Shown here in pieces: positions 1 through 64,000 of a DNA stretch of 64,000 bases (its first letter is position 1; each line of letters starts with the position of its first letter). A program made the position numbers and the translations under genes. The notes under the pieces are model-generated. The model was not told where the DNA came from. It worked only from the letters and a program-made list of their open reading frames with translations, and ran no database searches. Location: contig NZ_JARNTW010000002.1 in NCBI RefSeq assembly GCF_029433105.1, positions 661,744 through 725,743 of the forward strand, written 5' to 3'. This DNA is from Runella sp. MFBS21 (GTDB lineage: Bacteria > Bacteroidota > Bacteroidia > Cytophagales > Spirosomataceae).

Positions 1-1
1 C

Positions 2-1756
2 AGCCTTATTGCTCCCAAATACGAAGGCGAAGTGGACAAGACCGCCGGCGGCTCGGTAGCAGGTGATGATTTGGCAAGGTTGGGCTATAAGCAAGGAAAA
101 GTAGTAGAGGGGGCCAATTCTTATACCTACCGCCAAGCAGGTTGGGGGGGATTTGAGTATGAAGTAAGTGTACGTTGGAAAAAAACGGCTACCGACACTT
201 GGGAAGGAGCTTGGAGCATCTCGGCTCATTATCCTAATCTGCCTAAAACCGAAGCTAGTAAACAAACTACCACGGCTTTGTCGTTTGACAAAGCGCTGGT
301 GTCGCATCAGGCTTGGTGGAAAAACTTTTGGGCCAAATCTAGCATCAAGATTCCAGACGAAATCTTAGAAAAACAATATTATTTGGAGCAGTACAAATTT
401 GGAAGTACGGCTCGTAAAGGTGCACCTCCGATTTCGCTGCAAGCCGTATGGACCGCCGACAATGGACGCCTGCCGCCTTGGAAGGGTGATTTTCACCACG
501 ACCTCAACACGCAATTGAGCTATTGGCCGAGCTATGCCGCCAATCACCTCGACGAAGCGATTGGTTATATTGAGCATTTAGAACAAAACCGAGAAGCCTA
601 TCGAGACTATACCAAATGGTTTTATGAAACGGAAGGAATCAATGTGCCAGGCGTAACCACCCTCACAGGCGTAGCTATGGGAGGCTGGATTCAGTACTCA
701 TTTTCGCCTACGGTATCGTCGTGGTTGGCGCATCATTATTATCTTCAGTGGCGATATAGCATGGATCGGGAGTTTTTACAGAAAAAAGCGTATCCTTGGT
801 TTAAAGATGTAGCTACATTTTTGGCGGCCAATACCTTTATGAATGAAAAAGGCAAACGCCAACTACCCATCAGCTCAAGTCCCGAAATCAATGACAACAG
901 AGTGACGGCGTGGTTTCATGAAAACACTAATTACGACTTGTCGCTGATGCGCTTTACATTTGAAAAAGCCGCTGAGCTAGCGCAAGAGCTGAATCTATCT
1001 CAGGAAGCCGCCTATTGGCGCAGATTTTTGAGCGAATTTGACGGCTACGCCCTTTCTGAGAATAACGAACTCAAGTTTGCACCTTCTTTGCCTTACAATC
1101 AGTCACATCGGCATTTTTCGCACTTGATGGCGATTCATCCTTTAGGAGAAATTCGCTGGGAAAATGGTGAAAAAGACCAAACAATTATCAAAAATACCAT
1201 CAATTTGCTCGAAAAAATAGGCCCTGATTGGTGGTGTGGCTATTCGTATTCTTGGATGGGCAATCTCAAAGCACGTGCCAAAGATGGCGAAGGTGCTGCT
1301 AAGTATTTGCGTACTTTTTCGACGGCTTTTTGTTTGCCAAACTCCTTCCATGCCAACGGTGACCAAACCAAGTCGGGCTTGTCTAAGTTTACCTATCGGC
1401 CTTTTACTTTGGAAGGCAACTTCGCATTTGCGGCGGGAGTGCAAGAGATGCTTTTGCAAAGCTATGCGGGCTTTATCGAAATTTTTCCTGCTATTCCTTC
1501 TTCTTGGCAAGGAGCTTCTTTTACTGATTTGCGTACTGAGGGGGCCTTTTTGGTAAGTGCCGTTCGGGAGGCTGGGCAAGTAGACGCCGTGACTATCAAA
1601 TCCGAAAAAGGCGGTAAAACACGCCTTAAATTGCCCTTCAAAACCTATTTGATTAAGTCTCAAAAAGGAGCTACTGTCAAGAAAACAGAAGAGGGGTTTG
1701 TGGAATTGACCTTAGAGAAAAACGGATTTGTGATCCTCAAAAATGGCTACGAATAA
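2..1756 (+). CDS. GH95-like alpha-L-fucosidase, 5'-truncated by window edge
   Basis: The reading frame is open to the left edge, so the true start lies outside the window. What is seen is the (alpha/alpha)6-barrel and C-terminal part of a glycoside hydrolase resembling family GH95, which removes terminal fucose or related sugars from plant or algal polysaccharides. Supporting motifs are PPISLQAVW followed by LPPWKGDFHHDLNTQLSYWP, which matches the GH95 substrate-pocket segment (LQG.WN...PPW..D.H.N.N.QMNYWP), and HRHFSHLMAIHPLGEI in the second half. The exact substrate cannot be read; related families (GH65/GH78-like barrels) are less likely. No downstream partner gene is evident; the next gene, surE, has its own promoter. 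Confidence 0.72.
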   Translation, partial: SLIAPKYEGEVDKTAGGSVAGDDLARLGYKQGKVVEGANSYTYRQAGWGGFEYEVSVRWKKTATDTWEGAWSISAHYPNLPKTEASKQTTTALSFDKALVSHQAWWKNFWAKSSIKIPDEILEKQYYLEQYKFGSTARKGAPPISLQAVWTADNGRLPPWKGDFHHDLNTQLSYWPSYAANHLDEAIGYIEHLEQNREAYRDYTKWFYETEGINVPGVTTLTGVAMGGWIQYSFSPTVSSWLAHHYYLQWRYSMDREFLQKKAYPWFKDVATFLAANTFMNEKGKRQLPISSSPEINDNRVTAWFHENTNYDLSLMRFTFEKAAELAQELNLSQEAAYWRRFLSEFDGYALSENNELKFAPSLPYNQSHRHFSHLMAIHPLGEIRWENGEKDQTIIKNTINLLEKIGPDWWCGYSYSWMGNLKARAKDGEGAAKYLRTFSTAFCLPNSFHANGDQTKSGLSKFTYRPFTLEGNFAFAAGVQEMLLQSYAGFIEIFPAIPSSWQGASFTDLRTEGAFLVSAVREAGQVDAVTIKSEKGGKTRLKLPFKTYLIKSQKGATVKKTEEGFVELTLEKNGFVILKNGYE

Positions 1757-1905
1757 TCTTAAAATGAATACCAATTAGATTTGAAAAGATACCGTTTTGA
1801 TAGAGTAAAGACAAGGTTTATGCCTTAGAGTGGGGCGTAAAAGGCTGTTTTTCTGGATATAGTGAATGTCTCAAAATCATAGATAAAAAATTGATGATTT
1901 GTCAT

Positions 1906-1913
1906 TAACTTTG
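1906..1913 (+). promoter_or_regulatory. Bacteroidota -7 element TAACTTTG upstream of surE
   Basis: TAACTTTG matches the Bacteroidota sigma-70 -7 consensus TAnnTTTG and lies 27 bp before the surE start codon. No well-spaced -33 TTG is obvious, so this is a partial match. Confidence 0.45.
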
Positions 1914-1939
1914 CCAACTTAAAAAAGAACAGCCACTCA

Positions 1940-2737
1940 ATGACGAATTCTAAAAAACCACTTATACTGGTAAGCAACGACGACGGTATTACTGCGTTAG
2001 GAATCAGGACTTTAGTAGAGATGATGCAGCCTCTCGGAGAGGTAGTAGTAGTGGCTCCTGACAGTCCTCAGTCGGGCATGGGGCATGCTATTACGATAGG
2101 CGAACCTTTGAGACTTCGGGCTACCGACATCTTTGAAGATATAAAAGCGTATGAATGCAGCGGCACACCCGCCGACTGTGTGAAGCTAGGTAAGCATTAT
2201 GTCTTAAAAGACCGCAAACCCGATTTGGTAGTAAGCGGAGTTAACCATGGCTCTAACAGTTCGATTAGTGTTTTATACTCTGGCACCATGTCGGCGGCGA
2301 TTGAAGCAGCGATTGAAGGTATCCCGGCGATTGGGTTTTCATTATGTGATTTTGCGCCTAATGCTGATTTTTCACATACCAAGCCTTTTATTTTAGAAAT
2401 TGCCAAAATGGTGCTTCAAAATGGCTTGCCCAAAGGAGTGGCCTTAAATGTCAATTTTCCTAAAAAATCGGCAGAACCTATCAAAGGGATTCGGATTTGC
2501 CACCAGACGGATGGTAAATGGCAAGAGGAGTTTGAAAAACGCAAAGATCCCCACGGGCGTAGCTATTTCTGGATGGCGGGCAACTTTGTTAATTTTGATG
2601 AAAACAAAGAAGATTCTGACGAGTGGGCTTTGGCTCACAATTATGTCTCTGTGGTACCATGTCAGTATGATTTGACTGCCTATGAAACGGTCAAACTCAT
2701 GAAAACGTGGCAATTGGAAGAAGGAGTAAAACAATGA
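1940..2737 (+). CDS. surE: 5'/3'-nucleotidase SurE
   Basis: A 265-residue protein of the SurE family, a metal-dependent phosphatase that dephosphorylates nucleoside monophosphates and is linked to stress survival. The N-terminus carries the signature LVSNDDG, whose two Asp residues bind the metal, followed by APDSPQSGMGHAIT (metal-binding Ser region), SGVNHGSN and YSGTMSAA, all in the expected order and spacing. Length is typical of the family. The ATG at 1940 follows an A-rich leader typical of Bacteroidota and directly precedes the motif-bearing N-terminus. It appears monocistronic or weakly linked to the next gene, 80 bp downstream. Confidence 0.95.
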   Translation: MTNSKKPLILVSNDDGITALGIRTLVEMMQPLGEVVVVAPDSPQSGMGHAITIGEPLRLRATDIFEDIKAYECSGTPADCVKLGKHYVLKDRKPDLVVSGVNHGSNSSISVLYSGTMSAAIEAAIEGIPAIGFSLCDFAPNADFSHTKPFILEIAKMVLQNGLPKGVALNVNFPKKSAEPIKGIRICHQTDGKWQEEFEKRKDPHGRSYFWMAGNFVNFDENKEDSDEWALAHNYVSVVPCQYDLTAYETVKLMKTWQLEEGVKQ

Positions 2738-2817
2738 TTTGAGGTCTTGTTTGTAGAAGCTATCTGACTATCCTAACTCGATGAAAATTCAACAATCACC
2801 CAAAAACCCCGATTAGC

Positions 2818-4380
2818 ATGGCACTTCTTGGAAACTTGTTAAAAGGAGGCATTACGCTTACAACGCGTATTCAGAGCAAAAAAGTGAATTTTGCGAAAGT
2901 ACAGCGCAAAACCCTAAGTAAACTATTGGCAAAGGCCCGTTATACCCAATTTGGGGAACAATATAATTTTGAAGATATTCTCAATTCTGCCGTTTTTGAT
3001 GAGGGCAATACCTTCTATGAAAAGTATAAGCAGTATGTGCCCGTTCATAATTATGAGAAAATCTATCGTGAATGGTGGCACAAGGCCCGTGCTGGTGAAA
3101 AAAATGTAACTTGGCCGGGAAAAGTTAAATATTTTGCGCTGAGTTCGGGGACTTCGGAGGCTGCCTCTAAGTATATTCCGGTCACCAAAGCAATGACCAA
3201 ATCCTTTCGTAATACAAGTATTCGGCAGATTTTGTCGCTGGGGCGCTATGAGGATTTGCCAAGCGATTTGTACGAAAAAAATTTCTTGATGATTGGCGGT
3301 AGTATCGACCTGACCGCTATCGACGAAGGTCGTTTTGAAGGCGATGTAAGTGGTATCAATGCCAAAAATATTCCCTTTTGGTTTGAGCCTTACTATAAGC
3401 CAGGCCGCGAAATAGCCCGCGAACGTGATTGGTCGCGTAAGCTCGAAAAAATCGTGGAAGAAGCCCCTAAATGGGATATTGGTTTTATGGCGGGCGTACC
3501 GGCGTGGCTCCAAATCATCATGGAAAAAATCATTGAGCGTTATGAGCTTGACAATATCCACGATATTTGGCCCAACCTGACAATATTTGGTCACGGGGGT
3601 GTCTCCTTTGAACCTTATCGGGCAGGTTTTGAAAAGCTTCTTGCGCATCCTCTGATTTACATTGATACTTACTTAGCGTCGGAAGGATTTCTCGCCTTCC
3701 AAAACCGTCCCAATGCCGATGGGATGAAACTCGTACTCGACAATGGTATCTTCTATGAATTTATCCCCTTCAATAGCCACAACTTCAACGAGGATGGGGA
3801 GATGGTAGAAAACCCCCAAACCCTTATGATTGATGAAGTGGAAGAAGGAGCAGAGTATGCCTTGCTAATTTCTACTTGTTCGGGCGCGTGGCGTTATTTG
3901 ATTGGTGATACTATCCGATTTGTGAATAAAAAATACGGTGAAATTGTCGTAACAGGCCGTACCAAGCACTACTTGAGCCTGTGTGGCGAACACCTTACGG
4001 TCGAAAATATGAACAAAGCCATTGAGCTTACTGCCGAAGAACTTGGGATTACGGTCAAGGAGTTTACGGTAGCAGGGATTCGTTTGGATTCGCTTTTTGC
4101 ACATCATTGGTACATTGGCACCAACGATCAAGTGGATGCGCAATTGGTGAAAGAAAAAATAGATCATCACCTCAAAGTTCTAAATGATGATTATGTAGTG
4201 GAGCGTCGTCATGCCCTCAAAGATGTATTTGTGACGATATTGTCCACCGAAACCTTTTATGGTTGGATGGCCAAAAGAGGTAAGTTGGGCGGACAAAATA
4301 AATTCCCAAGGGTATTGAAAAAGAACCTAATTGCTGATTGGCAAGAATATTTGGAAAATCAACCGCTTGTGCAGAGTTGA
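2818..4380 (+). CDS. GH3 auxin-responsive promoter superfamily protein
   Basis: A 520-residue member of the GH3 acyl-acid-amido synthetase superfamily (ANL-type adenylating fold). The adenylation motif is seen as YFALSSGTSEAASKYIPVT near residue 105; IDTYLASEGFLAF and ALLISTCSGAWRYLIGDTIRF are the later nucleotide-binding segments, followed by VTGRTKHYLSLCGEHLT. In plants the family conjugates amino acids to hormones. The bacterial homologues, common in Bacteroidota, have no established substrate, so the reaction here is unknown. Full length; ATG at 2818. Confidence 0.88.
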   Translation: MALLGNLLKGGITLTTRIQSKKVNFAKVQRKTLSKLLAKARYTQFGEQYNFEDILNSAVFDEGNTFYEKYKQYVPVHNYEKIYREWWHKARAGEKNVTWPGKVKYFALSSGTSEAASKYIPVTKAMTKSFRNTSIRQILSLGRYEDLPSDLYEKNFLMIGGSIDLTAIDEGRFEGDVSGINAKNIPFWFEPYYKPGREIARERDWSRKLEKIVEEAPKWDIGFMAGVPAWLQIIMEKIIERYELDNIHDIWPNLTIFGHGGVSFEPYRAGFEKLLAHPLIYIDTYLASEGFLAFQNRPNADGMKLVLDNGIFYEFIPFNSHNFNEDGEMVENPQTLMIDEVEEGAEYALLISTCSGAWRYLIGDTIRFVNKKYGEIVVTGRTKHYLSLCGEHLTVENMNKAIELTAEELGITVKEFTVAGIRLDSLFAHHWYIGTNDQVDAQLVKEKIDHHLKVLNDDYVVERRHALKDVFVTILSTETFYGWMAKRGKLGGQNKFPRVLKKNLIADWQEYLENQPLVQS

Positions 4381-4388
4381 GCATAAGG

Positions 4389-4471
4389 GTATTGTGTTTT
4401 TGTAAGTGCTTCAATTATTGTAAAGTCGGAGACTTTATACCGTATCGTCCCGACATCATGTCGGGACGAGC
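4389..4471. repeat. 83-bp direct repeat, copy 1 (REP-like hairpin element)
   Basis: Identical over all 83 bases to 4540-4622. Each copy holds two hairpins: TAAAGTC-GGA-GACTTTA and a longer perfect one with 11-bp arms (TCGTCCCGACA and its complement) around a 3-base loop. It lies just after the GH3-family gene, so the hairpins could also help terminate transcription or protect the 3' end. Confidence 0.9.
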
Positions 4472-4539
4472 CATGATAATACGGCCCTCATTAAGGGTTT
4501 CATACCAGACTTTTTTTCTTCTAAATTAGGTCTTTTAAA

Positions 4540-4622
4540 GTATTGTGTTTTTGTAAGTGCTTCAATTATTGTAAAGTCGGAGACTTTATACCGTATCGTC
4601 CCGACATCATGTCGGGACGAGC
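4540..4622. repeat. 83-bp direct repeat, copy 2
   Basis: Second perfect copy of the element at 4389-4471, in the same orientation and separated from it by 68 bp. It ends 77 bp before the PLP-enzyme start at 4700. It resembles bacterial REP elements; no transposase is adjacent. Confidence 0.9.
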
Positions 4623-4699
4623 GATGAAATATTCTATTTAGGAGGTTTTGTATTTTTTTCAAAACCTCCTACTTTTATCGCTTCCGTAAACCCATACTT

Positions 4700-5641
4700 A
4701 TGATTCCTACCTTATCTGTAATCAGTGCAGCGCACGAGCGCATCCGTCCTTATATTCATCAAACCCCCGTTCTTACGTGTCAGACTATCAATCGTTTAAG
4801 TGGAGCAGAGATTTATTTTAAATGCGAAAACTTTCAGAAAATTGGCGCATTTAAAGCACGTGGAGGGGTAAATGCCGTGCTGTCGTTGTCGGAAGAAGAA
4901 CTCACCAATGGTGTAACCACACATTCGTCGGGCAACCACGCGCAGGCGATTGCGTATGCGGCAGGTTTGGTAGGAACTAAAGCCTACATTGTAATGCCAC
5001 GCACTGCGCCGCAAGTCAAAAAAGATGCAGTACGCGGCTATGGCGCAGAGGTGATTGAGTGTGAGCCTACGCTCGAAGCCCGCGAAAGTACTGTGGCGCA
5101 GGTTATTGCAGAGCATGGAGCTACTATGATTCACCCCTTCAATGACTACCGAGTGATTGCAGGGCAAGCTACGGCCACCAAAGAACTGATTGAAGAAAAA
5201 GGAAATTTTGATGTGATTATGGCCCCTGTTGGCGGTGGAGGATTGTTGAGCGGTACCGCCTTGAGTGCTCATTATCTTTGCCCGAAAGCGGAGGTGATAG
5301 CGGGCGAACCCGAAGGCGCTGCCGATGCGGTATTGTCCATCAAAACTGGCAATATTGAAAAAGCCCCTTTTATTAATACGATTGCTGATGGATTATTGAC
5401 AAACCTTGGTGACAAAACCCTTGAAATCATTCGGGTTCATGTAAAAGATATTTTATTGGTAAGTGACCCCGAAATCATCGAGGCCATGCGCCTGATTTGG
5501 GAACGGATGAAAATTGTGATTGAGCCTTCATGTGCCGTACCCTTTGCGGCGCTATTGCGCAACAAAGAAAGGTTTACAGGAAAAAAAGTAGGCATTATTC
5601 TTACAGGCGGCAATGTAGATTTGGGCAAATTACCTTTCTAA
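4700..5641 (+). CDS. Threonine dehydratase / serine racemase-like PLP enzyme
   Basis: A 313-residue fold-type II PLP enzyme. The PLP-binding lysine is in FKARGGVNAV near residue 52, the substrate loop is SSGNHAQAIAYAA, and the phosphate-binding loop is GGGGLLSG near residue 180. ILTGGNVDL closes the protein. There is no ACT regulatory domain, so it matches the short catabolic form (TdcB / serine racemase / threo-3-hydroxyaspartate ammonia-lyase group) rather than biosynthetic IlvA. It probably deaminates L-threonine or L-serine to the 2-oxo acid; family members cannot be separated by eye. Confidence 0.88.
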   Translation: MIPTLSVISAAHERIRPYIHQTPVLTCQTINRLSGAEIYFKCENFQKIGAFKARGGVNAVLSLSEEELTNGVTTHSSGNHAQAIAYAAGLVGTKAYIVMPRTAPQVKKDAVRGYGAEVIECEPTLEARESTVAQVIAEHGATMIHPFNDYRVIAGQATATKELIEEKGNFDVIMAPVGGGGLLSGTALSAHYLCPKAEVIAGEPEGAADAVLSIKTGNIEKAPFINTIADGLLTNLGDKTLEIIRVHVKDILLVSDPEIIEAMRLIWERMKIVIEPSCAVPFAALLRNKERFTGKKVGIILTGGNVDLGKLPF

Positions 5642-5723
5642 CTTAGAAAGTCTACTTTGCGATTATAATCAGCTTTATGGCTTTTGTGCCAGACTTTCTA
5701 TATCTCTTACAAAATTAGAAAAT

Positions 5724-7172
5724 CTATTTTGTGCTCTTAGTTAGAATCAGCTCTATGGCTTTTTCCATTTCTATATCTCGTCCCGAAGCTAGGTCTTTGG
5801 CCGTATAAACGACAGGGTAGTGAGGCTGTACACCTCTACCGACATTGGGTGCAGGGGTATTGGTTTCAATCCTAAAATGAGGGAAATTTACTATCATTTT
5901 GGTTTGTGGGAGTATTACTTTAGAGGTAAGGCCACCGCTACATCCTGCTTCGCCACCCCCCGTCTCTTGACCAATCAAAATGGCATTGGTGTGGGCTTTG
6001 AGTAAACTCGCCAAAATCGCACCTGCCGAAAAAGTAAAGCCGCTGGTGAGTACATATATTTGTTCGTTGAAGTGTGCTTTTTTATAAGGTTTTATGATTT
6101 CGATGCCGTCGGTCATACGGCGGTATTGGCCGTTGGGAAGTTGCTTCAATTCTTTAGGGTTAAACAAATGGTCTTTGGGAGCGGGAGCGATATGAGCCGT
6201 AAAAGATAGCTGATTGACGGGCGCATCGCAGGTTCGAAAATTAGGGATAGATTGGGTGAGGACATACCTCAAAATATCATCACTACTGCCCGTGTCCCCG
6301 CCAGGGTTGTTGCGTAAATCAATGATTAGGTTTTTAATTTTTTGTTGCTGTAAAATCCGAAAAACGCTTTTGTGGAATTTTTTATAATCTTCATATCCAA
6401 AGCCATTGCAAGTCATAAGAAGAGTGTGTGGTGCTTCCGATAGCACTTTGAAATTGCGTAATTTCTCCAAAGCAGCCTTTGCTTGCTGTTTTTTTTCGGC
6501 TTTAGAAGGCTTGGAGGTGGTATTTGAAACCTCTGTACGAGATTGTGTGAAGACAATACTTTCTCTAACGTCGCCTTCAGGGCTTTTGACGAGCATTCGA
6601 TACGGAGCTTTGATGTTGTAGAGGTCATTGACGGTTTCCTCCAATCGATATAAACTCAAAAAGTAATCTTTAAAAGTTTGGTTATAGCCGTCGGCTTGAC
6701 AATAATTGCGGGCGGTTTGGATAAATTCAGAAACGGGTCTGTCGTTGATACGCAAGATTTCGGTGCCGCGAACAAGGGTGGTATCAGAGCAGTTTTTACC
6801 CAAAATTCGGACAAAAAGCTGCTTGTTGATGACTTGACAATGAAAAGGAAACCAAGAATTGGCGTCTTTTTGGGCATCAAAAGCCTCCGAATTCATCAGA
6901 TAAGTATGCCCACAATGAATGTTGGCAATGAGAGATGCCCACCTAAAAAACAGCTCTTTTTCGTTCATGGGGCGGTCGAGTTGCTTCAAAGCCTTCTCAA
7001 AGGCTCTGTCCATACTATCTTTGGGAGTGTACCAATAAAGGCCCGGATGTGCTTCTTCTAAGATATGACGGAGAAAATATAAATCACTTTTGGATTGTTC
7101 GACGCTATAGACTTGAGCGATACTTCGCGAAAAGATGCTTATTAATAAAAAGCTCAAAAGTTGTTTTTTCAT
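5724..7172 (-). CDS. Secreted S41 (C-terminal processing) family peptidase
   Basis: A 482-residue protein with an N-terminal signal peptide (MKKQLLSFLLISIFSRSIAQ). The tail-specific protease core is recognisable: LIIDLRNNPGGDTGSSDD, then YVLTSGFTFSAGAILASLL, whose Ser in FTFSAG is the expected nucleophile, then ETGGGEAGCSGG. A PDZ-like segment (RGTEILRINDRPVSEFI) precedes the core. It probably acts in the periplasm on unfolded or C-terminally tagged proteins. It converges on the upstream plus-strand gene. A short imperfect duplication of its 3' coding end lies just downstream (5643-5683). Confidence 0.85.
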   Translation of the reverse strand: MKKQLLSFLLISIFSRSIAQVYSVEQSKSDLYFLRHILEEAHPGLYWYTPKDSMDRAFEKALKQLDRPMNEKELFFRWASLIANIHCGHTYLMNSEAFDAQKDANSWFPFHCQVINKQLFVRILGKNCSDTTLVRGTEILRINDRPVSEFIQTARNYCQADGYNQTFKDYFLSLYRLEETVNDLYNIKAPYRMLVKSPEGDVRESIVFTQSRTEVSNTTSKPSKAEKKQQAKAALEKLRNFKVLSEAPHTLLMTCNGFGYEDYKKFHKSVFRILQQQKIKNLIIDLRNNPGGDTGSSDDILRYVLTQSIPNFRTCDAPVNQLSFTAHIAPAPKDHLFNPKELKQLPNGQYRRMTDGIEIIKPYKKAHFNEQIYVLTSGFTFSAGAILASLLKAHTNAILIGQETGGGEAGCSGGLTSKVILPQTKMIVNFPHFRIETNTPAPNVGRGVQPHYPVVYTAKDLASGRDIEMEKAIELILTKSTK

Positions 7173-7338
7173 GCTGCTTGATGAGAGTTAGGCGAAAATA
7201 ATACGCTTTTGTGGACTTTTACAAAAACTAAATTTAGATAGGAGGTATCAGATAAGTAGCTTAAGAAGTGCCAATGATTTTAGAATCCTTAATTTTGTAG
7301 TCGTAATTAAGTATTTCCAAAATTAGTCTCCAAACAAT

Positions 7339-7932
7339 ATGTCTCTGACGACTTTGGGCCTTGAGCTTCCTACTGACCCGCGTTGGGTCAATATCGCCGA
7401 AATGCAATTGGAAGAAATTCTGATTGACCATGCCTATTGTGAACAAAAAGCTGCCTCGGCTTGTATTTCGATGATTGTGCATTATCCCGAAAAAGAAAAA
7501 TTGGTGGAAGTAATGACTCCCGTAGTAGCCGAAGAATGGGCACATTTCAGAATGGTTTTGAAAGAACTCAACAAAAGAGGGTTTAAACTCGGGCGTGCTC
7601 GTAAAGATGAATACGTCAATCGTTTGCAAGAAATTATCAAGAAAAAAGGTGACCGCGAAGAAGTTTTTTTAGACCGGTTGCTCTTGTGTGCGCTCATCGA
7701 AGCCCGTAGCTGTGAGCGTTTTAAACTCCTTTCTCAGCATATCGCCGACGAAGATTTACGGAAGTTTTATCATGAATTGATGATTTCGGAGGCGGGCCAT
7801 TATCGTAATTTTATTGAACTAGCCGAAACCTACTTGCCAGCGGAGAAAGTACGGGCGCGTTGGAAAGAATTACTTGCCGCCGAAGCTCATATCATGCAAA
7901 CTCTTGAAGTAAGAGGCGACCGAATGCACTGA
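7339..7932 (+). CDS. miaE: tRNA-(ms2io6A)-hydroxylase MiaE
   Basis: A 197-residue diiron ferritin-like hydroxylase. The iron-ligand motifs are visible in order: an Glu in MQLEEILIDHAYCEQKAAS, EEWAHFRMV (ExxH), EARSCERFKLL, and SEAGHYRNF (ExxH). The family hydroxylates the isopentenyl group of 2-methylthio-N6-isopentenyladenosine at tRNA position 37. A TAATTTTG -7-like box at 7290-7297 lies 42 bp before the ATG. Monocistronic, divergent from the S41 peptidase gene. Confidence 0.92.
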   Translation: MSLTTLGLELPTDPRWVNIAEMQLEEILIDHAYCEQKAASACISMIVHYPEKEKLVEVMTPVVAEEWAHFRMVLKELNKRGFKLGRARKDEYVNRLQEIIKKKGDREEVFLDRLLLCALIEARSCERFKLLSQHIADEDLRKFYHELMISEAGHYRNFIELAETYLPAEKVRARWKELLAAEAHIMQTLEVRGDRMH

Positions 7933-8043
7933 ATAATCTATGCCATTTAGATAATTAATGGCGTTTTTGCGATGAAGTTTTGCAAATTAACCCTTAACTT
8001 GACCAGCGCGATTAACTATGGACAGTTAACAAAAAGCCATTTC

Positions 8044-10770
8044 ATGAAATATCAATCTTTACTTATCGGTCTATTATTGAGTGTCTGTCAAGTGTTTGGG
8101 CAAGCTCGTCCCTATCTTGTCAAAGATATTAATGTAGGAAGTGGGAGTTCTATTCGTTTTGGGGTAACGGGCAATGCCGGAATGTCGCCTTCAGAGCTAA
8201 GTCATAATTTTTGCGTTTTTAAAGGCTACTTATACTTCTTTGCTTCGGATGGCTCCAAAATTTCCCTTTGGCGCTCCGATGGTACACGACAAGGAACCTC
8301 TATTTTTTTGTCTTTTACTTATGCTACCAGTATTTCGGGTGACGAATTTGGCGGACTCATCGCCAATGACAATTATTTGTTCTTTTTTGCCAATACCACC
8401 ACTACAGGCACTGAACTGTGGCGTACTGATGGTACTACCGACGGCACAGGACTTGTAAGAGATTTCAATCCTGGTACAGCAAGTGGTATCTTGAGTGCCA
8501 ACTATCAAGCTGTATTAGGGGCGGAAAATTACATCTATTTTACTGCTAGAAGCTCTGGAAATATAGGTAACTCTTCCAATGAACTTTGGCGTACAGATGG
8601 TTCAGGTGCAGGAACGAGTGTCATTCGACCTCGGATTGGTAACAACACCGCTACTACTGTGAGTGCTCTTATGCGGTTTAAAGAAAAAATTTACTTTACT
8701 GCCAATTTATCTACCACGGGTTCAGAACTTTGGGTGACAGACGGTACTCAAAACAATACGCAGCTTTTTAAGGAATTTGGCGAAGGAAATATATCTGGAC
8801 CTGCTTTTTTGGGCCAATACAACTTTGGGAGTGTTGCTACTACCAATCACCTTTATTTTGTGGATACTCGTAGGTTGTATCGTACTGATGGTACACCTGA
8901 TGGAACGGTATTGGTGAAAGAATTGAGCAGTAATACAGATGTTTTTTCGGCCTCTTCTTCACTAGGGGTACCTAGTAATCTCACTGCAATCGACAATATC
9001 GTTTACTTCTTGACGTCAACTCGCCTCACAGGAGTAGGAGGAAATGCCAATGTAGGTGCTATTTGGCGTAGCGATGGCACCGAGGAGGGCACTAGGCTCG
9101 TAAGCAATACTTCGGTAGAACGTCCCGAGCGGGTTTTTGGGTTAAAAAATTCCTTTTTGTTATTAGGAAGTTTAAACGGAAACCAAAGCAATCCTGCTAT
9201 TCAAAGCGGGCTATGGGGCGCATCGGCTTCTCAAGCAGTACCTTTACTCATCACGTCAAGAGTAGGGAGAGCTATCGACGTAGGGCCTGATAATACCTAT
9301 TTAAATTACAACAACAATGCGGTCTTTATCGCTCAAGGCCCCAATCAAGATTTTTATGGCTGGCGTACAGATGGCACTTCGGGTGAAACCGACACGCTGT
9401 TTAGCCTGACCCCAGCTAGTGGGACTTATTTGTGCGGAATCGTAAACGACATTGTATTGTATTACGCCAATTCGACGGATCCTAACGTAGGTTGGGAATT
9501 GTTTGCGGCTCCTATTTCTATCAAACCTAGCAACTGTACGGTGTCAGTTACTATCGAAGCTCCAAACTTAAGAATTCCTTGCAATGGCGGTAGTGTAGCG
9601 CTAAATGCTGTCGCTGCCAATGGTAGTGGCCCTTTTCTATATCGTTGGAGCAAGGGAGATTCGAGTACTTTTATTGCGACTTCTCAAAGCTTAGTAGCTA
9701 AAGAAAGAGGCATATACAAAGTAACGGTAGTAGACGGAAGGGGCTGTACTTCAGCTCCTAGTAGTGTAGAGGTAATTCAGCCCATGATGCCTTCACTACG
9801 TATTGGTGGTACGCCTTCGGTATGTAGTAATGTAGGCTCTACGCTTCGAGCCGAAATAGGCGGAGGGAAAGCCCCTTTTACTTACCAGTGGAAGTTGGCT
9901 GATGTTGAACTCAGTAGCAAAGTAGACACCCTCAGGATAGTAGCTGGAGGGCAGTATGCTTTGAGTATTGTAGATAGTGAAGGGTGTTTTATTTCTACGA
10001 TTGCCAATGTTTCAGAAGACAACGTGCGTCCCACTGTTACGGGTACCTTAGGGTTTTGTCCCAATCAAAGTACGACTCTCACCGCTACTGTACAGGGTGG
10101 AGTAGCACCTTTGACCTATCAATGGAAAAAAGACACGGTCAACGTAGGTACAAATCTCAATACTTACACAGTGAATACCGCTGGTAATCTAACCGTTGTA
10201 GTCAAAGATGCTCGCGGCTGTATTGGTACTTCGCCTGTGGCGAGTATTGAGGCGTTTACGCTTCCTCCTGCTACTATTTCGGCAACCAAGACGCAAATTA
10301 TGCCTAATGAAACTACTATTCTTACGGCCAATATAGGCACAGGACTTAGCTATCAGTGGCAGCAAAACAATAATTCCATTGCCAATGCTACAACCAATAC
10401 GTATAGTACTTCACAAGCCGGAACATACCGCGTGCTTGTGACTCGTACAGGGTGTGTAGCTACCTCCAATGAAATCACGGTGGGCATCATTACCTCCATT
10501 GAGCCTATTACGGCAGAGATGACTTTGGAGATTTCGCCCAATCCCGTGGCTAATGTATGCCACATTAAGCTTTTGATGCCCCAAGCGGCGGCGGTGTCTT
10601 TTCAGTTGACAGATGCTAGTGGAAGAGTTTTGCAAGAATGGAAAGCCCCGCAGCCTAGCAAACTTCATCAAAGCACGCTTTCGGTGGCGTCATTGCGTGC
10701 GGGGAGCTATTTTATTCAAGCTCAAACTGGCGAAAAACGATTGGCTAAAAAACTGCTAAAAATAGATTAA
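8044..10770 (+). CDS. Type IX-secreted ELWxxDGT-repeat protein with Ig-like domains
   Basis: A 908-residue secreted protein. The start at 8044 is preferred to the upstream ATG at 7972 because it opens directly into a signal peptide (MKYQSLLIGLLLSVCQVFGQ). The first half carries repeated LWRTDGT/ELWVTDGT blades, the hyalin-type ELWxxDGT repeat thought to form a beta-propeller. Residues from about 500 carry Ig/PKD-like modules (TYQWK, SYQWQQN). The C-terminus, ISPNPVANVCHIKL to LAKKLLKID, is a typical type IX secretion sorting domain, so it should be exported and anchored at the surface or released. Function beyond surface or adhesion role is unknown. Confidence 0.87.
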   Translation: MKYQSLLIGLLLSVCQVFGQARPYLVKDINVGSGSSIRFGVTGNAGMSPSELSHNFCVFKGYLYFFASDGSKISLWRSDGTRQGTSIFLSFTYATSISGDEFGGLIANDNYLFFFANTTTTGTELWRTDGTTDGTGLVRDFNPGTASGILSANYQAVLGAENYIYFTARSSGNIGNSSNELWRTDGSGAGTSVIRPRIGNNTATTVSALMRFKEKIYFTANLSTTGSELWVTDGTQNNTQLFKEFGEGNISGPAFLGQYNFGSVATTNHLYFVDTRRLYRTDGTPDGTVLVKELSSNTDVFSASSSLGVPSNLTAIDNIVYFLTSTRLTGVGGNANVGAIWRSDGTEEGTRLVSNTSVERPERVFGLKNSFLLLGSLNGNQSNPAIQSGLWGASASQAVPLLITSRVGRAIDVGPDNTYLNYNNNAVFIAQGPNQDFYGWRTDGTSGETDTLFSLTPASGTYLCGIVNDIVLYYANSTDPNVGWELFAAPISIKPSNCTVSVTIEAPNLRIPCNGGSVALNAVAANGSGPFLYRWSKGDSSTFIATSQSLVAKERGIYKVTVVDGRGCTSAPSSVEVIQPMMPSLRIGGTPSVCSNVGSTLRAEIGGGKAPFTYQWKLADVELSSKVDTLRIVAGGQYALSIVDSEGCFISTIANVSEDNVRPTVTGTLGFCPNQSTTLTATVQGGVAPLTYQWKKDTVNVGTNLNTYTVNTAGNLTVVVKDARGCIGTSPVASIEAFTLPPATISATKTQIMPNETTILTANIGTGLSYQWQQNNNSIANATTNTYSTSQAGTYRVLVTRTGCVATSNEITVGIITSIEPITAEMTLEISPNPVANVCHIKLLMPQAAAVSFQLTDASGRVLQEWKAPQPSKLHQSTLSVASLRAGSYFIQAQTGEKRLAKKLLKID

Positions 10771-10828
10771 CTATCCACAAAGAGTAATTTAGGAAAGAGA
10801 GCTACTTTGACATACATCACCCTAAAAA

Positions 10829-11566
10829 ATGTTGTGTATGTCGAAGTTTATCGCTGTATTCCTCTGTGCTTTTGGTCTAGTATTGTCATCACTTCAAGCG
10901 CAAAACACGCTCACTGCCCAAGAAAAAAAGCAAGGCTGGAAATTACTTTTCAACGGGAAAGATTTGAGTGGATGGCATGCTTATGGAGGGAAGGCAGTAG
11001 GAAGTGCGTGGATGATAGAGCAAGGAGCTATCAAATTGCATGTACCCAATAGAGGAGGCAATAAGGCTGTCAATGGAGGAGATATCGTAACCGACGAATC
11101 CATCAATGGCGATTTTGAATTTAAGGCCGAATGGAAAGTAAGCTCCCTTGCCAATAGTGGCATTTTCTTTTTTGTGAAAGAAGCATCGCAGTACAAAAAC
11201 ATGCACGATACGGGCTTGGAATTGCAAGTGCTAGACGATAGAATCTACGAAGGTGCTTCTGAAAACAAACACCGTGCAGGCGATTTTTTTGGCGTAGCCA
11301 ATGCCCGCGTGCGAGAACTCAATCCCGTAGGAGAGTGGAACCAAGTGCATATGATAGTGAAAAACGGAATGCTCACCGTCACTCTCAACGGCTTTACGAT
11401 TCAAGAACATAACCTTAAAGGCACCGATTGGAAGCAAAGAATAGCCGCAAGTGGTCTCAAAAATGCGCCTATTGCTCAAGGAATATACAGTGGATTGATT
11501 GGTTTGCAAGATTGGGGGAGTACCGTATGGTACCGTAATATCAAAATCAAAACGGGTGGAAAGTAA
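10829..11566 (+). CDS. DUF1080 (3-keto-disaccharide hydrolase family) protein
   Basis: A 245-residue secreted protein with signal peptide ending near LSSLQAQ. The DUF1080 signature GWKLLFNGKDLSGWHAYGG is followed by NGDFEFKAEWKVS, NSGIFFFVKE, TGLELQVLDD and WNQVHMIVKNG, the standard jelly-roll (LamG-like) order. The family is now described as 3-keto-glycoside hydrolases acting on oxidised sugars; the exact substrate is unknown. An in-frame ATG at 10838 is an equally possible start. It lies 58 bp after the type IX-secreted protein gene. Confidence 0.88.
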   Translation: MLCMSKFIAVFLCAFGLVLSSLQAQNTLTAQEKKQGWKLLFNGKDLSGWHAYGGKAVGSAWMIEQGAIKLHVPNRGGNKAVNGGDIVTDESINGDFEFKAEWKVSSLANSGIFFFVKEASQYKNMHDTGLELQVLDDRIYEGASENKHRAGDFFGVANARVRELNPVGEWNQVHMIVKNGMLTVTLNGFTIQEHNLKGTDWKQRIAASGLKNAPIAQGIYSGLIGLQDWGSTVWYRNIKIKTGGK

Positions 11567-11574
11567 ACCAAAGC

Positions 11575-12642
11575 TTATTTAGCCCAATGCCCTTTGACAA
11601 TTTTTAAAAAAGTCCCTAAATCTTCGACAAATAAAGTGGGCTTTTCGTAATGAATATTGTGGCCTGTTTGCTCATAAATTTTATGAGTAATGAGATGAGA
11701 ATGTTGCTTTTGGAGCTTTCTATTTTCAGTTTCGTATGGAAAAAGATCATGATCAGATGTAGGGTCTAAGATAAGCATCGGCACATGTAAATTTCGATAT
11801 ACAATCTTAGGCTCAATAATAGCCATTGATTCCCCAAACAATGTCGATTGGGTAGGTCTTAAAATGTTGTCAATAAACTGAGTTTCATTCTCCATATGGA
11901 ACAACTTTTCGAGGCCGTTTCCAATACTCCATTTTCCTTGGTCGTCTGCTGTGAGCCAAGCTAAAAGTTCAAACTGAGTACCACCACTGCTGAAATCATA
12001 ATAAGTTTTATAAGCTTCATATTCGGTATCGAATTTGGCGTATGTCACTCTGTCCTTAAAAATATTTTGGACTTGTTGGCGTAATGTCTGTTCTTCTAAT
12101 TTATGATAATGAGTGTTGGTCGAAACGGAGCCACCATCTTCTAGAATCAACCCTAGCACTTTGTCGGGATAAGCATCATAAAAAGCCGTAGCGATAAATC
12201 CTCCTCTCGACCAGCCGCCAATTATCGCTTTTTTGATTTGTTTTGCTTCCATCAGTGTATGTATGTCATCGGCTACGTGATACAAAGACACCTCATGGGG
12301 CGGGATTTTGGTGAGGCCATGCCCATAATAATCAATCGCAATGACGTAATACCCTTGCTTTGCTAAATCTTCGGCAATCCCTAACAATTCATAGCTATTG
12401 GTAAAACTGCCATGCGCCCAAATCAGCGGCGTATGCTGAGGATTACCCCAGGTAAGGTAATGAATTTTTGTATTCGATGTTTGGATAAAACTGCCATGAT
12501 TTTTTTCAAAATGATTGAATTCTATTTTAGCACTATCGTATTTTATTTTTATATCTATAGGAAAAGATGGTTGATTATTTTGAGAAAAACTATAATGGAT
12601 AAAATTTGTCAAAATAAACAAAAGCGTGTAGGTTTTTATCAT
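11575..12642 (-). CDS. Secreted alpha/beta hydrolase
   Basis: A 355-residue protein with a signal peptide (MIKTYTLLFILTNFIHYSFS). The alpha/beta-hydrolase fold is seen in THLPLIWAHGSFTNSYELL-like oxyanion region (LIWAHGSFTNS), the nucleophile elbow GWSRGGF (Ser), a late Asp (DPTSDHDLF) and the final His (TGHNIHYE). Substrate unknown; could be an esterase, lipase or peptidase. It converges with the DUF1080 gene, only 8 bp apart. Confidence 0.8.
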   Translation of the reverse strand: MIKTYTLLFILTNFIHYSFSQNNQPSFPIDIKIKYDSAKIEFNHFEKNHGSFIQTSNTKIHYLTWGNPQHTPLIWAHGSFTNSYELLGIAEDLAKQGYYVIAIDYYGHGLTKIPPHEVSLYHVADDIHTLMEAKQIKKAIIGGWSRGGFIATAFYDAYPDKVLGLILEDGGSVSTNTHYHKLEEQTLRQQVQNIFKDRVTYAKFDTEYEAYKTYYDFSSGGTQFELLAWLTADDQGKWSIGNGLEKLFHMENETQFIDNILRPTQSTLFGESMAIIEPKIVYRNLHVPMLILDPTSDHDLFPYETENRKLQKQHSHLITHKIYEQTGHNIHYEKPTLFVEDLGTFLKIVKGHWAK

Positions 12643-12812
12643 GGAATGCTAGGCGTATTTGCGAGGTTTTCAAAATTACTTCATCGTTGGGAAGATAATA
12701 GAAAGCTGTTCTAAAACTTTTTTCGGGATACTACCGAACGCTCACAAAAAAGGAATTCTTTCTAAAATATGAGTATATTTAACCAGAAAAACTCCACGGC
12801 CTACTTTAGAAA

Positions 12813-14696
12813 ATGATGACTGATAAGGTCTTTATAGAAAAATTAAATAAGCTGATTGACGATAATCTTGACAATCCCTCCCTTACGATTGATAGTATCT
12901 GTGAGCAACTTGGGATGAGTCGCTCACGTTTGCATAGATTGCTCAAAGAAGAATCAGAACTTTCGGCAACATTGTATATTCGTCGGCGTAAACTGCTCAA
13001 AGCTAGAGATTTGTTGCAAAATACTGACCTCCGTATTTCGGAAATTGGTGACATGGTAGGCTTGGTAAATCCTCAAAATTTTAGTACTTATTTTATCCAA
13101 GAGTTCAAACTCAGTCCTTCCGATTTTAGAAAACAGCAAATACAACAGAGTATTCAGGCGGAAGCGCTCAGCCTTCAAGAAGAGGTGCCAACTGTGATTA
13201 TGGCATCATCCGTACCTAAGAGACTGTTGTTGAGTAGTATATCGCTGAAGCGTAATTGGATATATGTTTTTTTGGGCATTACGTTTTTAACCGCCATAAC
13301 TGTCCTCTTTTTTTGGATGGGAAGAGAGTCCACCTCTCCACAGCCTGCCAAAAATTCTTTAGCCATTTTGCCTTTTACAAACCTTGGCACGACCGATACT
13401 GATCCTGTCTTAGACGGAGTGATGAGCGAACTTCATACTTCACTCTCACTTATTAAAAACCTGAAGGTGATTGCGCGTTCATCTTCTGACCAATATAAAA
13501 ATACAAAAAAAAGTATTTGGAAAATTGGGGATGAACTTAATGTAGGCAATGTACTAAGAGGAGCTATTTTGAAAACAAATGACCAGATCCAAATCAAACT
13601 GGAAATGATTGATACCCAAAATGATATTAGGCTCTGGTCCAAAACGTATAACGGCGCTTACAAGGATATTTTCCAACTGACAGACCAAATTGTAAAGGAA
13701 GTGGCTGCTCAACTAAAGCTTACTGTGAATGCTTTGGCTAACGAAAAACATACCCGCAGTCCTGAAGCCTATAATATCATGGTACAAGGACGGCAGCTTT
13801 TAGTAAGCCGAATGGATGAAGACCTCTTGGCTAGTATTGTTCGTTTTGACCGCGCCCTCAAAATCGACTCTACTTTTGCAGAAGCCTATGCGCTCAAAGC
13901 CTTTGCATATCATTTGCTGCGTGGGTCTAATAAAATGGAAGCTTCCAAACTGGACGAATTGACCAAAAAAAATGCCCTGAAAGCCATCCAGTTTGAGGCC
14001 GCCAACAGTTCTGCCTATGGAGTATTGGGAAGTCTTTATTATGCTACTTACCAATGGGACGCTTCCGAAAATGCTTATCAGATAGCCTTACAGCACAATC
14101 CCAACAATGCAGACATTTATCATTGGTATGGTTTACTTATGCGCACTACCGGAAAGCTTGATAAGGCGATAGAGTGTAGTTCGCAGGCGATTGCACTTGC
14201 ACCCCTTCATCCTATCATGTTGAGTGCTCACATTATTAATTGTAGTCTAGCGAGCCGTGGAGAGGAAGCTCAAGTGGGGATTGAAGCAGGGCAGACCCTT
14301 TTTGATAAGTCTTTTTCTTTCAAGATGTCGATTGCTTTATATTGGGTAGCTCAGGGCGATTACCCTCAAGCAGTATCTGCTTTTGAAGAAGCAATCCGCT
14401 TAAACCCCGATGATAAAGGTCAGATACCTATTTTGATTTACTGTGAAGCCAAACGAGGAAATACTCAAAAAGCCCGCCAATATCTCCAGACATTGGCCGA
14501 TACTCCCCGGGCTTACTATGAACGGGCGGTGGTATATGCCGGTCTCAATCAGCCCGATAGTAGCCTTATCAATCTCAAAAAAGCCGCTGATGGAGGCTAT
14601 CTTTATCGCGATACCAAAGTGATGGCCCCTTTTAAACCCTACCGTTCACATCCGATTTTTAAATCTGTGATGCGTCAATTTAACTTACCTCAATAA
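12813..14696 (+). CDS. AraC-type HTH, membrane-anchored regulator with TPR sensor half
   Basis: A 627-residue protein. Residues about 5-105 are an AraC DNA-binding domain (SICEQLGMSRSRLHRLLKEE and IGDMVGLVNPQNFSTYFIQEF). One transmembrane helix follows near residue 150 (WIYVFLGITFLTAITVLFFW). Next comes a domain beginning SLAILPFTNLG that resembles the FlgO-like/adenylate-cyclase-associated domain, then several TPR repeats (AYGVLGSLYYATYQW, ADIYHWYGLLMRTTGKLDKA). The cytoplasmic HTH is thus tethered to a periplasmic or membrane sensor half, a layout common in Bacteroidota. Target genes are unknown. A second ATG follows immediately (residue 2). Confidence 0.85.
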   Translation: MMTDKVFIEKLNKLIDDNLDNPSLTIDSICEQLGMSRSRLHRLLKEESELSATLYIRRRKLLKARDLLQNTDLRISEIGDMVGLVNPQNFSTYFIQEFKLSPSDFRKQQIQQSIQAEALSLQEEVPTVIMASSVPKRLLLSSISLKRNWIYVFLGITFLTAITVLFFWMGRESTSPQPAKNSLAILPFTNLGTTDTDPVLDGVMSELHTSLSLIKNLKVIARSSSDQYKNTKKSIWKIGDELNVGNVLRGAILKTNDQIQIKLEMIDTQNDIRLWSKTYNGAYKDIFQLTDQIVKEVAAQLKLTVNALANEKHTRSPEAYNIMVQGRQLLVSRMDEDLLASIVRFDRALKIDSTFAEAYALKAFAYHLLRGSNKMEASKLDELTKKNALKAIQFEAANSSAYGVLGSLYYATYQWDASENAYQIALQHNPNNADIYHWYGLLMRTTGKLDKAIECSSQAIALAPLHPIMLSAHIINCSLASRGEEAQVGIEAGQTLFDKSFSFKMSIALYWVAQGDYPQAVSAFEEAIRLNPDDKGQIPILIYCEAKRGNTQKARQYLQTLADTPRAYYERAVVYAGLNQPDSSLINLKKAADGGYLYRDTKVMAPFKPYRSHPIFKSVMRQFNLPQ

Positions 14697-14707
14697 TAAC
14701 CCCTGCA

Positions 14708-14762
14708 ACAATACACTAAGGTTTGACACAATATACTAAGTTTTTGGCACAATAAGAGAAGC
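14708..14762. repeat. Three short AT-rich tandem units
   Basis: Units beginning CACAATA/CAACAATA followed by a TAAG or AGAAG tail recur with 20-21 bp spacing just after the regulator gene. The first two are nearly identical (ACAATACACTAAG, ACAATATACTAAG); the third is degenerate. No function is evident. Confidence 0.4.
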
Positions 14763-14917
14763 GTTTGTGGCAAAAGAAGGAGAAATTTGTCTCCCTGAGA
14801 TTTTCTTGGAGGAGTCGTTTTTGAGATTTCAGCGAGGGGGGGAGAGAAGATTTCAAGATAAGAAAATACTGCCGATGGATTATGAAAATCATCTAACTAG
14901 GATTGAGCTACAAACAT

Positions 14918-15334
14918 ATGAGACTTACTTATCTGCTTCAGTTGATCTTTGCTTTCCATCTGTTAGGGGCTTGTCAATCCTCCGACATGGCACAAAAGCA
15001 AACCGATAATATGAATCTTACTAAAAAACTTCACAAACACCTCAATCGTCAAGATTGGCGTTCGGTAGAGGAATTGTGTGCCGAAAAGCTTCATTACCGA
15101 GGGCACGCTACTCATTTTGCAGATGTGGAAGAATCTAAAGCGCGATTTGTGCGTCGATACCAAACACTAATGGGCAAGGCCAAATCCTTTGAAGTACGAC
15201 AACTCTATCCGGCGGGCCGCTACCATGTGATTGTGGAAGGGATTGTAGAAGAGCTGCCCGACAGTTCGTTGGCGGTATGTTTGATTTATACTATCGAAGA
15301 CAAGCACATTACTCGTTTGTATGCGTATGAATGA
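14918..15334 (+). CDS. Small lipoprotein with SnoaL/NTF2-like domain
   Basis: A 138-residue protein. The ATG at 14918 is chosen over an upstream TTG because it opens into a lipoprotein signal (FAFHLLGACQS, lipobox Cys). The mature part looks like a small alpha+beta cone fold (LNRQDWRSVEELCAEKLHY, VIVEGIVEEL, VCLIYTIEDKHITRLYAYE) as in SnoaL-like or nuclear-transport-factor-2 proteins, often ligand-binding or small enzymes. Function unknown. It precedes the S33-like hydrolase lipoprotein gene by 86 bp. Confidence 0.62.
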   Translation: MRLTYLLQLIFAFHLLGACQSSDMAQKQTDNMNLTKKLHKHLNRQDWRSVEELCAEKLHYRGHATHFADVEESKARFVRRYQTLMGKAKSFEVRQLYPAGRYHVIVEGIVEELPDSSLAVCLIYTIEDKHITRLYAYE

Positions 15335-15420
15335 ACCTAAATGTAGGGTAAGAATTTCATCCTGAAAATGGCATTCTTTATAATATATTTTAATTTTATA
15401 AAAACTCTTAACCAAAAACT

Positions 15421-16440
15421 ATGCGCGTCGTTTATTTCTTTTTAGGGCTGTGTTTGCTAGTGGCTTGCCAGCAACCCCAAACTTCTACGTCGGCTACGGT
15501 AGCTGATTATTTCTTCTACGGAGATTCGCTCGAATCGGCGGGCGTAAACTTAATCCCCATTAAAACCCCTGTGGGAGACTTTAAGGTTTGGACCAAAAGA
15601 TTTGGTACCAATCCTAAAATCAAAATACTCCTCTTACACGGTGGCCCTGCCATGACCCACGAGTACATGGAATGCTTTGAGACATTTTTTCAGCGCGAAG
15701 CTTTTGAGTTTTATGAATACGACCAATTAGGCTCTTACTACAGCGATCAGCCCAAAGACGACCGCCTCTGGACTACCGAGCGATTTGTGGAAGAGGTAGA
15801 GCAAGTGCGTCAAGCTATCGGAGCCGATAGTTCTAATTTTTACATTTTAGGAAACTCTTGGGGTGGAATTTTGGGCATGGAATACGCCCTTAAGTACCAG
15901 AAAAACCTCAAAGGCTTGTTGATTGCAAACATGGTAGCAAGTGCTCCCGAATACGGCAAATACGCCCAAGAAGTGCTTGCCAAGCAGATGAAGCCCGAAA
16001 TTTTGGCCGAAATCAGAGCGCTCGAAGCCAAAAAAGATTTCGCCAATCCTCGCTACATGGAACTACTCATTCCTAGTTTTTACCAAGAGCATATTTGTCG
16101 TTTGAAAGAATGGCCCGACGGCCTCAATCGTGCCCTCAAACATGCCAACAATGAAGTATATACCCTTATGCAAGGTCCGAGCGAATTTGGTATCAGTGGA
16201 CGACTGGCGCAGTGGGACATCAAAAACCGACTCCAAGAAATCACCGTACCTACGCTCATGATTGGGGCCAAACACGACACCATGGATCCCAAAGCCATGG
16301 AAGAGCAAAGCAAGATGGTAAAGAAAGGGCGCTATTTGTACTGCCCCAACGGTAGTCATCTAGCCATGTGGGACGACCAAAAGGTATTCATGAGCGGCGT
16401 CATCAAGTTTATCCACGATGTGAATGAAGGCAAGTTTTGA
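15421..16440 (+). CDS. Proline iminopeptidase-like (S33) alpha/beta hydrolase lipoprotein
   Basis: A 339-residue protein with lipoprotein signal (LGLCLLVACQQ). The alpha/beta-hydrolase core matches the proline iminopeptidase group: oxyanion motif LLLHGGPAMTHEY, EYDQLGS(Y)YS, nucleophile elbow GNSWGG, a late Asp region (IGAKHDTMDP) and the final His (NGSHLAMWDD). It probably releases N-terminal proline or a similar small group from peptides at the cell envelope. Confidence 0.82.
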   Translation: MRVVYFFLGLCLLVACQQPQTSTSATVADYFFYGDSLESAGVNLIPIKTPVGDFKVWTKRFGTNPKIKILLLHGGPAMTHEYMECFETFFQREAFEFYEYDQLGSYYSDQPKDDRLWTTERFVEEVEQVRQAIGADSSNFYILGNSWGGILGMEYALKYQKNLKGLLIANMVASAPEYGKYAQEVLAKQMKPEILAEIRALEAKKDFANPRYMELLIPSFYQEHICRLKEWPDGLNRALKHANNEVYTLMQGPSEFGISGRLAQWDIKNRLQEITVPTLMIGAKHDTMDPKAMEEQSKMVKKGRYLYCPNGSHLAMWDDQKVFMSGVIKFIHDVNEGKF

Positions 16441-16594
16441 TGAAGTTCTCCTGCCAACTTTTTGGAACTTTGGCGGGGGATTAGAAAAAGTTCAAATTCT
16501 GTCCAGTAGCAACATATGATTGCTGGCAAGAAAAGCCCAGTAATCAGGATGCAAACAATATTGGTCTGCAGAACAATAATGAGTTTATTATTTT

Positions 16595-17040
16595 TTAAAT
16601 AAAGTAAAAGGTTGCACTGTTTCTTTTCACCGGATCTAAAAATCCCAACCTTAAACCAACTTGGCCACCTTCTACTACTTCGTATAATAGATAGCAATTT
16701 TTAGTGTTTGGGATTGACACACAGCCCAGAAGCATAGGAGGTGGTGGCACTTCGCCAAAATCACAGGAACATTTGTCTATACTACTGACTTTATAGCTTA
16801 CTGCTTTATGCGAAATTTCTTTAATGGTATTTGTAAAAGTAGTGGCTGTGATTTTAAGACCTTGACTTTTGTTATTTTCTAACATCCATTCACCAATCAG
16901 TAGTTTTTTAACTCAGCAACTGATACTTTCTTTTGGTCAAAATATAACTCATCGCCTGGAGGCGGTGGCCCTTGGGCAAAACCAGACTGAAAAATAAATA
17001 GGCTAAAAAAGCTAACCAAGAGGACAAAAGGAGTTTTCAT
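16595..17040 (-). pseudogene. Small secreted protein split by -1 frameshift (lipocalin-like C-part)
   Basis: A 47-codon frame starts at 17040 with a signal peptide (FFSLFIFQSGFAQG) and stops at 16897. The -1 frame then continues without a stop to 16595, giving LLIGEWMLENNKS and a Cys-containing domain (DKCSCDFGEVPPPPMLLGCV) resembling small lipocalin-like LIGxW proteins. The junction reads TTA AAA AAC, so A_AAA_AAC, a classic -1 slippery heptamer, sits in the correct phase. It may be a decayed gene, a homopolymer sequencing error, or programmed frameshifting; the joined product would be about 147 residues. Confidence 0.55.
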
Positions 17041-17281
17041 GAGGTTTGATTTAGATAACTTTTACTTATTTTTAATTGTGTAGTGTTCAAGATACCGATT
17101 AATAACATAAAAGCAAAACGGATTAATGTAAAATTTTTGAAGGTTTTATGCTTTTATGGACTTGTCAGCTGCTGAAGATCATATAAAAATCCAGTGATTT
17201 TGGATCAATTACAAAATTTGTGGAGCAACTTAGATTAAGCATATAATTGCGTTAGTCGGTACAGGAAAAATCCTACATTTC
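17041..17281. other. AT-rich intergenic stretch, nothing recognised
   Basis: No convincing reading frame, RNA or repeat is seen between the frameshifted small gene and the transposase remnant. Confidence 0.5.
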
Positions 17282-18631
17282 TTACCCCTCTGAATTGAGC
17301 TCGGAATGCTTTGATTTTAGCACGGTCCGTCGCACGGTTAAAAGACTCGGCAGAAGCATTGGAAAGTAATTAAGGATAGTTTCGTAATGATTTTGGATAG
17401 AACGGGCTACGGTATTGAAGGCTTTAAATCCTGACTGACGTACTTTCTCGTGCCATTTGGCCAATCGGGCCAATCCGTACAATTTATCGGTCGTATTCTC
17501 GAAAATATGACTCAAAGCCATCGTTAGCTCATAGGCTTTTTTCAAGTCAGCATAGTGCTCAAAGATCAATTCGGCCCTTTGCTTCTGGCTTTCTGTCCAA
17601 TCAGAGGCTTTTTTGTAGAGCACATACCTGCTGCGAGCCAATAACTGTTTAAGCGTATCGCCATTGGAAAGCACTTCCGGTTGGTATTCTGTTTGAGTGG
17701 CTTTGGCTTGCTCAATAGCCTCATTTTCAGTATCTATTGCTTGCCAACGATACTTAATTCTGATTTCCTGTAAGGCTTCCGAAGCCAATTTCTGTACATG
17801 GATCGGATCGCCGAAGCGAGCGATTCGTTACCTGTGTAGCCAAAGGGAAGCTTCGCTTAGCGATTAAAGCCATATTGCCAGCCATATCCAACGTAATTTC
17901 AGTTACCTTTTTACGCGTTTTCAAGGGAATTTTCCGAAGAATTTCAATCACTGTTTTAGCCTTTGTGCCGGCAATAATGGCTATAATACTCCCGCATGGG
18001 CGGTCCCACTTTTTTACCTTTAGCGGCTTTGTTGGTAAGAATTGTATACAACTCCCCATCCGAGAGGGACGTCTCATCAATTGAAAGATGGGTACCCATA
18101 TTTTGAGCATACAGCAGCCATTGTTTGGCATGTGACTTCTGATTCCATTGCCTAAATCCACGCTGAGATTCTTTGTATTGACGCAATAGTTTTTTTCCAT
18201 TGACCCCATAAAAACGTCCAATGGTATGGGTATCATTCGGTGTCGTATCGATGAATCTGTTTTCGCTTAGGCGATCCGAAAAAAAGCCGCAAATTCCTGT
18301 GTCATTCGCGACTGGGCGTCCCCGTACCTTGAGCTACTTGATTCCAATCCCGTTGTTGAACTTTTCCTGTAATGGTATTTAGCCAGCGACGGCGCTTGAT
18401 ATGAAGAAATACCCGTTTATCTCGAATGGGAAAGTCCTGAATGGTAATTTCAGGCAGAAAACCTTTCGATAATAAGTGCTTCCCGGAAAGCTCTGAGTCT
18501 TCATAACTCTTCTCTTGAAGATAAATATGAAGCACATTCGATACAGGTTCAACTTTGAGTAATGCGTAGTAGGATAGGATAAAATCAGGTAAGAGGTACT
18601 CTACTAAAGGAAGGTAACTTTCCAAAACCAA
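17282..18631 (-). pseudogene. Decayed ISL3/ISAon1-like transposase
   Basis: Pieces of one transposase lie in three frames. The N-terminal region is 18302-18631 (LESYLPLVEYLLPDFILSYY). The middle has TPNDTHTIGRFYGV then HLSIDETSLSDGELYTIL (first catalytic Asp) in one frame, and IIAIIAGTKAKTV plus ITLDMAGNMALIAKRSFP (second Asp) in another. The C-terminal part is 17282-17788. At least three frame changes are needed to join them, two near short extra segments containing GGCGATCCG (about 17806 and 18265). Terminal inverted repeats were not identified, so element boundaries are uncertain. It is certainly non-functional as a single protein. Confidence 0.78.
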
Positions 18632-18906
18632 TAGATTTGATTAAACGCACAAACCTAAAAAAATCCAACCTCCTCCACAACTTTTGAACTTGATCCGTGA
18701 TTTTTCATAAAAGCGATTTGGAAGCTATCAACTGAATCAACTTGTGTGTCCATCTGAATAGCTATATTGTTGAGTCTTGATTGTTTAGCTAGCTGGGTTT
18801 TAAACTCCCTAAGCTATTTATTAGGAATGAAACTTACTACACAAATTTTGGTTTTAATTCCTGAAATGGCTGAAAATTAGTAGTTTGTACAGCCCATAAA
18901 AACAAA
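18632..18906. other. Intergenic stretch, no gene seen
   Basis: AT-rich spacer between the transposase remnant and the tRNA-Glu terminator. It may contain the outer end of the insertion sequence, but no terminal inverted repeat could be identified. Confidence 0.45.
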
Positions 18907-18930
18907 AAACCCTGCTTTTCAGCAGGGTTT
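18907..18930 (-). terminator. Terminator of tRNA-Glu
   Basis: Perfect 10-bp stem AAACCCTGCT/AGCAGGGTTT with a 4-base loop, followed on the minus strand by a T run, 33 bp past the tRNA 3' end. Confidence 0.85.
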
Positions 18931-18962
18931 AAGTGGCTTCATCACGTCTTAGTGCGATTCTG

Positions 18963-19034
18963 TGACCCGTAGGGGAATCGAACCCCTGTTTCAACCGTGA
19001 AAGGGTCGTGTCCTAACCGCTAGACGAACGGGCC
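18963..19034 (-). tRNA. tRNA-Glu (anticodon TTC)
   Basis: Cloverleaf folds by hand: acceptor GGCCCGT/ACGGGTC, D-stem GTC/GAC, anticodon stem CGACC/GGTTG with loop CTTTCAC (anticodon TTC), and a T-arm with GGTTCGATTCC. CCA is not encoded. Confidence 0.95.
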
Positions 19035-19073
19035 GGCTGGTTCCATTGTTCGCTGCGTGGGTGAAACGTGGTG

Positions 19074-19103
19074 CAAAGGTACGTTTATTTTCGTTCGTGT
19101 CAA
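19074..19103 (-). promoter_or_regulatory. Promoter of tRNA-Glu
   Basis: On the minus strand, TTG is followed after exactly 19 bp by TACCTTTG, a full match to the Bacteroidota -33/-7 promoter. Transcription would start about 33 bp upstream of the tRNA. Confidence 0.8.
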
Positions 19104-19179
19104 TAGCTGAATGATTTTTTTTTGAAAAAAATTTTTTAGTGACTGATTATCAGTACATTTGAAATTAAAATTTTTTTGC

Positions 19180-19554
19180 ATGAATAGTAATACAATCACA
19201 CAAATACTCAAAGAACTAGATTTTCGGGTTGCTGGTACCCTCTGGATAGAAAGTAAAGAAGGTAGATTTCTGGGGCCGGGTAGGGTAGAGCTCCTCGAAC
19301 GAATCTCCAGCACAGGCTCTATCAACAAAGCCGCCAAAGAAATGGGCATGTCGTACAAAAAAGCGTGGGAGATGGTAAGCTCGCTCAATGCCCAAGCTCA
19401 AAAACCGCTTGTGCTTACTCAAACAGGTGGAGAGAAAGGTGGAGGGGCTGTAGTCACTGAAGAAGCCCAGCAACTGATTGAATATCACCGATTGATGCGC
19501 GAACGATTCCGAGCGTTTTTGGAAAAAGAAAGTGCGATGCTTACGCAGCCGTAA
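19180..19554 (+). CDS. ModE-like winged-helix transcriptional regulator
   Basis: A 124-residue protein consisting of the LysR-type winged helix found at the N-terminus of the molybdate regulator ModE. Key segments are GRFLGPGRVELLERISSTGSI, KAAKEMGMSYKKAWEMVSSL (recognition helix) and TGGEKGGGAVVTEEAQQLI (wing). No molybdate-binding (MOP) domain follows, as in the short ModE-type regulators. The ATG at 19180 gives the conserved N-terminus; an upstream TTG at 19159 is less likely. It sits between the two tRNA genes, outside the prophage. Confidence 0.82.
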   Translation: MNSNTITQILKELDFRVAGTLWIESKEGRFLGPGRVELLERISSTGSINKAAKEMGMSYKKAWEMVSSLNAQAQKPLVLTQTGGEKGGGAVVTEEAQQLIEYHRLMRERFRAFLEKESAMLTQP

Positions 19555-19595
19555 ATCATTTTGTAGAATAAATCCATTATTTTTACCATGATTTG

Positions 19596-19625
19596 TTGAC
19601 TCTATTGAAAAAAAAACTACTTTTG
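19596..19625 (+). promoter_or_regulatory. Promoter of tRNA-Pro
   Basis: TTG (19596-19598), 19 bp, then TACTTTTG (19618-19625), 10 bp before the tRNA. A full match to the Bacteroidota consensus. Confidence 0.85.
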
Positions 19626-19635
19626 CACCCACGTT

Positions 19636-19709
19636 CGGGATGTAGCACAGCCAGGTAGTGTACTTGTATGGGGTGCAAGGGGTCGTGAGTTCGAATCTCG
19701 CCATCCCGA
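19636..19709 (+). tRNA. tRNA-Pro (anticodon GGG), prophage integration target
   Basis: Cloverleaf by hand: acceptor CGGGATG/CATCCCG, D-stem GCAC/GTGT, anticodon stem CTTGT/GCAAG with loop ATGGGGT (anticodon GGG), T-arm GTGAG-TTCGAAT-CTCGC. Its last 25 bases form part of the 79-bp att repeat, so the gene stays intact after integration. CCA is not encoded. Confidence 0.95.
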
Positions 19710-19763
19710 CAATTGAAAAGCCTGTAAGCCAAAAACTTACAGGCTTTATGTTTTTAAAGTGGC
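19685..19763 (+). repeat. attL, 79-bp direct repeat
   Basis: Identical to 62263-62341. It includes the last 25 bases of tRNA-Pro and the following terminator hairpin, then ends just upstream of the integrase start. Confidence 0.95.
19717..19747 (+). terminator. tRNA-Pro terminator inside the att repeat
   Basis: 12-bp stem AAAGCCTGTAAG/CTTACAGGCTTT, 7-base loop, then ATGTTTTT. The whole hairpin lies within the 79-bp repeat and is duplicated at 62295-62325, so it is present at both attachment sites. Confidence 0.85.
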
Positions 19764-19819
19764 AGAATGTGGCAAGCTGGTGGCAGAACTATGCAGCGCT
19801 GCAAAATATAGTAGTAAAA

Positions 19820-20971
19820 ATGTCATTCCCTTACAAAGCAGCTTATCTTTCTAAACCCAATGATAATTCACTAGAAAAAAAATGGTTCATCACCTTCTGG
19901 GTATGGAATGAAACCAAAGGTGAACTGGAGAGGAAAAGAATTATAGCGATTGGGGATTCTGTGGAGGAAAGAGAAAAATTTGCCAATAGCCTCATATCCG
20001 AAATTAATGCAAAATTAGAGAAAGGGATTGTAGTGGCCCCAGTCAAAAGGGCAACGGTTTTGGAAATAGAGCTAAAGCCTAATATGTTACTTACTGACGC
20101 TCTCTTATTTTTTACTACTCTCAAAACCGCGACCCTCAAGAAAAAGTCTTCTACCACTTACTCGGATAACAGTAAGAACTTTGAGGAATTCCTTACTAAG
20201 AAAGGCCTTTTGGGCATTAAGCTGAATGAGTACACTGCTGCTCAAGCGAGTGAATACACTGATTATATAATTCTTGAGAAGAAGTTGTCTAATAAGTCGC
20301 ACAACAAATTGAAAGGTTTTGCCAGTTCGGTTTTCAATGAGTTTGTGAGGAGAAAACTTATTCAGGAAAACCCCTTTTCAAATATCACTGGACTTATTGT
20401 TACTCAGGGAGGGCATCGGGTTTTTACGCCTGCCCAAATCGCAGAGTTTAAAAACATTGTGCAGCAACATCAACCCGGAATGTGGTTTTTTGCGGCTTTT
20501 ATTTACTATACGTTTATGCGACCTCATCAGGAGGCTCGACAAATAAAGGTAGGAGATATTGGAGACCGAACGATAAGAGTGCAGGAAACCATTGCCAAAA
20601 CGAGTGTGATTCGCCATGTTTATATTCCTCCGGGATTAGAGGCTTTGTTACAACAACATGAGATAAGAAGCTATCCTTCTCATTTTTATCTATTTTCTTA
20701 TAACGCTGTTCCTGGCGCTCAATTGGTGTCAGAAGGGTACTGGTATAAAAAGCACAAAAAGGTACTAATCCAAATGGGTCTATTTAATAAAGGATATGAT
20801 TTGTATGGATGGAAACATACTGGAGTGTGTGCCTTGTACCGAGCTACGAAAGATATCAAGCTGGTACAAGAGCAGTGTGGTCATAAAGACATAAAACAGA
20901 CCGTAGACTACTTGAGAGATTTGGGGGTGCTGTTTTATGAAGGGCAAATCAATAAATTCCCTACTATATAA
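19820..20971 (+). CDS. int: Phage tyrosine recombinase (integrase)
   Basis: A 383-residue integrase beside its tRNA target, so it should catalyse integration and excision at the 79-bp att core. The ATG at 19820 is preferred; the frame runs open into the tRNA, and an ATG at 19748 is a second option. The SAM-like core-binding domain spans about residues 90-190. In the catalytic domain, Arg I is in YTFMRPHQEAR, a Lys-His-Thr (GWKHTG) replaces the usual Arg-His-Thr, and CGHKDIKQTVDYLRD carries the late His and the nucleophilic Tyr. The Lys for Arg II change occurs in other Bacteroidota phage integrases as far as I recall. Confidence 0.93.
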   Translation: MSFPYKAAYLSKPNDNSLEKKWFITFWVWNETKGELERKRIIAIGDSVEEREKFANSLISEINAKLEKGIVVAPVKRATVLEIELKPNMLLTDALLFFTTLKTATLKKKSSTTYSDNSKNFEEFLTKKGLLGIKLNEYTAAQASEYTDYIILEKKLSNKSHNKLKGFASSVFNEFVRRKLIQENPFSNITGLIVTQGGHRVFTPAQIAEFKNIVQQHQPGMWFFAAFIYYTFMRPHQEARQIKVGDIGDRTIRVQETIAKTSVIRHVYIPPGLEALLQQHEIRSYPSHFYLFSYNAVPGAQLVSEGYWYKKHKKVLIQMGLFNKGYDLYGWKHTGVCALYRATKDIKLVQEQCGHKDIKQTVDYLRDLGVLFYEGQINKFPTI

Positions 20972-20987
20972 CTAGAATGATAGCTAT

Positions 20988-22097
20988 TTAGTTAGAACGA
21001 ATAATATTTGTGCCCTCATTGAGCTCATCTTCCGTTTCTTGCTTAATTTTTTCAAAATCAAACTTCTGAGAGGTGATGGCATTTTTCATTAAATTAAGTT
21101 TGAACAGGGGGACATGTTCACTAAGAATTTTCACAAGTGTATTTTTAAAAAAGACTCCTGAAAACATTGCTTGGCGTATTATATACCTCTCGTTTACTTC
21201 TTTAAATTTATCTTGATAAGTAATGTGAGCTATTAAGAAATATTCACTTGGATACCTCATTCGGTGAGGTAACTCAATGCCTATAGCGATTCCTTTACTA
21301 TAGCTTTTTTCTTCAAAAGGCTTTAGAGGAGGAATAACATCACCCATTTCAGGAAGTGGATAGGAGATTGTTTTATCGCCTATCAGTTTTATGAATAGAT
21401 AACGTATTTTAAAGTTTTTGGCTGGAGAGTTTCCTGAGTTGGCTATTTTTACATAAGGTTGAAGAGGAAATGTACCTTCTTCTCGTAACGTGTCACTTTT
21501 AAAAACTATATCTAAGTCTAAAAAGGGTTTTTCAGCTAATTTCTGATTTTCTACTGAAGCTCTTAGCATTAAGAGCTGTATTGAGTCTCTTAGTCTAGCT
21601 TGTTTGGACTGAGCTATTTCATTGTCTAATGTATTTCTCATTATTCTTAGCTGCAGTAAATCTCGGTTTCTCATCTGCAAGGCTTGCGCTTTATCTTGTT
21701 CGTTTTTTTGAATTAATAATTGTAATTGTGTAGAATCTCTTTCTCTAATTCTATAAATTTCTTGTTGATTCTCTACTTCCTTTTTTTTTGCATCATAATA
21801 GCTTTTAGTTAAAATGCTAATTTGAATAGAATCATTCGTTCGTTTTTGTGCGGCTTCTTTTCGTATTTCTAATTTATCTATGTTTTGCTCCTCTTGCGTT
21901 TTAGCATTGTAATAAACCGTGTAGATCAAGGTTAGTGGGGTCGAAAGTGCTATTATTGTATTGAAAAGCTCTTTCTTGTCAATTTTAACTAATTTATTAT
22001 TACTCCACTTTTTCATAGAGTGAAAGCTCGTGATGAGCCATCTTTTTGACTGAGCAGTGAATTGGTGAATTGCTTTAAGAAATTGTTTTTTTGTCAT
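20988..22097 (-). CDS. Membrane-anchored coiled-coil protein, AT-rich phage cargo gene
   Basis: A 369-residue protein, family not recognised. An N-terminal cytoplasmic segment is followed by a transmembrane helix (LFNTIIALSTPLTLIYTVYY), a long charged coiled coil with a repeated RxRDSxQLxxL motif (four copies about 25-32 residues apart), and a C-terminal beta-rich domain (PFLDLDIVFKSD, YVKIANSGNSPAKNFKI). The ATG at 22097 is chosen because it leaves a short gap after the neighbour. Base composition is clearly more AT-rich than the adjacent late genes, so it is probably an acquired cargo (moron) gene. Exclusion or defence is a guess from layout only. Confidence 0.65.
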   Translation of the reverse strand: MTKKQFLKAIHQFTAQSKRWLITSFHSMKKWSNNKLVKIDKKELFNTIIALSTPLTLIYTVYYNAKTQEEQNIDKLEIRKEAAQKRTNDSIQISILTKSYYDAKKKEVENQQEIYRIRERDSTQLQLLIQKNEQDKAQALQMRNRDLLQLRIMRNTLDNEIAQSKQARLRDSIQLLMLRASVENQKLAEKPFLDLDIVFKSDTLREEGTFPLQPYVKIANSGNSPAKNFKIRYLFIKLIGDKTISYPLPEMGDVIPPLKPFEEKSYSKGIAIGIELPHRMRYPSEYFLIAHITYQDKFKEVNERYIIRQAMFSGVFFKNTLVKILSEHVPLFKLNLMKNAITSQKFDFEKIKQETEDELNEGTNIIRSN

Positions 22098-22132
22098 TGT
22101 TATTTTAGGGTAAATACTTAACAAATATAGCT

Positions 22133-23548
22133 CTACTTCATCCAAAGTTCAAGTTCGGTAGCTCCTTTCAAGGGCAGATTGATACGCTGGTTGCCGATGA
22201 TGTAATCACGGCCTTGGATGTGGACACACATGGTTTCGCCGGCCCGTTGGTGCATATCAATTTTGGCAATGTCGGTGGCCGTCAAATTCCCGGCTAAAAT
22301 TCGGCGGGAGGTGCGGCCTCGGAACGTCTCAAACTGCCTCCAGTGCGCATCTACGAGGTTGTTGGTACCATGCCAAGCCAGGCGCGTGGTACCGTAATAA
22401 TTGGAGGCAAAAGGAATACCCCCCACCATGCCGTGCCATAGAAGCAGGCGCGGCCCAAATTTAGCATTCCGCTGATTGTTGACGGTGGTGATACCGGGTT
22501 GCTCCACAAGGGGCAAACCTGTTTCGGTGACGTCGGTGGTACTGAAACGGGTCTTGACGGGAAAAAGTAGTTCGGTACCGTCGGTATTGTATTTTTCGTA
22601 ATCGAGCGGTTTGACTTTCATCCGGCCGTCGTTAGAATCAACCTCCCAATCTAACTCTAAACGCGTGGCTAACTCCGGGGAGCGGGCGGCGACTTCCCCA
22701 AATTTTTGGGACCAATTCAGGGTGGTTGCCTGTTGGAGTAAGTTGTCTACGTAGTGCATCGTCAGGGTACGCGAACGTACATCGAAGAATAAGGCCAAGT
22801 TGAAAAGCTTGCGTAGCTCCTTGAGCAAGTCGGGGATGGTCAGCTCAGGCAGGTGATTCCGAAACTCTATGACGGTATCGGTAGGCTCAACGGCAAAGGT
22901 ATTGTAGAGAACGAGCCGCTTCATGGTGAGGTCGTCGATGAATTGACCCGTGATCGTAAAATTACACAAGTCTTCAATTTGCTCAAGTAACCAACGTAGA
23001 TAAACCATTGGCACCTTGGGAGCAGTGACCGTGTAAGCCCCGGATGTATATTCATTCATGTATCCGGTGAAGCCCACAGGCGGCGCCGTACCATAGAAGC
23101 CGGGATTTTGGACGGTGGGTAGGCAATAGGCGTCGGTGAGGTGATTGGCCGCTGCCGTAAAACCGCCGGGTACGGGAGCCGTACCAAAGTCGATTTGGGG
23201 CAGGAGTACCTTTTGATAATCCCCAAAGATTTCGCCTAAGTTTTGGGAATACATGACTTTGTAGCCGTCGTTTCCCACTTCCCTCAAGGTGATGTAGCCG
23301 CGCTCGATGAGTTCGCCGTCGGCGTACTGCTCACAGTACAAATCCTCGGTCGGGAAGGCGGCTTGGGGTTTGTAGTACCAGTTAAAGAACTTATTGTTTT
23401 TGGGCGAAAAAGGTACCACAAAGTCCAAAACCTTAGAGCCCTGAATGACGTCAAAATCAAAAATAGGATTGTAACGATTGAGGGTAATGGTACGGTCAGG
23501 CTTGAGGTCGATGGCCTGCCCTTCGATGCGTATTTGAAAACTTCCCAT
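22133..23548 (-). CDS. Putative tail-tip / baseplate protein
   Basis: A 471-residue protein encoded directly after the tape measure gene (2-bp gap), where distal-tail or tail-hub proteins are normally found. No catalytic motif is visible. The N-terminus (GSFQIRIEGQAIDLKPD) and central beta-rich segments fit a virion protein, and VPMVYLRWLLEQIEDL resembles a hub insertion helix. Function is inferred from position. Confidence 0.6.
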   Translation of the reverse strand: MGSFQIRIEGQAIDLKPDRTITLNRYNPIFDFDVIQGSKVLDFVVPFSPKNNKFFNWYYKPQAAFPTEDLYCEQYADGELIERGYITLREVGNDGYKVMYSQNLGEIFGDYQKVLLPQIDFGTAPVPGGFTAAANHLTDAYCLPTVQNPGFYGTAPPVGFTGYMNEYTSGAYTVTAPKVPMVYLRWLLEQIEDLCNFTITGQFIDDLTMKRLVLYNTFAVEPTDTVIEFRNHLPELTIPDLLKELRKLFNLALFFDVRSRTLTMHYVDNLLQQATTLNWSQKFGEVAARSPELATRLELDWEVDSNDGRMKVKPLDYEKYNTDGTELLFPVKTRFSTTDVTETGLPLVEQPGITTVNNQRNAKFGPRLLLWHGMVGGIPFASNYYGTTRLAWHGTNNLVDAHWRQFETFRGRTSRRILAGNLTATDIAKIDMHQRAGETMCVHIQGRDYIIGNQRINLPLKGATELELWMK

Positions 23549-23550
23549 GC

Positions 23551-26500
23551 TTATAAATTGGATTTGGCGTTAGCGGCCGCCGCTGCCGAAAATGCCCCTT
23601 GGATTTCGTGCAGACTAGGCCCGGTTGGTTTGTTTTTGATGTCGTTCAAAAGTCCGGTGTGGTTCTTCAGCTCAGAGCCATTTTGTCCCATGGCCAAGAC
23701 GAGCATCGAGAGACGGGTATTGGTTTTTTTCATCTCCTCCAACATCTCCTTTTGGATTTTGGAGTTTTCTTCAATCATGGCCTTGGTCTCGTTTTGGTCG
23801 GGTACGCCCTGTACGTCGGCATCGCCCGTGCTACTGCCACCACTGTAGCTATAATCGTCGTTGGATGAACGGCTCTGGTACTCCTCACCGCTGTCTACCC
23901 CACCTTCCATAAACATCCGCCCTCCGTTTCGGAAAAAGGGCATTTGGGTAGCGGATACCACCCCGCCGTCACGGAGCGTGATAGGAGCGCCGTTTCGATG
24001 CAGCGAGCTGTGCAATAATTTGTCGATGACGGGGCGATTGTTTTTGTAGGTGTTGCGTGAAAGAATCATGAAGGGTTCTCCACCTTCCATTTCGCCGATT
24101 TCGCGGCCCGAGCTACGGTCTACGAGCGAGATGCCCGAGTCGCCGTATTTGAGGCCGTGGCGTGGGCCTTGGGGGACGCCCGCGTTGCGTACGTAGCCAT
24201 TAGCGGCTTGGAACACGCCCCCATTCTCACCGGAAAACTGTTGACGCTTGATGGCGGCAATCTGCAAACCCGTCGCCACGGCGGTAGCAGCGGCAAAAAC
24301 GAGGTTGACCGGAAAGAAGCCAGAGGCCAACGCTTTCACAAAAGCCATTCCACCGCTGATGAGCGCCATCGCGATTTGCAATTTTTTGTCTCGTTCAAAG
24401 GCTTCTTTTTGGGCAGCTTTGAGTTTGTTATCGGCGTTTTTGTTGATGTTGGTAACCCCCTTTTCGTACTCATCCTTGGAAATCAGCCCTTTCTTATACT
24501 TCTCTTCCCACGCCTTGAGCTGGGTATCTTTTTCCTTTTTGATGTTGGCTTCCTGCTTCTGTAAGTACTGCTGATTGAGCTTTTGCAGGGCGGCTACACC
24601 TTGTTGGGCAATTTGTCCAATCTGCTGGGTAGTTTTGGAAAAATCTTGGAAACGCTCCTTGTTAAAGAGGGTGTCGTTTTTGGTTTTTTGGGCCAAAAAC
24701 TGAGTGAAGGCCGTGAAGTCGCCCTGCATCATCTGCTTGACGGCGGCAAAAAAGGTAACGTTATCCTGCTTGCGGTCGCCGTTGGCTTTCTGCTCCTCCC
24801 GCACCTTATCGCTCAAATACTTCTGGAAACCCGCAAAATCACCGTCTTGGGCTTTTTTGACCCAACCCAAAAACTCCTCATTGTCCTGTTTGCGTTTGGC
24901 GGTGGCCTCCTTTTGGAGCTGTACTTTATCGTTCTGAAGCTGCGTTTCGTTTTGCTTGAGCTTGGCAGCCAAGGCCGTGTCAATATCGGTAATGGCCTTG
25001 GCGCGTTGGTCGGTATCCTTGATGCTCTCGTTAATCCGGGCTTTTTCCTCCGCCGCTTCATTTTTGAGTTTTTGGGCTCTGAAATTGGCTTCCGCTTGCA
25101 GCAAATTGACCTTGGCGTCGTATTGTGCCTGGGCGTTGTTGGTGGTAAGGCTCAGGCTAAGTTTGGCGTTTTCAATTTCGGCCTTGAAACCCGCATCCAA
25201 TAACAACTGGTCCTCCTTGCGTTTTTTGTCGCGGGCGTCGGCTTCCTCCTTGGCTTTTTTATCGCGCAAGGTTTTTTCTTTTTCGGCTTCGCTATCAAGC
25301 AGGGCTTTCTTTTGGTCTGAATACCACTTGTCGAGGTTGGCTTTGAACTTGTCAAACTCACTCTTATCGGTGAATGCCTTCTGAGCGGCGGCCAATTCTT
25401 GGTTGTAGAGGTTTTGGATTTTCTTGGATTCCTTATCGTAGCTAGACGTAACCCACCGCTCCAAGAGCTGCTCTTTCTTTTTGGTGGCCTCGTCTTGGAG
25501 CCGGCCCACGACAGCCTGATGCGCGGCCTCCAGCGACTCAATCTCCTTGCGTTTTTGGGCTTCGGAGGCTTTGGAGTTTTGGATGCGTTGGAGGGCGGCT
25601 TGGTACTTGAGTTCTTCGGCCTTGAGCTGACCTACGATGTCGTCGTCGATGGTTTTGAGGTTGTTTTTTCGGATTTCATCGTTGGATTTTTTATTGGCCG
25701 AAATCACCTCCTTGGATACCTTTTGGGCATTGGTGGTTTTGTGTTTGACCACCTCATCGTCGGTTTTCTTGTCAAGGTCACGCAGGTCGTTGCGTAGCTT
25801 GAGGGCGTTGGCCCGGACCTGTTTTTCGCGGTCGGCTTCGTCTTTGACGGTGGCCTTGATGTAGTTTTGACGGGCGAGGGCTTCGGCCTTGAGGGCATCG
25901 GCTTTGGCCTTGGTCATGGCGGTATTGTGGGTAGTTTCGAGCTTGGCGAGGGCCTGAATCTTCTGATTTTCGTCTTTAATCGTTTTGTTGATGCGGGCTT
26001 TCTCGGCGGCGTATTTGGTGTTTTCAGCGGCAACGGCCCGGTCTTGCACGTCACGGATTTTGTTGATTTGGACGTCAGCCACGTTTTTGCTCCAACTAGC
26101 GCCAATGGCCTTGAAATTCTTATCGGCATTGCCCAACATATTGTCGAAAGTGGCGTTGGGGTTGATTTTGAAATCACCGCCAAAGAAATTCAAGACCTCT
26201 TTGCCTTTATTGACCAAAATCCCCAAGGCATCAACTACGGTACCGACAATCGTGATAATGGCCCGCATCGGGGTGGAGAGGGCATTGAATACCGTCCCAA
26301 TCGCACTGGCGGCGTCGCGCACGGAAAAAGAGACCTCGTTGAAGTCGATGAATTGGGCCAAAAGGGTACGGAAACTATTCCAGACGGAAAGAACAATGTC
26401 GGCGATGTTGTCGAAAACGGTGACGATAGGCTCGGAGTTTTCGACGAAGGCTTTGGCAATTTCGATGCCGGTGTTCATGGCCTCCATGACTCCCAAAAAA

Positions 26501-27531
26501 ACGGGTTTGAGCACGTCGCCGAGCACGATTTTGAGGGCGTCGAAGTTATCGCCGAGGTTGGATAGTTTTCCCTCAAGGGTGCCCGAAATAGCGGCCATGC
26601 CGCCCATAACCCCGTCTAATTCCCCAAACGACAACAAAGCTGCCTGAATGGCTTCGGGGGTGTTGGCGATGGTTTTTTGGACGCCTTTGAAACTGAGCTC
26701 CACTTCTTCGCCGTTTTTAGAGGCTTGGATACCAAATTCCTTCAGACGCTCAAACTCCCCGGTGGTGGCATCCAGTATGGCTTCGGTGAGCTGGTCAAAG
26801 CTTTTGCCTTGGGAGGCGGCGATGTCACCCATTTTGGTCATTTCTGCCATCGTAGGCTGTAAGCCCCGGTTGACATACTTGACGTAGGATTCGGTCAGCT
26901 CATCCACGGTAAAAGGCGTGGTAGCGGCCAGCTCCTTGATGTCGTCCATTGCTTTTGTAGCCGCTTCTTGGGTGCCTAGGGCATTTTTCAACACGGCCTC
27001 GTATCGCTCAAACTTACCCGCGGTCTCGAAGATTTCTTTGCCAAAATCAATGACGCTTCCAATGGCGGAGGTAATGGCTTCGACGGTGAAAGCGGCGGCA
27101 AAATTGGCTTTGAAGGAAGTCCAAAAGCCTTCCTGTTCTTCGCCTTCGTTTTTGATTTTGCGCATTTCTTCGCGCGTGTCGGCGATTTTGGAATCGACCT
27201 CGCTGATTTCCTTCAGCTTGGCAATCCACTCCTCGGAGCCTACTTTGAGGTTGCCCAGCTCGCGGTTGAGCTGACGGCTGCGGGAGCTGAGTTCATTCAT
27301 CGACGCGTCGTTGAGGTCGATGTTGCGGGTCATGTCACGGATTTCTTCGTTGACATCCCGCTGAAGGCGTTTCATTTCCTTCCAAGTTTCACTGCCTTTT
27401 TCTCCGTTTAGCTCCATCAGGCGCAATTCGGAGTTGATGTCTTTGAGTCCCTTTTGGAGACCGTCGATGGTTTCGGCTGACTCATCCCCAAGGATTTCGA
27501 GCCTTAACCGGGCTACTTCTTCTAATGTCAT
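23551..27531 (-). CDS. Tape measure protein
   Basis: A 1326-residue phage tail length protein. The N-terminal third matches tape measure folds (FWTSFKANFAAAFTVEAITSAIGSV, then TTPFTVDELTESYVKYVNRGLQP). The middle (about residues 500-1060) is almost continuous Lys/Glu/Ala-rich coiled coil. Hydrophobic segments follow (LQIAMALISGGMAFVKALASG), then a Gly-rich C-terminal region. By the usual one-and-a-half angstrom per residue rule it implies a tail near 200 nm. The ATG at 27531 has a TATACAGCC leader and follows a terminator hairpin. Large antisense frames over this gene are composition artefacts. Confidence 0.9.
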   Translation of the reverse strand: MTLEEVARLRLEILGDESAETIDGLQKGLKDINSELRLMELNGEKGSETWKEMKRLQRDVNEEIRDMTRNIDLNDASMNELSSRSRQLNRELGNLKVGSEEWIAKLKEISEVDSKIADTREEMRKIKNEGEEQEGFWTSFKANFAAAFTVEAITSAIGSVIDFGKEIFETAGKFERYEAVLKNALGTQEAATKAMDDIKELAATTPFTVDELTESYVKYVNRGLQPTMAEMTKMGDIAASQGKSFDQLTEAILDATTGEFERLKEFGIQASKNGEEVELSFKGVQKTIANTPEAIQAALLSFGELDGVMGGMAAISGTLEGKLSNLGDNFDALKIVLGDVLKPVFLGVMEAMNTGIEIAKAFVENSEPIVTVFDNIADIVLSVWNSFRTLLAQFIDFNEVSFSVRDAASAIGTVFNALSTPMRAIITIVGTVVDALGILVNKGKEVLNFFGGDFKINPNATFDNMLGNADKNFKAIGASWSKNVADVQINKIRDVQDRAVAAENTKYAAEKARINKTIKDENQKIQALAKLETTHNTAMTKAKADALKAEALARQNYIKATVKDEADREKQVRANALKLRNDLRDLDKKTDDEVVKHKTTNAQKVSKEVISANKKSNDEIRKNNLKTIDDDIVGQLKAEELKYQAALQRIQNSKASEAQKRKEIESLEAAHQAVVGRLQDEATKKKEQLLERWVTSSYDKESKKIQNLYNQELAAAQKAFTDKSEFDKFKANLDKWYSDQKKALLDSEAEKEKTLRDKKAKEEADARDKKRKEDQLLLDAGFKAEIENAKLSLSLTTNNAQAQYDAKVNLLQAEANFRAQKLKNEAAEEKARINESIKDTDQRAKAITDIDTALAAKLKQNETQLQNDKVQLQKEATAKRKQDNEEFLGWVKKAQDGDFAGFQKYLSDKVREEQKANGDRKQDNVTFFAAVKQMMQGDFTAFTQFLAQKTKNDTLFNKERFQDFSKTTQQIGQIAQQGVAALQKLNQQYLQKQEANIKKEKDTQLKAWEEKYKKGLISKDEYEKGVTNINKNADNKLKAAQKEAFERDKKLQIAMALISGGMAFVKALASGFFPVNLVFAAATAVATGLQIAAIKRQQFSGENGGVFQAANGYVRNAGVPQGPRHGLKYGDSGISLVDRSSGREIGEMEGGEPFMILSRNTYKNNRPVIDKLLHSSLHRNGAPITLRDGGVVSATQMPFFRNGGRMFMEGGVDSGEEYQSRSSNDDYSYSGGSSTGDADVQGVPDQNETKAMIEENSKIQKEMLEEMKKTNTRLSMLVLAMGQNGSELKNHTGLLNDIKNKPTGPSLHEIQGAFSAAAAANAKSNL

Positions 27532-27544
27532 GGCTGTATACGCA

Positions 27545-27578
27545 AAAAGGTACGGTGGCAAATTGCACCGTACCTTTT
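27545..27578 (-). terminator. Hairpin terminator before the tape measure gene
   Basis: Perfect 13-bp stem AAAAGGTACGGTG/CACCGTACCTTTT with an 8-base loop and a T run on the minus strand. It lies between the preceding tail gene and the tape measure start, so it may reduce read-through or help mRNA processing. Confidence 0.75.
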
Positions 27579-27599
27579 GGGTATGACAGGACAAGAATT

Positions 27600-28127
27600 T
27601 TAGCCTAGAGCGGCTTCTTTCATGGCTTGGAGGAGGAAGCCTTGTGCATGGTCGAGCATCCGGCGCCGCATCACATTCATGAAATCAGCTTTGGTGCGAT
27701 TGTACCAAGTGTGTTGGGCTTTACGCCTGACAATGGGTACTTTTTTTCTAGCTTGGATGATTTGACGAGCTATCCGCCTAGCTACATTGATAGTAGTAGG
27801 TATTTCGCCATATTGATAGCCCGGCACGTAGGCAAAACGATCAATTCCTACTCTGTTGACGTACTCTTCAATCGCTTCTAAGGGCATGGGAGCTAAATAG
27901 TTGAGGACTTTCATGTCCTTAAAACGCCCGTAGCCTCGAAACTCAATCACACCCGCAACCGACAATTGTCCGGCTGTTTGGATGATTTGGTACTCAAAAC
28001 TATTTCGGAGGTCACCGCTCAGGACGATACCTGAGCGTTCGACGGCTTTTTGGAAGTAGCCAATGGCCTCCCGCGTGATTTCTTCGGCCAAATCGGTGGC
28101 TTCTTTTTGCAGTTCTTGGCTTATCAT
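27600..28127 (-). CDS. Putative tail completion / HK97 gp10-like protein
   Basis: A 175-residue basic protein upstream of the tape measure gene. It overlaps the preceding gene by 4 bases (ATGA), so it is translationally coupled. The pattern of an N-terminal amphipathic helix (ELQKEATDLAEEITREAIGYF), SGDLRNSFEYQI and a basic C-terminus (RRKAQHTWYNRTKADFMNVM) resembles HK97 gp10 or tail-completion proteins. The assignment is tentative. Confidence 0.5.
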   Translation of the reverse strand: MISQELQKEATDLAEEITREAIGYFQKAVERSGIVLSGDLRNSFEYQIIQTAGQLSVAGVIEFRGYGRFKDMKVLNYLAPMPLEAIEEYVNRVGIDRFAYVPGYQYGEIPTTINVARRIARQIIQARKKVPIVRRKAQHTWYNRTKADFMNVMRRRMLDHAQGFLLQAMKEAALG

Positions 28128-30124
28128 AGCAGTTCTCCAATGATGATGAGGTTAGGATCGCCCCAATTGACGGTAATGTTGGCAATGCGATAGGTCTGGT
28201 TGCCCGACAAAGGGCCACTGTCAAAGCCTTTGGACGGGATTCGGAGGCGGAAAGTGGAAAAAGGCGTCGATGAATAAGCGACCCTAATGTCAATATTATA
28301 GGTTCCAGCATTCAGGCCCGTGGCGGCGTAGCGTACCGTTGGGGCATTGTAGCTGGTGTTGGTGATAGGTTCGTCGGAGCCTATCAAAACGGCAAAAATG
28401 GGATTAGTGGCCGCGTCGGGGCAAGCATTGGTCAAACCCAGCGGAATAGCCGTGGCGGTGATACAAGTGCCGTACAGGTTGGCATTGTCTTGGGTGTCGA
28501 GGGCGTTGGCCGCGCTCTGCGCTTTGGCGTTGGCATCGGCTTGGCTCACCTCTGAGCCGTATGAATTGGCCGCTACCGTAATGGTCCATTTGCCTCCTAC
28601 TTTACCCGCCGTGCAGTTGTTACGTTTAAAAACGGACTGTTGGCTAATGGCCACGTTTTTGAACGTAGTAGTAGAGGCGGCACAATCGGCACTGTCCCAA
28701 GTGGGGATGTAGCCTTCGGTACCAGCGGTGTTGGCTTTTTGGATACGGGGTTTGACATCCTCACCCGTATCAGTATAGTATTGGACCAGCAAACCGTACC
28801 TTTTTTTGCCGTTTCGCAATCCGGTAGATTGGTTCAGCTCACAAGCCGGGGCGTCGCCTCGCCAACCCGTGGGTCGAGCGGGAGCGGCGGCCAAAGTGGG
28901 TAATTGACTATAGGACCGCTCACTATTGGTATAGCGGAATGTGAGGGTACGAGGAACGAGCTTTTCGCGGTCATCGTCGGCAAGGTAGGTGTCATTGACC
29001 AAGGTGAGCGGAAGATAGGCCCGTTCGGTGACCAGGAAAATTTGCTCGGCAAAAAACAGTTCCTGCCAGTACTGACGCAAGGCCGCGTTTTGGTAGCGGC
29101 CATAGCCCACGGCGACCGAAATCTCACGCTCACCCGTGACGCGATTGATGACGCGTTCGGCCACTTGGGGTAAGTACTCATAGCCCCGAAACTGTTCGGC
29201 GGTTTCGCGCTGGACCTTCAGGGTTTCGGTACCGTCGCCATAACAGTCAAGGGTATCCCACATTCCAAGGCTATTTTGGAAGAGGAAAAAACGGACGTTT
29301 TTGGTGTAACGGCGGTCAATCAGATAGGTACGTTCTTGCGAAAGGCGTTCATTGTTTTCGTTGGAAACCCATACCGTATATCTAATGACGGGCTTGTTGG
29401 CGGCATTGAGACGGTTGTGTAAGTTGAGCTGAGTGGGTCCCACGGGGATATTGTAAACGGCCATTGCCGCGATGTTGGCTAAGGTTTTGGCCGTAATGGT
29501 TTCACTCGACCAATCTTCGTAGGTGATTTCGACGCGTAATCGCAGCTCCGAGGGGCTAGGGCTGAAATTGGTAAGAAAACCCAAAAATTCGGGTTGGTTA
29601 GGCCGAATCATCACCGCGTTGGGTTTCCAAGTAAGAAACGCGCGGTTGGCTCCTAGATAGGCCGTAAAAAAGCGGTCTTTGTAGGAGCTGTAATAGCTAT
29701 CCTCAAAGCCACCCCGAAACACAAAGGAGGACGGTAGGAGGTTTTCGTTAATGAGGGTGTTACCATTTTTTCGGATAGCCTTGGTGTAAAATGGCAATAC
29801 GACGGCTTGGCAGAGGGTGATTTCGTCGATTCCGAAAGGGGGCACGGTGCTTTCGAGCAATCCATGCAGCAGCTCTTGGATTTCGAAATTAGCACCGGGT
29901 AAGGTGGTGATACCCGCCAAGGTAGTAGGCGGCTCCTCGCTTGCTTCGAGGGTCGTGAGCAGCTCAAAACTCCCTTGGTAAAACTCCGGGGCAAAGACCT
30001 GAAGATAATAGCGGAGCTGGGAACGGTTGGGATAGGCAACGGGGTCGGTGGCATCGACGTTGATGACGATGGGCAGTTTGGAGAGCTGCAAATCTAAGTG
30101 AGTGAGGTTAGCTAAGTAGTCCAT
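28124..30124 (-). CDS. Large virion-associated protein with DUF5977 domain
   Basis: A 666-residue protein in the tail operon. The ATG at 30124 is preferred to an upstream TTG. Residues about 480-555 match a DUF5977 module (SVFKRNNCTAGKVGGKWTI, SQADANAKAQSAANALDTQ, ANLYGTC), a Cys-containing domain common in Bacteroidota surface and phage proteins. The C-terminal 110 residues form a beta-rich module (VLIGSDEPITNTSY, GTYNIDIRVAYSS). It is likely a tail or receptor-contacting protein; no enzyme motif is seen. Confidence 0.65.
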   Translation of the reverse strand: MDYLANLTHLDLQLSKLPIVINVDATDPVAYPNRSQLRYYLQVFAPEFYQGSFELLTTLEASEEPPTTLAGITTLPGANFEIQELLHGLLESTVPPFGIDEITLCQAVVLPFYTKAIRKNGNTLINENLLPSSFVFRGGFEDSYYSSYKDRFFTAYLGANRAFLTWKPNAVMIRPNQPEFLGFLTNFSPSPSELRLRVEITYEDWSSETITAKTLANIAAMAVYNIPVGPTQLNLHNRLNAANKPVIRYTVWVSNENNERLSQERTYLIDRRYTKNVRFFLFQNSLGMWDTLDCYGDGTETLKVQRETAEQFRGYEYLPQVAERVINRVTGEREISVAVGYGRYQNAALRQYWQELFFAEQIFLVTERAYLPLTLVNDTYLADDDREKLVPRTLTFRYTNSERSYSQLPTLAAAPARPTGWRGDAPACELNQSTGLRNGKKRYGLLVQYYTDTGEDVKPRIQKANTAGTEGYIPTWDSADCAASTTTFKNVAISQQSVFKRNNCTAGKVGGKWTITVAANSYGSEVSQADANAKAQSAANALDTQDNANLYGTCITATAIPLGLTNACPDAATNPIFAVLIGSDEPITNTSYNAPTVRYAATGLNAGTYNIDIRVAYSSTPFSTFRLRIPSKGFDSGPLSGNQTYRIANITVNWGDPNLIIIGELL

Positions 30125-30569
30125 TGGCGGTAAATCTAAGTTCAAATTCTAGTCTCCAGCCCCAATGGTCGCCTGCCCATCCACGGTCAACGGCGGTTTT
30201 TTTCATGCCGCTAATCGTGCAATCGAGGACGCCCTTGGCGCGGTTGTCTTGACGCATTTTTTTCTGAAGGGCCTGCAAAAGTCGCATGGCATTGATTTCG
30301 GTTTGTACCTGAGCGGAGCGGTCGTCGAGGGGAGCCGAGCCGATGACGCTGATGCCGCCGTAGTAAGCTTCGATGAGCTGCCCGGCGCCGTTGTCTTCGG
30401 AGATGATTTCGGGTTGTTCGAGCCAGACAAAGGGATAGGTGAAGCCCTCTTTGGATATGGCATACTGGATACCTAACTCTACGCCTCCGTAGAGGAAGAA
30501 CATATCCTGACTTGTGGCCCAGGACTGGAAGTAGGCGATGTAGTTTTCAAAATCGGCAGTGATAAGCAT
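30108..30569 (-). CDS. Small phage tail-region protein, unknown
   Basis: A 153-residue protein; the ATG at 30569 (MLITADFENYIAYF) is preferred to an upstream TTG. Its 3' end overlaps the start of the next gene by 17 bases. A central LDDRSAQVQTEINAMRLLQAL helix and an ending EFELRFTANGLLS suggest a small alpha/beta virion protein such as a tail terminator, judged by position upstream of tail genes. Family not recognised. Confidence 0.5.
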   Translation of the reverse strand: MLITADFENYIAYFQSWATSQDMFFLYGGVELGIQYAISKEGFTYPFVWLEQPEIISEDNGAGQLIEAYYGGISVIGSAPLDDRSAQVQTEINAMRLLQALQKKMRQDNRAKGVLDCTISGMKKTAVDRGWAGDHWGWRLEFELRFTANGLLS

Positions 30570-30599
30570 TGCTTGGGTTTTTGCCCAAAACAAAAAAAT

Positions 30600-30632
30600 C
30601 CTGCCGGGTTAGGACAGGACAGGATTTTTTAG
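30600..30632 (-). terminator. Hairpin upstream of the 153-residue tail gene
   Basis: AATCCTG/CAGGATT arms enclose a GACAGGACAG motif; T runs lie on both sides. It separates the AT-rich cargo gene (ending 30661) from the resumed late operon. Confidence 0.5.
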
Positions 30633-30660
30633 GTAGATACGTGCTTTAACACAATGTATT

Positions 30661-31626
30661 TTAAATGAAATTTATCTTCCAGTCTTGTTTTACTTGTTCA
30701 AGGTTTTCTTTTGTTAACTTCGATGTGAAAAAATCATGTATACTTTGAGCTTTGGGAACTAGAGAGTCTAATTCTGTTTTATTAATTCCCTCATAGAGGT
30801 CATTGTAAAGGTCTTCTAAAGATCTACGTATAAAAAATGGCCCCCTTTCTTTAATTATAAAGTCTAAAATATCGGTATGACCTTTGCCGATATTTCTTAC
30901 GAATACGGAATACAATAGGATTATTTCCTGCTCATCTAACTCTGCATTTAACAATATGTCTACTACTACGCTGATTATATTGTGAGTTTTAGATAAGAAT
31001 TCATTAAAAGATTCTATGTTTTGACTGATTATTCGTACGATAGAGAGAACTGAATTGTAATTCTCTTTTTCCAATTCCATCATTGTACCTAATTTACTAA
31101 GAGATTTTGTTTTATTTCCTGGCTTTTTAGGTCGTTTTTTTAACAAAAGTGATTTAATTTCCTCATTATATAGGCTGCTTAATTGTGAAAATGCTTCTCT
31201 TCCCGTCAATGTTTTGTCCTCCATTTTGATTGAAAACTCTTTTATTGCATCACTGAATCTGTCTAATTGGCTGTAAATGACACTGGTAGCGCGATTAGCA
31301 AGGAATTCCTGCCTTGCATATATCATCCCTTTCCTTTGTAATTCAAATTCCTGCCTTTGTGTGCTGAGTTGTATTGCCTGATAACAGATACTAAGAAATA
31401 AACCTATAATTGTGATACCTGATAACAAAGCACTAAAAGCACCATAGGAATCGCTCAACTGTCCGTTTTTTTCAAGATTAAAAGGGGGAACTCCAATATT
31501 TGATGCGTTTGGGCTTTCTATCAAATAACGTTTTTCGTTGATTAAAACGGGGAAGTTTTGCCAAGCGCAGAAAATCCAATAACCTAAAATTATTGCGACA
31601 ACTAGAGGAGGTAAAATTTTTGCCAT
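30661..31626 (-). CDS. Putative phage abortive infection (putAbiC-like) membrane protein
   Basis: A 321-residue protein with two transmembrane helices: LPPLVVAIILGYWIFCAW at residues 5-22 and YGAFSALLSGITIIGLFLSICYQ near residue 62. The motif DSYGAFSALLSGITIIGLF followed by a Gln/Glu-rich coiled coil (QRQEFELQRKGMIYARQEF) closely resembles the signature of the putative AbiC family (GDSFGALNxLFSGLAFAG..xxILxQRxELxLQ). The family is linked to exclusion of competing phages. The gene is much more AT-rich than its neighbours and interrupts the tail operon, so it looks like acquired lysogen-protection cargo. Resemblance is by eye only. Confidence 0.68.
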   Translation of the reverse strand: MAKILPPLVVAIILGYWIFCAWQNFPVLINEKRYLIESPNASNIGVPPFNLEKNGQLSDSYGAFSALLSGITIIGLFLSICYQAIQLSTQRQEFELQRKGMIYARQEFLANRATSVIYSQLDRFSDAIKEFSIKMEDKTLTGREAFSQLSSLYNEEIKSLLLKKRPKKPGNKTKSLSKLGTMMELEKENYNSVLSIVRIISQNIESFNEFLSKTHNIISVVVDILLNAELDEQEIILLYSVFVRNIGKGHTDILDFIIKERGPFFIRRSLEDLYNDLYEGINKTELDSLVPKAQSIHDFFTSKLTKENLEQVKQDWKINFI

Positions 31627-31667
31627 TTTGCAGAGGTTTATAAATGAAAACTAAAAATAGAGGAAAC

Positions 31668-32483
31668 TTAGTTTTCTGCCAACCTCTCCTGCTCATTTAA
31701 AAGTACCTTTCTATGCTTGAGCCACATCCACAGGGTGTGGGCGTTGGTTTCGCATACCTTTTCAAAGTTGCCATGTACCCCCGCTGAGGCCACATCTTCT
31801 AAGGTTGCTATCCAGCCTTCGCCATTGTGGAAGAGCGTACGGCCATTGCCTCCCTCATAGATTTCGCGGTAGATTTCGTAAAAGCGGTTGTTTTGGTTTT
31901 CCCAGTACTGAAGAATCGCAATGCACATTCCGAGCCGTAAAGAGCCCAAACGTTTGGCCCTGCGCTCTGCCTTTAGGGAGTTGTAGGTTTGGCGGTCGTC
32001 GCCGTCGTAGCTAGGCAGTAAGCGCCTGATAGGTGTGTGCCATTTGCACGGGCGGGCAATGGTGGCAATCAAATCAAAAATACGGGTGGGGTGCCCTTCC
32101 GAAAAAGCCAGGTAATGGATGTTGGCCATTGCCAGCTCAATGCCGCTGGTATCGGCAAAGTTTTCGCGGGGTAATAGATATTGCCTGCCACGGTGCCGAA
32201 AACTCCTGAAGGGGAGCTGCGTTGCTTTCTCGACCGTCGCCCAGCGAAGGGCTTCGATGATTTCGAACCGTTGATCAATGCTGAGGCTCTCCCAAAAAGC
32301 AGGGGTGAATTTTCCTAACAGGCAGGCAAGGGCTTGCAAGAGGACCATTGCGCCGTCGGCGTCGTTGGCTTTTTCTTGTAAGAGCAATTGCAGCTCTAAG
32401 CCTTCAATAAGTTGGGTTTGGGTACACTCACCCCAATGCTGTGGTAGTAGTAGGTGAGCTGTACCGAGGGTTAATGATTTCAT
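31668..32483 (-). CDS. Phage protein of unknown function
   Basis: A 271-residue protein; the ATG at 32483 overlaps the stop of the upstream endolysin gene (ATGA), which supports it over an upstream start. Mostly helical (LELQLLLQEKANDADGAMVLLQAL, RLGSLRLGMCIAILQYWENQN) with no recognised motif. Located between lysis genes and tail genes; a tail-assembly chaperone is possible from position only. Confidence 0.5.
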   Translation of the reverse strand: MKSLTLGTAHLLLPQHWGECTQTQLIEGLELQLLLQEKANDADGAMVLLQALACLLGKFTPAFWESLSIDQRFEIIEALRWATVEKATQLPFRSFRHRGRQYLLPRENFADTSGIELAMANIHYLAFSEGHPTRIFDLIATIARPCKWHTPIRRLLPSYDGDDRQTYNSLKAERRAKRLGSLRLGMCIAILQYWENQNNRFYEIYREIYEGGNGRTLFHNGEGWIATLEDVASAGVHGNFEKVCETNAHTLWMWLKHRKVLLNEQERLAEN

Positions 32484-32920
32484 GCCACTGTGAGAACTTG
32501 GTTTCGGTTGATACCCGTACGCTTGAAGCTGATATGCACCCAAGCGAAATTGTATTCGTTGATTAATTGGTCAAACTCAATGAGTCCTTTCTTATGCAGG
32601 TCAAGGATAAACTCAAAAAGTTGTTGATTGGCTTCACGGCTGCCCATGTCGAGGTCGGCAGCTTCGCCCGTGAGGTGTTGGCTTTTGGGGGCGCCACCAA
32701 TGGCCCGATTGAGCCGTAAACAGCGATAGCCCGAACTCACGCGCATGGGTTTGCCGTAGGCATCACGGATGGGCTGGAGCAGCCGCACACACAAGACCGT
32801 CAGGCTATCAATGACGGTAGCGGGGGGATTGAATTGTTCAGAAAAGCCCTTGCGACTAGCGGTCGGGCTTTTCAACATTTCATCCAGCGAAAAGTTAGGC
32901 GTCAGTTGCTGAATCATCAT
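32480..32920 (-). CDS. M15-family peptidoglycan peptidase (endolysin)
   Basis: A 146-residue D-Ala-D-Ala carboxypeptidase or L,D-endopeptidase-like protein (peptidase M15 group). The zinc-binding motifs are visible: SGYRCLRLNRAIGGAPKSQH (His ligand), GEAADLDMG (Asp ligand) and WVHISF (final His). No signal peptide, as expected for a holin-dependent endolysin. It lies downstream of a holin-like gene and overlaps it by 26 bases. It should cleave the host peptide stems at the end of infection. Confidence 0.9.
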   Translation of the reverse strand: MMIQQLTPNFSLDEMLKSPTASRKGFSEQFNPPATVIDSLTVLCVRLLQPIRDAYGKPMRVSSGYRCLRLNRAIGGAPKSQHLTGEAADLDMGSREANQQLFEFILDLHKKGLIEFDQLINEYNFAWVHISFKRTGINRNQVLTVA

Positions 32921-33365
32921 TTTTCTTTTTTTGAGGTATCCACGATTTCACCCGGTCCCAAACTTCAAAAACCCAACCCTTCACAATAGGCCAAGCTTCA
33001 GCGTTGGCCCCCTTCATGATGGACCATCCAATGCTCCAAACCCACATTCCAAACCCTCCAGAGAGGTAGTGGCAGGGTAAGTTGTATTCAATAATCTCCC
33101 CAAAACCGAAATAACGGGAAAGGGCTGGAGCGGTATAGATACCGAAAGTATAGCCCGTGAAGGCGTTGAAGAAAGAATCCTTCGTACTTAGTTTTTCGTC
33201 ACGCATGGCCCTGAAAACGTAGGTCATCGAACCTGACAAGACGGCAAACTTGAGGGTCAATCCATACAAATCGAAGGTAGGTAAGTGGATTTGTAGGAGA
33301 GTAGCCGTAAGGGCAATACCTACGTCAAAGCTGTATTCAAGTGATTTATTCATTTGTGCATTCAT
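32895..33365 (-). CDS. Putative holin (multi-spanning membrane protein)
   Basis: A 156-residue protein with two to three hydrophobic helices (FDVGIALTATLLQIHL, LTLKFAVLSGSMTYVF, HYLSGGFGMWVWSIGWSI) and a charged C-terminus (IPQKKKNDDSATDA), directly upstream of the endolysin. The ATG at 33365 lies in an ACAGCCATG context shared with other late genes. Holin function is inferred from topology and position. Confidence 0.6.
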   Translation of the reverse strand: MNAQMNKSLEYSFDVGIALTATLLQIHLPTFDLYGLTLKFAVLSGSMTYVFRAMRDEKLSTKDSFFNAFTGYTFGIYTAPALSRYFGFGEIIEYNLPCHYLSGGFGMWVWSIGWSIMKGANAEAWPIVKGWVFEVWDRVKSWIPQKKKNDDSATDA

Positions 33366-33370
33366 GGCTG

Positions 33371-33769
33371 TTAGTAAATAAAGCTTCCAATGGCAATACC
33401 TATCCCGATACCCCATGCTCCGTATTTAATACGTTGCCATTTGAGGCGTCGGATGCGCTTCCGTATATCCTCCATGTTCCAGTACTGAAGGTCGAGGTAC
33501 TTCAGGATTTTGGTACGTTGGTCGGCGTTCAAAAGTGCTTCCGCTTTGATGAGTTCTTGGGCGGCTTGGTGCGCTTTTTTGAGGTAGGGGTATTCTTCCA
33601 CGACCTTGAGCAAGGAGTCAATCACTTGGGTAGAATGGCAGATACAGGCCGTATCAGGGACGGATTCCACGAGCAAAATCTTGTAAAATTCTTTGGCGTT
33701 CAGCTCGGCTAAGAGGCTTGTTAGCCCTAATAGCCCGCACACTATCCAGCGTTTTTTCGGCGGCTTCAT
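33371..33769 (-). CDS. Membrane protein, possible spanin partner
   Basis: A 132-residue protein; the ATG at 33769 opens into a signal-like hydrophobic segment (RWIVCGLLGLTSLLAELNA). A mature part with two Cys (DTACICHS) and helices follows, then a second hydrophobic segment at the C-terminus (YGAWGIGIGIAIGSFIY). It starts inside the preceding 82-residue membrane gene, a nested layout typical of two-component spanins, but no lipobox is convincing. Tentative lysis-cassette member. Confidence 0.48.
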   Translation of the reverse strand: MKPPKKRWIVCGLLGLTSLLAELNAKEFYKILLVESVPDTACICHSTQVIDSLLKVVEEYPYLKKAHQAAQELIKAEALLNADQRTKILKYLDLQYWNMEDIRKRIRRLKWQRIKYGAWGIGIGIAIGSFIY

Positions 33770-33902
33770 AATTGATTTTGGCGTTTTGGGTTCGTGTTTG
33801 GAGTTGTTGCGTCCGTTGGCGTTCGAGGTAAAACAACACCGCAAGGATGATAAATGACAGGACAAGAAAGGCCAATAATCCCGTCAGGATTTTGGTTCTC
33901 AT
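33654..33902 (-). CDS. Small inner-membrane coiled-coil protein, i-spanin-like
   Basis: An 82-residue protein with an N-terminal transmembrane helix (ILTGLLAFLVLSFIILAVLF) and a periplasmic coiled coil rich in Gln/Arg/Glu, the layout of Rz-type inner spanins. It overlaps the stop of the secreted 757-residue gene (ATGA) and contains the start of the next gene out of frame. Function is inferred from topology and position near holin and endolysin genes. Confidence 0.55.
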   Translation of the reverse strand: MRTKILTGLLAFLVLSFIILAVLFYLERQRTQQLQTRTQNAKINYEAAEKTLDSVRAIRANKPLSRAERQRILQDFARGIRP

Positions 33903-36172
33903 AAGCGGGCGATGAATAAGCGGTTGCCTTCGGTGCGACCTTGGTAGCGGCGACCAGCGTAGGTAAACTCAAAATCGGTGAAGCGTCCGGGACGGCTCCA
34001 AACATCTTGGAAGAATACGACCTTTTGGCCGTTGTTCTCAAAAACCACACAAAACGGGCTATGCCCTATAAGTGACTTTACGTACCAACTTCCGTCGCGG
34101 ATTTCTGGCACTTGTTGGCTAGCGGAAAGGCTACCATCTTTGGCGGCGCGGGCAAAACTGAAGCTGGGAGCCAGGCGGCTGCCGTCCATGGCTCCTTGGA
34201 TAAGACTGTAAGTATAAGCGGCTTTGACGGTGGCATTGAGCGCCATGAGTTCTTTGCCGATGTAGAACGCATTGCTTTGAGGCGTCAAACCTTGCTCATA
34301 AGTCCAGACCGAAAAACCTTTGGTGTAAGCACTGTTGTAGGAGCTGACACTAGCGGGGTTCCAAGAAACGGGACCGGGACACCAATAAAAAAGGTACTTG
34401 GCGTTGGTGAGTCCTAGAGTGAGGTTGTCCTGCCAGTAATCAGGGGGATACAAGGGCTTATTGTCGGTGCGGCGAGCGCGGGCCTGAAATGCCGGAATTT
34501 CGACCACGTGATTGCCGGGAAAAGTGACAAAGTTTTCCTCTTGAAAAGCCCAAGAGAAATATACCTGGTCTTTGTCGGGCCATGCCCTACGCCAAAGTTC
34601 TGAGGCATCAAGCGCCTTGAGGTAGGTGAGCTGAGGGCTGCTGTTTTGGCCGTTGGCGTCGGTGGCCGCAAAGTTGTTGTCATAGCTCACGTAGCCAAAG
34701 CCGGTATTGATAACCGCATTGGGATTGTTGCGTTTTTGGAGGTCACCCAGGCGTTGGTAAGCTTGCTCATACTTGCCGACGTCGGCATTGTTGTGACCAT
34801 AGCCGGCATTGGGTGAAAGCTTCAGGCCGTCGAGCTGCATGATGTTGGGGGATTGTCCCTCAATATCCATCCAGTTGTAGGCCAAAGCCCCCCGCTCCCG
34901 GAGCCGATGCAAGACCGTGGTCATGTTGCGCGAAAAGCCAGGAGAGTTGTAATCTACAATCCACGCATCCCCGCCCGGCTCAAAGTCGAAGGCCATGAGT
35001 TGGTCAGTGGCCAAGCTGTTGGCAAAGGCAATGGCTTCTTGCTCGCTGAAGTCATGGAAACCTTTGCGGCTGGGTAAAGTCTCAATGAAGGCCCGCAGGT
35101 CAGAGGCATAAATCTTCAGATGCCTTTTGCCCGGTTGCCAGTTAAACTGTATGCTGAGTTCCTTTTTACGGGCGTCGGTTTCGTCGAGCAAGTCGTATTC
35201 AAAGCCATACTGCCGATTGGTGAGCTGAAAGGGTGGAAGTTTGGCAAAGGCTAAGGGTCTCCCAATCGGGTTGGGAGATTCGCCCACGGGATTCCACGTT
35301 TCCGTTTTGGGGACGACATAAAAAAAGACCTCAGACCGGCGAAAATCGGCTTTGGGATTGGCGTAGAGGGCCATCCACGTTTCGCGCAAGCTGGGACGGG
35401 CCACGGAGTATTTGGACAAGTGATAGAGCCGATAAGGGATAATCGGCTCTTGGTCGAGCTTTCCGGCATTTTCGTCCGTCCAGCCGTTGAGGGTGTAAGA
35501 AACCGACGTCAAACTATTGCCCAGGTCGGTCAGGAAAAGTTGCCCGTCTTTTTCGGAGAGCTGCAAATCAAGGTGGTAATCGGGTCGGCTCTCGATGTAA
35601 CGCAACTCATAGTTCCCGGTTTGGAAAGTCGAGGGCAATAAGGGGTCGGTAAGTGGCTCCAATCGAATAGCAGCCCCCTCGTCGTTTTTGGTACTGGTGG
35701 TTACTGCTTCGGCGGGAGGGGTGGCCACTACGGGTGCGACTACAAAGCTCTTTCGCCCTTTCTGGGGGTCACTGCTACAATTGGTAGCTTTGATTTGTAG
35801 CTCATAGTGACCCTCCAATAACTTGAGCGGTAACCGAACTTGGGCGGAAGTGAGTTTGCCCGTGTTGCCCGTCGCCAAGGAGACGCCCGCTTGGGTGACC
35901 GTCCAATCGATAGCCTGCACATCGACGGCCTGAAAGGTGAAATCAAGTGCCTCTGAGGTAGGGGTAACCGTGAGCAAATCAAGGCCCGTTTTACAGGGTG
36001 GAGTAGTAACCACTGCCACCGTAGTGGTGGGCGGTGTTGGGGAGGACTTGAGTTGTTGAGAAACATACTCCCGCACCCACCGACGGGTGGCAGTGGTGTC
36101 CTTTTTGGGCTTTTTTTGGGCGTAGCCCGACACTGCTAGCAGTAGCAGCAAGAGAGAAACTAACTTTTTCAT
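33899..36172 (-). CDS. Secreted large protein with glycosidase-like barrel in phage late operon
   Basis: A 757-residue protein with a clean Sec signal peptide (MKKLVSLLLLLLAVSGYAQ), unusual for a virion protein. After a Thr/Pro linker comes an Ig-like module (about residues 60-150), then a beta-rich region, then a putative TIM-barrel segment (MAFDFEPGGDAWIVDY, ALAYNWMDIEGQ, DQVYFSWAFQEENFV, YLFYWCPGPVSW) with acidic residues after strands as in glycoside hydrolases, and a C-terminal beta domain. It sits between adaptor genes and the lysis cassette. It may help lysis or exit, alter the lysogen surface, or be a tail component exported for another purpose. Confidence 0.6.
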   Translation of the reverse strand: MKKLVSLLLLLLAVSGYAQKKPKKDTTATRRWVREYVSQQLKSSPTPPTTTVAVVTTPPCKTGLDLLTVTPTSEALDFTFQAVDVQAIDWTVTQAGVSLATGNTGKLTSAQVRLPLKLLEGHYELQIKATNCSSDPQKGRKSFVVAPVVATPPAEAVTTSTKNDEGAAIRLEPLTDPLLPSTFQTGNYELRYIESRPDYHLDLQLSEKDGQLFLTDLGNSLTSVSYTLNGWTDENAGKLDQEPIIPYRLYHLSKYSVARPSLRETWMALYANPKADFRRSEVFFYVVPKTETWNPVGESPNPIGRPLAFAKLPPFQLTNRQYGFEYDLLDETDARKKELSIQFNWQPGKRHLKIYASDLRAFIETLPSRKGFHDFSEQEAIAFANSLATDQLMAFDFEPGGDAWIVDYNSPGFSRNMTTVLHRLRERGALAYNWMDIEGQSPNIMQLDGLKLSPNAGYGHNNADVGKYEQAYQRLGDLQKRNNPNAVINTGFGYVSYDNNFAATDANGQNSSPQLTYLKALDASELWRRAWPDKDQVYFSWAFQEENFVTFPGNHVVEIPAFQARARRTDNKPLYPPDYWQDNLTLGLTNAKYLFYWCPGPVSWNPASVSSYNSAYTKGFSVWTYEQGLTPQSNAFYIGKELMALNATVKAAYTYSLIQGAMDGSRLAPSFSFARAAKDGSLSASQQVPEIRDGSWYVKSLIGHSPFCVVFENNGQKVVFFQDVWSRPGRFTDFEFTYAGRRYQGRTEGNRLFIARL

Positions 36173-36192
36173 GGCTGTATAGGAGTTAAAAA

Positions 36193-37170
36193 TTAAAAAG
36201 CGAAATAGGGTTTTGAAGGGTCGTTTTCGATAGAGGTCGCCCTTGGCTTTTTGGGAGGCTGGTACATAGAGCTGAAGTATTCGGGAAATACCGTCGCCGA
36301 TGCCACACTATTGAGATAGGTAAGCAAGCGGTTTTTGAACTCTTCGGCTTTGGCCTGACAGTTGGCCAACATTTCCTGACGTCGGGCGGCATCCAATTCA
36401 TCCTCATTGACAATACCGTCGGTTTCGCTGACCAAACGCCAATCCTCGTTGATGTTGAGGTAAGGAATGCTTTCGGCAAAGGCTTGGTGAGCCAAGGCGT
36501 ACCGAGCCAACTTCCATGCTTTTTCCTCTTGGGGGGAGGGAGTGACGTCATCGTCGGCCATGCGGGCTATCCAAGCGGTCAGTTGTGGCGTACCAATCAA
36601 GGGTTCTAAGAAAAATTCTTGGGCGGTTTCGATATAGTGGCGAAGCGATAAGTACAAACGCCGCGACTGCTTGGCGGCGGGAAAATACTTGGTTAACTCC
36701 GTGGCCGACGATAGGAAAAGCGAATGGTCCAGCGTGTAGGATTCGGATTCGGCCCAGGTGGAGAAAGCCTCTTTGTTCTTTTCCAAGTACTGTAAGGCAT
36801 TCTCCAGCGCAAGGTCCGCTTTGGCAATTCCCTGCTTAATAGAGGTCACGGTCATCCATTTGGAAGGTGGCCCCATGTTGGGCATTTGGGGTACTTGCTT
36901 ACCTGCATTCGAAGTGTGCATATACAACCTCATACCACCCAGCAAATCCGCGTATTCGGCAATGGCAATGCGTAACCACTCCAAAAGGTGGGTTTGTTCG
37001 GTGCTAAAGGCATTCAAGGCCTCCAATTCGTCGTACAACTCCTGCCCAATCGCCGGAATGATGTAGACCTTTTCGGCCTGACGTACGAAAGGCTCGAAGG
37101 TTCTCCAGTCCATTTGTTGTTGAATACCGCCCAAGGCCGCTTTCAACTGCTCAATGTTTTTGATGATCAT
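36193..37170 (-). CDS. DUF6712-like phage structural protein
   Basis: A 325-residue mostly helical protein beginning MIIKNIEQLKAALGGI and containing FVRQAEKVYIIPAIGQELYDEL, which resembles the DUF6712 family seen in Bacteroidota phages near portal genes. A head-tail connector or adaptor role is plausible from position. Overlaps the upstream 65-residue gene by 4 bases. Confidence 0.55.
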   Translation of the reverse strand: MIIKNIEQLKAALGGIQQQMDWRTFEPFVRQAEKVYIIPAIGQELYDELEALNAFSTEQTHLLEWLRIAIAEYADLLGGMRLYMHTSNAGKQVPQMPNMGPPSKWMTVTSIKQGIAKADLALENALQYLEKNKEAFSTWAESESYTLDHSLFLSSATELTKYFPAAKQSRRLYLSLRHYIETAQEFFLEPLIGTPQLTAWIARMADDDVTPSPQEEKAWKLARYALAHQAFAESIPYLNINEDWRLVSETDGIVNEDELDAARRQEMLANCQAKAEEFKNRLLTYLNSVASATVFPEYFSSMYQPPKKPRATSIENDPSKPYFAF

Positions 37171-37364
37171 TGGTGAAAGACGTTATAAAATCCACCCCAC
37201 GCCAAGATGAGGTTAGCGATACCGTAATAGAGTAAAGTGCCTAATAGGTGTCCTACTTTTTCGGAGGTGTCTAGGGCTGAATTGTAGCGAATGCGTTGGA
37301 AAGAAACCGCTAGACGAATCGCAAAAAAAACGATGACGAGTAATTGGGGCAGGAAGTGTATCAT
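37167..37364 (-). CDS. Small membrane protein
   Basis: A 65-residue protein with two hydrophobic helices (FLPQLLVIVFFAIRLAVSF and LGTLLYYGIANLILAWGGF). It overlaps both neighbours by 4 bases (ATGA at each end), which strongly supports it as a real, coupled gene between portal and adaptor genes. Function unknown. Confidence 0.65.
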   Translation of the reverse strand: MIHFLPQLLVIVFFAIRLAVSFQRIRYNSALDTSEKVGHLLGTLLYYGIANLILAWGGFYNVFHQ

Positions 37365-38692
37365 GGCTGTTGGGTGGGGGCTTGGGGTTCTTCAGTATTG
37401 GGATTTTGAGACGAGCTTTCGGGGGTCACATCGTAGGTATAGCTGCTGATGCGGTAGACACACAGGTAATTTTCAAGCTCTATGCCGTCGATTCTTTGGG
37501 CGATGCGCACGGGTTTGAGGAGCATCATTTTGTCAAAATGCGTCATAAAGTCTTGGGCGTAGTTGGCAGAGGTGGCCAGCTCCTTGCCTGAGGTACCAAG
37601 ACCACCGTTGAAAGCAACCCCCGCAAGGTCAGCGCGAACGCCGTGGCCCGAGGCTTGGATGAGGTTGATGCTTTCAAACATTTTCAAGAAAGCCTCATCG
37701 TTGATAGGGTTTTTGAGGGGCGTGATTTTGACCCCTTCAATGACGCGCCCATCCACCGAAAGTTTGGAGAAGGTGAAAAGGATTTTGTTGGCCTTTTCTA
37801 GTCCCATGAGGGTATTGGCAATTTGGTCCAATACCTCTTTCTTGAGGATTTCTTCTTCATCTTCCGTTAGTCCCTCTTTCTTGAAATAATTGTCGGGGAT
37901 GTCCACGTGGTGGGTTACGAAAAAGCCATTGTCAAAAGCCGCTTCGTAATAGTCCGGCACGCGGTTGGTGATTTTGGTGACGCGCTCAGTACCCCACCAA
38001 GGCTCAAAGCCGTAGATGGTTTGCCCAGGAATGGGGGCGCGTACGTGGATGATAGCGACGGGATACTTGGTAGGGTCAAGCGGGTCGAAGGCCGGGACTT
38101 TGACACAATCCTCTTCCTTGACGGCTTTTTGGTGACCAAACTTGGCACTAATCCAATACTCTAGGATGCGGGTTTCGCCGTCTTTGGGCTTGCGGGCGCG
38201 GATTTGGAAAGTATCCACGACCTTGAGCGACTCTACCTTTTTATTAGGACCGAGTGCCAGCCTCACAAATAAGTCCCCACCAAACGCAATTTGGTAGCTG
38301 CTTGCGGCTAGGTAGTCGTCTAGCTCCAAACGTTCGTGCCATTCGCGGTACTGCGGGCTTCGGGCAATGGGCGTGTACTTCAGCTCTCCTTTGACGACTT
38401 CTTCTTGGTGAGGACCGATACCCAAGCCACCGATGAAGTTACGACGGGTCAAAACGAATTGCCATTTGTTAGGCGAATCGCTCAATACCTGATGGAGCTG
38501 GAGCAATTTGTTGTCGTCTTTGCCACGAGGAACATACCCCCCTTTGGAATTGCTACTTTTTCCACCAGCTTTCTCCATGTAAGCGGCATCGACGGCGGCT
38601 CCGGCATCTTTTCCAAAGGTAACGGTGGCCGCTTTCTTCTCGCCATAACTTACCAAATAGACGTTTCCTGCGACTTTTTTAATTGCAGCCAT
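37361..38692 (-). CDS. Phage portal protein
   Basis: A 443-residue protein next to the terminase genes with the organisation of PBSX-type portals. Typical features are the N-terminal wing with YREWHERLELDDYLAASSYQIAFGGDLFV, the clip or stem region (YGFEPWWGTERVTKITNRVPDYYEAAFDNGFF) and a C-terminal Gln/Pro tail. Its start overlaps the stop of the 89-residue gene (TAATG). It should form the dodecameric DNA entry ring. Confidence 0.8.
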   Translation of the reverse strand: MAAIKKVAGNVYLVSYGEKKAATVTFGKDAGAAVDAAYMEKAGGKSSNSKGGYVPRGKDDNKLLQLHQVLSDSPNKWQFVLTRRNFIGGLGIGPHQEEVVKGELKYTPIARSPQYREWHERLELDDYLAASSYQIAFGGDLFVRLALGPNKKVESLKVVDTFQIRARKPKDGETRILEYWISAKFGHQKAVKEEDCVKVPAFDPLDPTKYPVAIIHVRAPIPGQTIYGFEPWWGTERVTKITNRVPDYYEAAFDNGFFVTHHVDIPDNYFKKEGLTEDEEEILKKEVLDQIANTLMGLEKANKILFTFSKLSVDGRVIEGVKITPLKNPINDEAFLKMFESINLIQASGHGVRADLAGVAFNGGLGTSGKELATSANYAQDFMTHFDKMMLLKPVRIAQRIDGIELENYLCVYRISSYTYDVTPESSSQNPNTEEPQAPTQQP

Positions 38693-38961
38693 TAATTGAA
38701 ATGATTGATAGGTTGACCATTGAACGTGAGCAAAAAGTCGATGAACACCTCGAACTGATGACCGTCGGATTTGCGCAGTAGCTTGAGCTTTCCAGAGCGA
38801 TTCATTTTCTTGCGTTCGTTGAGGGCGTTATCGCCGCTCCGTCTGAGGATGCAACCTTTCTTCTCCCCGCATTCTCCGTTCTCTTTCCGATAGGTCAGAT
38901 TGAAAACAGCGTTCGGGCGGTTAACTTCCGAGAGGACGGCGCTTAGATTTATCTTGCTCAT
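38692..38961 (-). CDS. Small phage protein, unknown
   Basis: An 89-residue basic protein (RKENGECGEKKGCILRRSG, FEVFIDFLLTFNGQPINHF) between terL and the portal gene, coupled to the portal by a TAATG overlap. Family not recognised. Confidence 0.6.
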   Translation of the reverse strand: MSKINLSAVLSEVNRPNAVFNLTYRKENGECGEKKGCILRRSGDNALNERKKMNRSGKLKLLRKSDGHQFEVFIDFLLTFNGQPINHFN

Positions 38962-39010
38962 ATGCCACGTTTTTTGTGAGTGGCAATACTACAATTGAAA
39001 GCTCACGCCT

Positions 39011-39116
39011 GACAGGACACAATTTTTTTGCGGGAATAATGAAGGTTTTGCACTCGTTTTTTTGGGGGATGCTTGTTTGTCAGGGCGTTATGAAAAAAAA
39101 GCCCCTTTTAAAGGGG
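39011..39116 (-). promoter_or_regulatory. terL-to-portal gap with hairpin terminator and GACAGGACA motif
   Basis: On the minus strand the CCCCTTT/AAAGGGG hairpin (39102-39116) is followed by an 8-T run, a terminator for the terL transcript. Past it, GTGTCCTGTC (complement of 39011-39020) repeats a motif found in other late-operon gaps, a possible restart site for the portal transcript. Confidence 0.5.
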
Positions 39117-39190
39117 TGTTACACACAGGAAGGTAGCCCGCACTTTATCGGGAGCGGCAATTGCCACCTTCCAATTTTGGGAATATACGC

Positions 39191-40801
39191 TTAGCGGCCT
39201 GAGAAAACGAAAAGATGATTTTTTCTAGGAGCATGGTTCGATAAGTACTTTTTACATTTGACCCAAAGCCAGTAATCAAGGGCATCGGTGCCATCGGTAG
39301 CGTACTCTCGGTTCTTGGTGCTCCGCTCACTGCTCTTGTCCTTGCCTATGCGCCTTGCCTTCTTATAGGTCTTGTCAGTAGTGACGGGGGTCTGGGTGAG
39401 GTTGATGATGAGTACTTTATTAGTGAGTTTATTGATAGCTATATGTGGGGCCCTAGGATTACTTTCCTCAAATAACATATTGATGAGGTGGTATTTGTCC
39501 TTATGAGAGGGGTAGCTTGTAAGCTCCCTTCGGTAGATGACCCAGCCCTCTTTAATAAGGATGTCACATATCTGGTCAAAGAAGGGGCGGTTATCCACCT
39601 TGGTAGCGGCGGAGGTACTATTGCCCCCGGGGTCGCCGTAAATAAAGACCTCTTTTTTTTCGTGGTTTTTGTAGGTCTCACAAAACCATTTGGCCTGTTT
39701 TTCAATAAGGCTGTTTTTTTGGTCTTTTAAATTTTTCTTTTCTGAAGGGGTTACTTTTTCGTAGTGGGAATGAATGACTTTGAGGGTTTTTCCGGTATCC
39801 TGACCTACGACACCCCAAACAATATCGGCATTGAAATCAAGGCTATAATCAAGGGGTTTGTCGGTTTCATAATCGTTGGATCGGTAGAGGAGAATACCCG
39901 TTTTTTCGTCGGGAATGTAATCATAGCTTTTGGTGTAACAGTGGCGTTCGGGATTGAAGCCGTAGTAAAAGCTGTTGGGGAGTTTACCCATGCGTTCGTT
40001 TTCGACCTCGACGGCGTATTCAAGCGGGTCGAGTTGGTCGCGTAGTTGCTGCTCAAAATCGGGGGGCAATACGGCGGCATTGTCCCGAAAGGTAGATTCT
40101 AGGAAAAGAAATTTGGGGGGAATGGCCTTTAATTCGTCCGAAGTGAGCCTGCTCCGTTGCTCAATCATGGCATTGTAATGCTCTTCGGTTTCGTAAATCC
40201 ACATTCCTTCTTGGGTCCAGCTTGCGGAGCTGAAGTCGAAGAACCCTTTGTTCCAAGGGTGGTTTGCCCAGGGAGCGTAGTTGTTACCACGCCTCGCGGG
40301 GAGCAGCACTTTACGGACAAAATCACTGCTGATGGTGGCTGATTCATCAATGAGCACGCCGTCGATGCTGAGACCTCGGTGGGTTTCGGCGCGGTCTTGG
40401 CTGCAAAACTGGAGCGTAAAGCCATTGATGAAGCTAAGACAATATTGATAGCCGAGCCTGCCTACTTTTTTGTAGGGAGTGGTCCAGTGATCGGGTGGCC
40501 GAATACCTACCACATACACGCCCGCCGGGTTTTGTTTGGGATGGTATTCGGAATAGCCCATAAAGCCTAATGCCTCCCGAATAGCGGGTAAAACAATGAG
40601 GTCGAGTTGGACATAGGTGAGTCCCCCTACGACCCATTTGGCACGGGGAAAATCATTGAACAATTTACCCACCACAAAGCCTAACACCGTAGACTTTCCG
40701 GAGGCACGACCGCCGATGAATGATTTGCGGTTGGCTCTGGACCGCAAAAATTTAATTTGTTTATCGTTGGCGTGTATTTTGACGACCTTCTCGTTATTCA
40801 T
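39191..40801 (-). CDS. terL: Terminase large subunit
   Basis: A 536-residue DNA-packaging motor. The Walker A motif GGRASGKST is at residues 30-38 and the Walker B-like segment IDGVLIDESATI near residue 150. The C-terminal RNase H-like nuclease is seen as DYSLDFNADIVWGVVGQD (first Asp) and YATDGTDALDYWLW (late Asp). It overlaps the upstream small-subunit gene by 8 bases. The first 231 residues are almost identically repeated in the remnant at 62426-63121. Confidence 0.93.
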   Translation of the reverse strand: MNNEKVVKIHANDKQIKFLRSRANRKSFIGGRASGKSTVLGFVVGKLFNDFPRAKWVVGGLTYVQLDLIVLPAIREALGFMGYSEYHPKQNPAGVYVVGIRPPDHWTTPYKKVGRLGYQYCLSFINGFTLQFCSQDRAETHRGLSIDGVLIDESATISSDFVRKVLLPARRGNNYAPWANHPWNKGFFDFSSASWTQEGMWIYETEEHYNAMIEQRSRLTSDELKAIPPKFLFLESTFRDNAAVLPPDFEQQLRDQLDPLEYAVEVENERMGKLPNSFYYGFNPERHCYTKSYDYIPDEKTGILLYRSNDYETDKPLDYSLDFNADIVWGVVGQDTGKTLKVIHSHYEKVTPSEKKNLKDQKNSLIEKQAKWFCETYKNHEKKEVFIYGDPGGNSTSAATKVDNRPFFDQICDILIKEGWVIYRRELTSYPSHKDKYHLINMLFEESNPRAPHIAINKLTNKVLIINLTQTPVTTDKTYKKARRIGKDKSSERSTKNREYATDGTDALDYWLWVKCKKYLSNHAPRKNHLFVFSGR

Positions 40802-41321
40802 CTAGTTCCTGTTGTTGCTGCTTAAGCACGTTTATGTTATTGACGAAAATGAATTTGGCCGCTTTGATGAAATCATCAGGGTTGAGCCCAGTTTCATCGG
40901 TTTCGTGGAGTTTGGCAAGTTTATCGGCTTTATCGCGGGCAGTGACGGCGGTTTCGTACTGCTTGTCTTTCATGGCCAAGTTTGACATGAGGTCATAAAA
41001 AGCGATGCTTGCCGCTCGGCGCCCGTCCTTATCGACTTGATCGAGGCGACCATGAATAAACTTAGACTCCTCAAAAATGTAACGGGCTTGTCGTTCCTGA
41101 AGGTCGTGTTTACGCATGAGCTGACTACGTACCATTTCTTCGGTACGGCCCATGCAGTAGAGTGCCCATGCTTCGCGGTATCGTTCGAGCATTTCTTGCT
41201 GGGTGGGGGTGAGCTGCTCCCACTCTACTTCGCGTCCATAGTACTTGAGGTAGATGTCCAATCGGTCTTCATCTATCTTGAGTACCCGTTTTAGTTTTCC
41301 AATTCCTAGTTTCTTTGCCAT
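40794..41321 (-). CDS. terS: Terminase small subunit
   Basis: A 175-residue protein upstream of terL. It has an N-terminal helical DNA-binding region (ALYCMGRTEEMVRSQLMRKHDLQERQARYIF) and a C-terminal oligomerisation/TerL-contact tail (QQQQELDE). The ATG at 41321 gives the conserved MAKKLGIGKLK start shared with the second copy at 63114-63641, which differs by one residue. A terminator-like hairpin lies 11 bases before the start codon. Confidence 0.85.
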   Translation of the reverse strand: MAKKLGIGKLKRVLKIDEDRLDIYLKYYGREVEWEQLTPTQQEMLERYREAWALYCMGRTEEMVRSQLMRKHDLQERQARYIFEESKFIHGRLDQVDKDGRRAASIAFYDLMSNLAMKDKQYETAVTARDKADKLAKLHETDETGLNPDDFIKAAKFIFVNNINVLKQQQQELDE

Positions 41322-41332
41322 AATAAAATAAA

Positions 41333-41359
41333 AATCACACCCCAAGTTGAGGTGTGATT
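41333..41359 (-). terminator. Terminator-like hairpin directly before terS
   Basis: 9-bp stem AATCACACC/GGTGTGATT with a T-rich tail on the minus strand that ends at the terS start codon. It is conserved in the second terS copy (63653-63679). It may be an attenuator for the packaging genes. Confidence 0.7.
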
Positions 41360-41378
41360 GTGAAGGACAATAGGACAA

Positions 41379-41594
41379 AGTTTTTGGAGGCTAGCTCTTG
41401 TCTCCTTGTTGATGCACGACAAAATGGGAGTTAAGAAATCTTCTTTTATTTGACTTAAACAGTAAAAAACAGTATGTAATAAATTATTGCAACTTTATGT
41501 ATAGTCAATGAGCAGAAACTAATAAATAGTAATGTTCGATTAGTCAAATTATCTTCAAAATTTTCAGTCAAATAAATAAAAGAACAAAAAACTT
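41379..41594. other. AT-rich divergent intergenic region
   Basis: Spacer between divergent terS (minus) and a small plus-strand gene. It holds a repeated GGACA motif pair at its left end (41365-41378) and AT-rich sequence likely to contain promoters in both directions; no exact consensus is seen. Confidence 0.45.
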
Positions 41595-41975
41595 ATGATA
41601 ATGAACTTTGAAATGCCTATGTCAGCTAGCCAGCTTAAAGATCAGATGATAAATATGCTCCATTATCTTGATAGTAACTTAACCACTGAACAACCTCGTA
41701 TTCCTATTTTTTTTGGCGGGGATAAATTTTGGGCTAGCGGGAATAACACATGTTATTATCCTACAGAAGTAAAGGGAGTAATTCAAATTCGAAAGATGAA
41801 GAGGTTGTATATTATTTCTCCTGAACTTAGCGAAAAGGTATACTATATTAAAAATGATAAATGGTTTGATAAGAATAAGATAGAGGTAAGTTCAGACCAT
41901 TTTGAGTTTCTTAAAATGTTATTTAATGAGATATTACAGAAAGATACTGAAGAAGGACAAGAGTCTGCCAAATAA
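41595..41975 (+). CDS. Small AT-rich cargo gene on the opposite strand
   Basis: A 126-residue protein, family not recognised. It is the only plus-strand gene inside the late region, AT-rich, with its own upstream spacer and a bidirectional terminator behind it (42003-42028). Those traits fit a cargo gene expressed from the lysogen. The sequence has an FGGDKFWASGNNTCYYP segment and a helical acidic C-terminus. A possible second start is the internal ATG at 41601. Confidence 0.62.
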   Translation: MIMNFEMPMSASQLKDQMINMLHYLDSNLTTEQPRIPIFFGGDKFWASGNNTCYYPTEVKGVIQIRKMKRLYIISPELSEKVYYIKNDKWFDKNKIEVSSDHFEFLKMLFNEILQKDTEEGQESAK

Positions 41976-42002
41976 TAAGTTTAGAGTTACACCAAGAAAT
42001 AG

Positions 42003-42028
42003 AAAAAGGGAGCGAGTGCCCCCCTTTT
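42003..42028. terminator. Bidirectional terminator between convergent genes
   Basis: AAAAGGG/CCCCTTTT arms with A and T runs on both sides, between the plus-strand cargo gene and the convergent minus-strand gene ending at 42034. Confidence 0.7.
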
Positions 42029-42033
42029 CTATT

Positions 42034-42603
42034 CTAAAACAAACTCATCCCACTAGGGTCGCTTATGGCTTTTTTGGCTCGTTCCTTAAACTCCTCTTCG
42101 CGGAGCATTTCGGCCTGATTCATTAGCAACGCTCCCTCCTCAAAAAAGTGTTTCCAACCTCGCCCGACTCTTCGACCGCGGTCATTGTGTTTATCGTACG
42201 CAAAGTCAGGGATTGGATTTTTTTTGAAAGGGTGAGTGAGCCATGCCCAAATCAACGCCCAATCTACCAAACGGCTTTTTTTGGACCGACAAAGCAACAA
42301 AACCGCGTGCGTCAGAAACAAGCGTTGGGGTTCGTTAGCATCATCCTTTTTCTTTGACTGCTTCTCAAACATGCAGTACAAAGCCCAAATCTCCGATGAA
42401 ATCGTCGGGTCTGCCAAGCCCACATCTTCGCTCGACATGATGCGGAGCCGCTTCCAGATGTATTCGCTAAAATTGCTTTCGTACAGCTCCACGGCCCAAT
42501 ACAGCGCCTCATCTTCCATGCCACGGCGGATGCACTTTTGCAACGCCGAGCTACACTCAAAAAAATCGTATCCTTTCTTTGTGATGATTTCGTACTTACC
42601 CAT
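42034..42603 (-). CDS. Stand-alone MgsA/RarA C-terminal domain protein
   Basis: A 189-residue protein. EDEALYWAVELYESNFSEYI followed by WKRLRIMSSEDVGLADP matches the C-terminal helical domain of the RarA/MgsA AAA+ ATPase (DAALYWLARMLEAGEDPxFIARRLVIFASEDIGLADP), yet no ATPase domain is present. In RarA this part drives tetramerisation and contacts the replication machinery. A phage-borne stand-alone copy might interact with host RarA, SSB or clamp loader. It overlaps the upstream SymE-like gene by 8 bases and is therefore coupled to it. Confidence 0.68.
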   Translation of the reverse strand: MGKYEIITKKGYDFFECSSALQKCIRRGMEDEALYWAVELYESNFSEYIWKRLRIMSSEDVGLADPTISSEIWALYCMFEKQSKKKDDANEPQRLFLTHAVLLLCRSKKSRLVDWALIWAWLTHPFKKNPIPDFAYDKHNDRGRRVGRGWKHFFEEGALLMNQAEMLREEEFKERAKKAISDPSGMSLF

Positions 42604-42769
42604 TGGTGATGATGATTTTATTGTTCAAAACTTCGACCTCTACAATTTGCCCAATCTCAAACCCGTGGAGCTGGAGCCATTTGCCGCTCAAGCGAATTTG
42701 TGGGAGCCGTCCCGCCGATGTTCTCCAGCGGTAGTTGATTTTTAAATGTCTTTTTGCGTTATTTGCCAT
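42596..42769 (-). CDS. SymE-like small protein
   Basis: A 57-residue protein matching the SymE/AbrB-like family: RLPQIRLSGKWLQLHGFEIG followed by QIVEVEVLNNKIIIT. E. coli SymE is an SOS-induced protein with nucleoid or RNA-related toxicity, controlled by antisense RNA SymR. The start lies in the TTCTAAGCA-ATG leader shared by several early genes, 34 bp after an 11-bp perfect hairpin. The stop overlaps the start of the MgsA-C-like gene (ATGGGTAA). Confidence 0.75.
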   Translation of the reverse strand: MANNAKRHLKINYRWRTSAGRLPQIRLSGKWLQLHGFEIGQIVEVEVLNNKIIITNG

Positions 42770-42803
42770 TGCTTAGAATATTGGTCTTAAAAGATTGGTA
42801 TTC

Positions 42804-42831
42804 CGAATGCCGCTCGTCCAAGCGGCATTCG
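42804..42831 (-). promoter_or_regulatory. Perfect 11-bp hairpin upstream of the SymE-like gene
   Basis: CGAATGCCGCT/AGCGGCATTCG with a 6-base loop, between the upstream gene stop and the SymE-like start. There is no T run, so a leader structure or RNase site is as likely as a terminator. Confidence 0.55.
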
Positions 42832-42836
42832 TCATT

Positions 42837-42995
42837 TTAGAACAGTTTGGTTTGTTTATCTTCCTGAAAAAGGGGTAAGTCTGACCATCCCTTATTTCCT
42901 ACTCTGCGGACAGTTACATTGGGGTTGGCTTTCACTGTCTCCTGCAATAATTTTTGTTGAATTGGGGGTAATTTCTTGAAATCCTTCTTTTTCAT
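42837..42995 (-). CDS. Small phage protein, unknown
   Basis: A 52-residue basic protein (MKKKDFKKLPPIQQKLLQET, then VTVRRVGNKGWSDLPLF). Its start overlaps the upstream gene's stop (ATGA), which supports translation. Family not recognised. Confidence 0.55.
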   Translation of the reverse strand: MKKKDFKKLPPIQQKLLQETVKANPNVTVRRVGNKGWSDLPLFQEDKQTKLF

Positions 42996-43183
42996 TTTCT
43001 GCGTTTTTTAGGGTTAAACATGGCCGCTATTTGCGCCTCAGTGATAAGCCCTTTGTCGAGCTTCCAGCTCACTCTCAAGCTAAGACTTAGGCTAAGTAGC
43101 CCTTTGCGAAAGAGACCCCAAGCGCGTACCATTACCGTGCGTACTCGCTCCATATGAACTTGCCACTTGCTCATTTTGCCCAT
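42992..43183 (-). CDS. Small basic phage protein, unknown
   Basis: A 63-residue basic protein, with ITEAQIAAMFNPKKRRK at the C-terminus. It overlaps its upstream neighbour by 13 bases and its downstream neighbour by 4. Family not recognised. Confidence 0.55.
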   Translation of the reverse strand: MGKMSKWQVHMERVRTVMVRAWGLFRKGLLSLSLSLRVSWKLDKGLITEAQIAAMFNPKKRRK

Positions 43184-43422
43184 TTGTTTTGAATGTCCGA
43201 CAATGTATCCTGATTGGCTCTGATGATGCTCTCCATGTATTTTGAAGACTGAGACAATGTTTTTTCGATGTCGCCTAGGGCAACCTCAAAACCGTAGTGA
43301 AGCGAGTTCATAAGAATAGCCTTACGCTCCATCCAGTAGTGTTGTGGTTCAAAAGCCCACTTGATTCGACGATTGCAACGGGAAATCTCTTTCTCAATTT
43401 GCCGTTTTACTTCTGTGTCCAT
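43171..43422 (-). CDS. Small phage protein after a repeated promoter region
   Basis: An 83-residue helical protein, first gene of a small operon (43422 to 42034). Its start has the leader TTCTAAGCAAAATG, and its upstream region (43449-43524) is identical to the one before the 229-residue gene. Family not recognised. Confidence 0.6.
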   Translation of the reverse strand: MDTEVKRQIEKEISRCNRRIKWAFEPQHYWMERKAILMNSLHYGFEVALGDIEKTLSQSSKYMESIIRANQDTLSDIQNKWAK

Positions 43423-43448
43423 TTTGCTTAGAATTTTGTATTTAAAAG

Positions 43449-43524
43449 ATTGATTATCAAATAGTTGTGTGTGTTATTTGATAGTGTAAATATCTCCCGA
43501 CAGAACGGATTAAAAAAGCGTTTT
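43449..43524 (-). repeat. 76-bp promoter/operator repeat, copy A
   Basis: Identical to 45130-45205. It contains the inverted repeat TATCAAATA-N11-TATTTGATA. Both copies lie just upstream of minus-strand genes with the TTCTAAGCAAAATG leader, so this is probably a shared promoter and operator. Confidence 0.85.
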
Positions 43525-43564
43525 CCCAAAAATATTTTTATAAAAACGCTTGATTATCAGTGAT

Positions 43565-44365
43565 TTACAAAAATGATAGTTGACCAAATTTCCCCACCGT
43601 AGGTGCTTCCTTGACGGTCGTGGTAGCTATTTTTGCCGCTTCTTCAGCTTGCGCTTTTTTCTTGGCAAACTCCTGCTTGTCTTGCTGATATTGTTGCCAC
43701 TGCAGGCATTGTTCTTTCTGAATCCTGACGATGTGAGGAATACCCACGACACGTATGTAAGGATTGATAGCGAAGCCAAAACGCCAATCATCGGGGTGCA
43801 GGCTGTCGATACAAACGGCCTGCCCTTCGCAGCCGTGGAGCATCATATTGAGGGCCGTCATTTTGGCACAAATCGGGTCTATGTCGCCCGCAAAAGTGTA
43901 GTTGCCCGGAAAGTGCGCATGAAACGCAATCAGCATGCGGCCACTGCCCGAGCAAGGGTCATTCATTCGGGCTTTAGGGCCTGCTTTCTGCTCACCCGTA
44001 ATGATCGTGAGGAAGTCCACCACATCGGGCGGGGTGAAAAACTGCCCCAAGGCACTTGCTTTGTGGGTGGAAGAAATCACCTCATAAAAAGCCCCCAAGG
44101 CATCATACCATTTTTTGCCCCTATGGAGCATCTTATGTTGGAGCTGCATCCATTCCCTCATGAGCCCTTGAAAATCGGGGTAGCAGTCGCCGTAGCGTTG
44201 TTGGAGTTGTTTGGCTTTTTCGGCATCGCCCGTGTCCAGGAAACAAGCAATGGCATAATCAATAAAATCCGTGAATACTTCACCGTAGCCGTGTCGGTAG
44301 GCGATTTTTTCAAAGACGTAGTTAAACTCCCGGAGTTCTACCGGGACATCAGTCGTTTTAGGCAT
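43565..44365 (-). CDS. N6-adenine DNA methylase-like protein with altered catalytic motif
   Basis: A 266-residue protein of the type I restriction HsdM/N6 methylase fold. Motif X is GQFFTPPDVVDFL and the AdoMet-binding motif I is DPCSGSGRML, followed by AGDIDPICAKMTALNMMLHG. The catalytic motif IV is expected as NPPY or DPPF, but the sequence reads FGFAINPYIRVV, lacking the second Pro. A Lys/Gln/Ala-rich tail follows. Phage homologues may modify phage DNA against restriction; the altered motif makes activity uncertain. Confidence 0.75.
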   Translation of the reverse strand: MPKTTDVPVELREFNYVFEKIAYRHGYGEVFTDFIDYAIACFLDTGDAEKAKQLQQRYGDCYPDFQGLMREWMQLQHKMLHRGKKWYDALGAFYEVISSTHKASALGQFFTPPDVVDFLTIITGEQKAGPKARMNDPCSGSGRMLIAFHAHFPGNYTFAGDIDPICAKMTALNMMLHGCEGQAVCIDSLHPDDWRFGFAINPYIRVVGIPHIVRIQKEQCLQWQQYQQDKQEFAKKKAQAEEAAKIATTTVKEAPTVGKFGQLSFL

Positions 44366-44383
44366 TGTTTTGGGGAATAAAAA

Positions 44384-44405
44384 AGCCCCTCGGTCGTGAG
44401 GGGCT
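44384..44405 (-). terminator. Terminator between the 229-residue gene and the methylase-like gene
   Basis: AGCCCCTC/GAGGGGCT stem followed on the minus strand by six T. Confidence 0.8.
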
Positions 44406-44413
44406 AGGGGTTC

Positions 44414-45103
44414 TTAAAAGGGGACTTCTTCGAGTTGGGGTTTGAGCACGTAGCAGATTTTGAGGAGGTGTTCGACGTAGTACTCTTTGATGCCAAACCC
44501 GGTCACTTCCCTAAACCTTTCCTCTATCCGTTTGAGCTTCACTTCCGCCGGGTTTTTGTAAGTGCGTGGCCGGTACTTCATCACAAACTCCACGAGGTCT
44601 TGCACGGTGATTTCAAAGCCACTGTTTTCGCTCATTTCTTGGGCTTGGGTGTCGAGGTTAAGGCCGTCTTTTTTAAACCATGTACGGCTTACATCGGCGA
44701 GGTGATTTTTATCGCCAAATTGCTCAAAGTCACTTTTAGGGAAGAATGCCAAGCTATTGGCAATGGTGCTTTCCTTACAAGTCCATGCGAGGGCATCGGC
44801 TTTGGTTTCGCTCCAGAGTTTACCCAGCTCGTAAGGGTTTTGGCTGTTTTGGATAAGGTACTCACTTACCTCATTTTCCGAAATACCCAAAGGAAGAGGC
44901 GTAGGAACATGGATAAGGTGGGCGGCTGAATAGATATTAAGTTTGGCACATACCAACTTATCCAAGGTATTGATGTGCATTTTACGTCCTACTTCCGACG
45001 CCCATTCCAAATATTCCTTTTCGGTTTTGCCCGTAGTGGCGATGAAGCGGTCCAAGTGAGTAGTGACCCGATTACTTTTTTGAGGGATGCTTTGTTGTTC
45101 CAT
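44414..45103 (-). CDS. Phage protein of unknown function
   Basis: A 229-residue protein, start in the TTCTAAGCAAAATG leader, directly downstream of the second 76-bp promoter repeat and upstream of the methylase-like gene. Helical, with no recognised motif (VTTHLDRFIATTGKTEKEYL at the N-terminus). Confidence 0.6.
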   Translation of the reverse strand: MEQQSIPQKSNRVTTHLDRFIATTGKTEKEYLEWASEVGRKMHINTLDKLVCAKLNIYSAAHLIHVPTPLPLGISENEVSEYLIQNSQNPYELGKLWSETKADALAWTCKESTIANSLAFFPKSDFEQFGDKNHLADVSRTWFKKDGLNLDTQAQEMSENSGFEITVQDLVEFVMKYRPRTYKNPAEVKLKRIEERFREVTGFGIKEYYVEHLLKICYVLKPQLEEVPF

Positions 45104-45129
45104 TTTGCTTAGAATATTTACTTTAAAAT

Positions 45130-45205
45130 ATTGATTATCAAATAGTTGTGTGTGTTATTTGATAGTGTAAATATCTCCCGACAGAACGGATTAAAAAAGC
45201 GTTTT
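45130..45205 (-). repeat. 76-bp promoter/operator repeat, copy B
   Basis: Perfect copy of 43449-43524, with the same TATCAAATA/TATTTGATA palindrome, upstream of the 229-residue gene. Confidence 0.85.
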
Positions 45206-45517
45206 TCCTGATTTTTTTTATTTTTTTTGAGGATCCTAGAACATTAAAAAGTGCGTTTCCAGCGAATAGAAGCACATTTTTTAGTGAAAAGAAAGAAGAT
45301 ATAGAAGGATACAAAAAAAGCCACTGAACACATCGTTCAGTGGCTTGCTGTAATTTGGACTTTTGGTGGACAAGGCTACAATCTCAGATGTTCAAAAACA
45401 GCATTTTAAACAAATTTAGTCGGTTATCCTTGTTGTACCCGACTGATAATCCGCTCACCTTTTTAGTCCTTCTTGTTCGTATATATGGAATGAGGATTAG
45501 CGTTCGCAAGTTCAAAG
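45206..45517. other. Intergenic region with terminator, no gene seen
   Basis: AT-rich spacer. It contains the terminator at 45318-45346; the remainder shows no convincing gene. A 65-codon plus-strand frame here lacks any support. Confidence 0.5.
45318..45346 (-). terminator. Terminator of the ParB-glycosyltransferase operon
   Basis: Perfect 11-bp stem AAGCCACTGAA/TTCAGTGGCTT, 7-base loop, followed on the minus strand by a T run. Confidence 0.85.
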
Positions 45518-45658
45518 TTATTTTAAAATCTCAATAATCCAAATCAACAACCCAATCAATGCGGCCACCCCACCAATCAAAGCAATAAAAGGCCAAGCTT
45601 CTTCTAGCCCTTTAGCTCTTTTCTGCGGACTCCAATTATTGTTATATTTATTCTTCAT
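45518..45658 (-). CDS. Small single-helix membrane protein
   Basis: A 46-residue protein with one transmembrane helix (WPFIALIGGVAALIGLLIW) after a polar N-terminus. It overlaps the glycosyltransferase-like stop codon (ATGA), so it is the third gene of the ParB operon. Function unknown. Confidence 0.6.
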   Translation of the reverse strand: MKNKYNNNWSPQKRAKGLEEAWPFIALIGGVAALIGLLIWIIEILK

Positions 45659-46389
45659 CAAAAAGGTATTCTTAAGGTTTTCTGAAAAGGGTGCTTTGTA
45701 TTCTGTTTAGACTTACGAAGCTCCACTACGTCTCCAAAAACTCGTTGAAGTAATTGGAAATCTTTTTCCTCGGCATCAATGTTCCTAAATTCCGCCAATC
45801 CTCCACGATTGACAAAGGTGTCTTTTTGTTTCCAATAAAAACGCGTATCCTTCCAAAGGAGCCGATGATGATGCGCGTTGAGGAGGCTTATCCAATAATC
45901 CTCATTGCAGATGATATCGGGGTTGTACCACAGCTTGGAGCCTTCCAGTACCCCGTGGGCGCAACCCGTCACGTAGCCACTGAGCCGAATGGGATTAAAC
46001 GCATCGTAGCTAATGGGAGCCGGTGAGGAGCTAAAACCAAAGAGGTAGGCACCGGCCTCGTGAGCCGCGTGCGCGGTGGCTTGGATAATGTCATAAGCCT
46101 CGTCAGGTTCTACCGTCGTGGGCTCTCCTTTGCCTACATAAATTCGACTCAAGCCTTCAACATCATCATCCAGCATAAACACATTTTTGAAATGCTTGAT
46201 GATCCAGTCCCGCTTCCGGGCAAGGCCAATCACGCTGTCGGGATGCGTCACGATTTCTACGCCCTTGTTACATTTTTCGTAGAGACTCCGTTGGCTTTCG
46301 GCCACGCACAAAATCGCATTGTCCACGGCCATTGTCGTCAGCACTCTATCCCAGCGCCGATGCGACGGTATCACTACCTTTACTTCCAT
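45658..46389 (-). CDS. Glycosyltransferase-like protein (GT-A fold), ParB-linked
   Basis: A 243-residue protein. MEVKVVIPSHRRWDRVLT and the VFMLDDDVEGL motif (DDD, like the DxD that binds metal and nucleotide sugar), with GLARKRDWIIKHF between them, fit a GT-A glycosyltransferase, and may belong to the phage group linked to modified DNA bases (TET-associated glycosyltransferase family). ICNEDYWISLL is a later acidic motif. The ATG at 46389 overlaps the ParB-like stop by 10 bases, so the two are coupled. The acceptor could be a modified base, or a surface glycan; no base hydroxylase gene is seen in the window. Confidence 0.65.
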   Translation of the reverse strand: MEVKVVIPSHRRWDRVLTTMAVDNAILCVAESQRSLYEKCNKGVEIVTHPDSVIGLARKRDWIIKHFKNVFMLDDDVEGLSRIYVGKGEPTTVEPDEAYDIIQATAHAAHEAGAYLFGFSSSPAPISYDAFNPIRLSGYVTGCAHGVLEGSKLWYNPDIICNEDYWISLLNAHHHRLLWKDTRFYWKQKDTFVNRGGLAEFRNIDAEEKDFQLLQRVFGDVVELRKSKQNTKHPFQKTLRIPF

Positions 46390-46994
46390 CGCTCTATCAC
46401 TTTTTGAGAGTCTACCACGTGCATCATGCCCACCTTGGAGCTTTTGTAGCATTTGCCCCGCTCGATGCCCAGCTTTTCGGCGATGTGATTGGCGTCAATC
46501 TCATTAGGGCACACTATCACAAACGACGTATACTTTTCGCTCATCACCGCCACAATCGGTAGCTCAGGCTCCTGAGCCGTCTCTTGGGTGGCCTCAGCAA
46601 GCTGCTTGTCTAGCTCCGAGAAGTCAAAACCAAAATCCCCAAGGTCTACATAGCGGTCAAACTCTGCCTTGAGCATTTCCAAATCAAACTCTCCCGCGTG
46701 GCTATTTTCGATAATCATCACCTCCCTTAGCTCCTCTTCGGTGAGCTTACGGGTGGCGGTACGTACATCTAGCTCGTAGTCGCCGAGGCCATTTTGTACC
46801 AGTAGCTCACACCGCTGATGCCCACTGAGCAGGGTGCCGTCAGCATCGCGGATAGGGATACCTATCATCCCATATTTTTGGAGGCGTTCCCAAAGCTTAC
46901 GTTTTTGTTCGGCTTTGATTTTACGCGGGTTTTTGACGTGAGGAACCAACTCGGAGACCCGCACCCGGTCGGTTTGAAATAGTTCATTTATCAT
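46380..46994 (-). CDS. ParB/Srx-fold nuclease-domain protein
   Basis: A 204-residue protein with a ParB-like N-terminal domain: VPHVKNPRKIKAEQK, YGMIGIPIRDADGTLLSGHQ and RCELLVQNG correspond to the Box I and Box II (GxRR-like) segments. No HTH domain for parS binding is evident, so plasmid-type partitioning is unlikely. Such stand-alone ParB domains in phages act as nucleases or nucleotide-binding partners of DNA modification genes. Its start has the TACAGCC leader motif. Confidence 0.78.
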   Translation of the reverse strand: MINELFQTDRVRVSELVPHVKNPRKIKAEQKRKLWERLQKYGMIGIPIRDADGTLLSGHQRCELLVQNGLGDYELDVRTATRKLTEEELREVMIIENSHAGEFDLEMLKAEFDRYVDLGDFGFDFSELDKQLAEATQETAQEPELPIVAVMSEKYTSFVIVCPNEIDANHIAEKLGIERGKCYKSSKVGMMHVVDSQKVIERWK

Positions 46995-47011
46995 GATGGC
47001 TGTATTTAAGT

Positions 47012-47314
47012 TTACTCAGTTAAGTCCTCAAATGCTTCAGACTTCCAGTTGCGTCCACTTCTCTGCTGAAAATACCAATCAAATTTATGCCAGGCTTGGG
47101 CTATCAGGCTTGGTATATCCACATAAAACACCCCGTATTTTTTGGGTTCTATGGGTTTGAGCATCACGTTTAAGGTGTGCATTTTTTGCCATTGGGTTCG
47201 TAGCTCAATGGTCAAAAGCCCACCTCTTGGCACGTCATGAGAGTTGTGAACCTGAAAAAATAAACGACGCTTGCCGCTTACGACTTTCTTCGTAATCAAA
47301 TGTTTTACGTTCAT
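47012..47314 (-). CDS. Small phage protein, unknown
   Basis: A 100-residue protein (MNVKHLITKKVVSGKRRLFF), coupled to its upstream neighbour by a 4-base overlap. Beta-rich first half and a Trp/Phe-rich C-terminus (AWHKFDWYFQQRSGRNW). Family not recognised. Confidence 0.55.
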   Translation of the reverse strand: MNVKHLITKKVVSGKRRLFFQVHNSHDVPRGGLLTIELRTQWQKMHTLNVMLKPIEPKKYGVFYVDIPSLIAQAWHKFDWYFQQRSGRNWKSEAFEDLTE

Positions 47315-47982
47315 TTCAGTGCATTGAATTGTTGTTGGAGAATACTTAGCTCTATTTCGCCCTTCGAGATTTTGGTCTGATATTCGGCTTTTTTGGCTAG
47401 GGTATCGGTTTGAGCCATGCGCTTAGGCCACTTGTAGCGTACATTGATGCTGAGGTTGTCTATCATTTTGCTCAGGGTGTAGCGGTCGGTGGGTAGCTGA
47501 CTTCGGTAGGCTTCGGCATCCCATTGCGGGGGCGTAGTGGAAGCTTCCTGAGGGCGCTCCCCGTGCGTGACTACGTAGCGAATATCATCACCCAGCGCCA
47601 TCCACTTTTCCCGCAGGGCTAAGATCGCCTTGGTGAGTTCGGGGCAGGGGGTATTGTGCGGAACCGCTTGGAGTTGCATCGAGAGCGACCGCTTTTCGTA
47701 GTCAATCTCTGCCTGCTGTTTGCGTAGCTCTTCTACGATAGGGGCCACGTGGGGTGGAAGGGTGTCGCCGTGGGGTGTCCAAGGCGATTCGTTTTTAGCC
47801 AGGGGATTGGTTTGGCCTACTTGCTGGAGCGTAGCGGAGGGGGCCGCTTTGAATTGCGCCAGTGCTTTTTCGGCGAGCTGCAATTCTTCCTGGGTGGCTT
47901 TGCCTACCCTGAGCTGTAAGCGCAGAAAATTAACGTTGGCCTTGAGCTTGAGTCGCTCGGCGTTGGTCTGGTCTTCAGTCAT
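47311..47982 (-). CDS. Coiled-coil phage protein, unknown
   Basis: A 223-residue protein; the ATG at 47982 is chosen because it leaves the upstream 76-residue gene free of overlap. Long helices (AERLKLKANVNFLRLQLRVG, IVEELRKQQAEIDYEKRSLS) with a Pro-rich linker. Located between capsid/tail genes and the ParB operon. Family not recognised. Confidence 0.52.
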   Translation of the reverse strand: MTEDQTNAERLKLKANVNFLRLQLRVGKATQEELQLAEKALAQFKAAPSATLQQVGQTNPLAKNESPWTPHGDTLPPHVAPIVEELRKQQAEIDYEKRSLSMQLQAVPHNTPCPELTKAILALREKWMALGDDIRYVVTHGERPQEASTTPPQWDAEAYRSQLPTDRYTLSKMIDNLSINVRYKWPKRMAQTDTLAKKAEYQTKISKGEIELSILQQQFNALK

Positions 47983-48010
47983 GTTTTTTTTGACCAAGAT
48001 AGCCAACGGC

Positions 48011-48241
48011 CTACATTTTTCGCGGGACACTTTCTATGATAAGTAGTTCGAGAAAATCCGTGATTTTGTCCAGATAAGTAGTGGCGTCGATGTAGGTATC
48101 GGGCCTTTCGTAGTGGTCAAAATGTTCGGCTGGATTCCGCTCCCGGTAAGTCTCCAACATTTCAATGAGCAATGGAACATCCACTTCGTGACGACGAAGA
48201 AAGTCAACAACTGGAGGCAGCTCAGGGGGGCGAATGTACAT
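48011..48241 (-). CDS. Small phage protein preceded by a structured leader
   Basis: A 76-residue acidic protein (MYIRPPELPPVVDFLRRHEV, TYLDKITDFLELLI). The ATG at 48241 lies just after the pseudoknot-capable leader; the frame is open further upstream through the leader, but that would be an unusual protein and is rejected. Family not recognised. Confidence 0.55.
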   Translation of the reverse strand: MYIRPPELPPVVDFLRRHEVDVPLLIEMLETYRERNPAEHFDHYERPDTYIDATTYLDKITDFLELLIIESVPRKM

Positions 48242-48252
48242 AGTATAAAAAA

Positions 48253-48373
48253 GCCGATTGGTCGCTGCGAACCCTTTACCTAAACACAGGCAAGCGTGTG
48301 GTACTTGCAACCACGCGCCAATCGGCAAGCCCTTGAGCTTGCCTACCTGTGTATTTACTAATAAAGGATTCGC
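48253..48373 (-). ncRNA. Structured leader with interlocking inverted repeats
   Basis: Two pairings interlock: GCCGATTGG (48253-48261) with CCAATCGGC (48318-48326), and 48267-48295 with 48337-48373 (imperfect, about 25 pairs). Because each pair's second arm lies beyond the first arm of the other, they can form a pseudoknot or alternate structures. A short GTGGT/ACCAC hairpin lies inside. It sits between a terminator and the start of the 76-residue gene, so it may be a cis-regulatory RNA or small RNA. Confidence 0.5.
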
Positions 48374-48388
48374 GTCACAAATAAACAA

Positions 48389-48417
48389 AAAGCCCCCATC
48401 ATTACGAAGGGGGCTTT
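48389..48417 (-). terminator. Terminator of the capsid-tail-tube transcript
   Basis: AAAGCCCCC/GGGGGCTTT stem with 11-base loop and a T run on the minus strand; just after the stop of the 177-residue gene. Confidence 0.85.
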
Positions 48418-48435
48418 AAAAAACTTTGCATTGAA

Positions 48436-48969
48436 TTAGCGTTGACGGGTTTCCGAAACCACCTCTACTTCGTTGGCTTCTGCTTCGGTTTGCCGGGCTT
48501 CGGTCAAAGCTTCGAGCTGCTTCTTGGCTTTTTGCCTGATACGCTCGTTTTCATCATCCTCTTCTGACGGGGCTTGATGATTTTCAACGGGTTCTAAGCC
48601 TAGGTAAAAGGCTTTGATAAGGTCATCCACCTGTTCAAAAAAAGCGAGTTTCTGCTCAAAGGCTTCGGTGGTGTGGTCTAGGTCGCACAACTCCTTGTAG
48701 GTCTTGAGTCTGATTTCCATCAATTCATTGAGCGTACAGTCACTAAGCGGTTTTGCCGAATTATCTTCGGGCGCTGCGGAAAATATCGCGCTCTCTTGCG
48801 CTGCTTGCTCCGAATTATCTTCGGTGGCTATCGAAGCTATCGCGTTTTTTTCTGTCGGCTGCTCCGAATTATCTTCCGTACTAGGCGTTACGAGTGGCTC
48901 GTTTGGCGGTAGGGGTATTGGTGGAGTTGGTGCCGGCTTCGGCTGCTTCTCCGTCTGGTTTTTGGCCAT
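48436..48969 (-). CDS. Phage protein with degenerate EDNSEQ repeats
   Basis: A 177-residue acidic protein; ATG at 48969. After a Pro-rich segment it has three degenerate 18-residue repeats (TEDNSEQPTEKNAIASIA, TEDNSEQAAQESAIFSAA, PEDNSAKPLSD), then helices (LNELMEIRLKTYKELCDL). It starts inside the preceding 88-residue gene in another frame. It lies after the tail-tube gene, where tail-assembly chaperones often lie, but no frameshift signal was identified. Confidence 0.52.
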   Translation of the reverse strand: MAKNQTEKQPKPAPTPPIPLPPNEPLVTPSTEDNSEQPTEKNAIASIATEDNSEQAAQESAIFSAAPEDNSAKPLSDCTLNELMEIRLKTYKELCDLDHTTEAFEQKLAFFEQVDDLIKAFYLGLEPVENHQAPSEEDDENERIRQKAKKQLEALTEARQTEAEANEVEVVSETRQR

Positions 48970-49147
48970 TGTTGTCAGTGGTTTGAGGTTGAACAGATTC
49001 CGTTTCAAAGTAGGAGGTGACCCCTGCCTCGATAAGGGCCTCGATGTGGCGTTCGGACATATCCTCGCGGATGGTGATAAGCCCCTCGCCGGGTAATGCG
49101 TGGCGTGCTCCACCCGTGGGCACGTTCACTTTGTACTTCTTTTTCAT
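48881..49147 (-). CDS. Small phage protein, unknown
   Basis: An 88-residue protein beginning MKKKYKVNVPTGGARHALPG, with MSERHIEALIEAGVTSYF, then a Thr/Asn/Ala-rich tail. Overlaps the next gene by 89 bases in a different frame. The first 50 residues resemble small head- or tail-associated proteins with MSERHIEALIEAG-type motifs; family not identified. Confidence 0.55.
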   Translation of the reverse strand: MKKKYKVNVPTGGARHALPGEGLITIREDMSERHIEALIEAGVTSYFETESVQPQTTDNNGQKPDGEAAEAGTNSTNTPTAKRATRNA

Positions 49148-49168
49148 CACTAAAATTAGGGGAAATAA

Positions 49169-49195
49169 AAGCCCTCTCCACGAAGGAAAGGGCTT
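49169..49195 (-). terminator. Terminator after the tail-tube-like gene
   Basis: AAGCCCTCTCC pairs with GGAAAGGGCTT (one mismatch), loop ACGAA, followed by a T-rich run on the minus strand. Confidence 0.7.
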
Positions 49196-49200
49196 ATGAA

Positions 49201-49746
49201 TTAAGCTTCAGGTTGAATTGGGATGGTGGCGATGAGGGTGTCTTTAAGCGGTAAAATATCCCACATAAAACCGTCCTGCTCACCCTTCAAGGTAAAGCCG
49301 CGTTTGTCGTTTCCTTTCTTACCCCCCTTGAAGCTCTGTTTCACAAAAATAGGGTTGTCTGAAGAACCTACGACTACGTATTGGCCGCCGTTCATTTCCA
49401 AAATATACACCGAACCCGCGTTCATGTTTTTGGCAAGCTCGGCTTGAATCTCTTTGGAGAAGCCCGCAAACATAAACTCAATAGAGTGCTTGTAGCTTTG
49501 GAAACCGGGGTCGCCCTGCTTTTCGCTCGAAATCTCCACGGTACCGTCGGGGCATTCATAAGCGGCAAATTTAGCCGTGGCTACCATGGTCGGTAAGGTG
49601 GTAATTTCGCCCGCGGTAATGTCGGCCTTTTTGGGCCATACCCCGTCGATAAAACGTTTTTCGGCCACCAAGAGCGTCCGGATACCACCGGGGTTTCCCT
49701 CTTGCTCACTGGTGGCGTTGAGATTCGCAAAATTTACATTTGCCAT
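49201..49746 (-). CDS. Putative major tail (tube) protein
   Basis: A 181-residue protein encoded after the major capsid gene. The layout is beta-rich with a conserved centre (SKEIQAELAKNMNAGSVYIL, EMNGGQYVVVGSSDNPIFV, GFTLKGEQDGFMWDIL), as in tail-tube proteins. The 187-residue protein at 53790-54353 shows the same arrangement, suggesting distant paralogues. The tail-tube call is inferred from position and layout. Confidence 0.55.
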   Translation of the reverse strand: MANVNFANLNATSEQEGNPGGIRTLLVAEKRFIDGVWPKKADITAGEITTLPTMVATAKFAAYECPDGTVEISSEKQGDPGFQSYKHSIEFMFAGFSKEIQAELAKNMNAGSVYILEMNGGQYVVVGSSDNPIFVKQSFKGGKKGNDKRGFTLKGEQDGFMWDILPLKDTLIATIPIQPEA

Positions 49747-49792
49747 TGTCTTAAAAAAATTAGCTGTTAATAGGCGATTAGAAAGAGAAAAA

Positions 49793-49813
49793 CTCCCTCA
49801 CGGAAGGAGGGAG
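49793..49813 (-). terminator. Terminator after the capsid gene
   Basis: CTCCCTC/GAGGGAG stem followed on the minus strand by five T; 10 bp past the capsid gene stop. Confidence 0.75.
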
Positions 49814-49822
49814 AGAGAAGCA

Positions 49823-50824
49823 TTAAGGCACGTCGCCAAGCCAGAAAAGGCTATCCAAGGCCCAATCAAACCCTACTTGGAAGTCCATGACGTAGGCCAA
49901 GGAGCGGTCGCGCTTCGAGTAGTCAAACTCCAGACGCGTTTGCGCACTTTCGTCATCATAGAGCCACGCGAAGTTTTCGCGGGTGGTGATGATAGGCGAC
50001 TCAAAACCTGTGAGTCCGGTAGTGGCCATCCCTGGTTCTACCAAAAACTCAATCATGGTGCCTTCGATTTCCTGTTTGTTGTAGCCCGCATTGTAGGGCG
50101 TGGTGCCGTAGGTGGCGCGGTAGTGGCGCTCATAGGCTTTTTTGTAAGCCAAGGGGCAAAGACAAATCAAGTCACTGTAGAAGTACTCGGTCGGAATCTT
50201 GTCTACAATCTTCTCAAACTCGGTCACGGCGTTGGCCGCAGTGATCGCGGCAATGGTGGCGATTTGGGCGGCGGTGATGGTACCGGCTGTTTTGGCGGCG
50301 GCTAGCTTCACAAACAAACCGTCCATTGCCTGTTCAGGCGTTGTGCCCGCATCGTTGCGCGTCCCATTGATGAGGGCCTTTTGACGCAGGTCGGTGCTTA
50401 CGCGCTTCAATACGTGCTCAATCACCCACTCTTCAAAGGGATAGCTCGTTTTGTCGATTTTACCACCGCGTACCTGTCCGTACCAAGATTTGTAAAGCGA
50501 CAAAATCTTTTGCTCCGTGAAAAGCAAATCCACCTTGCAAGGTTTCACTTTGGCCTTTTTGGGTTTGATTCTTACCGCATCATTGGTCGGGTTGAAGGTG
50601 CCTTTGGCCCCTGACTGTACGACACTTTCCAAGTACAATTCGGTCAACACCACCTCGTCATTGCCCGGAATCATCATCATAAACTCATCAATGGGCTTGA
50701 TGGGAGTGTTGGGCAAACCACTCAAGCCGGAGCCAATCAACTTAGAGAAAATGGGTGCTTTTTCGGCACGCGCATAATCGGTGGCAGTTGTGGCCAATAA
50801 ACTCAAATCTAAAGCGTCTGGCAT
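49823..50824 (-). CDS. Putative major capsid protein
   Basis: A 333-residue protein encoded downstream of the S49-type prohead protease and a scaffold-like protein, the standard place for the capsid. Mixed alpha/beta sequence (YPFEEWVIEHVLKRVSTDLR helix resembling the HK97 spine helix, FAWLYDDESAQTRLEFDYSK near the C-terminus). Its start has the TATACAGCTATG leader. Assignment rests mainly on gene order. Confidence 0.68.
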   Translation of the reverse strand: MPDALDLSLLATTATDYARAEKAPIFSKLIGSGLSGLPNTPIKPIDEFMMMIPGNDEVVLTELYLESVVQSGAKGTFNPTNDAVRIKPKKAKVKPCKVDLLFTEQKILSLYKSWYGQVRGGKIDKTSYPFEEWVIEHVLKRVSTDLRQKALINGTRNDAGTTPEQAMDGLFVKLAAAKTAGTITAAQIATIAAITAANAVTEFEKIVDKIPTEYFYSDLICLCPLAYKKAYERHYRATYGTTPYNAGYNKQEIEGTMIEFLVEPGMATTGLTGFESPIITTRENFAWLYDDESAQTRLEFDYSKRDRSLAYVMDFQVGFDWALDSLFWLGDVP

Positions 50825-50857
50825 AGCTGTATAGGTATTAAAAAAATGAAAAAATCA

Positions 50858-51256
50858 TTACTGGTTCCAAGGCGCTTTTTCCCAGCTCTTGGCTTGGGTG
50901 CTGCTGTTGGTGTCCGAAGCATCCTTGCCCACGGTTGGCCCTTCCCCTTTCACGTTCTGGTACCAAGTGTTCAAAATCTCGTACTTGGGCTTCAGCTCGT
51001 TAAGCTCCCGTTCCATTTGTTCGAGTTTGGTATAGCGGTCTTGGGTGATGCTCACCATGGCACCCGCTTGGGGCGTGGTAGTTTCGGTGGTCGTGGTTTC
51101 GGTGGTGGTCTCGGTCGTGGTTTCCTCCGTACTCTCTTCCGATTCTTCGGTGGTTTCGGTCGTCGTGGTTTCGGCGGTTTCTTCGGCTTTGGGCTGTCCC
51201 ACCACTACGACGGCGCCATTGGCTTTTTTGAAAAAACTTGACAATTGCTTGTGCAT
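50858..51256 (-). CDS. Scaffold-like low-complexity protein
   Basis: A 132-residue protein with a long Thr/Glu-rich tract (about residues 25-62), a helix (ITQDRYTKLEQMERELNELK) and a polar tail. It lies between protease and capsid genes, where scaffold proteins are encoded. The start has the TATACAGCTATG leader. The DNA of the tract is a near-repeat of GTTTCGG/GTCGTGG units. Confidence 0.55.
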   Translation of the reverse strand: MHKQLSSFFKKANGAVVVVGQPKAEETAETTTTETTEESEESTEETTTETTTETTTTETTTPQAGAMVSITQDRYTKLEQMERELNELKPKYEILNTWYQNVKGEGPTVGKDASDTNSSTQAKSWEKAPWNQ

Positions 51257-51271
51257 AGCTGTATAAAAAAA

Positions 51272-52150
51272 TTAGTTGGTAGTCGCTTGTTTGCGGGCCA
51301 AAAGGTCGGCTCGTTGGATGGCATCGCCTAGGTACCCAATCCGGTCAGCCATGCCCAGCTTGAGGGCCTCTTTGCCATTGTACATCTTTCCCGTGAACAC
51401 CTCACCGATGTTGGGGCGTCCTGCTTTGACGGTCTTGATGAATTGGTTTTTGATGGGGGCAAGGTCGGCTTTGACCTGCGCAATGAGCTGCTCACTCAGC
51501 GGCTCCACGTCGTTGAAAAGGGCTTTGTCGTCACTGCCTTCTGAGCGGATAATCGTGACCTTCAGTCCCTCCTTGGCATAGTACTCTGAAGCATCGACGT
51601 GGACCGCCAAGACACCAATCGAACCTACTTCGCTCGATGTCTCGCTTTCCATGATGATTTCGCGGGCTTGGCTAGCTATCCAATATGCCGCACTCGCGGC
51701 CATGCCTTGCACATACGCCACCACGGGTTTTTGGCTGGTCCGTATCACTTCGCCCAGGAGTTCGGTACCGTTTACCTCTCCACCGGGGCTGTCGATTTGC
51801 AATACAATCGCACTGATTTCGTCCAAGCTGTTGGCCTCCCATATCCAGCTGGCCATGTCTTCGGAGCCGTAGGAGCAGAGGTCGCCGTAGCGGGTCATGG
51901 CTCCCATGACGGGGATGATCGCTACCTTGCCACTTTTCTGAGCGGTTACATTCCACCCAAAGTGGTCTACGCCTTGGTTGTCGCGCCAATAAGCCATTGG
52001 TTCTATGGCGGAGGGTTCGACGCGTTCGGGTACGACAATCGTGCTATCACCTTGGGCAATACGCCGGGCCAGTAGCATCGACAGGGCATTGTGAAAACGA
52101 GGCTCAAGCGCCCAAGTACGTCCTATCAGGGATTCAATCGTGGTATTCAT
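51272..52150 (-). CDS. S49-family prohead protease / SppA-like
   Basis: A 292-residue protein of the SppA/lambda gpC-type S49 peptidase family, which trims scaffold and capsid proteins during head maturation. The core motifs are VLQIDSPGGEVNGTELL, VVAYVQGMAASAAYWIAS (Ser nucleophile in AASAAY) and SEVGSIGVLAVHVD; Lys lies further on (VFTGKMYNGKEAL). The ATG at 52150 (MNTTIESL) is preferred over upstream starts. Confidence 0.88.
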   Translation of the reverse strand: MNTTIESLIGRTWALEPRFHNALSMLLARRIAQGDSTIVVPERVEPSAIEPMAYWRDNQGVDHFGWNVTAQKSGKVAIIPVMGAMTRYGDLCSYGSEDMASWIWEANSLDEISAIVLQIDSPGGEVNGTELLGEVIRTSQKPVVAYVQGMAASAAYWIASQAREIIMESETSSEVGSIGVLAVHVDASEYYAKEGLKVTIIRSEGSDDKALFNDVEPLSEQLIAQVKADLAPIKNQFIKTVKAGRPNIGEVFTGKMYNGKEALKLGMADRIGYLGDAIQRADLLARKQATTN

Positions 52151-52280
52151 TGGCATACAAAAAGATGCCACGAACATATCCCAATCTTTAGCGGCACCAC
52201 AGGACGCAAAAAAGCCCTTGAGTATGACCCAAAGGCTTTCCAACTACGCATGAAAAAACAATCGGCTCACCGATAGTATC

Positions 52281-52652
52281 TTAATTTCGGTAATTGTTGA
52301 TGTCGATGTACTTGGCATTTTTCCACCACCAGCGGCCAAAAATCCGAACGGCTACATACCTCAAGTAATTTCGGTGAGGTGTATGAGGCGCGTAGGCATC
52401 CAGCAGATTCCAAAACAACCAGTCGGCGTAGGCCCGGCTGTAGATTTTGGTTTCGTAGAGGTAGTCGTGAATCAGCCCAGGCACCAGATAAGCACCTAGG
52501 GGCGGAAACCACCACCAAAGCCACATCGGGACAGAGCAGCCGTCGGAGACGTAGCCCGCTGGTACGTAGAAAAAATCTTCTTCCAGTACGTACCAGTCGT
52601 CTTTGGGGGCATCTAAGAGGTGCCTAATGGCGGGCGTAGGGAGCGCACTCAT
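52281..52652 (-). CDS. DUF1353 family phage protein
   Basis: A 123-residue protein of the DUF1353 family. The motif YVPAGYVSDGCSVP, followed by YLVPGLIHDYLYET, is the family signature; FGRWWWKNAKY ends the protein. Found in many phages near tail or lysis genes; role unknown, perhaps a lysis or surface function. Coupled to the upstream gene by ATGA. Confidence 0.82.
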   Translation of the reverse strand: MSALPTPAIRHLLDAPKDDWYVLEEDFFYVPAGYVSDGCSVPMWLWWWFPPLGAYLVPGLIHDYLYETKIYSRAYADWLFWNLLDAYAPHTPHRNYLRYVAVRIFGRWWWKNAKYIDINNYRN

Positions 52653-52966
52653 CCCCCAGCGGCCACCATTATCATGCCCATTGCGGCTTGCATATCCGCT
52701 TCTTTGATGGGCATCAATTGCCGCTCCCCGTGGATTACCACCACATTCTCGGCGGGTAGCCCTTCGACCATGGTCACTTCTTTGGTGACTACTTTGTTGA
52801 CATAAAACTCGTGCATGGTCACTCCCCGCGACATGGTGCCTTTAATGGAGACCTCAAATTCGGTGTCAACGCCAAAGCCTAATTCGGCAATGGCCTCCGT
52901 GCGTTCTTCTTCGGTCATGCTCTCATAGAGCTTTTTAAATAGACCTTCTGTTAGGTTGATATTCAT
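52649..52966 (-). CDS. Small phage protein, unknown
   Basis: A 105-residue acidic protein; ATG at 52966 is preferred over a TTG. N-terminal helix (LFKKLYESMTEEERTEAIAE), then beta strands (TEFEVSIKGTM, EFYVNKVVTKEVTMVEG). Family not recognised; it follows the fibre-like gene, so tail fibre assembly is a possibility. Confidence 0.52.
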   Translation of the reverse strand: MNINLTEGLFKKLYESMTEEERTEAIAELGFGVDTEFEVSIKGTMSRGVTMHEFYVNKVVTKEVTMVEGLPAENVVVIHGERQLMPIKEADMQAAMGMIMVAAGG

Positions 52967-52968
52967 GG

Positions 52969-53784
52969 TTACCAAGTGGTTACGGATTGAGTGAGGGTGC
53001 CCCTCAGTTTCATGTTTCCTGAATTGTCCACATAAAACATGGGCGGGTATGTATTAAATTGGGTAGAGTCAAACTCTACGGTTCCTGAAGGGGCGGTGGT
53101 GGTCGTAGCTTCGCTGGGGTAAAAGGTAATGTTGTTGGCCGAAACTACGTTGAAGCGTACAAGGTTGTAGGTAGGACTTACCTTTATATAGATGTCCACC
53201 TCTCCGGTGGTGGTATTTTTTACGCACAAAATTCCCGCTACAATGTTATCCGCAAGGGGACCTTTTCCACCCGTGATGTACCATTTGTACTTATGGGTGG
53301 CTGAGGTACTGCCCCGGTTGGCCAAAATGTACCGGCTGATGAGCAAATGGTCAGCCGCCCAGAGCCGGGTAATAACCAGGTCCACGATGATGTTATCGTA
53401 GTTAGCACTACTCTCAAACTCCCGTAGCTTGGCAATCTTCAGATAGGTGGTGGCACCAAAAGCATTGCCCATGTCTTTGCTCATCTGGATGCCATTGATG
53501 ACACCCGTCACGTTGAAGTTACCATTGACCGTGGCCACGCCCCCTGTCTCAGAGATGAGACTATCGTCAAAGCCCCCCGCCCCATTTTTCTTGGGGAGCC
53601 TTCCAGTGGTAGGGTTGACGGGAGCACCACCGATTAACTCCGACATGTAAGTGCCTGCATCAATGAGCGCGGTCAACACATCTGATGCCCGCACGCCCTC
53701 CGAACCGCCAATACCCCGTCTGGGTTTGGTGAGTTTAGCGGTCACGCTTGCGATAAAAGAAGCTAAGTTGGGGAAAGTTGGCAT
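52969..53784 (-). CDS. Putative tail fibre / receptor-binding protein
   Basis: A 271-residue protein. The N-terminus (FIASVTAKLTKPRRGIGGSE) and RLPKKNGAGGFDDSLISETG then TVNGNFNVTGVINGIQ are typical of the collar and beta-helical parts of fibre or appendage proteins; the C-terminal half is beta-rich (YKWYITGGKGPLADNIVAGI). Located upstream of the head genes. Fibre role is inferred from sequence style. Confidence 0.58.
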   Translation of the reverse strand: MPTFPNLASFIASVTAKLTKPRRGIGGSEGVRASDVLTALIDAGTYMSELIGGAPVNPTTGRLPKKNGAGGFDDSLISETGGVATVNGNFNVTGVINGIQMSKDMGNAFGATTYLKIAKLREFESSANYDNIIVDLVITRLWAADHLLISRYILANRGSTSATHKYKWYITGGKGPLADNIVAGILCVKNTTTGEVDIYIKVSPTYNLVRFNVVSANNITFYPSEATTTTAPSGTVEFDSTQFNTYPPMFYVDNSGNMKLRGTLTQSVTTW

Positions 53785-53789
53785 AACAA

Positions 53790-54353
53790 TTAGGCGTTAA
53801 AGTCAAACGAAAATTCAAAGCTGAAGTCGGCTACGGCAAAAAGATCGGTAAGGTTGATGGTCTCAAGGTAGTAGGAAGGAAAGCCAAAACGCCCCGTAAT
53901 GGATAGGGTGACTGCATTGCGGGAGGCCACTGAGCGAGACGACTGTACTTCTAGTCCCATTTCATGGCAGCCCGTCAGGTAGGCGGTACCGTTGTAATCT
54001 TCCCAAATGGCCGCATACTCACGGTAGCGCGTAGCTTGAACCCAACTCAAGACCTCCACCCGGTCGCGGGGGAACTCCAGCACGAAGTTGGCATCGTAAT
54101 AGATACCATTGGCATCGCGTCCGGTGGTTTCGGTAAAGAGGCAGCTTTTGGGCTGAAAACCGAGTTTGTCTACGTTGCACCCGACGGGGATAATCAGTCC
54201 GTTGCTAGGAATGGTGAGACTATTGAGGTGATTGGGAAAAGTCAGCGGGTCGATGATGCCTTCCAAATGAGCTATATCAAGCAAGTACAGCGTACGCACG
54301 TACCCGGCGTTCGTAGCTTGCTCAAAACCACCTATTTCATTTACTGTAACCAT
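53790..54353 (-). CDS. Virion protein, tail-tube-like paralogue
   Basis: A 187-residue protein; ATG at 54353 preferred over a TTG. The N-terminus (EQATNAGYVRTLYLLDIAHL), the CLFTETTGRDANGIYY segment and the C-terminal half follow the same order as the 181-residue tail-tube-like protein at 49201-49746. First gene of the head/tail operon, after a spacer with four GGACA motifs. Function by inference. Confidence 0.5.
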   Translation of the reverse strand: MVTVNEIGGFEQATNAGYVRTLYLLDIAHLEGIIDPLTFPNHLNSLTIPSNGLIIPVGCNVDKLGFQPKSCLFTETTGRDANGIYYDANFVLEFPRDRVEVLSWVQATRYREYAAIWEDYNGTAYLTGCHEMGLEVQSSRSVASRNAVTLSITGRFGFPSYYLETINLTDLFAVADFSFEFSFDFNA

Positions 54354-54390
54354 AACAGACAAAGGTCAAAAACTAGGTTTAGAATTGGAA

Positions 54391-54467
54391 GGACACGTTT
54401 TTGAAGACCCGAAGCAGGCAGGACACAAAACCGCCGAAATAGGACAGCTTTTTGCCAAAACAGGACA
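54391..54467 (-). promoter_or_regulatory. Four spaced GGACA (TGTCC) motifs upstream of the virion operon
   Basis: GGACA occurs at 54391, 54421, 54442 and 54463, with spacings of 30, 21 and 21 bp, in the gap before the first virion gene. On the transcribed strand they read TGTCCT. Similar motifs lie in other late-operon gaps, so this may be the main late control region. Confidence 0.5.
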
Positions 54468-54472
54468 TAAAA

Positions 54473-54940
54473 TCATCGGGCATCTTTGGCGCGGTTCACC
54501 ACTTTGAAGGCCGCTGAGGTGTCATAGTCGTCGGTGTCAATGCCGTATTCTTTGTAGAAACAGTTGACGGCGCCTTGCTCACTGTTGAGCAATGACATCC
54601 GGCCACGGGCATAAAAAATCAAGGCGTGCTTAAACATCACCTCCATCGATAGCCCTACTTTGTTGAGGTGCTCATCGGTGAGGAGCTGACGATTAATTCG
54701 GAATTTGGGGATGATTTCGACGGTCGGTAATTTGACCGTTTTTTCGGGCAGATAATCCGCCGGGATTTCTGGCTCAGTGAGGGGATGAAAACTGAAAATG
54801 GCCGTAATCAATTCCCCTAGCCAATGGTCTTTCCTGATTTCGTAGGGACCTTTGCCTAGGTTGGAAGAATGTTCAAGAAAAGTCTTAACGTGCGGCTTGA
54901 CGGGAATCGCAATAATTTTGTCAGATTTGGGAGCAGACAT
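54473..54940 (-). CDS. Phage protein of unknown function
   Basis: A 155-residue protein (SDKIIAIPVKPHVKTFLEHS at the N-terminus, KVGLSMEVMFKHALIFYARG helix in the middle). The last gene of the early/replication block before the virion operon. It might be a late regulator from position, but no HTH is convincing. Confidence 0.55.
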   Translation of the reverse strand: MSAPKSDKIIAIPVKPHVKTFLEHSSNLGKGPYEIRKDHWLGELITAIFSFHPLTEPEIPADYLPEKTVKLPTVEIIPKFRINRQLLTDEHLNKVGLSMEVMFKHALIFYARGRMSLLNSEQGAVNCFYKEYGIDTDDYDTSAAFKVVNRAKDAR

Positions 54941-54993
54941 AAAATGCTAAGCGTTATATTTGAATTGGGATGTAGCGCTCAGCTATCAATAGG

Positions 54994-55016
54994 CCCCGTG
55001 CTGGTAACACGGGGCT
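54994..55016. terminator. GC-rich hairpin
   Basis: GCCCCGTG/CACGGGGC stem with 7-base loop between the 85-residue and 155-residue genes. A T-rich tail (TTTGTTG) lies on the plus strand; on the transcribed minus strand the T tail is weak, so terminator strength is doubtful. Confidence 0.5.
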
Positions 55017-55075
55017 TTGTTGTACAAAAGTATCTCTATCTTACAGTTTAAACCTAAGACTATAATTTAAGAACA

Positions 55076-55333
55076 TTACTCTCTTTCACAATTTCGACAA
55101 AACTGCATGACACCCATCCTGAGGAGGTTTTCGACGAGTTTGGCCGATTTGGTGTATATCTTCATTTCGGGAATAACCAGTAACTCAAAAAACTTGACGT
55201 TAACGGCATTTTCCCAAATAATCCGAAATACCACAATGGTACGCTTCTTATCATCCAGCCAAATGCTCCCTTCAGTCAAGCGCCAAATACTCCCTTCGGT
55301 CAGGAGCCTGATTTGATGACTATTGTTTTCCAT
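55076..55333 (-). CDS. Small phage protein with tandem repeat
   Basis: An 85-residue protein; ATG at 55333. It carries a duplicated LTEGSIWR unit from a 24-bp tandem repeat near its N-terminus. Coupled to the HNH gene by a 14-base overlap. Family not recognised. Confidence 0.52.
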   Translation of the reverse strand: MENNSHQIRLLTEGSIWRLTEGSIWLDDKKRTIVVFRIIWENAVNVKFFELLVIPEMKIYTKSAKLVENLLRMGVMQFCRNCERE

Positions 55334-55736
55334 TTTCAAATAGTAGTTTTAATTGGTGTTGCTCATGATGTTTGCCATACTTGCGCCGCCGGGCATTGTC
55401 TTGGCGGTCGTGATTGAGGTGGCATCGCTGGCAGAGTGCCTTGAGGTTGCTCATTTCGTTGTTGGTCACGTCATGGTCGAGGTGGGCTATGGTGAGGACG
55501 ATGATTTTCCAATCACCGTAGAAATGAGAGGCTTGGGCTTCTATCAAAATGGACCGGGCTTTTTTGAAGCTTTCAGGTTGTTTTGGGCCGTAAGATTGAT
55601 AGGTGTTGTTTTCCCACCTCACTACCTGATAATTTCCCACCCCGCAGCATTCACAAGCATTCTGAGCCCTGAGCAGGACGGCGGGCCTGATTTCCGATAG
55701 CCAATTGGACGGATAATGGTTATAGTCAATAGGCAT
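55320..55736 (-). CDS. HNH endonuclease
   Basis: A 138-residue protein with an HNH nuclease fold: two Cys pairs (CECCG near the N-terminus, CQRCH near the C-terminus) bind structural zinc, and LTIAHLDHDVTNN holds the catalytic His region, with HLNHDR closing the motif. HNH proteins help terminase or nick DNA in many phages. Here it is in the replication block rather than beside terL. Confidence 0.85.
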   Translation of the reverse strand: MPIDYNHYPSNWLSEIRPAVLLRAQNACECCGVGNYQVVRWENNTYQSYGPKQPESFKKARSILIEAQASHFYGDWKIIVLTIAHLDHDVTNNEMSNLKALCQRCHLNHDRQDNARRRKYGKHHEQHQLKLLFENGKQ

Positions 55737-55739
55737 ATC

Positions 55740-56054
55740 TTAACCCTTTCCTTGCTCCTTATAAGTTTGATAAAATTTATCAAAAGCGGACTGTAAACCA
55801 TGAAGTCTCAAAAACTCATAATGAGCTGCTACCAACTTGTTACGTAGCCTTAATTTTTCTTGGGTATCGTTCAGTTCGATGTGGCGTTTTTTTAGACGTC
55901 CATGTAAGATTTTAAGGTCTTCATTCAGGTCATCCACCAACTGAACGTGCGTCTTGAGGTGACAAGCCAACAACCGATTTTGAACCTTGAGAGGCAGACT
56001 AAGAAAACTCATTTCTGAATTATCTTGGGGGTTCGAAGCTATCATTAAGTCCAT
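55740..56054 (-). CDS. Helical phage protein, unknown
   Basis: A 104-residue all-helical protein with a central coiled coil (LVDDLNEDLKILHGRLKKRH). Lies between the HNH and SSB-like genes. Family not recognised. Confidence 0.55.
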   Translation of the reverse strand: MDLMIASNPQDNSEMSFLSLPLKVQNRLLACHLKTHVQLVDDLNEDLKILHGRLKKRHIELNDTQEKLRLRNKLVAAHYEFLRLHGLQSAFDKFYQTYKEQGKG

Positions 56055-56098
56055 GCGTAGAAAGTTTAGGAGGAGCCTTTTACAGGCCCCTCAAGTGA

Positions 56099-56497
56099 TT
56101 AGAATGGTACGTCAGATTTAGGGGTATTGGGAGCAGGATTGGCAAATGTTCCGACGGCAGGGGTGGGAGCTGCTTGCCCTGGTACTACAAAAGCGGCGCT
56201 GGTACGTTGGATAGCGTTAATTTTCCACACGTCCACATTGGTGTATACTCTCTCTACGCCGTCTTTGTCTACTCCTTTACGTCCCTTTAGCCGGGCAAAA
56301 ACTTCAATTTCTTGACCCAGCGTAAGATGTTCTACCAAAGTGCATTTGTCGTTGATAAGCTGCATCTCTGGAGTGTTGGGATACTCTGGATTGTCAGAAA
56401 TATCCACATAAAACTGCCGAATCTTTGTCCCATTGGTGCCTACCTCTTTGATTTGGGTTGCTCCTAGATACTTACCTCGTAATTTGACTTCGTTCAT
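56099..56497 (-). CDS. SSB-like single-stranded DNA-binding protein (DUF3127-like)
   Basis: A 132-residue protein. The N-terminal OB-fold pattern (VKLRGKYLGATQIKEVGTNG, IRQFYVDISDN, LGQEIEVFARLKGRKG, VYTNVDVWKINAI) resembles DUF3127 / SSB proteins. A Pro/Ala-rich linker ends in DVPF, close to the SSB C-terminal DIPF motif that recruits replication proteins. It lies downstream of the primase-helicase, as expected for phage replication. Confidence 0.75.
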   Translation of the reverse strand: MNEVKLRGKYLGATQIKEVGTNGTKIRQFYVDISDNPEYPNTPEMQLINDKCTLVEHLTLGQEIEVFARLKGRKGVDKDGVERVYTNVDVWKINAIQRTSAAFVVPGQAAPTPAVGTFANPAPNTPKSDVPF

Positions 56498-56569
56498 AAT
56501 TGTACTTTTTAAAGGTGAAAAATTGAATTGAAATAAAAACTATCTTTTCAAATCACCCCCTGTTGGAGT

Positions 56570-56708
56570 ACAACACTACAACACTTTTGTATTTTGTTGA
56601 TATACAGCACCTTAAATGCTTTTTGCTGTTGTAAAAGTGTTGTAGGCAAAACTACAATTACAACACCACAACACTTTTACAACAGTTTTACAACACTTTT
56701 ACAACACT
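56570..56708. repeat. Iteron-like array of ACAACACTTTT
   Basis: The 11-mer ACAACACTTTT occurs perfectly at 56578, 56668 and 56690 and inverted at 56633; 8-base partial copies ACAACACT begin at 56570 and 56701. The region is AT-rich and lies between the primase-helicase and SSB-like genes, a plausible phage replication origin or operator. Confidence 0.6.
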
Positions 56709-56782
56709 ATAAATATTGATTATCAGATACTTATATATCATTGTTGTATTGTTGTATAAAATCAGAGGGATGATTTTATATT

Positions 56783-59542
56783 TTAATTTCTGTTTACTTG
56801 CTCAAAATCAAGCCCAAATTTGTCGGAGATTCTAGGGTAAGTGATTGACCAAGAATTTGTTACTACTTTGGTAGCTCTACTGGTATCATCCAAATCGTCG
56901 GGCGAAAAACGAATACCTTTTATGATTTCTTTTTCGTCTCTGCCTTGCTCAAAAGCCAAAATCTCCTGACGAAGCGTGTCTCTATCGGCACCAGGCTTAA
57001 AATTTATCTGCCGATATTTTTGCTGATAAATTGTATAAACCGATGGAAACCGCAGGTAAAGCATTTCTCCCTCAATGCGGAAATGGACCCCCGGATAGAT
57101 AAGATTCTGCTCATAGGCGTACTGAAGAATCTCAAAAAACTCACTCAAGGCGGTTTTCTCAGATTGGATGTGGTTTTGGCGGCGGATGTTGGCCACTCCC
57201 ATTTCTACAAATTCCTCCAGTATGCTTTCGGGGTCACATACCTCCAGTCCTAGGTTGATATGCTCATAGGTTTGCAGGATATAAGCAGGCGTCATCACCC
57301 GGGCCATGTTGGAAACCAGACGTTCTACCACACTCTCACCAGAGAGCGAAAATTTAATGCTCGTATAGAGGTTATCGTAGGCTTTCTGAAAGGCGTTTTC
57401 AATCAGTGTCCGGTATTGCAATACTTCGACAGTAACAGCCCCAAAACCTACTTTTTCGAGGTCACGTAGGCGGTTGAAGGCATCAATTTGTTGGGGGGTC
57501 TTTTTTTGCTCCGTAATAGGAACAAAAATACACCTTGAGAAAAATATGGGGTTGTCGGGCAGGTAATTGGAGGTAAGGGCCAAGGCGCTGAAAATATCGA
57601 CCGAATCCGTCGCGTGGCTTGTGGTATCGCTTGCTCGGTGGTAGCCGTCGTTGTCGTAAGCTGCTTGCAAAAGGCCCTCGTAAGGAAATTCATTGTTGTA
57701 CTCATCAAACCAAATCACGGTATTAGAGGCTTGTGACATGAGCCTTACCAGTGCCGCTTCAGTATTTTTGTTTTTGAGGTTAACACCCTGTTGTTCAAAA
57801 CCGAATAGGTTCGAAATGCTTCTAATGATACTACTCTTTCCGGTCGATGCTCCTCCCTTCAAATACAAAATAGGGCTTGCTTTGGTATGAGCCACCACCA
57901 AATCCCGAAATACCGACATCAAGTAAAAACAAGCGGGAATGAAGGCATTTTCTTGCTTGTGAGCTTCGGACAGCATCGAAAACCATCGGTTAAAGCTTAT
58001 ATCGGATTCGGTAAGAGTAAAGCGGTTGAGTTTCTTCTTGTTGGTGATTGGCATAGAGAGGTACTTTTCTCCCGCTTTCACGATACCAAACTCATCAGGT
58101 TCGGCAAGCATTTGGGGACCTACTACGGCTTTATTGGCAAAAAAGAACACCTTGGATTCGGGATGCCACCCAAAACGTGAGACTTTCTCGGCGGTGGCAA
58201 AATCGGTACCAAACAAGTAGGAATGAAGCTCCCCCAAATAGGCATCGGTGATTTTGAGGCTAAGGCGTTTGGCAGCAATGGCGTCTTTGAGGCGTTTGGC
58301 CGAACAAAACTCCTCATGGCTCACTTCGAGATAGATAGGGGGTTTGGAGGGTTGGGTAAGTTCGAGTATCCAAGTAAGTTCCTCATTTTCATCTTCCGTG
58401 CAGTATTTGATAAAAATTTGGAAGTTGTCAGCGACCCTTACCCAGTTTTTGTTGCCGTAGATAGAAATCCCCGTGGGATAGTGGTACCACACTTTTCCAT
58501 CTGCGGAGCTGTCATCATAAGCCTTTCTCTTTTTGGATTTTTCGGTAGGCTCTTCAGATTCAGAGGTTTTGGGGTCTTGGGTTGTCGAGACCTCCTTTTT
58601 CTTTTTTGGTTTGGCCTTGTGGGGCAGGATGATTTCTTGGCGAGGTTTAGAGATATCAATGCCATGTTGCTGGGCGGTGCTGAAAAAATAACCGGGTGTA
58701 ACAAACCGGGTAGTTTTAAGGAAATTATCAAATTTTTTATCGTACTCATGGCCTTCATATTCGGGATGAAAAACCGCAATCCGGTGGTATAAGCTCCGGC
58801 CTACTTCGCCCAAAGTGGCAAGGGCAAAGCCCAAAAGCAGGCGGTTGTTGTAACTACTGCCTGGCTCACCGCAGATGTTTATACGTGCCTCTTCGATGCG
58901 CTTGACCACCGCCTCGGCATGAGCTGCTACATCATCCATCGGACCCGTGTAAGGTAGAGGTGTATGTTTCTTTTTGGGCAGTGCCAAGCCTTTGATTTTA
59001 TACTCCAGACTGTCGGGGTTGTAATACACCTCCGGGTCATGACTCAAGAAACAAGCGCGGGTGACGTCGCAGCACTGTGCATCGGCGCTGGGGGAGCAAG
59101 AATAGGTTTGCTGAAAGTACTGACTCAGGTCGTAGAAGTACTCTTTGTGCTTTTCGGAGCTGCAAGCTTTAATCTGCACAACGATTTTGAGGCCATTGCC
59201 GCGCGGACTCACAAAACACAGCCTAACGTAAGGGTCAGACTGGAGCTGCATCCGGGTTTCGTCGAGGCTGCCTACATTGTCAAAATCAAGGCTCATTAGC
59301 CCACTGTGCTGAACAAGGTTTGTTTCAAGCCGGGTGGGCAAAAAAGTACCAGAAAAGGTGACATAAGGCAGCTCTTTTTTAGCGGCTTTTTGGCTTTTTT
59401 TGTCCGTAAAAGCTCGTATAGCCTGTATGAGTAAGGCATAGGTATCACCCTTGATTAGCTCCACAACCTGTTCGATTTGGAGCGTGTCAGAGGGGATTTG
59501 TCCCGCGTTAGTACCTATATTTTGGGTGAAAAAACTAATCAT
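56783..59542 (-). CDS. Primase-helicase (BT4734/VirE-like N-terminus plus P-loop ATPase)
   Basis: A 919-residue replication protein. The N-terminal BT4734/VirE-like domain is an archaeo-eukaryotic primase-type fold: SGLMSLDFDNV (acidic DFD), SPRGNGLKIVVQI and CDVTRACFLSHDPEVYYNPD. A Lys/Glu-rich linker follows. The second half is a D5/DUF3987-like helicase with Walker A KGGASTGKSS near residue 562 and Walker B VIWFDEYNNE near residue 612. Two adjacent ATG codons (59545, 59542) are possible starts. It probably primes and unwinds phage DNA. Confidence 0.85.
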   Translation of the reverse strand: MISFFTQNIGTNAGQIPSDTLQIEQVVELIKGDTYALLIQAIRAFTDKKSQKAAKKELPYVTFSGTFLPTRLETNLVQHSGLMSLDFDNVGSLDETRMQLQSDPYVRLCFVSPRGNGLKIVVQIKACSSEKHKEYFYDLSQYFQQTYSCSPSADAQCCDVTRACFLSHDPEVYYNPDSLEYKIKGLALPKKKHTPLPYTGPMDDVAAHAEAVVKRIEEARINICGEPGSSYNNRLLLGFALATLGEVGRSLYHRIAVFHPEYEGHEYDKKFDNFLKTTRFVTPGYFFSTAQQHGIDISKPRQEIILPHKAKPKKKKEVSTTQDPKTSESEEPTEKSKKRKAYDDSSADGKVWYHYPTGISIYGNKNWVRVADNFQIFIKYCTEDENEELTWILELTQPSKPPIYLEVSHEEFCSAKRLKDAIAAKRLSLKITDAYLGELHSYLFGTDFATAEKVSRFGWHPESKVFFFANKAVVGPQMLAEPDEFGIVKAGEKYLSMPITNKKKLNRFTLTESDISFNRWFSMLSEAHKQENAFIPACFYLMSVFRDLVVAHTKASPILYLKGGASTGKSSIIRSISNLFGFEQQGVNLKNKNTEAALVRLMSQASNTVIWFDEYNNEFPYEGLLQAAYDNDGYHRASDTTSHATDSVDIFSALALTSNYLPDNPIFFSRCIFVPITEQKKTPQQIDAFNRLRDLEKVGFGAVTVEVLQYRTLIENAFQKAYDNLYTSIKFSLSGESVVERLVSNMARVMTPAYILQTYEHINLGLEVCDPESILEEFVEMGVANIRRQNHIQSEKTALSEFFEILQYAYEQNLIYPGVHFRIEGEMLYLRFPSVYTIYQQKYRQINFKPGADRDTLRQEILAFEQGRDEKEIIKGIRFSPDDLDDTSRATKVVTNSWSITYPRISDKFGLDFEQVNRN

Positions 59543-59576
59543 CATATATACTTTAAAAAATGAAATCAATCAGATA

Positions 59577-59668
59577 AAATCCCCTGCTCTCGTCCCCGAC
59601 AACTGCCGGGGGGAGAAACTTTAATTAAACCCTTAACCTTGTTTCCACTACGGGAGCAGGGGGGATTG
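59577..59668 (-). promoter_or_regulatory. Large hairpin with 56-base loop upstream of the primase gene
   Basis: AAAATCCCCTGCTCTCGT (59577-59594) pairs imperfectly with ACGGGAGCAGGGGGGATT (59651-59668). It spans the whole gap between the 83-residue gene and the primase-helicase, so it may be a terminator or leader structure. A smaller GC-rich hairpin sits in its loop. Confidence 0.5.
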
Positions 59669-59670
59669 TT

Positions 59671-59922
59671 TTAGTCACCGAGTTGGGAAAGAAGCCGCTC
59701 CAGTCGGGTTTGTTCACGCCTAAACTCACTGAGCTGCCAAGGGTGGGCGTATTGCTGTGGGAGCGATTCTATGGCTTCTCTGACAATGCGCCTGCAAGCG
59801 GCCATTCCCGCCGCTCCTAGCTTCCATGAGCTTTTGGTACGGAGCATGTGTTCGACCTGAGCGACATTAGTAGGCGTCATCAACACGGTCGTTTTGGGCG
59901 ACATTAGTTTTCTCTTTTGCAT
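59671..59922 (-). CDS. Small phage protein, unknown
   Basis: An 83-residue basic protein (MAACRRIVREAIESLPQQYA helix). It overlaps its upstream neighbour by 56 bases. Family not recognised. Confidence 0.55.
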   Translation of the reverse strand: MQKRKLMSPKTTVLMTPTNVAQVEHMLRTKSSWKLGAAGMAACRRIVREAIESLPQQYAHPWQLSEFRREQTRLERLLSQLGD

Positions 59923-60292
59923 GTAGCATGAGGTTACGTTCGATATGCTCCACCTGTGCGTACTTTTTCAAATATTCGTTAGGAAGCAGCTCAGCTAGCC
60001 AATGAAGGCTCGTAAGATATCCTTTGAACCACAGAATGAGCCGTACAATTAAGTCCACATCTTTTGCCAACAAAAGGACGGTAATAGCCTCTTTGGAATT
60101 TCCTTGTTGGGGGAATTGAAAGATGATATCCTCAAAGATGATGAGGAGTTGTCGTTGCTCACTTTCGGAAAAATGTTGAGCCCTTTGCAGAGGGTGACAA
60201 GACAGTTCCAGGAGCATATCGTAAGTGGCCACCCACTCAGAAGGCCGTTGGGTTATTTGCTTAGTCGTTGTAGTCATTGTGATAGGGTTCAT
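59867..60292 (-). CDS. Helical phage protein, unknown
   Basis: A 141-residue protein (SESEQRQLLIIFEDIIFQFP, then VDLIVRLILWFKGYLTSLHW). An internal ATG at 60277 is a second option. Overlaps both neighbours, so it is part of the early operon. Family not recognised. Confidence 0.55.
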   Translation of the reverse strand: MNPITMTTTTKQITQRPSEWVATYDMLLELSCHPLQRAQHFSESEQRQLLIIFEDIIFQFPQQGNSKEAITVLLLAKDVDLIVRLILWFKGYLTSLHWLAELLPNEYLKKYAQVEHIERNLMLHAKEKTNVAQNDRVDDAY

Positions 60293-60395
60293 CCGAATTG
60301 GGGGTGAAAAAGTGGAGTAGAAAAAAAGCAGCTAGCATAAGAGCCATTAGCACAATGTTGCCAGTTTCGTAGAGTAAATCACACAGTTTTTTCAT
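60261..60395 (-). CDS. Small single-helix membrane protein
   Basis: A 44-residue protein with one transmembrane helix (IVLMALMLAAFFLLHFF). It overlaps the 93-residue gene by 17 bases and the next gene by 32. Family unknown. Confidence 0.5.
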   Translation of the reverse strand: MKKLCDLLYETGNIVLMALMLAAFFLLHFFTPNSDEPYHNDYND

Positions 60396-60660
60396 GAGCA
60401 TTTCGGCTAAAATCGTTTGGTAGGATTCCCTTAAATATGAGGTAGCGTTCTACGTCATTTTGAGCCACACTTGAGCTATGTCTTAGTATCAGCTCGCGTT
60501 TGGTAGTTGCCAAAAAAGCCCAACCCATTGAGTAATTGTTAGAGGTATCCACCCCTCCGAGTATAGTATCATCCCAGGCAGGCATACCGTCTTTTTGAAG
60601 ATACTCTTTACGGGCTACGATGAGCATACCACGCTCTGTTTCAATCCATAGATGTTTCAT
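60379..60660 (-). CDS. Small phage protein, unknown
   Basis: A 93-residue protein (MKHLWIETERGMLIVARKEY) with the TTCTAAGCACAATG leader. Family not recognised. Confidence 0.55.
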   Translation of the reverse strand: MKHLWIETERGMLIVARKEYLQKDGMPAWDDTILGGVDTSNNYSMGWAFLATTKRELILRHSSSVAQNDVERYLIFKGILPNDFSRNAHEKTV

Positions 60661-60692
60661 TGTGCTTAGAATTTGAATGTTAATTGATTGGT

Positions 60693-60779
60693 TTATTTAT
60701 CCTTGTGGTGGGGGATTCGGAGCAGGAAAGGAGCCGCGATAAGCAGTCCAAGGGTTAGGAGTAGTTTAGTTAGGAGCAT
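60693..60779 (-). CDS. Possible 28-residue membrane peptide
   Basis: An ATG frame between two early genes encodes a very hydrophobic peptide (MLLTKLLLTLGLLIAAPFLL) and ends in HHKDK. Operon position and a short gap to the upstream stop (5 bp) support it; too short to be sure. Confidence 0.4.
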   Translation of the reverse strand: MLLTKLLLTLGLLIAAPFLLRIPHHKDK

Positions 60780-60784
60780 AGGGC

Positions 60785-61144
60785 CTATCTTTTGTTTTGG
60801 TCAAACTTCTCTTTTAGCTTTTGTGTCGTGGAGAACTTTGGCTGATAAGCTTCCACAATCCCCATTTTTTTGAAGGAATTGTTAAGGCGACTAGAGGGGG
60901 TTTCAAAAGTCTTTGACTTAGCCAGAATTTCCATAGCATTGATGATTCTAATCATCGCTTCTTCTCCAGCCTTTTCCCTCTTGGCGTTTCTTATGTCGTT
61001 GTAGCCACTGACGGAATCGAAATAGTGATCAATGAGAGCAAGCCTTTTAGACAGACGTTCTGCTCCACCACATTCACTTAGCAGTTCACGAAACCGTCGG
61101 CGTAGCTTCTCGACCGTTCGCTCAATAGATTGATTCTTTATCAT
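60785..61144 (-). CDS. First early gene, unknown (Cro position)
   Basis: A 119-residue helical basic protein (ERTVEKLRRRFRELLSECGG) encoded divergently from the repressor across the operator array, where Cro or an early regulator usually lies. No convincing HTH was seen, so function is unknown. Confidence 0.58.
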   Translation of the reverse strand: MIKNQSIERTVEKLRRRFRELLSECGGAERLSKRLALIDHYFDSVSGYNDIRNAKREKAGEEAMIRIINAMEILAKSKTFETPSSRLNNSFKKMGIVEAYQPKFSTTQKLKEKFDQNKR

Positions 61145-61152
61145 AGAGAGTT

Positions 61153-61182
61153 TTGGTTATCAATCCTTACACTGTATTTTTA
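61153..61182 (+). promoter_or_regulatory. Candidate repressor promoter
   Basis: TTG (61153-61155), 19 bp, then TATTTTTA (61175-61182), one base off the Bacteroidota -7 consensus. It overlaps the first operator copies, which fits autoregulation. Confidence 0.5.
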
Positions 61183-61218
61183 CCATGTAAATTTTACCGT
61201 GTAATAATTACATGGTAA
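61167..61218. promoter_or_regulatory. Operator array, TTACN3GTAA dyads
   Basis: TTACCATGTAA (61180), TTACCGTGTAA (61194) and TTACATGGTAA (61208) start exactly 14 bp apart, and a weaker TTACACTGTAT starts at 61167. They lie between the divergent early operon and repressor gene, like the operators of lambdoid genetic switches. Confidence 0.75.
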
Positions 61219-61271
61219 ATATCCAACTTGTAGTTGGATTATCCAAATTAAACCAACAATTTTTTACAACT

Positions 61272-61655
61272 ATGACGGCATTTTCTAAGAACCTAATAAA
61301 GTTTAGGAATGAAAAAGGATTGACACAGAAAGAGTTAGCCGAAAAGCTAGGGATTAAAAATCAGTCCGTATCAAAATGGGAAAAAGGCGAAGCTTTGCCT
61401 AAAGGTGAAAGACTAATGAAGTTGTGTGAGATACTAGGAGTCACGCCCAATCAACTGAGTTATGAACAAAATGGGTCCGGCGATGGGGTAATTGACTTGG
61501 GTGAAAAGGTGGTACTTGATAAGGCGGTTTGGGAGGCTAAGGAAAAAGAACTTGAATATCTTCGTGCTATTTATGATTTGAATAAACAGAAGGAAGAGCG
61601 AGATAAAAAAATTGAAAGTCTTAAAAATATTGAAACACCTGTGGACAAGCCCTAA
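61272..61655 (+). CDS. XRE-family phage repressor
   Basis: A 127-residue protein; the ATG at 61272 opens directly into an HTH_3 domain (IKFRNEKGLTQKELAEKLGI, then NQSVSKWEKGEALPKGERLM). A linker and a charged coiled coil (KEKELEYLRAIYDLNKQKEE) follow instead of a LexA-like peptidase domain, so RecA-driven self-cleavage is not expected; induction probably uses another route. It is divergent from the early operon over the operator array. The frame is open to 61212 but that start lies within an operator. Confidence 0.85.
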   Translation: MTAFSKNLIKFRNEKGLTQKELAEKLGIKNQSVSKWEKGEALPKGERLMKLCEILGVTPNQLSYEQNGSGDGVIDLGEKVVLDKAVWEAKEKELEYLRAIYDLNKQKEERDKKIESLKNIETPVDKP

Positions 61656-61761
61656 TTAGGGGTAATTCCTAAAAAAAACGATTTTGAGTGTTTTTACTCA
61701 AAAAAATTATCAAGCTGTAATTTATTTAATTGACATAATTTAAACCTTAAAACCTCTATTT

Positions 61762-62190
61762 ATGAAGAAAAAAATACTAATAGGACTCTTTGCCCTAGTG
61801 ATTGCTTTTTTGGCTTATCAAAGAATATTTCATGGAGAAGAAATTGATAAACGCAATGCAGAAAGGTTAGCTGAAACCATTAAAGAAGATTCATTGCAGC
61901 AAGCAGAAATGGTTGAAAACGTTCCTGCTCCTAATAAAGACAAGGCCTTGACAGAAATAAAAAAAGAGCCTAAAGTATTAGATGCTGTCATCACAGAAAG
62001 CAATGTACTCTATGCTTCAGTAAAAGATGATGGTACTCGAAGAGACGGATATGCTGAGTATCTATGCCAAGTCTTAAAGGATAATGGCTTAACTAATGTC
62101 CGTGTAAAAATCGTAAAGTACAATTCGAGTAAAGATGCTAAAAGAGACAATGCCTATGGTGTATTGCTAGGACAGTCAGATTGCCAATAA
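61762..62190 (+). CDS. Membrane-anchored small protein next to attR, possible cargo
   Basis: A 142-residue protein with an N-terminal membrane anchor or signal (KKKILIGLFALVIAFLAYQ), a charged linker and a small globular domain ending in LLGQSDCQ. It is on the repressor strand beside attR, the usual position of genes expressed in the lysogen. Family not recognised. Confidence 0.6.
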   Translation: MKKKILIGLFALVIAFLAYQRIFHGEEIDKRNAERLAETIKEDSLQQAEMVENVPAPNKDKALTEIKKEPKVLDAVITESNVLYASVKDDGTRRDGYAEYLCQVLKDNGLTNVRVKIVKYNSSKDAKRDNAYGVLLGQSDCQ

Positions 62191-62262
62191 TGGTGGCAAA
62201 ACCGAAGAAGTATAATTGATTGTTTAACAGGTGCTTACATGTATTTTTCTAGGGGAATGGTT

Positions 62263-62341
62263 GTGAGTTCGAATCTCGCCATCCCGACAATTGAAAAGCC
62301 TGTAAGCCAAAAACTTACAGGCTTTATGTTTTTAAAGTGGC
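62263..62341 (+). repeat. attR, 79-bp direct repeat
   Basis: Perfect copy of attL, starting with the last 25 bases of tRNA-Pro and including the duplicated terminator hairpin (62295-62325). Confidence 0.95.
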
Positions 62342-62385
62342 GAAACTACGCAATCTTGCAAAACTATAGTAATAAAAATGTACTT

Positions 62386-63121
62386 GGCGTGTTCAAGCGG
62401 GTTGAGTTGGTGGGGTAGTTGTTGTTCAAAATCCGGGGGGAATGGCCTTTAATTCGTCCGAAGTGAGCCTGCTCCGTTGCTCAATCATGGCATTGTAATG
62501 CTCTTCGGTTTCGTAAATCCACATTCCTTCTTGGGTCCAGCTTGCGGAGCTGAAGTCGAAGAACCCTTTGTTCCAAGGGTGGTTTGCCCAGGGAGCGTAG
62601 TTGTTTCCACGCCTCGCGGGGAGCAGCACTTTCCTTACAAAATCACTGCTGATGGTGGCTGATTCATCAATGAGCACGCCGTCGATGCTGAGACCTCGGT
62701 GGGTTTCGGCGCGGTCTTGGCTGCAAAACTGGAGCGTAAAGCCATTGATGAAGCTAAGGCAATATTGATAGCCCAGCCTGCCCACTTTTTTGTAGGGAGT
62801 GATCCAGTGATCGGGTGGCCGAATACCTACCACATACACGCCCGCCGGGTTTTGTTTGGGATGGTATTCGGAATAGCCCATAAAGCCTAATGCCTCCCGA
62901 ATGGCGGGTAAAACAATGAGGTCGAGTTGGACATAGGTGAGTCCCCCTACGACCCATTTGGCACGAGGAAAATCATTGAACAATTTACCTACCACAAAGC
63001 CTAACACCGTAGACTTTCCGGAGGCACGACCGCCGATGAATGATTTGCGGTTGGCTCTGGACCTCAAAAATTTAATTTGTTTATCGTTGGCGTGTATCTT
63101 GACGACCTTCTCGTTATTCAT
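62386..63121 (-). pseudogene. Truncated terminase large subunit (terL')
   Basis: Encodes the first 228 or so residues of terL, including the Walker A and B motifs, nearly identical to 39191-40801. The frame then ends after AIPPGF: compared with the intact copy, 54 bases between two GGGGGG tracts are missing and one extra base is present. A further stretch of terL homology is recognisable out of frame to 62386. No nuclease domain remains. Confidence 0.88.
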
Positions 63122-63641
63122 CTAGTTCCTGTTGTTGCTGTTTGAGCACGTTTACGTTATTGACGAAAATGAATTTGGCCGCTTTGATGAAATCATCAGG
63201 GTTGAGCCCGGTTTCATCGGTTTCGTGGAGTTTGGCGAGTTTGTCGGCTTTATCGCGGGCCGTGACGGCGGTTTCGTACTGCTTGTCTTTCATGGCCAAG
63301 TTTGACATGAGGTCATAAAAAGCGATGCTTGCCGCTCGGCGTCCATCCTTATCGACTTGGTCGAGGCGACCATGAATAAACTTAGACTCCTCAAAAATGT
63401 AACGGGCTTGACGTTCCTGAAGGTCGTGTTTCCTCATGAGCTGACTACGTACCATTTCTTCGGTACGGCCCATGCAGTAGAGTGCCCATGCTTCGCGGTA
63501 TCGTTCGAGCATTTCTTGCTGGGTGGGGGTGAGCTGCTCCCACTCGACTTCGCGGCCATAGTACTTGAGGTAGATGTCCAATCGGTCTTCATCTATCTTG
63601 AGTACCCGTTTTAGTTTTCCAATTCCTAGTTTCTTTGCCAT
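63114..63641 (-). CDS. terS: Terminase small subunit, second copy (intact)
   Basis: A 175-residue intact copy of terS. By eye it differs from 40794-41321 at 15 nucleotides over about 520, and at only one residue (Ile to Val near the C-terminus). Because terL' is broken, it cannot serve packaging of its own phage, but could bind packaging sites of the resident or incoming phage. The upstream terminator-like hairpin is conserved. Confidence 0.85.
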   Translation of the reverse strand: MAKKLGIGKLKRVLKIDEDRLDIYLKYYGREVEWEQLTPTQQEMLERYREAWALYCMGRTEEMVRSQLMRKHDLQERQARYIFEESKFIHGRLDQVDKDGRRAASIAFYDLMSNLAMKDKQYETAVTARDKADKLAKLHETDETGLNPDDFIKAAKFIFVNNVNVLKQQQQELDE

Positions 63642-63652
63642 AATAAAATAAA

Positions 63653-63679
63653 AATCACACCCCAAGTTGAGGTGTGATT
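63653..63679 (-). terminator. Conserved hairpin before the second terS
   Basis: Same AATCACACC/GGTGTGATT hairpin with T-rich tail as at 41333-41359. Confidence 0.7.
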
Positions 63680-63748
63680 GGGGGAGTAAAAAGGACGGAA
63701 TTTTTAGAGCGCTATTGACTAGCTACACTTTTACACGCTTGGTGTTAA

Positions 63749-64000
63749 GCTATTTCAGGGATATACAATTCTCCTCCTCCGGCCGAAATCACCCCATTAA
63801 CAACCGGCAATGACAACACCTTGTTTAAAGTCACTCTTCAAGCCAACAAAGGAGAACGATTTTCGTATCAATGGCAAAAAGACAATCAGGACATAGAAGG
63901 AGCCAATCAGGTAGCTTATGAGATTTCCAATTCGGGAAATTATACCGTGAAAGTCACTCACAATGGCTGCAGTAACGTTTCTAAAGCCATATATATAGTT
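63749..64000 (+). pseudogene. Ig-like domain protein fragment, 5' end missing, runs off the window
   Basis: An open frame without a start codon begins after a stop at 63746 and continues past the window. It encodes an Ig/PKD-like module (FSYQWQKDNQDIEGANQVAY, NYTVKVTHNGCSNVSKAIY) like those in the type IX-secreted protein at 8044-10770. The lack of a start and closeness to the prophage remnant suggest the host gene lost its 5' part when the remnant was formed. An alternative is that it is an ordinary exported gene with an unusual start further upstream. Confidence 0.6.

Follow-up and report, generated by a model that had tools for sequence, protein, structure and literature searches.

An intact terS gene in a decayed prophage relic beside a related prophage at a tRNA-Pro gene of Runella sp. 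MFBS21

Results

The resident prophage and its integration site

The DNA analysed here, which we call the window, is a stretch of 64,000 nucleotides of Runella sp. MFBS21 (genome label G000), whose draft assembly has 72 contigs. A tRNA-Pro (GGG) gene, found by ARAGORN at positions 19636..19710 of the forward strand, is the integration site of a resident prophage of about 42 kb, bounded by attL at the tRNA gene and by attR. Both sites were found as repeats on the forward strand: attL (19681..19767) adjoins the tRNA gene and is identical at 85/87 positions to attR (62259..62344), where the 3' end of the tRNA gene recurs. The attR sequence also follows tRNA-Pro in G008, a genome of the same genus that is free of the prophage.

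The resident integrase lies at the left end, in a frame at 19658..20971 of the forward strand (Phage_integrase PF00589, 4.4e-8; phrog_1, 9.4e-32); judged from its leader, its true start is at about 19820. The reverse strand carries an open terL of 536 aa (39191..40801; phrog_979 terminase large subunit, 6e-4) and, upstream of it, a terS of 175 aa (40794..41321), whose product is 99% identical to the relic TerS described below. The prophage also has matches to an N6 methylase (43565-44365), a TET-associated glycosyltransferase (45658-46452, 1.5e-28) and a ParB-like protein (46380-46994): this gene set, at 43565-46994, suggests that the phage DNA is modified.

The relic inside the window

To the right of attR, the sequence presents, in this order, a 37-base piece of integrase leader, a short terL scrap, a truncated terL that we denote terL', a terS, and a hairpin. 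The leader-like stretch, the truncated terL' and the intact terS with its hairpin had all been predicted from the letters alone, and both alignment and folding bear them out. The leader piece (62345..62381, forward strand) belongs to the integrase of another prophage: it aligns with the resident leader at 19788-19824, with 30/36 aligned bases identical, and with G008, and it is cut off at its start codon, the ATG at 62378-62380. The terL scrap that is joined to it (62386..62443, reverse strand) is 86% identical to 40013-40070 with several amino-acid-changing differences, and the joint is the same in G008.

A further match follows: positions 62429-63714 are 96.8% identical to resident positions 40109-41393. 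On the reverse strand, terL' (62426..63121; phrog_2, 2.9e-12) is the start of terL, open over 231 of the 536 codons, until a 53-base deletion between near-repeats shifts the frame and a stop follows. The relic terS (63114..63641, reverse strand) is an intact open frame of 175 aa, as comparison with the resident gene and with relatives confirms, and its 8-base overlap with terL is preserved. Directly before it, a hairpin with a T run (63653..63679, reverse strand) aligns with its counterparts in relatives, with fold z values of -2.7 in the relic and -3.3 in the resident. Such a terminator-like hairpin precedes the terS start codon in both copies (63653-63679 and 41333-41359), with paired changes across relatives; a role in attenuation is conceivable, as is one within the packaging site.

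The identity of TerS

The relic gene is named terS by its position upstream of terL, and this identification holds at the level of gene order. The protein has no match in Pfam or PHROG, a PDB profile search gives nothing significant, and no terminase-named family appears among the weak PHROG matches of its 21 relatives. Its predicted fold is all helical, in a model of low certainty, and its best viral match is an uncharacterised Polaribacter phage protein (E 9.8e-5). Small terminase subunits consist of a helix-turn-helix followed by a helical oligomerisation part.

A search with the single protein finds no relatives in the GTDB genome contigs, IMG/VR or INPHARED, in which records of this genome or of very near ones may be absent; an alignment-based search of IMG/VR finds the 21 relatives. 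A terL adjoins terS in 21/21 viral loci examined, the terL match of one of them (L128) running in three frames, and, with the present relic set aside, in 21/22 genome loci; the one that departs from this order is the relic of G008. The genome loci were drawn from 30 places, five weak ones being left out, and a 26-residue second copy in genome G011 has no terL of its own. Thus, among the viral and genome loci examined, no other intact terS stands without terL. In L128 (IMG/VR 2839242338_000003, 4001-6084), an open terS lies beside the three-frame terL, whose reading frame is either truly shifted or disturbed by errors of sequencing.

Partial copies of the start of terS recur in this phage lineage: contig C8 of G011 (L017, 3345-3419) and locus L116 (2607-2681) each hold, about 1.3 kb upstream of their intact terS, a truncated second start of the gene that has a leader hairpin of its own and adjoins the end of an MgsA-like gene.

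Silent differences in two genes, one of them broken

The relic and resident terS genes (63114-63641 and 40794-41321) differ at 15 of 528 bases, in 14 codons, of which 13 are silent, and by one residue, I163V (the double change in codon 163 being counted as silent). The count given in the original prediction, 15 sites and one residue, is thus reproduced by alignment, and the dN/dS ratio that it proposed to compute is 0.039.

The broken neighbour serves as a control. Relic and resident terL' differ at 15 of 693 bases, in 13 codons: 11 are silent, one is T107I, and one, codon 230, lies at the joint. With the joint codon left out, the ratio of silent to changed codons is 11:1 in terL', versus 13:1 in terS (P = 1.0; P = 0.65 on raw counts). 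Since a broken gene is as silent-biased as an intact one, the bias is no evidence of TerS function, and we reject it as a sign of selection on TerS. Comparison of the two genes attributes it to phage evolution before the break, or to a cause common to both genes; the caveat, already entered in the original prediction, that it may predate the integration fits this control.

These differences also bear on whether the duplication could be an assembly artefact or a duplicated contig, which the original prediction had named as grounds for withdrawing its reading. The assembly is a draft in 72 pieces, and yet relic and resident can be told apart at 30 sites within 1221 coding bases, and G008 has the same joint: an artefact is very unlikely.

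The relic beyond the window

We extended the window by 5,882 bases, up to the contig end, continuing the coordinates past 64000. The relic goes on to about 68300, with three further blocks colinear with the resident gene order: the end of an MgsA-like gene (66066-66166 and 66766-67160, versus resident 41987-42383), a block at 67195-67618 that corresponds to the resident block at 44.8-45.2 kb (44775-45217), and a piece of a glycosyltransferase gene (68066-68300, versus resident 45660-45894). There are thus four relic blocks in resident order, and terS is the sole complete resident-type gene among them. The original prediction held that two related phages had integrated at one tRNA-Pro and that one of them was reduced to scraps, which the colinear pieces and G008 support; that it was deleted down to the one piece inside the window is rejected, given the three blocks further right.

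Other DNA lies between the scraps. A decayed mobile-element end (63731..63774) has the same end at 11 listed places of the genome (L079-L089), eight of which lie no more than about 130 bases from a contig start and three, judged by locus length, near a contig end; the assembly of this genome is probably interrupted by an insertion element present in many copies. Between the relic terS and the next relic piece are a forward-strand gene fragment that lacks its 5' end and carries a T9SS sorting tail (63749..64000, continuing to about 64261; Por_Secre_tail, 2.9e-9) and a frame of 411 codons that weakly matches an RHS repeat. Apart from the stretches that match the resident, a scan covered four frames of the right flank: one gave an RHS repeat, one a T9SS tail, one DoxX and one nothing.

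What separates terS from the MgsA-like gene is different DNA in the resident (41321-42034), in the relic (63712-66066) and in contig C8 of G011 (about 69.0-70.2 kb), and this position looks like a cargo site. Within the relic, a direct repeat of 101 bases (66066-66166 and 66808-66908, 99% identical, the two copies being about 640 bases apart) probably marks a recent rearrangement. The 11.6-kb stretch that runs to the contig end (L004) contains one att core and no second one; the far att end of the relic prophage was not found in it.

A sister genome with the same relic

A DNA search of 99 genomes, the source genome included, gave a match in eight. One of these is G008: its tRNA-Pro gene is followed by the same att core, the same integrase leader and the same joint of integrase to terL, and no 42-kb prophage is present. 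Nearly all of both terL and terS is missing: only the first 36 or so codons of terS and its leader are kept, with a stop inside. The locus (L036) has one att core only.

The original prediction proposed to look for the remnant in related genomes, and counted frequent inactivation of the second terS there as evidence against a function. G008 does carry the relic, with an inactivated terS; a single genome cannot show that inactivation is frequent.

Since G008 carries the scrap without the resident prophage, the scrap exists independently of the resident. The simplest reading is that it is older than the resident insertion; an alternative order, in which the resident was present early and was cleanly excised from G008, is possible.

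Over five pieces of the relic, G000 and G008 differ at 36/550 aligned bases: 13 of the changes are unique to G000, 21 to G008, and at two sites G000, G008 and the resident all differ. A sixth three-way piece, left out of the 550, has 49 aligned bases and 28 gap columns, with 0 changes unique to G000 and five to G008. Host genes of the two genomes have a dS of 0.32 over 10 genes (one further frame had no match), and dS is 0.05, 0.18 and 0.26 in three genes located to the right of the scraps that lie in the window. Plain inheritance of the relic since the species split is rejected on the comparison of the host dS of 0.32 with 36/550 in the relic; an exchange of the relic locus between species is possible.

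An unusually clean tract

In the terL'-terS tract, amino-acid changes are scarcer than the rest of the relic would lead one to expect. We assigned changes to the relic or the resident side by means of G011 and G003 for terL and terS, and of G003 alone for the MgsA-like gene, so that many assignments rest on one outgroup. On the relic side, terL' and terS together have 0 amino-acid and 9 silent changes (1:9 if the ambiguous T107I is included). The old terL scrap, read only from 62386 to 62425 and without the joint bases 62382-62385, has four amino-acid changes, one of which (62412) is common to G008; the MgsA-like fragment has three amino-acid and three silent changes, counted up to 67156, where the alignment becomes ragged.

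The tract thus stands at 0:9 versus 7:3 for scrap and MgsA-like fragment combined (P = 0.003; 0.02 with T107I). Without the scrap change common to G008, P = 0.009 (0.02 with T107I), and against the MgsA-like fragment alone, P = 0.044 (0.12 with T107I). At the relic-branch rate of 13/550, about 23 amino-acid changes are expected, about 13 in terL' and about 10 in terS, versus at most one and 0 seen; adding the sixth, poorly aligned piece lowers the expectation to 21 (12 in terL', 9 in terS). Even the slowest well-aligned piece outside the tract (3/236) predicts 8 in terL' and 6 in terS (P = 0.014 for both, 0.056 for terL' and 0.029 for terS). The pooled tests range from P ~1e-5 to 0.014.

As a sub-case of the explanation that we favour, the relic may have had little time to decay, neither recombination nor selection being involved and the unevenness among its pieces being due to chance or to clustering of mutations. 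The low divergence between G000 and G008, set against the host dS, and the small counts per piece are in its favour; the pooled tests are not, and we hold this sub-case to be a distinct though somewhat doubtful possibility.

Selection on the lone TerS would be another cause. As in satellites that carry terS, the protein would be kept for packaging interference, binding the packaging site or the TerL of related phages. TerS is intact and close enough to the resident protein to join its rings, and its relic-side amino-acid changes are 0 where about 10 are expected. However, the broken terL' is equally clean, terS is broken in G008, and near-identity with the resident TerS leaves it no evident way to discriminate. 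A scan of 63600-64560, before the relic terS, for a Bacteroidetes-type promoter also gives 0 matches, with little power, as shuffles average only 0.6. We regard this reading as very improbable.

The same clean pattern would arise if purifying selection acted jointly on terS and terL'. The two might be kept as a dominant-negative packaging unit, TerS with a TerL ATPase piece that lacks the nuclease: both frames are open and clean, their 8-base overlap is kept, and terL' stops before what we take to be the nuclease half, given the presumed split of TerL into ATPase and nuclease domains. Yet terL' ends by a frame shift at a deletion between near-repeats, very little of either gene is left in G008, and the loci examined hold no other case; such a unit seems hardly credible. 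Were selection to keep the pair in order to poison the packaging of phages that integrate at this tRNA-Pro, which we think very unlikely, it would explain why clean terS and terL' frames persist amid decaying relic pieces.

The better guess from these sequences, and from small counts, is that the terL'-terS tract was recently replaced by phage recombination. We favour recombination because terL', though broken, has stayed as clean as terS, and because phages have been documented to recombine with prophage remnants in E. coli (PMC3945230). Speaking against it is the only informative site near the right edge of the tract, 63555, at which G008 agrees with the relic and not with the resident: this argues for shared ancestry of the relic prophage there. 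We found no possible donor phage that is nearer to the relic than the resident prophage is.

Discussion

The explanation that we consider very probable is that the locus holds the decayed relic of another prophage, P1, beside the resident, P2, at tRNA-Pro, and that terS is intact as its tract is young, not as it is functional. The joint, the presence of the relic in G008, the colinear pieces and the equal silent bias are direct observations; the order of events that we infer is as follows. P1 would have sat at tRNA-Pro in the same orientation as P2. Deletions would have stripped P1 of most of its DNA and left the start codon of its integrase fused to mid-terL sequence, and cargo and mobile DNA would have come to lie between the scraps. 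P2 most likely integrated later, at the att site on the tRNA side, which would place the P1 scraps just right of its attR. As for terS, either too little time has elapsed, or, as a guess, terL'-terS was overwritten in a recent recombination between the relic and a related phage. Without selection, the relic terS should eventually be lost, as it was in G008.

The relic terS thus looks like ordinary genome debris and not an anti-phage device. The satellite-like role against resident or related phages, suggested in the original prediction, is possible but unsupported: terS is broken in the only other carrier found, terL' is equally silent-biased, the loci examined hold no other intact terS without terL, and of a satellite's own genes only an integrase leader and start codon are recognisable.

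A caution follows. An intact phage gene beside a broken partner, with mostly silent differences, mimics retained function; this false look fades once the broken neighbour gene serves as a control and the locus is read in a sister genome. Should the clean tract indeed be a recombination import, it would illustrate, on a small scale and in nature, how phages overwrite the scraps of prophages in these bacteria.

Comparison with known systems

Phage-inducible satellites of the PICI/SaPI type that carry terS resemble the relic in having terS without a complete terL of their own. According to PMC6092414, PICIs have a replication module and divergent regulator genes, and those of Gram-positive bacteria use att sites never used by prophages. 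Here, only the leader and start codon remain in place of an integrase gene of its own, no satellite module is recognised in the frames scanned, and the stretches that match the resident are packaging, MgsA-like, 44.8-kb-block or glycosyltransferase DNA. Moreover, the terS sequence is that of the local phage, and the att core is also used by the resident prophage.

The mosaic exchange between temperate phages and defective prophages, as treated by De Paepe et al. 2014 (PMC3945230), would account for a tract of low divergence within older scraps. The phages there are those of E. coli; here the exchange is putative, the counts are small, and no donor was found. Among the literature matches listed, no title concerns a lone terS kept in a Bacteroidetes relic.

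The closest likeness is to cryptic, or defective, prophage remnants at tRNA genes: an att core at the 3' end of the tRNA gene, one used by the phage lineage, colinear scraps, most genes broken, foreign DNA between the scraps, and one att side not found. The relic departs from them in that one gene, terS, is intact and that a second, related prophage stands in tandem. It is most likely a decayed prophage of the ordinary kind, and the relative with which it stands in tandem most likely arrived after it.
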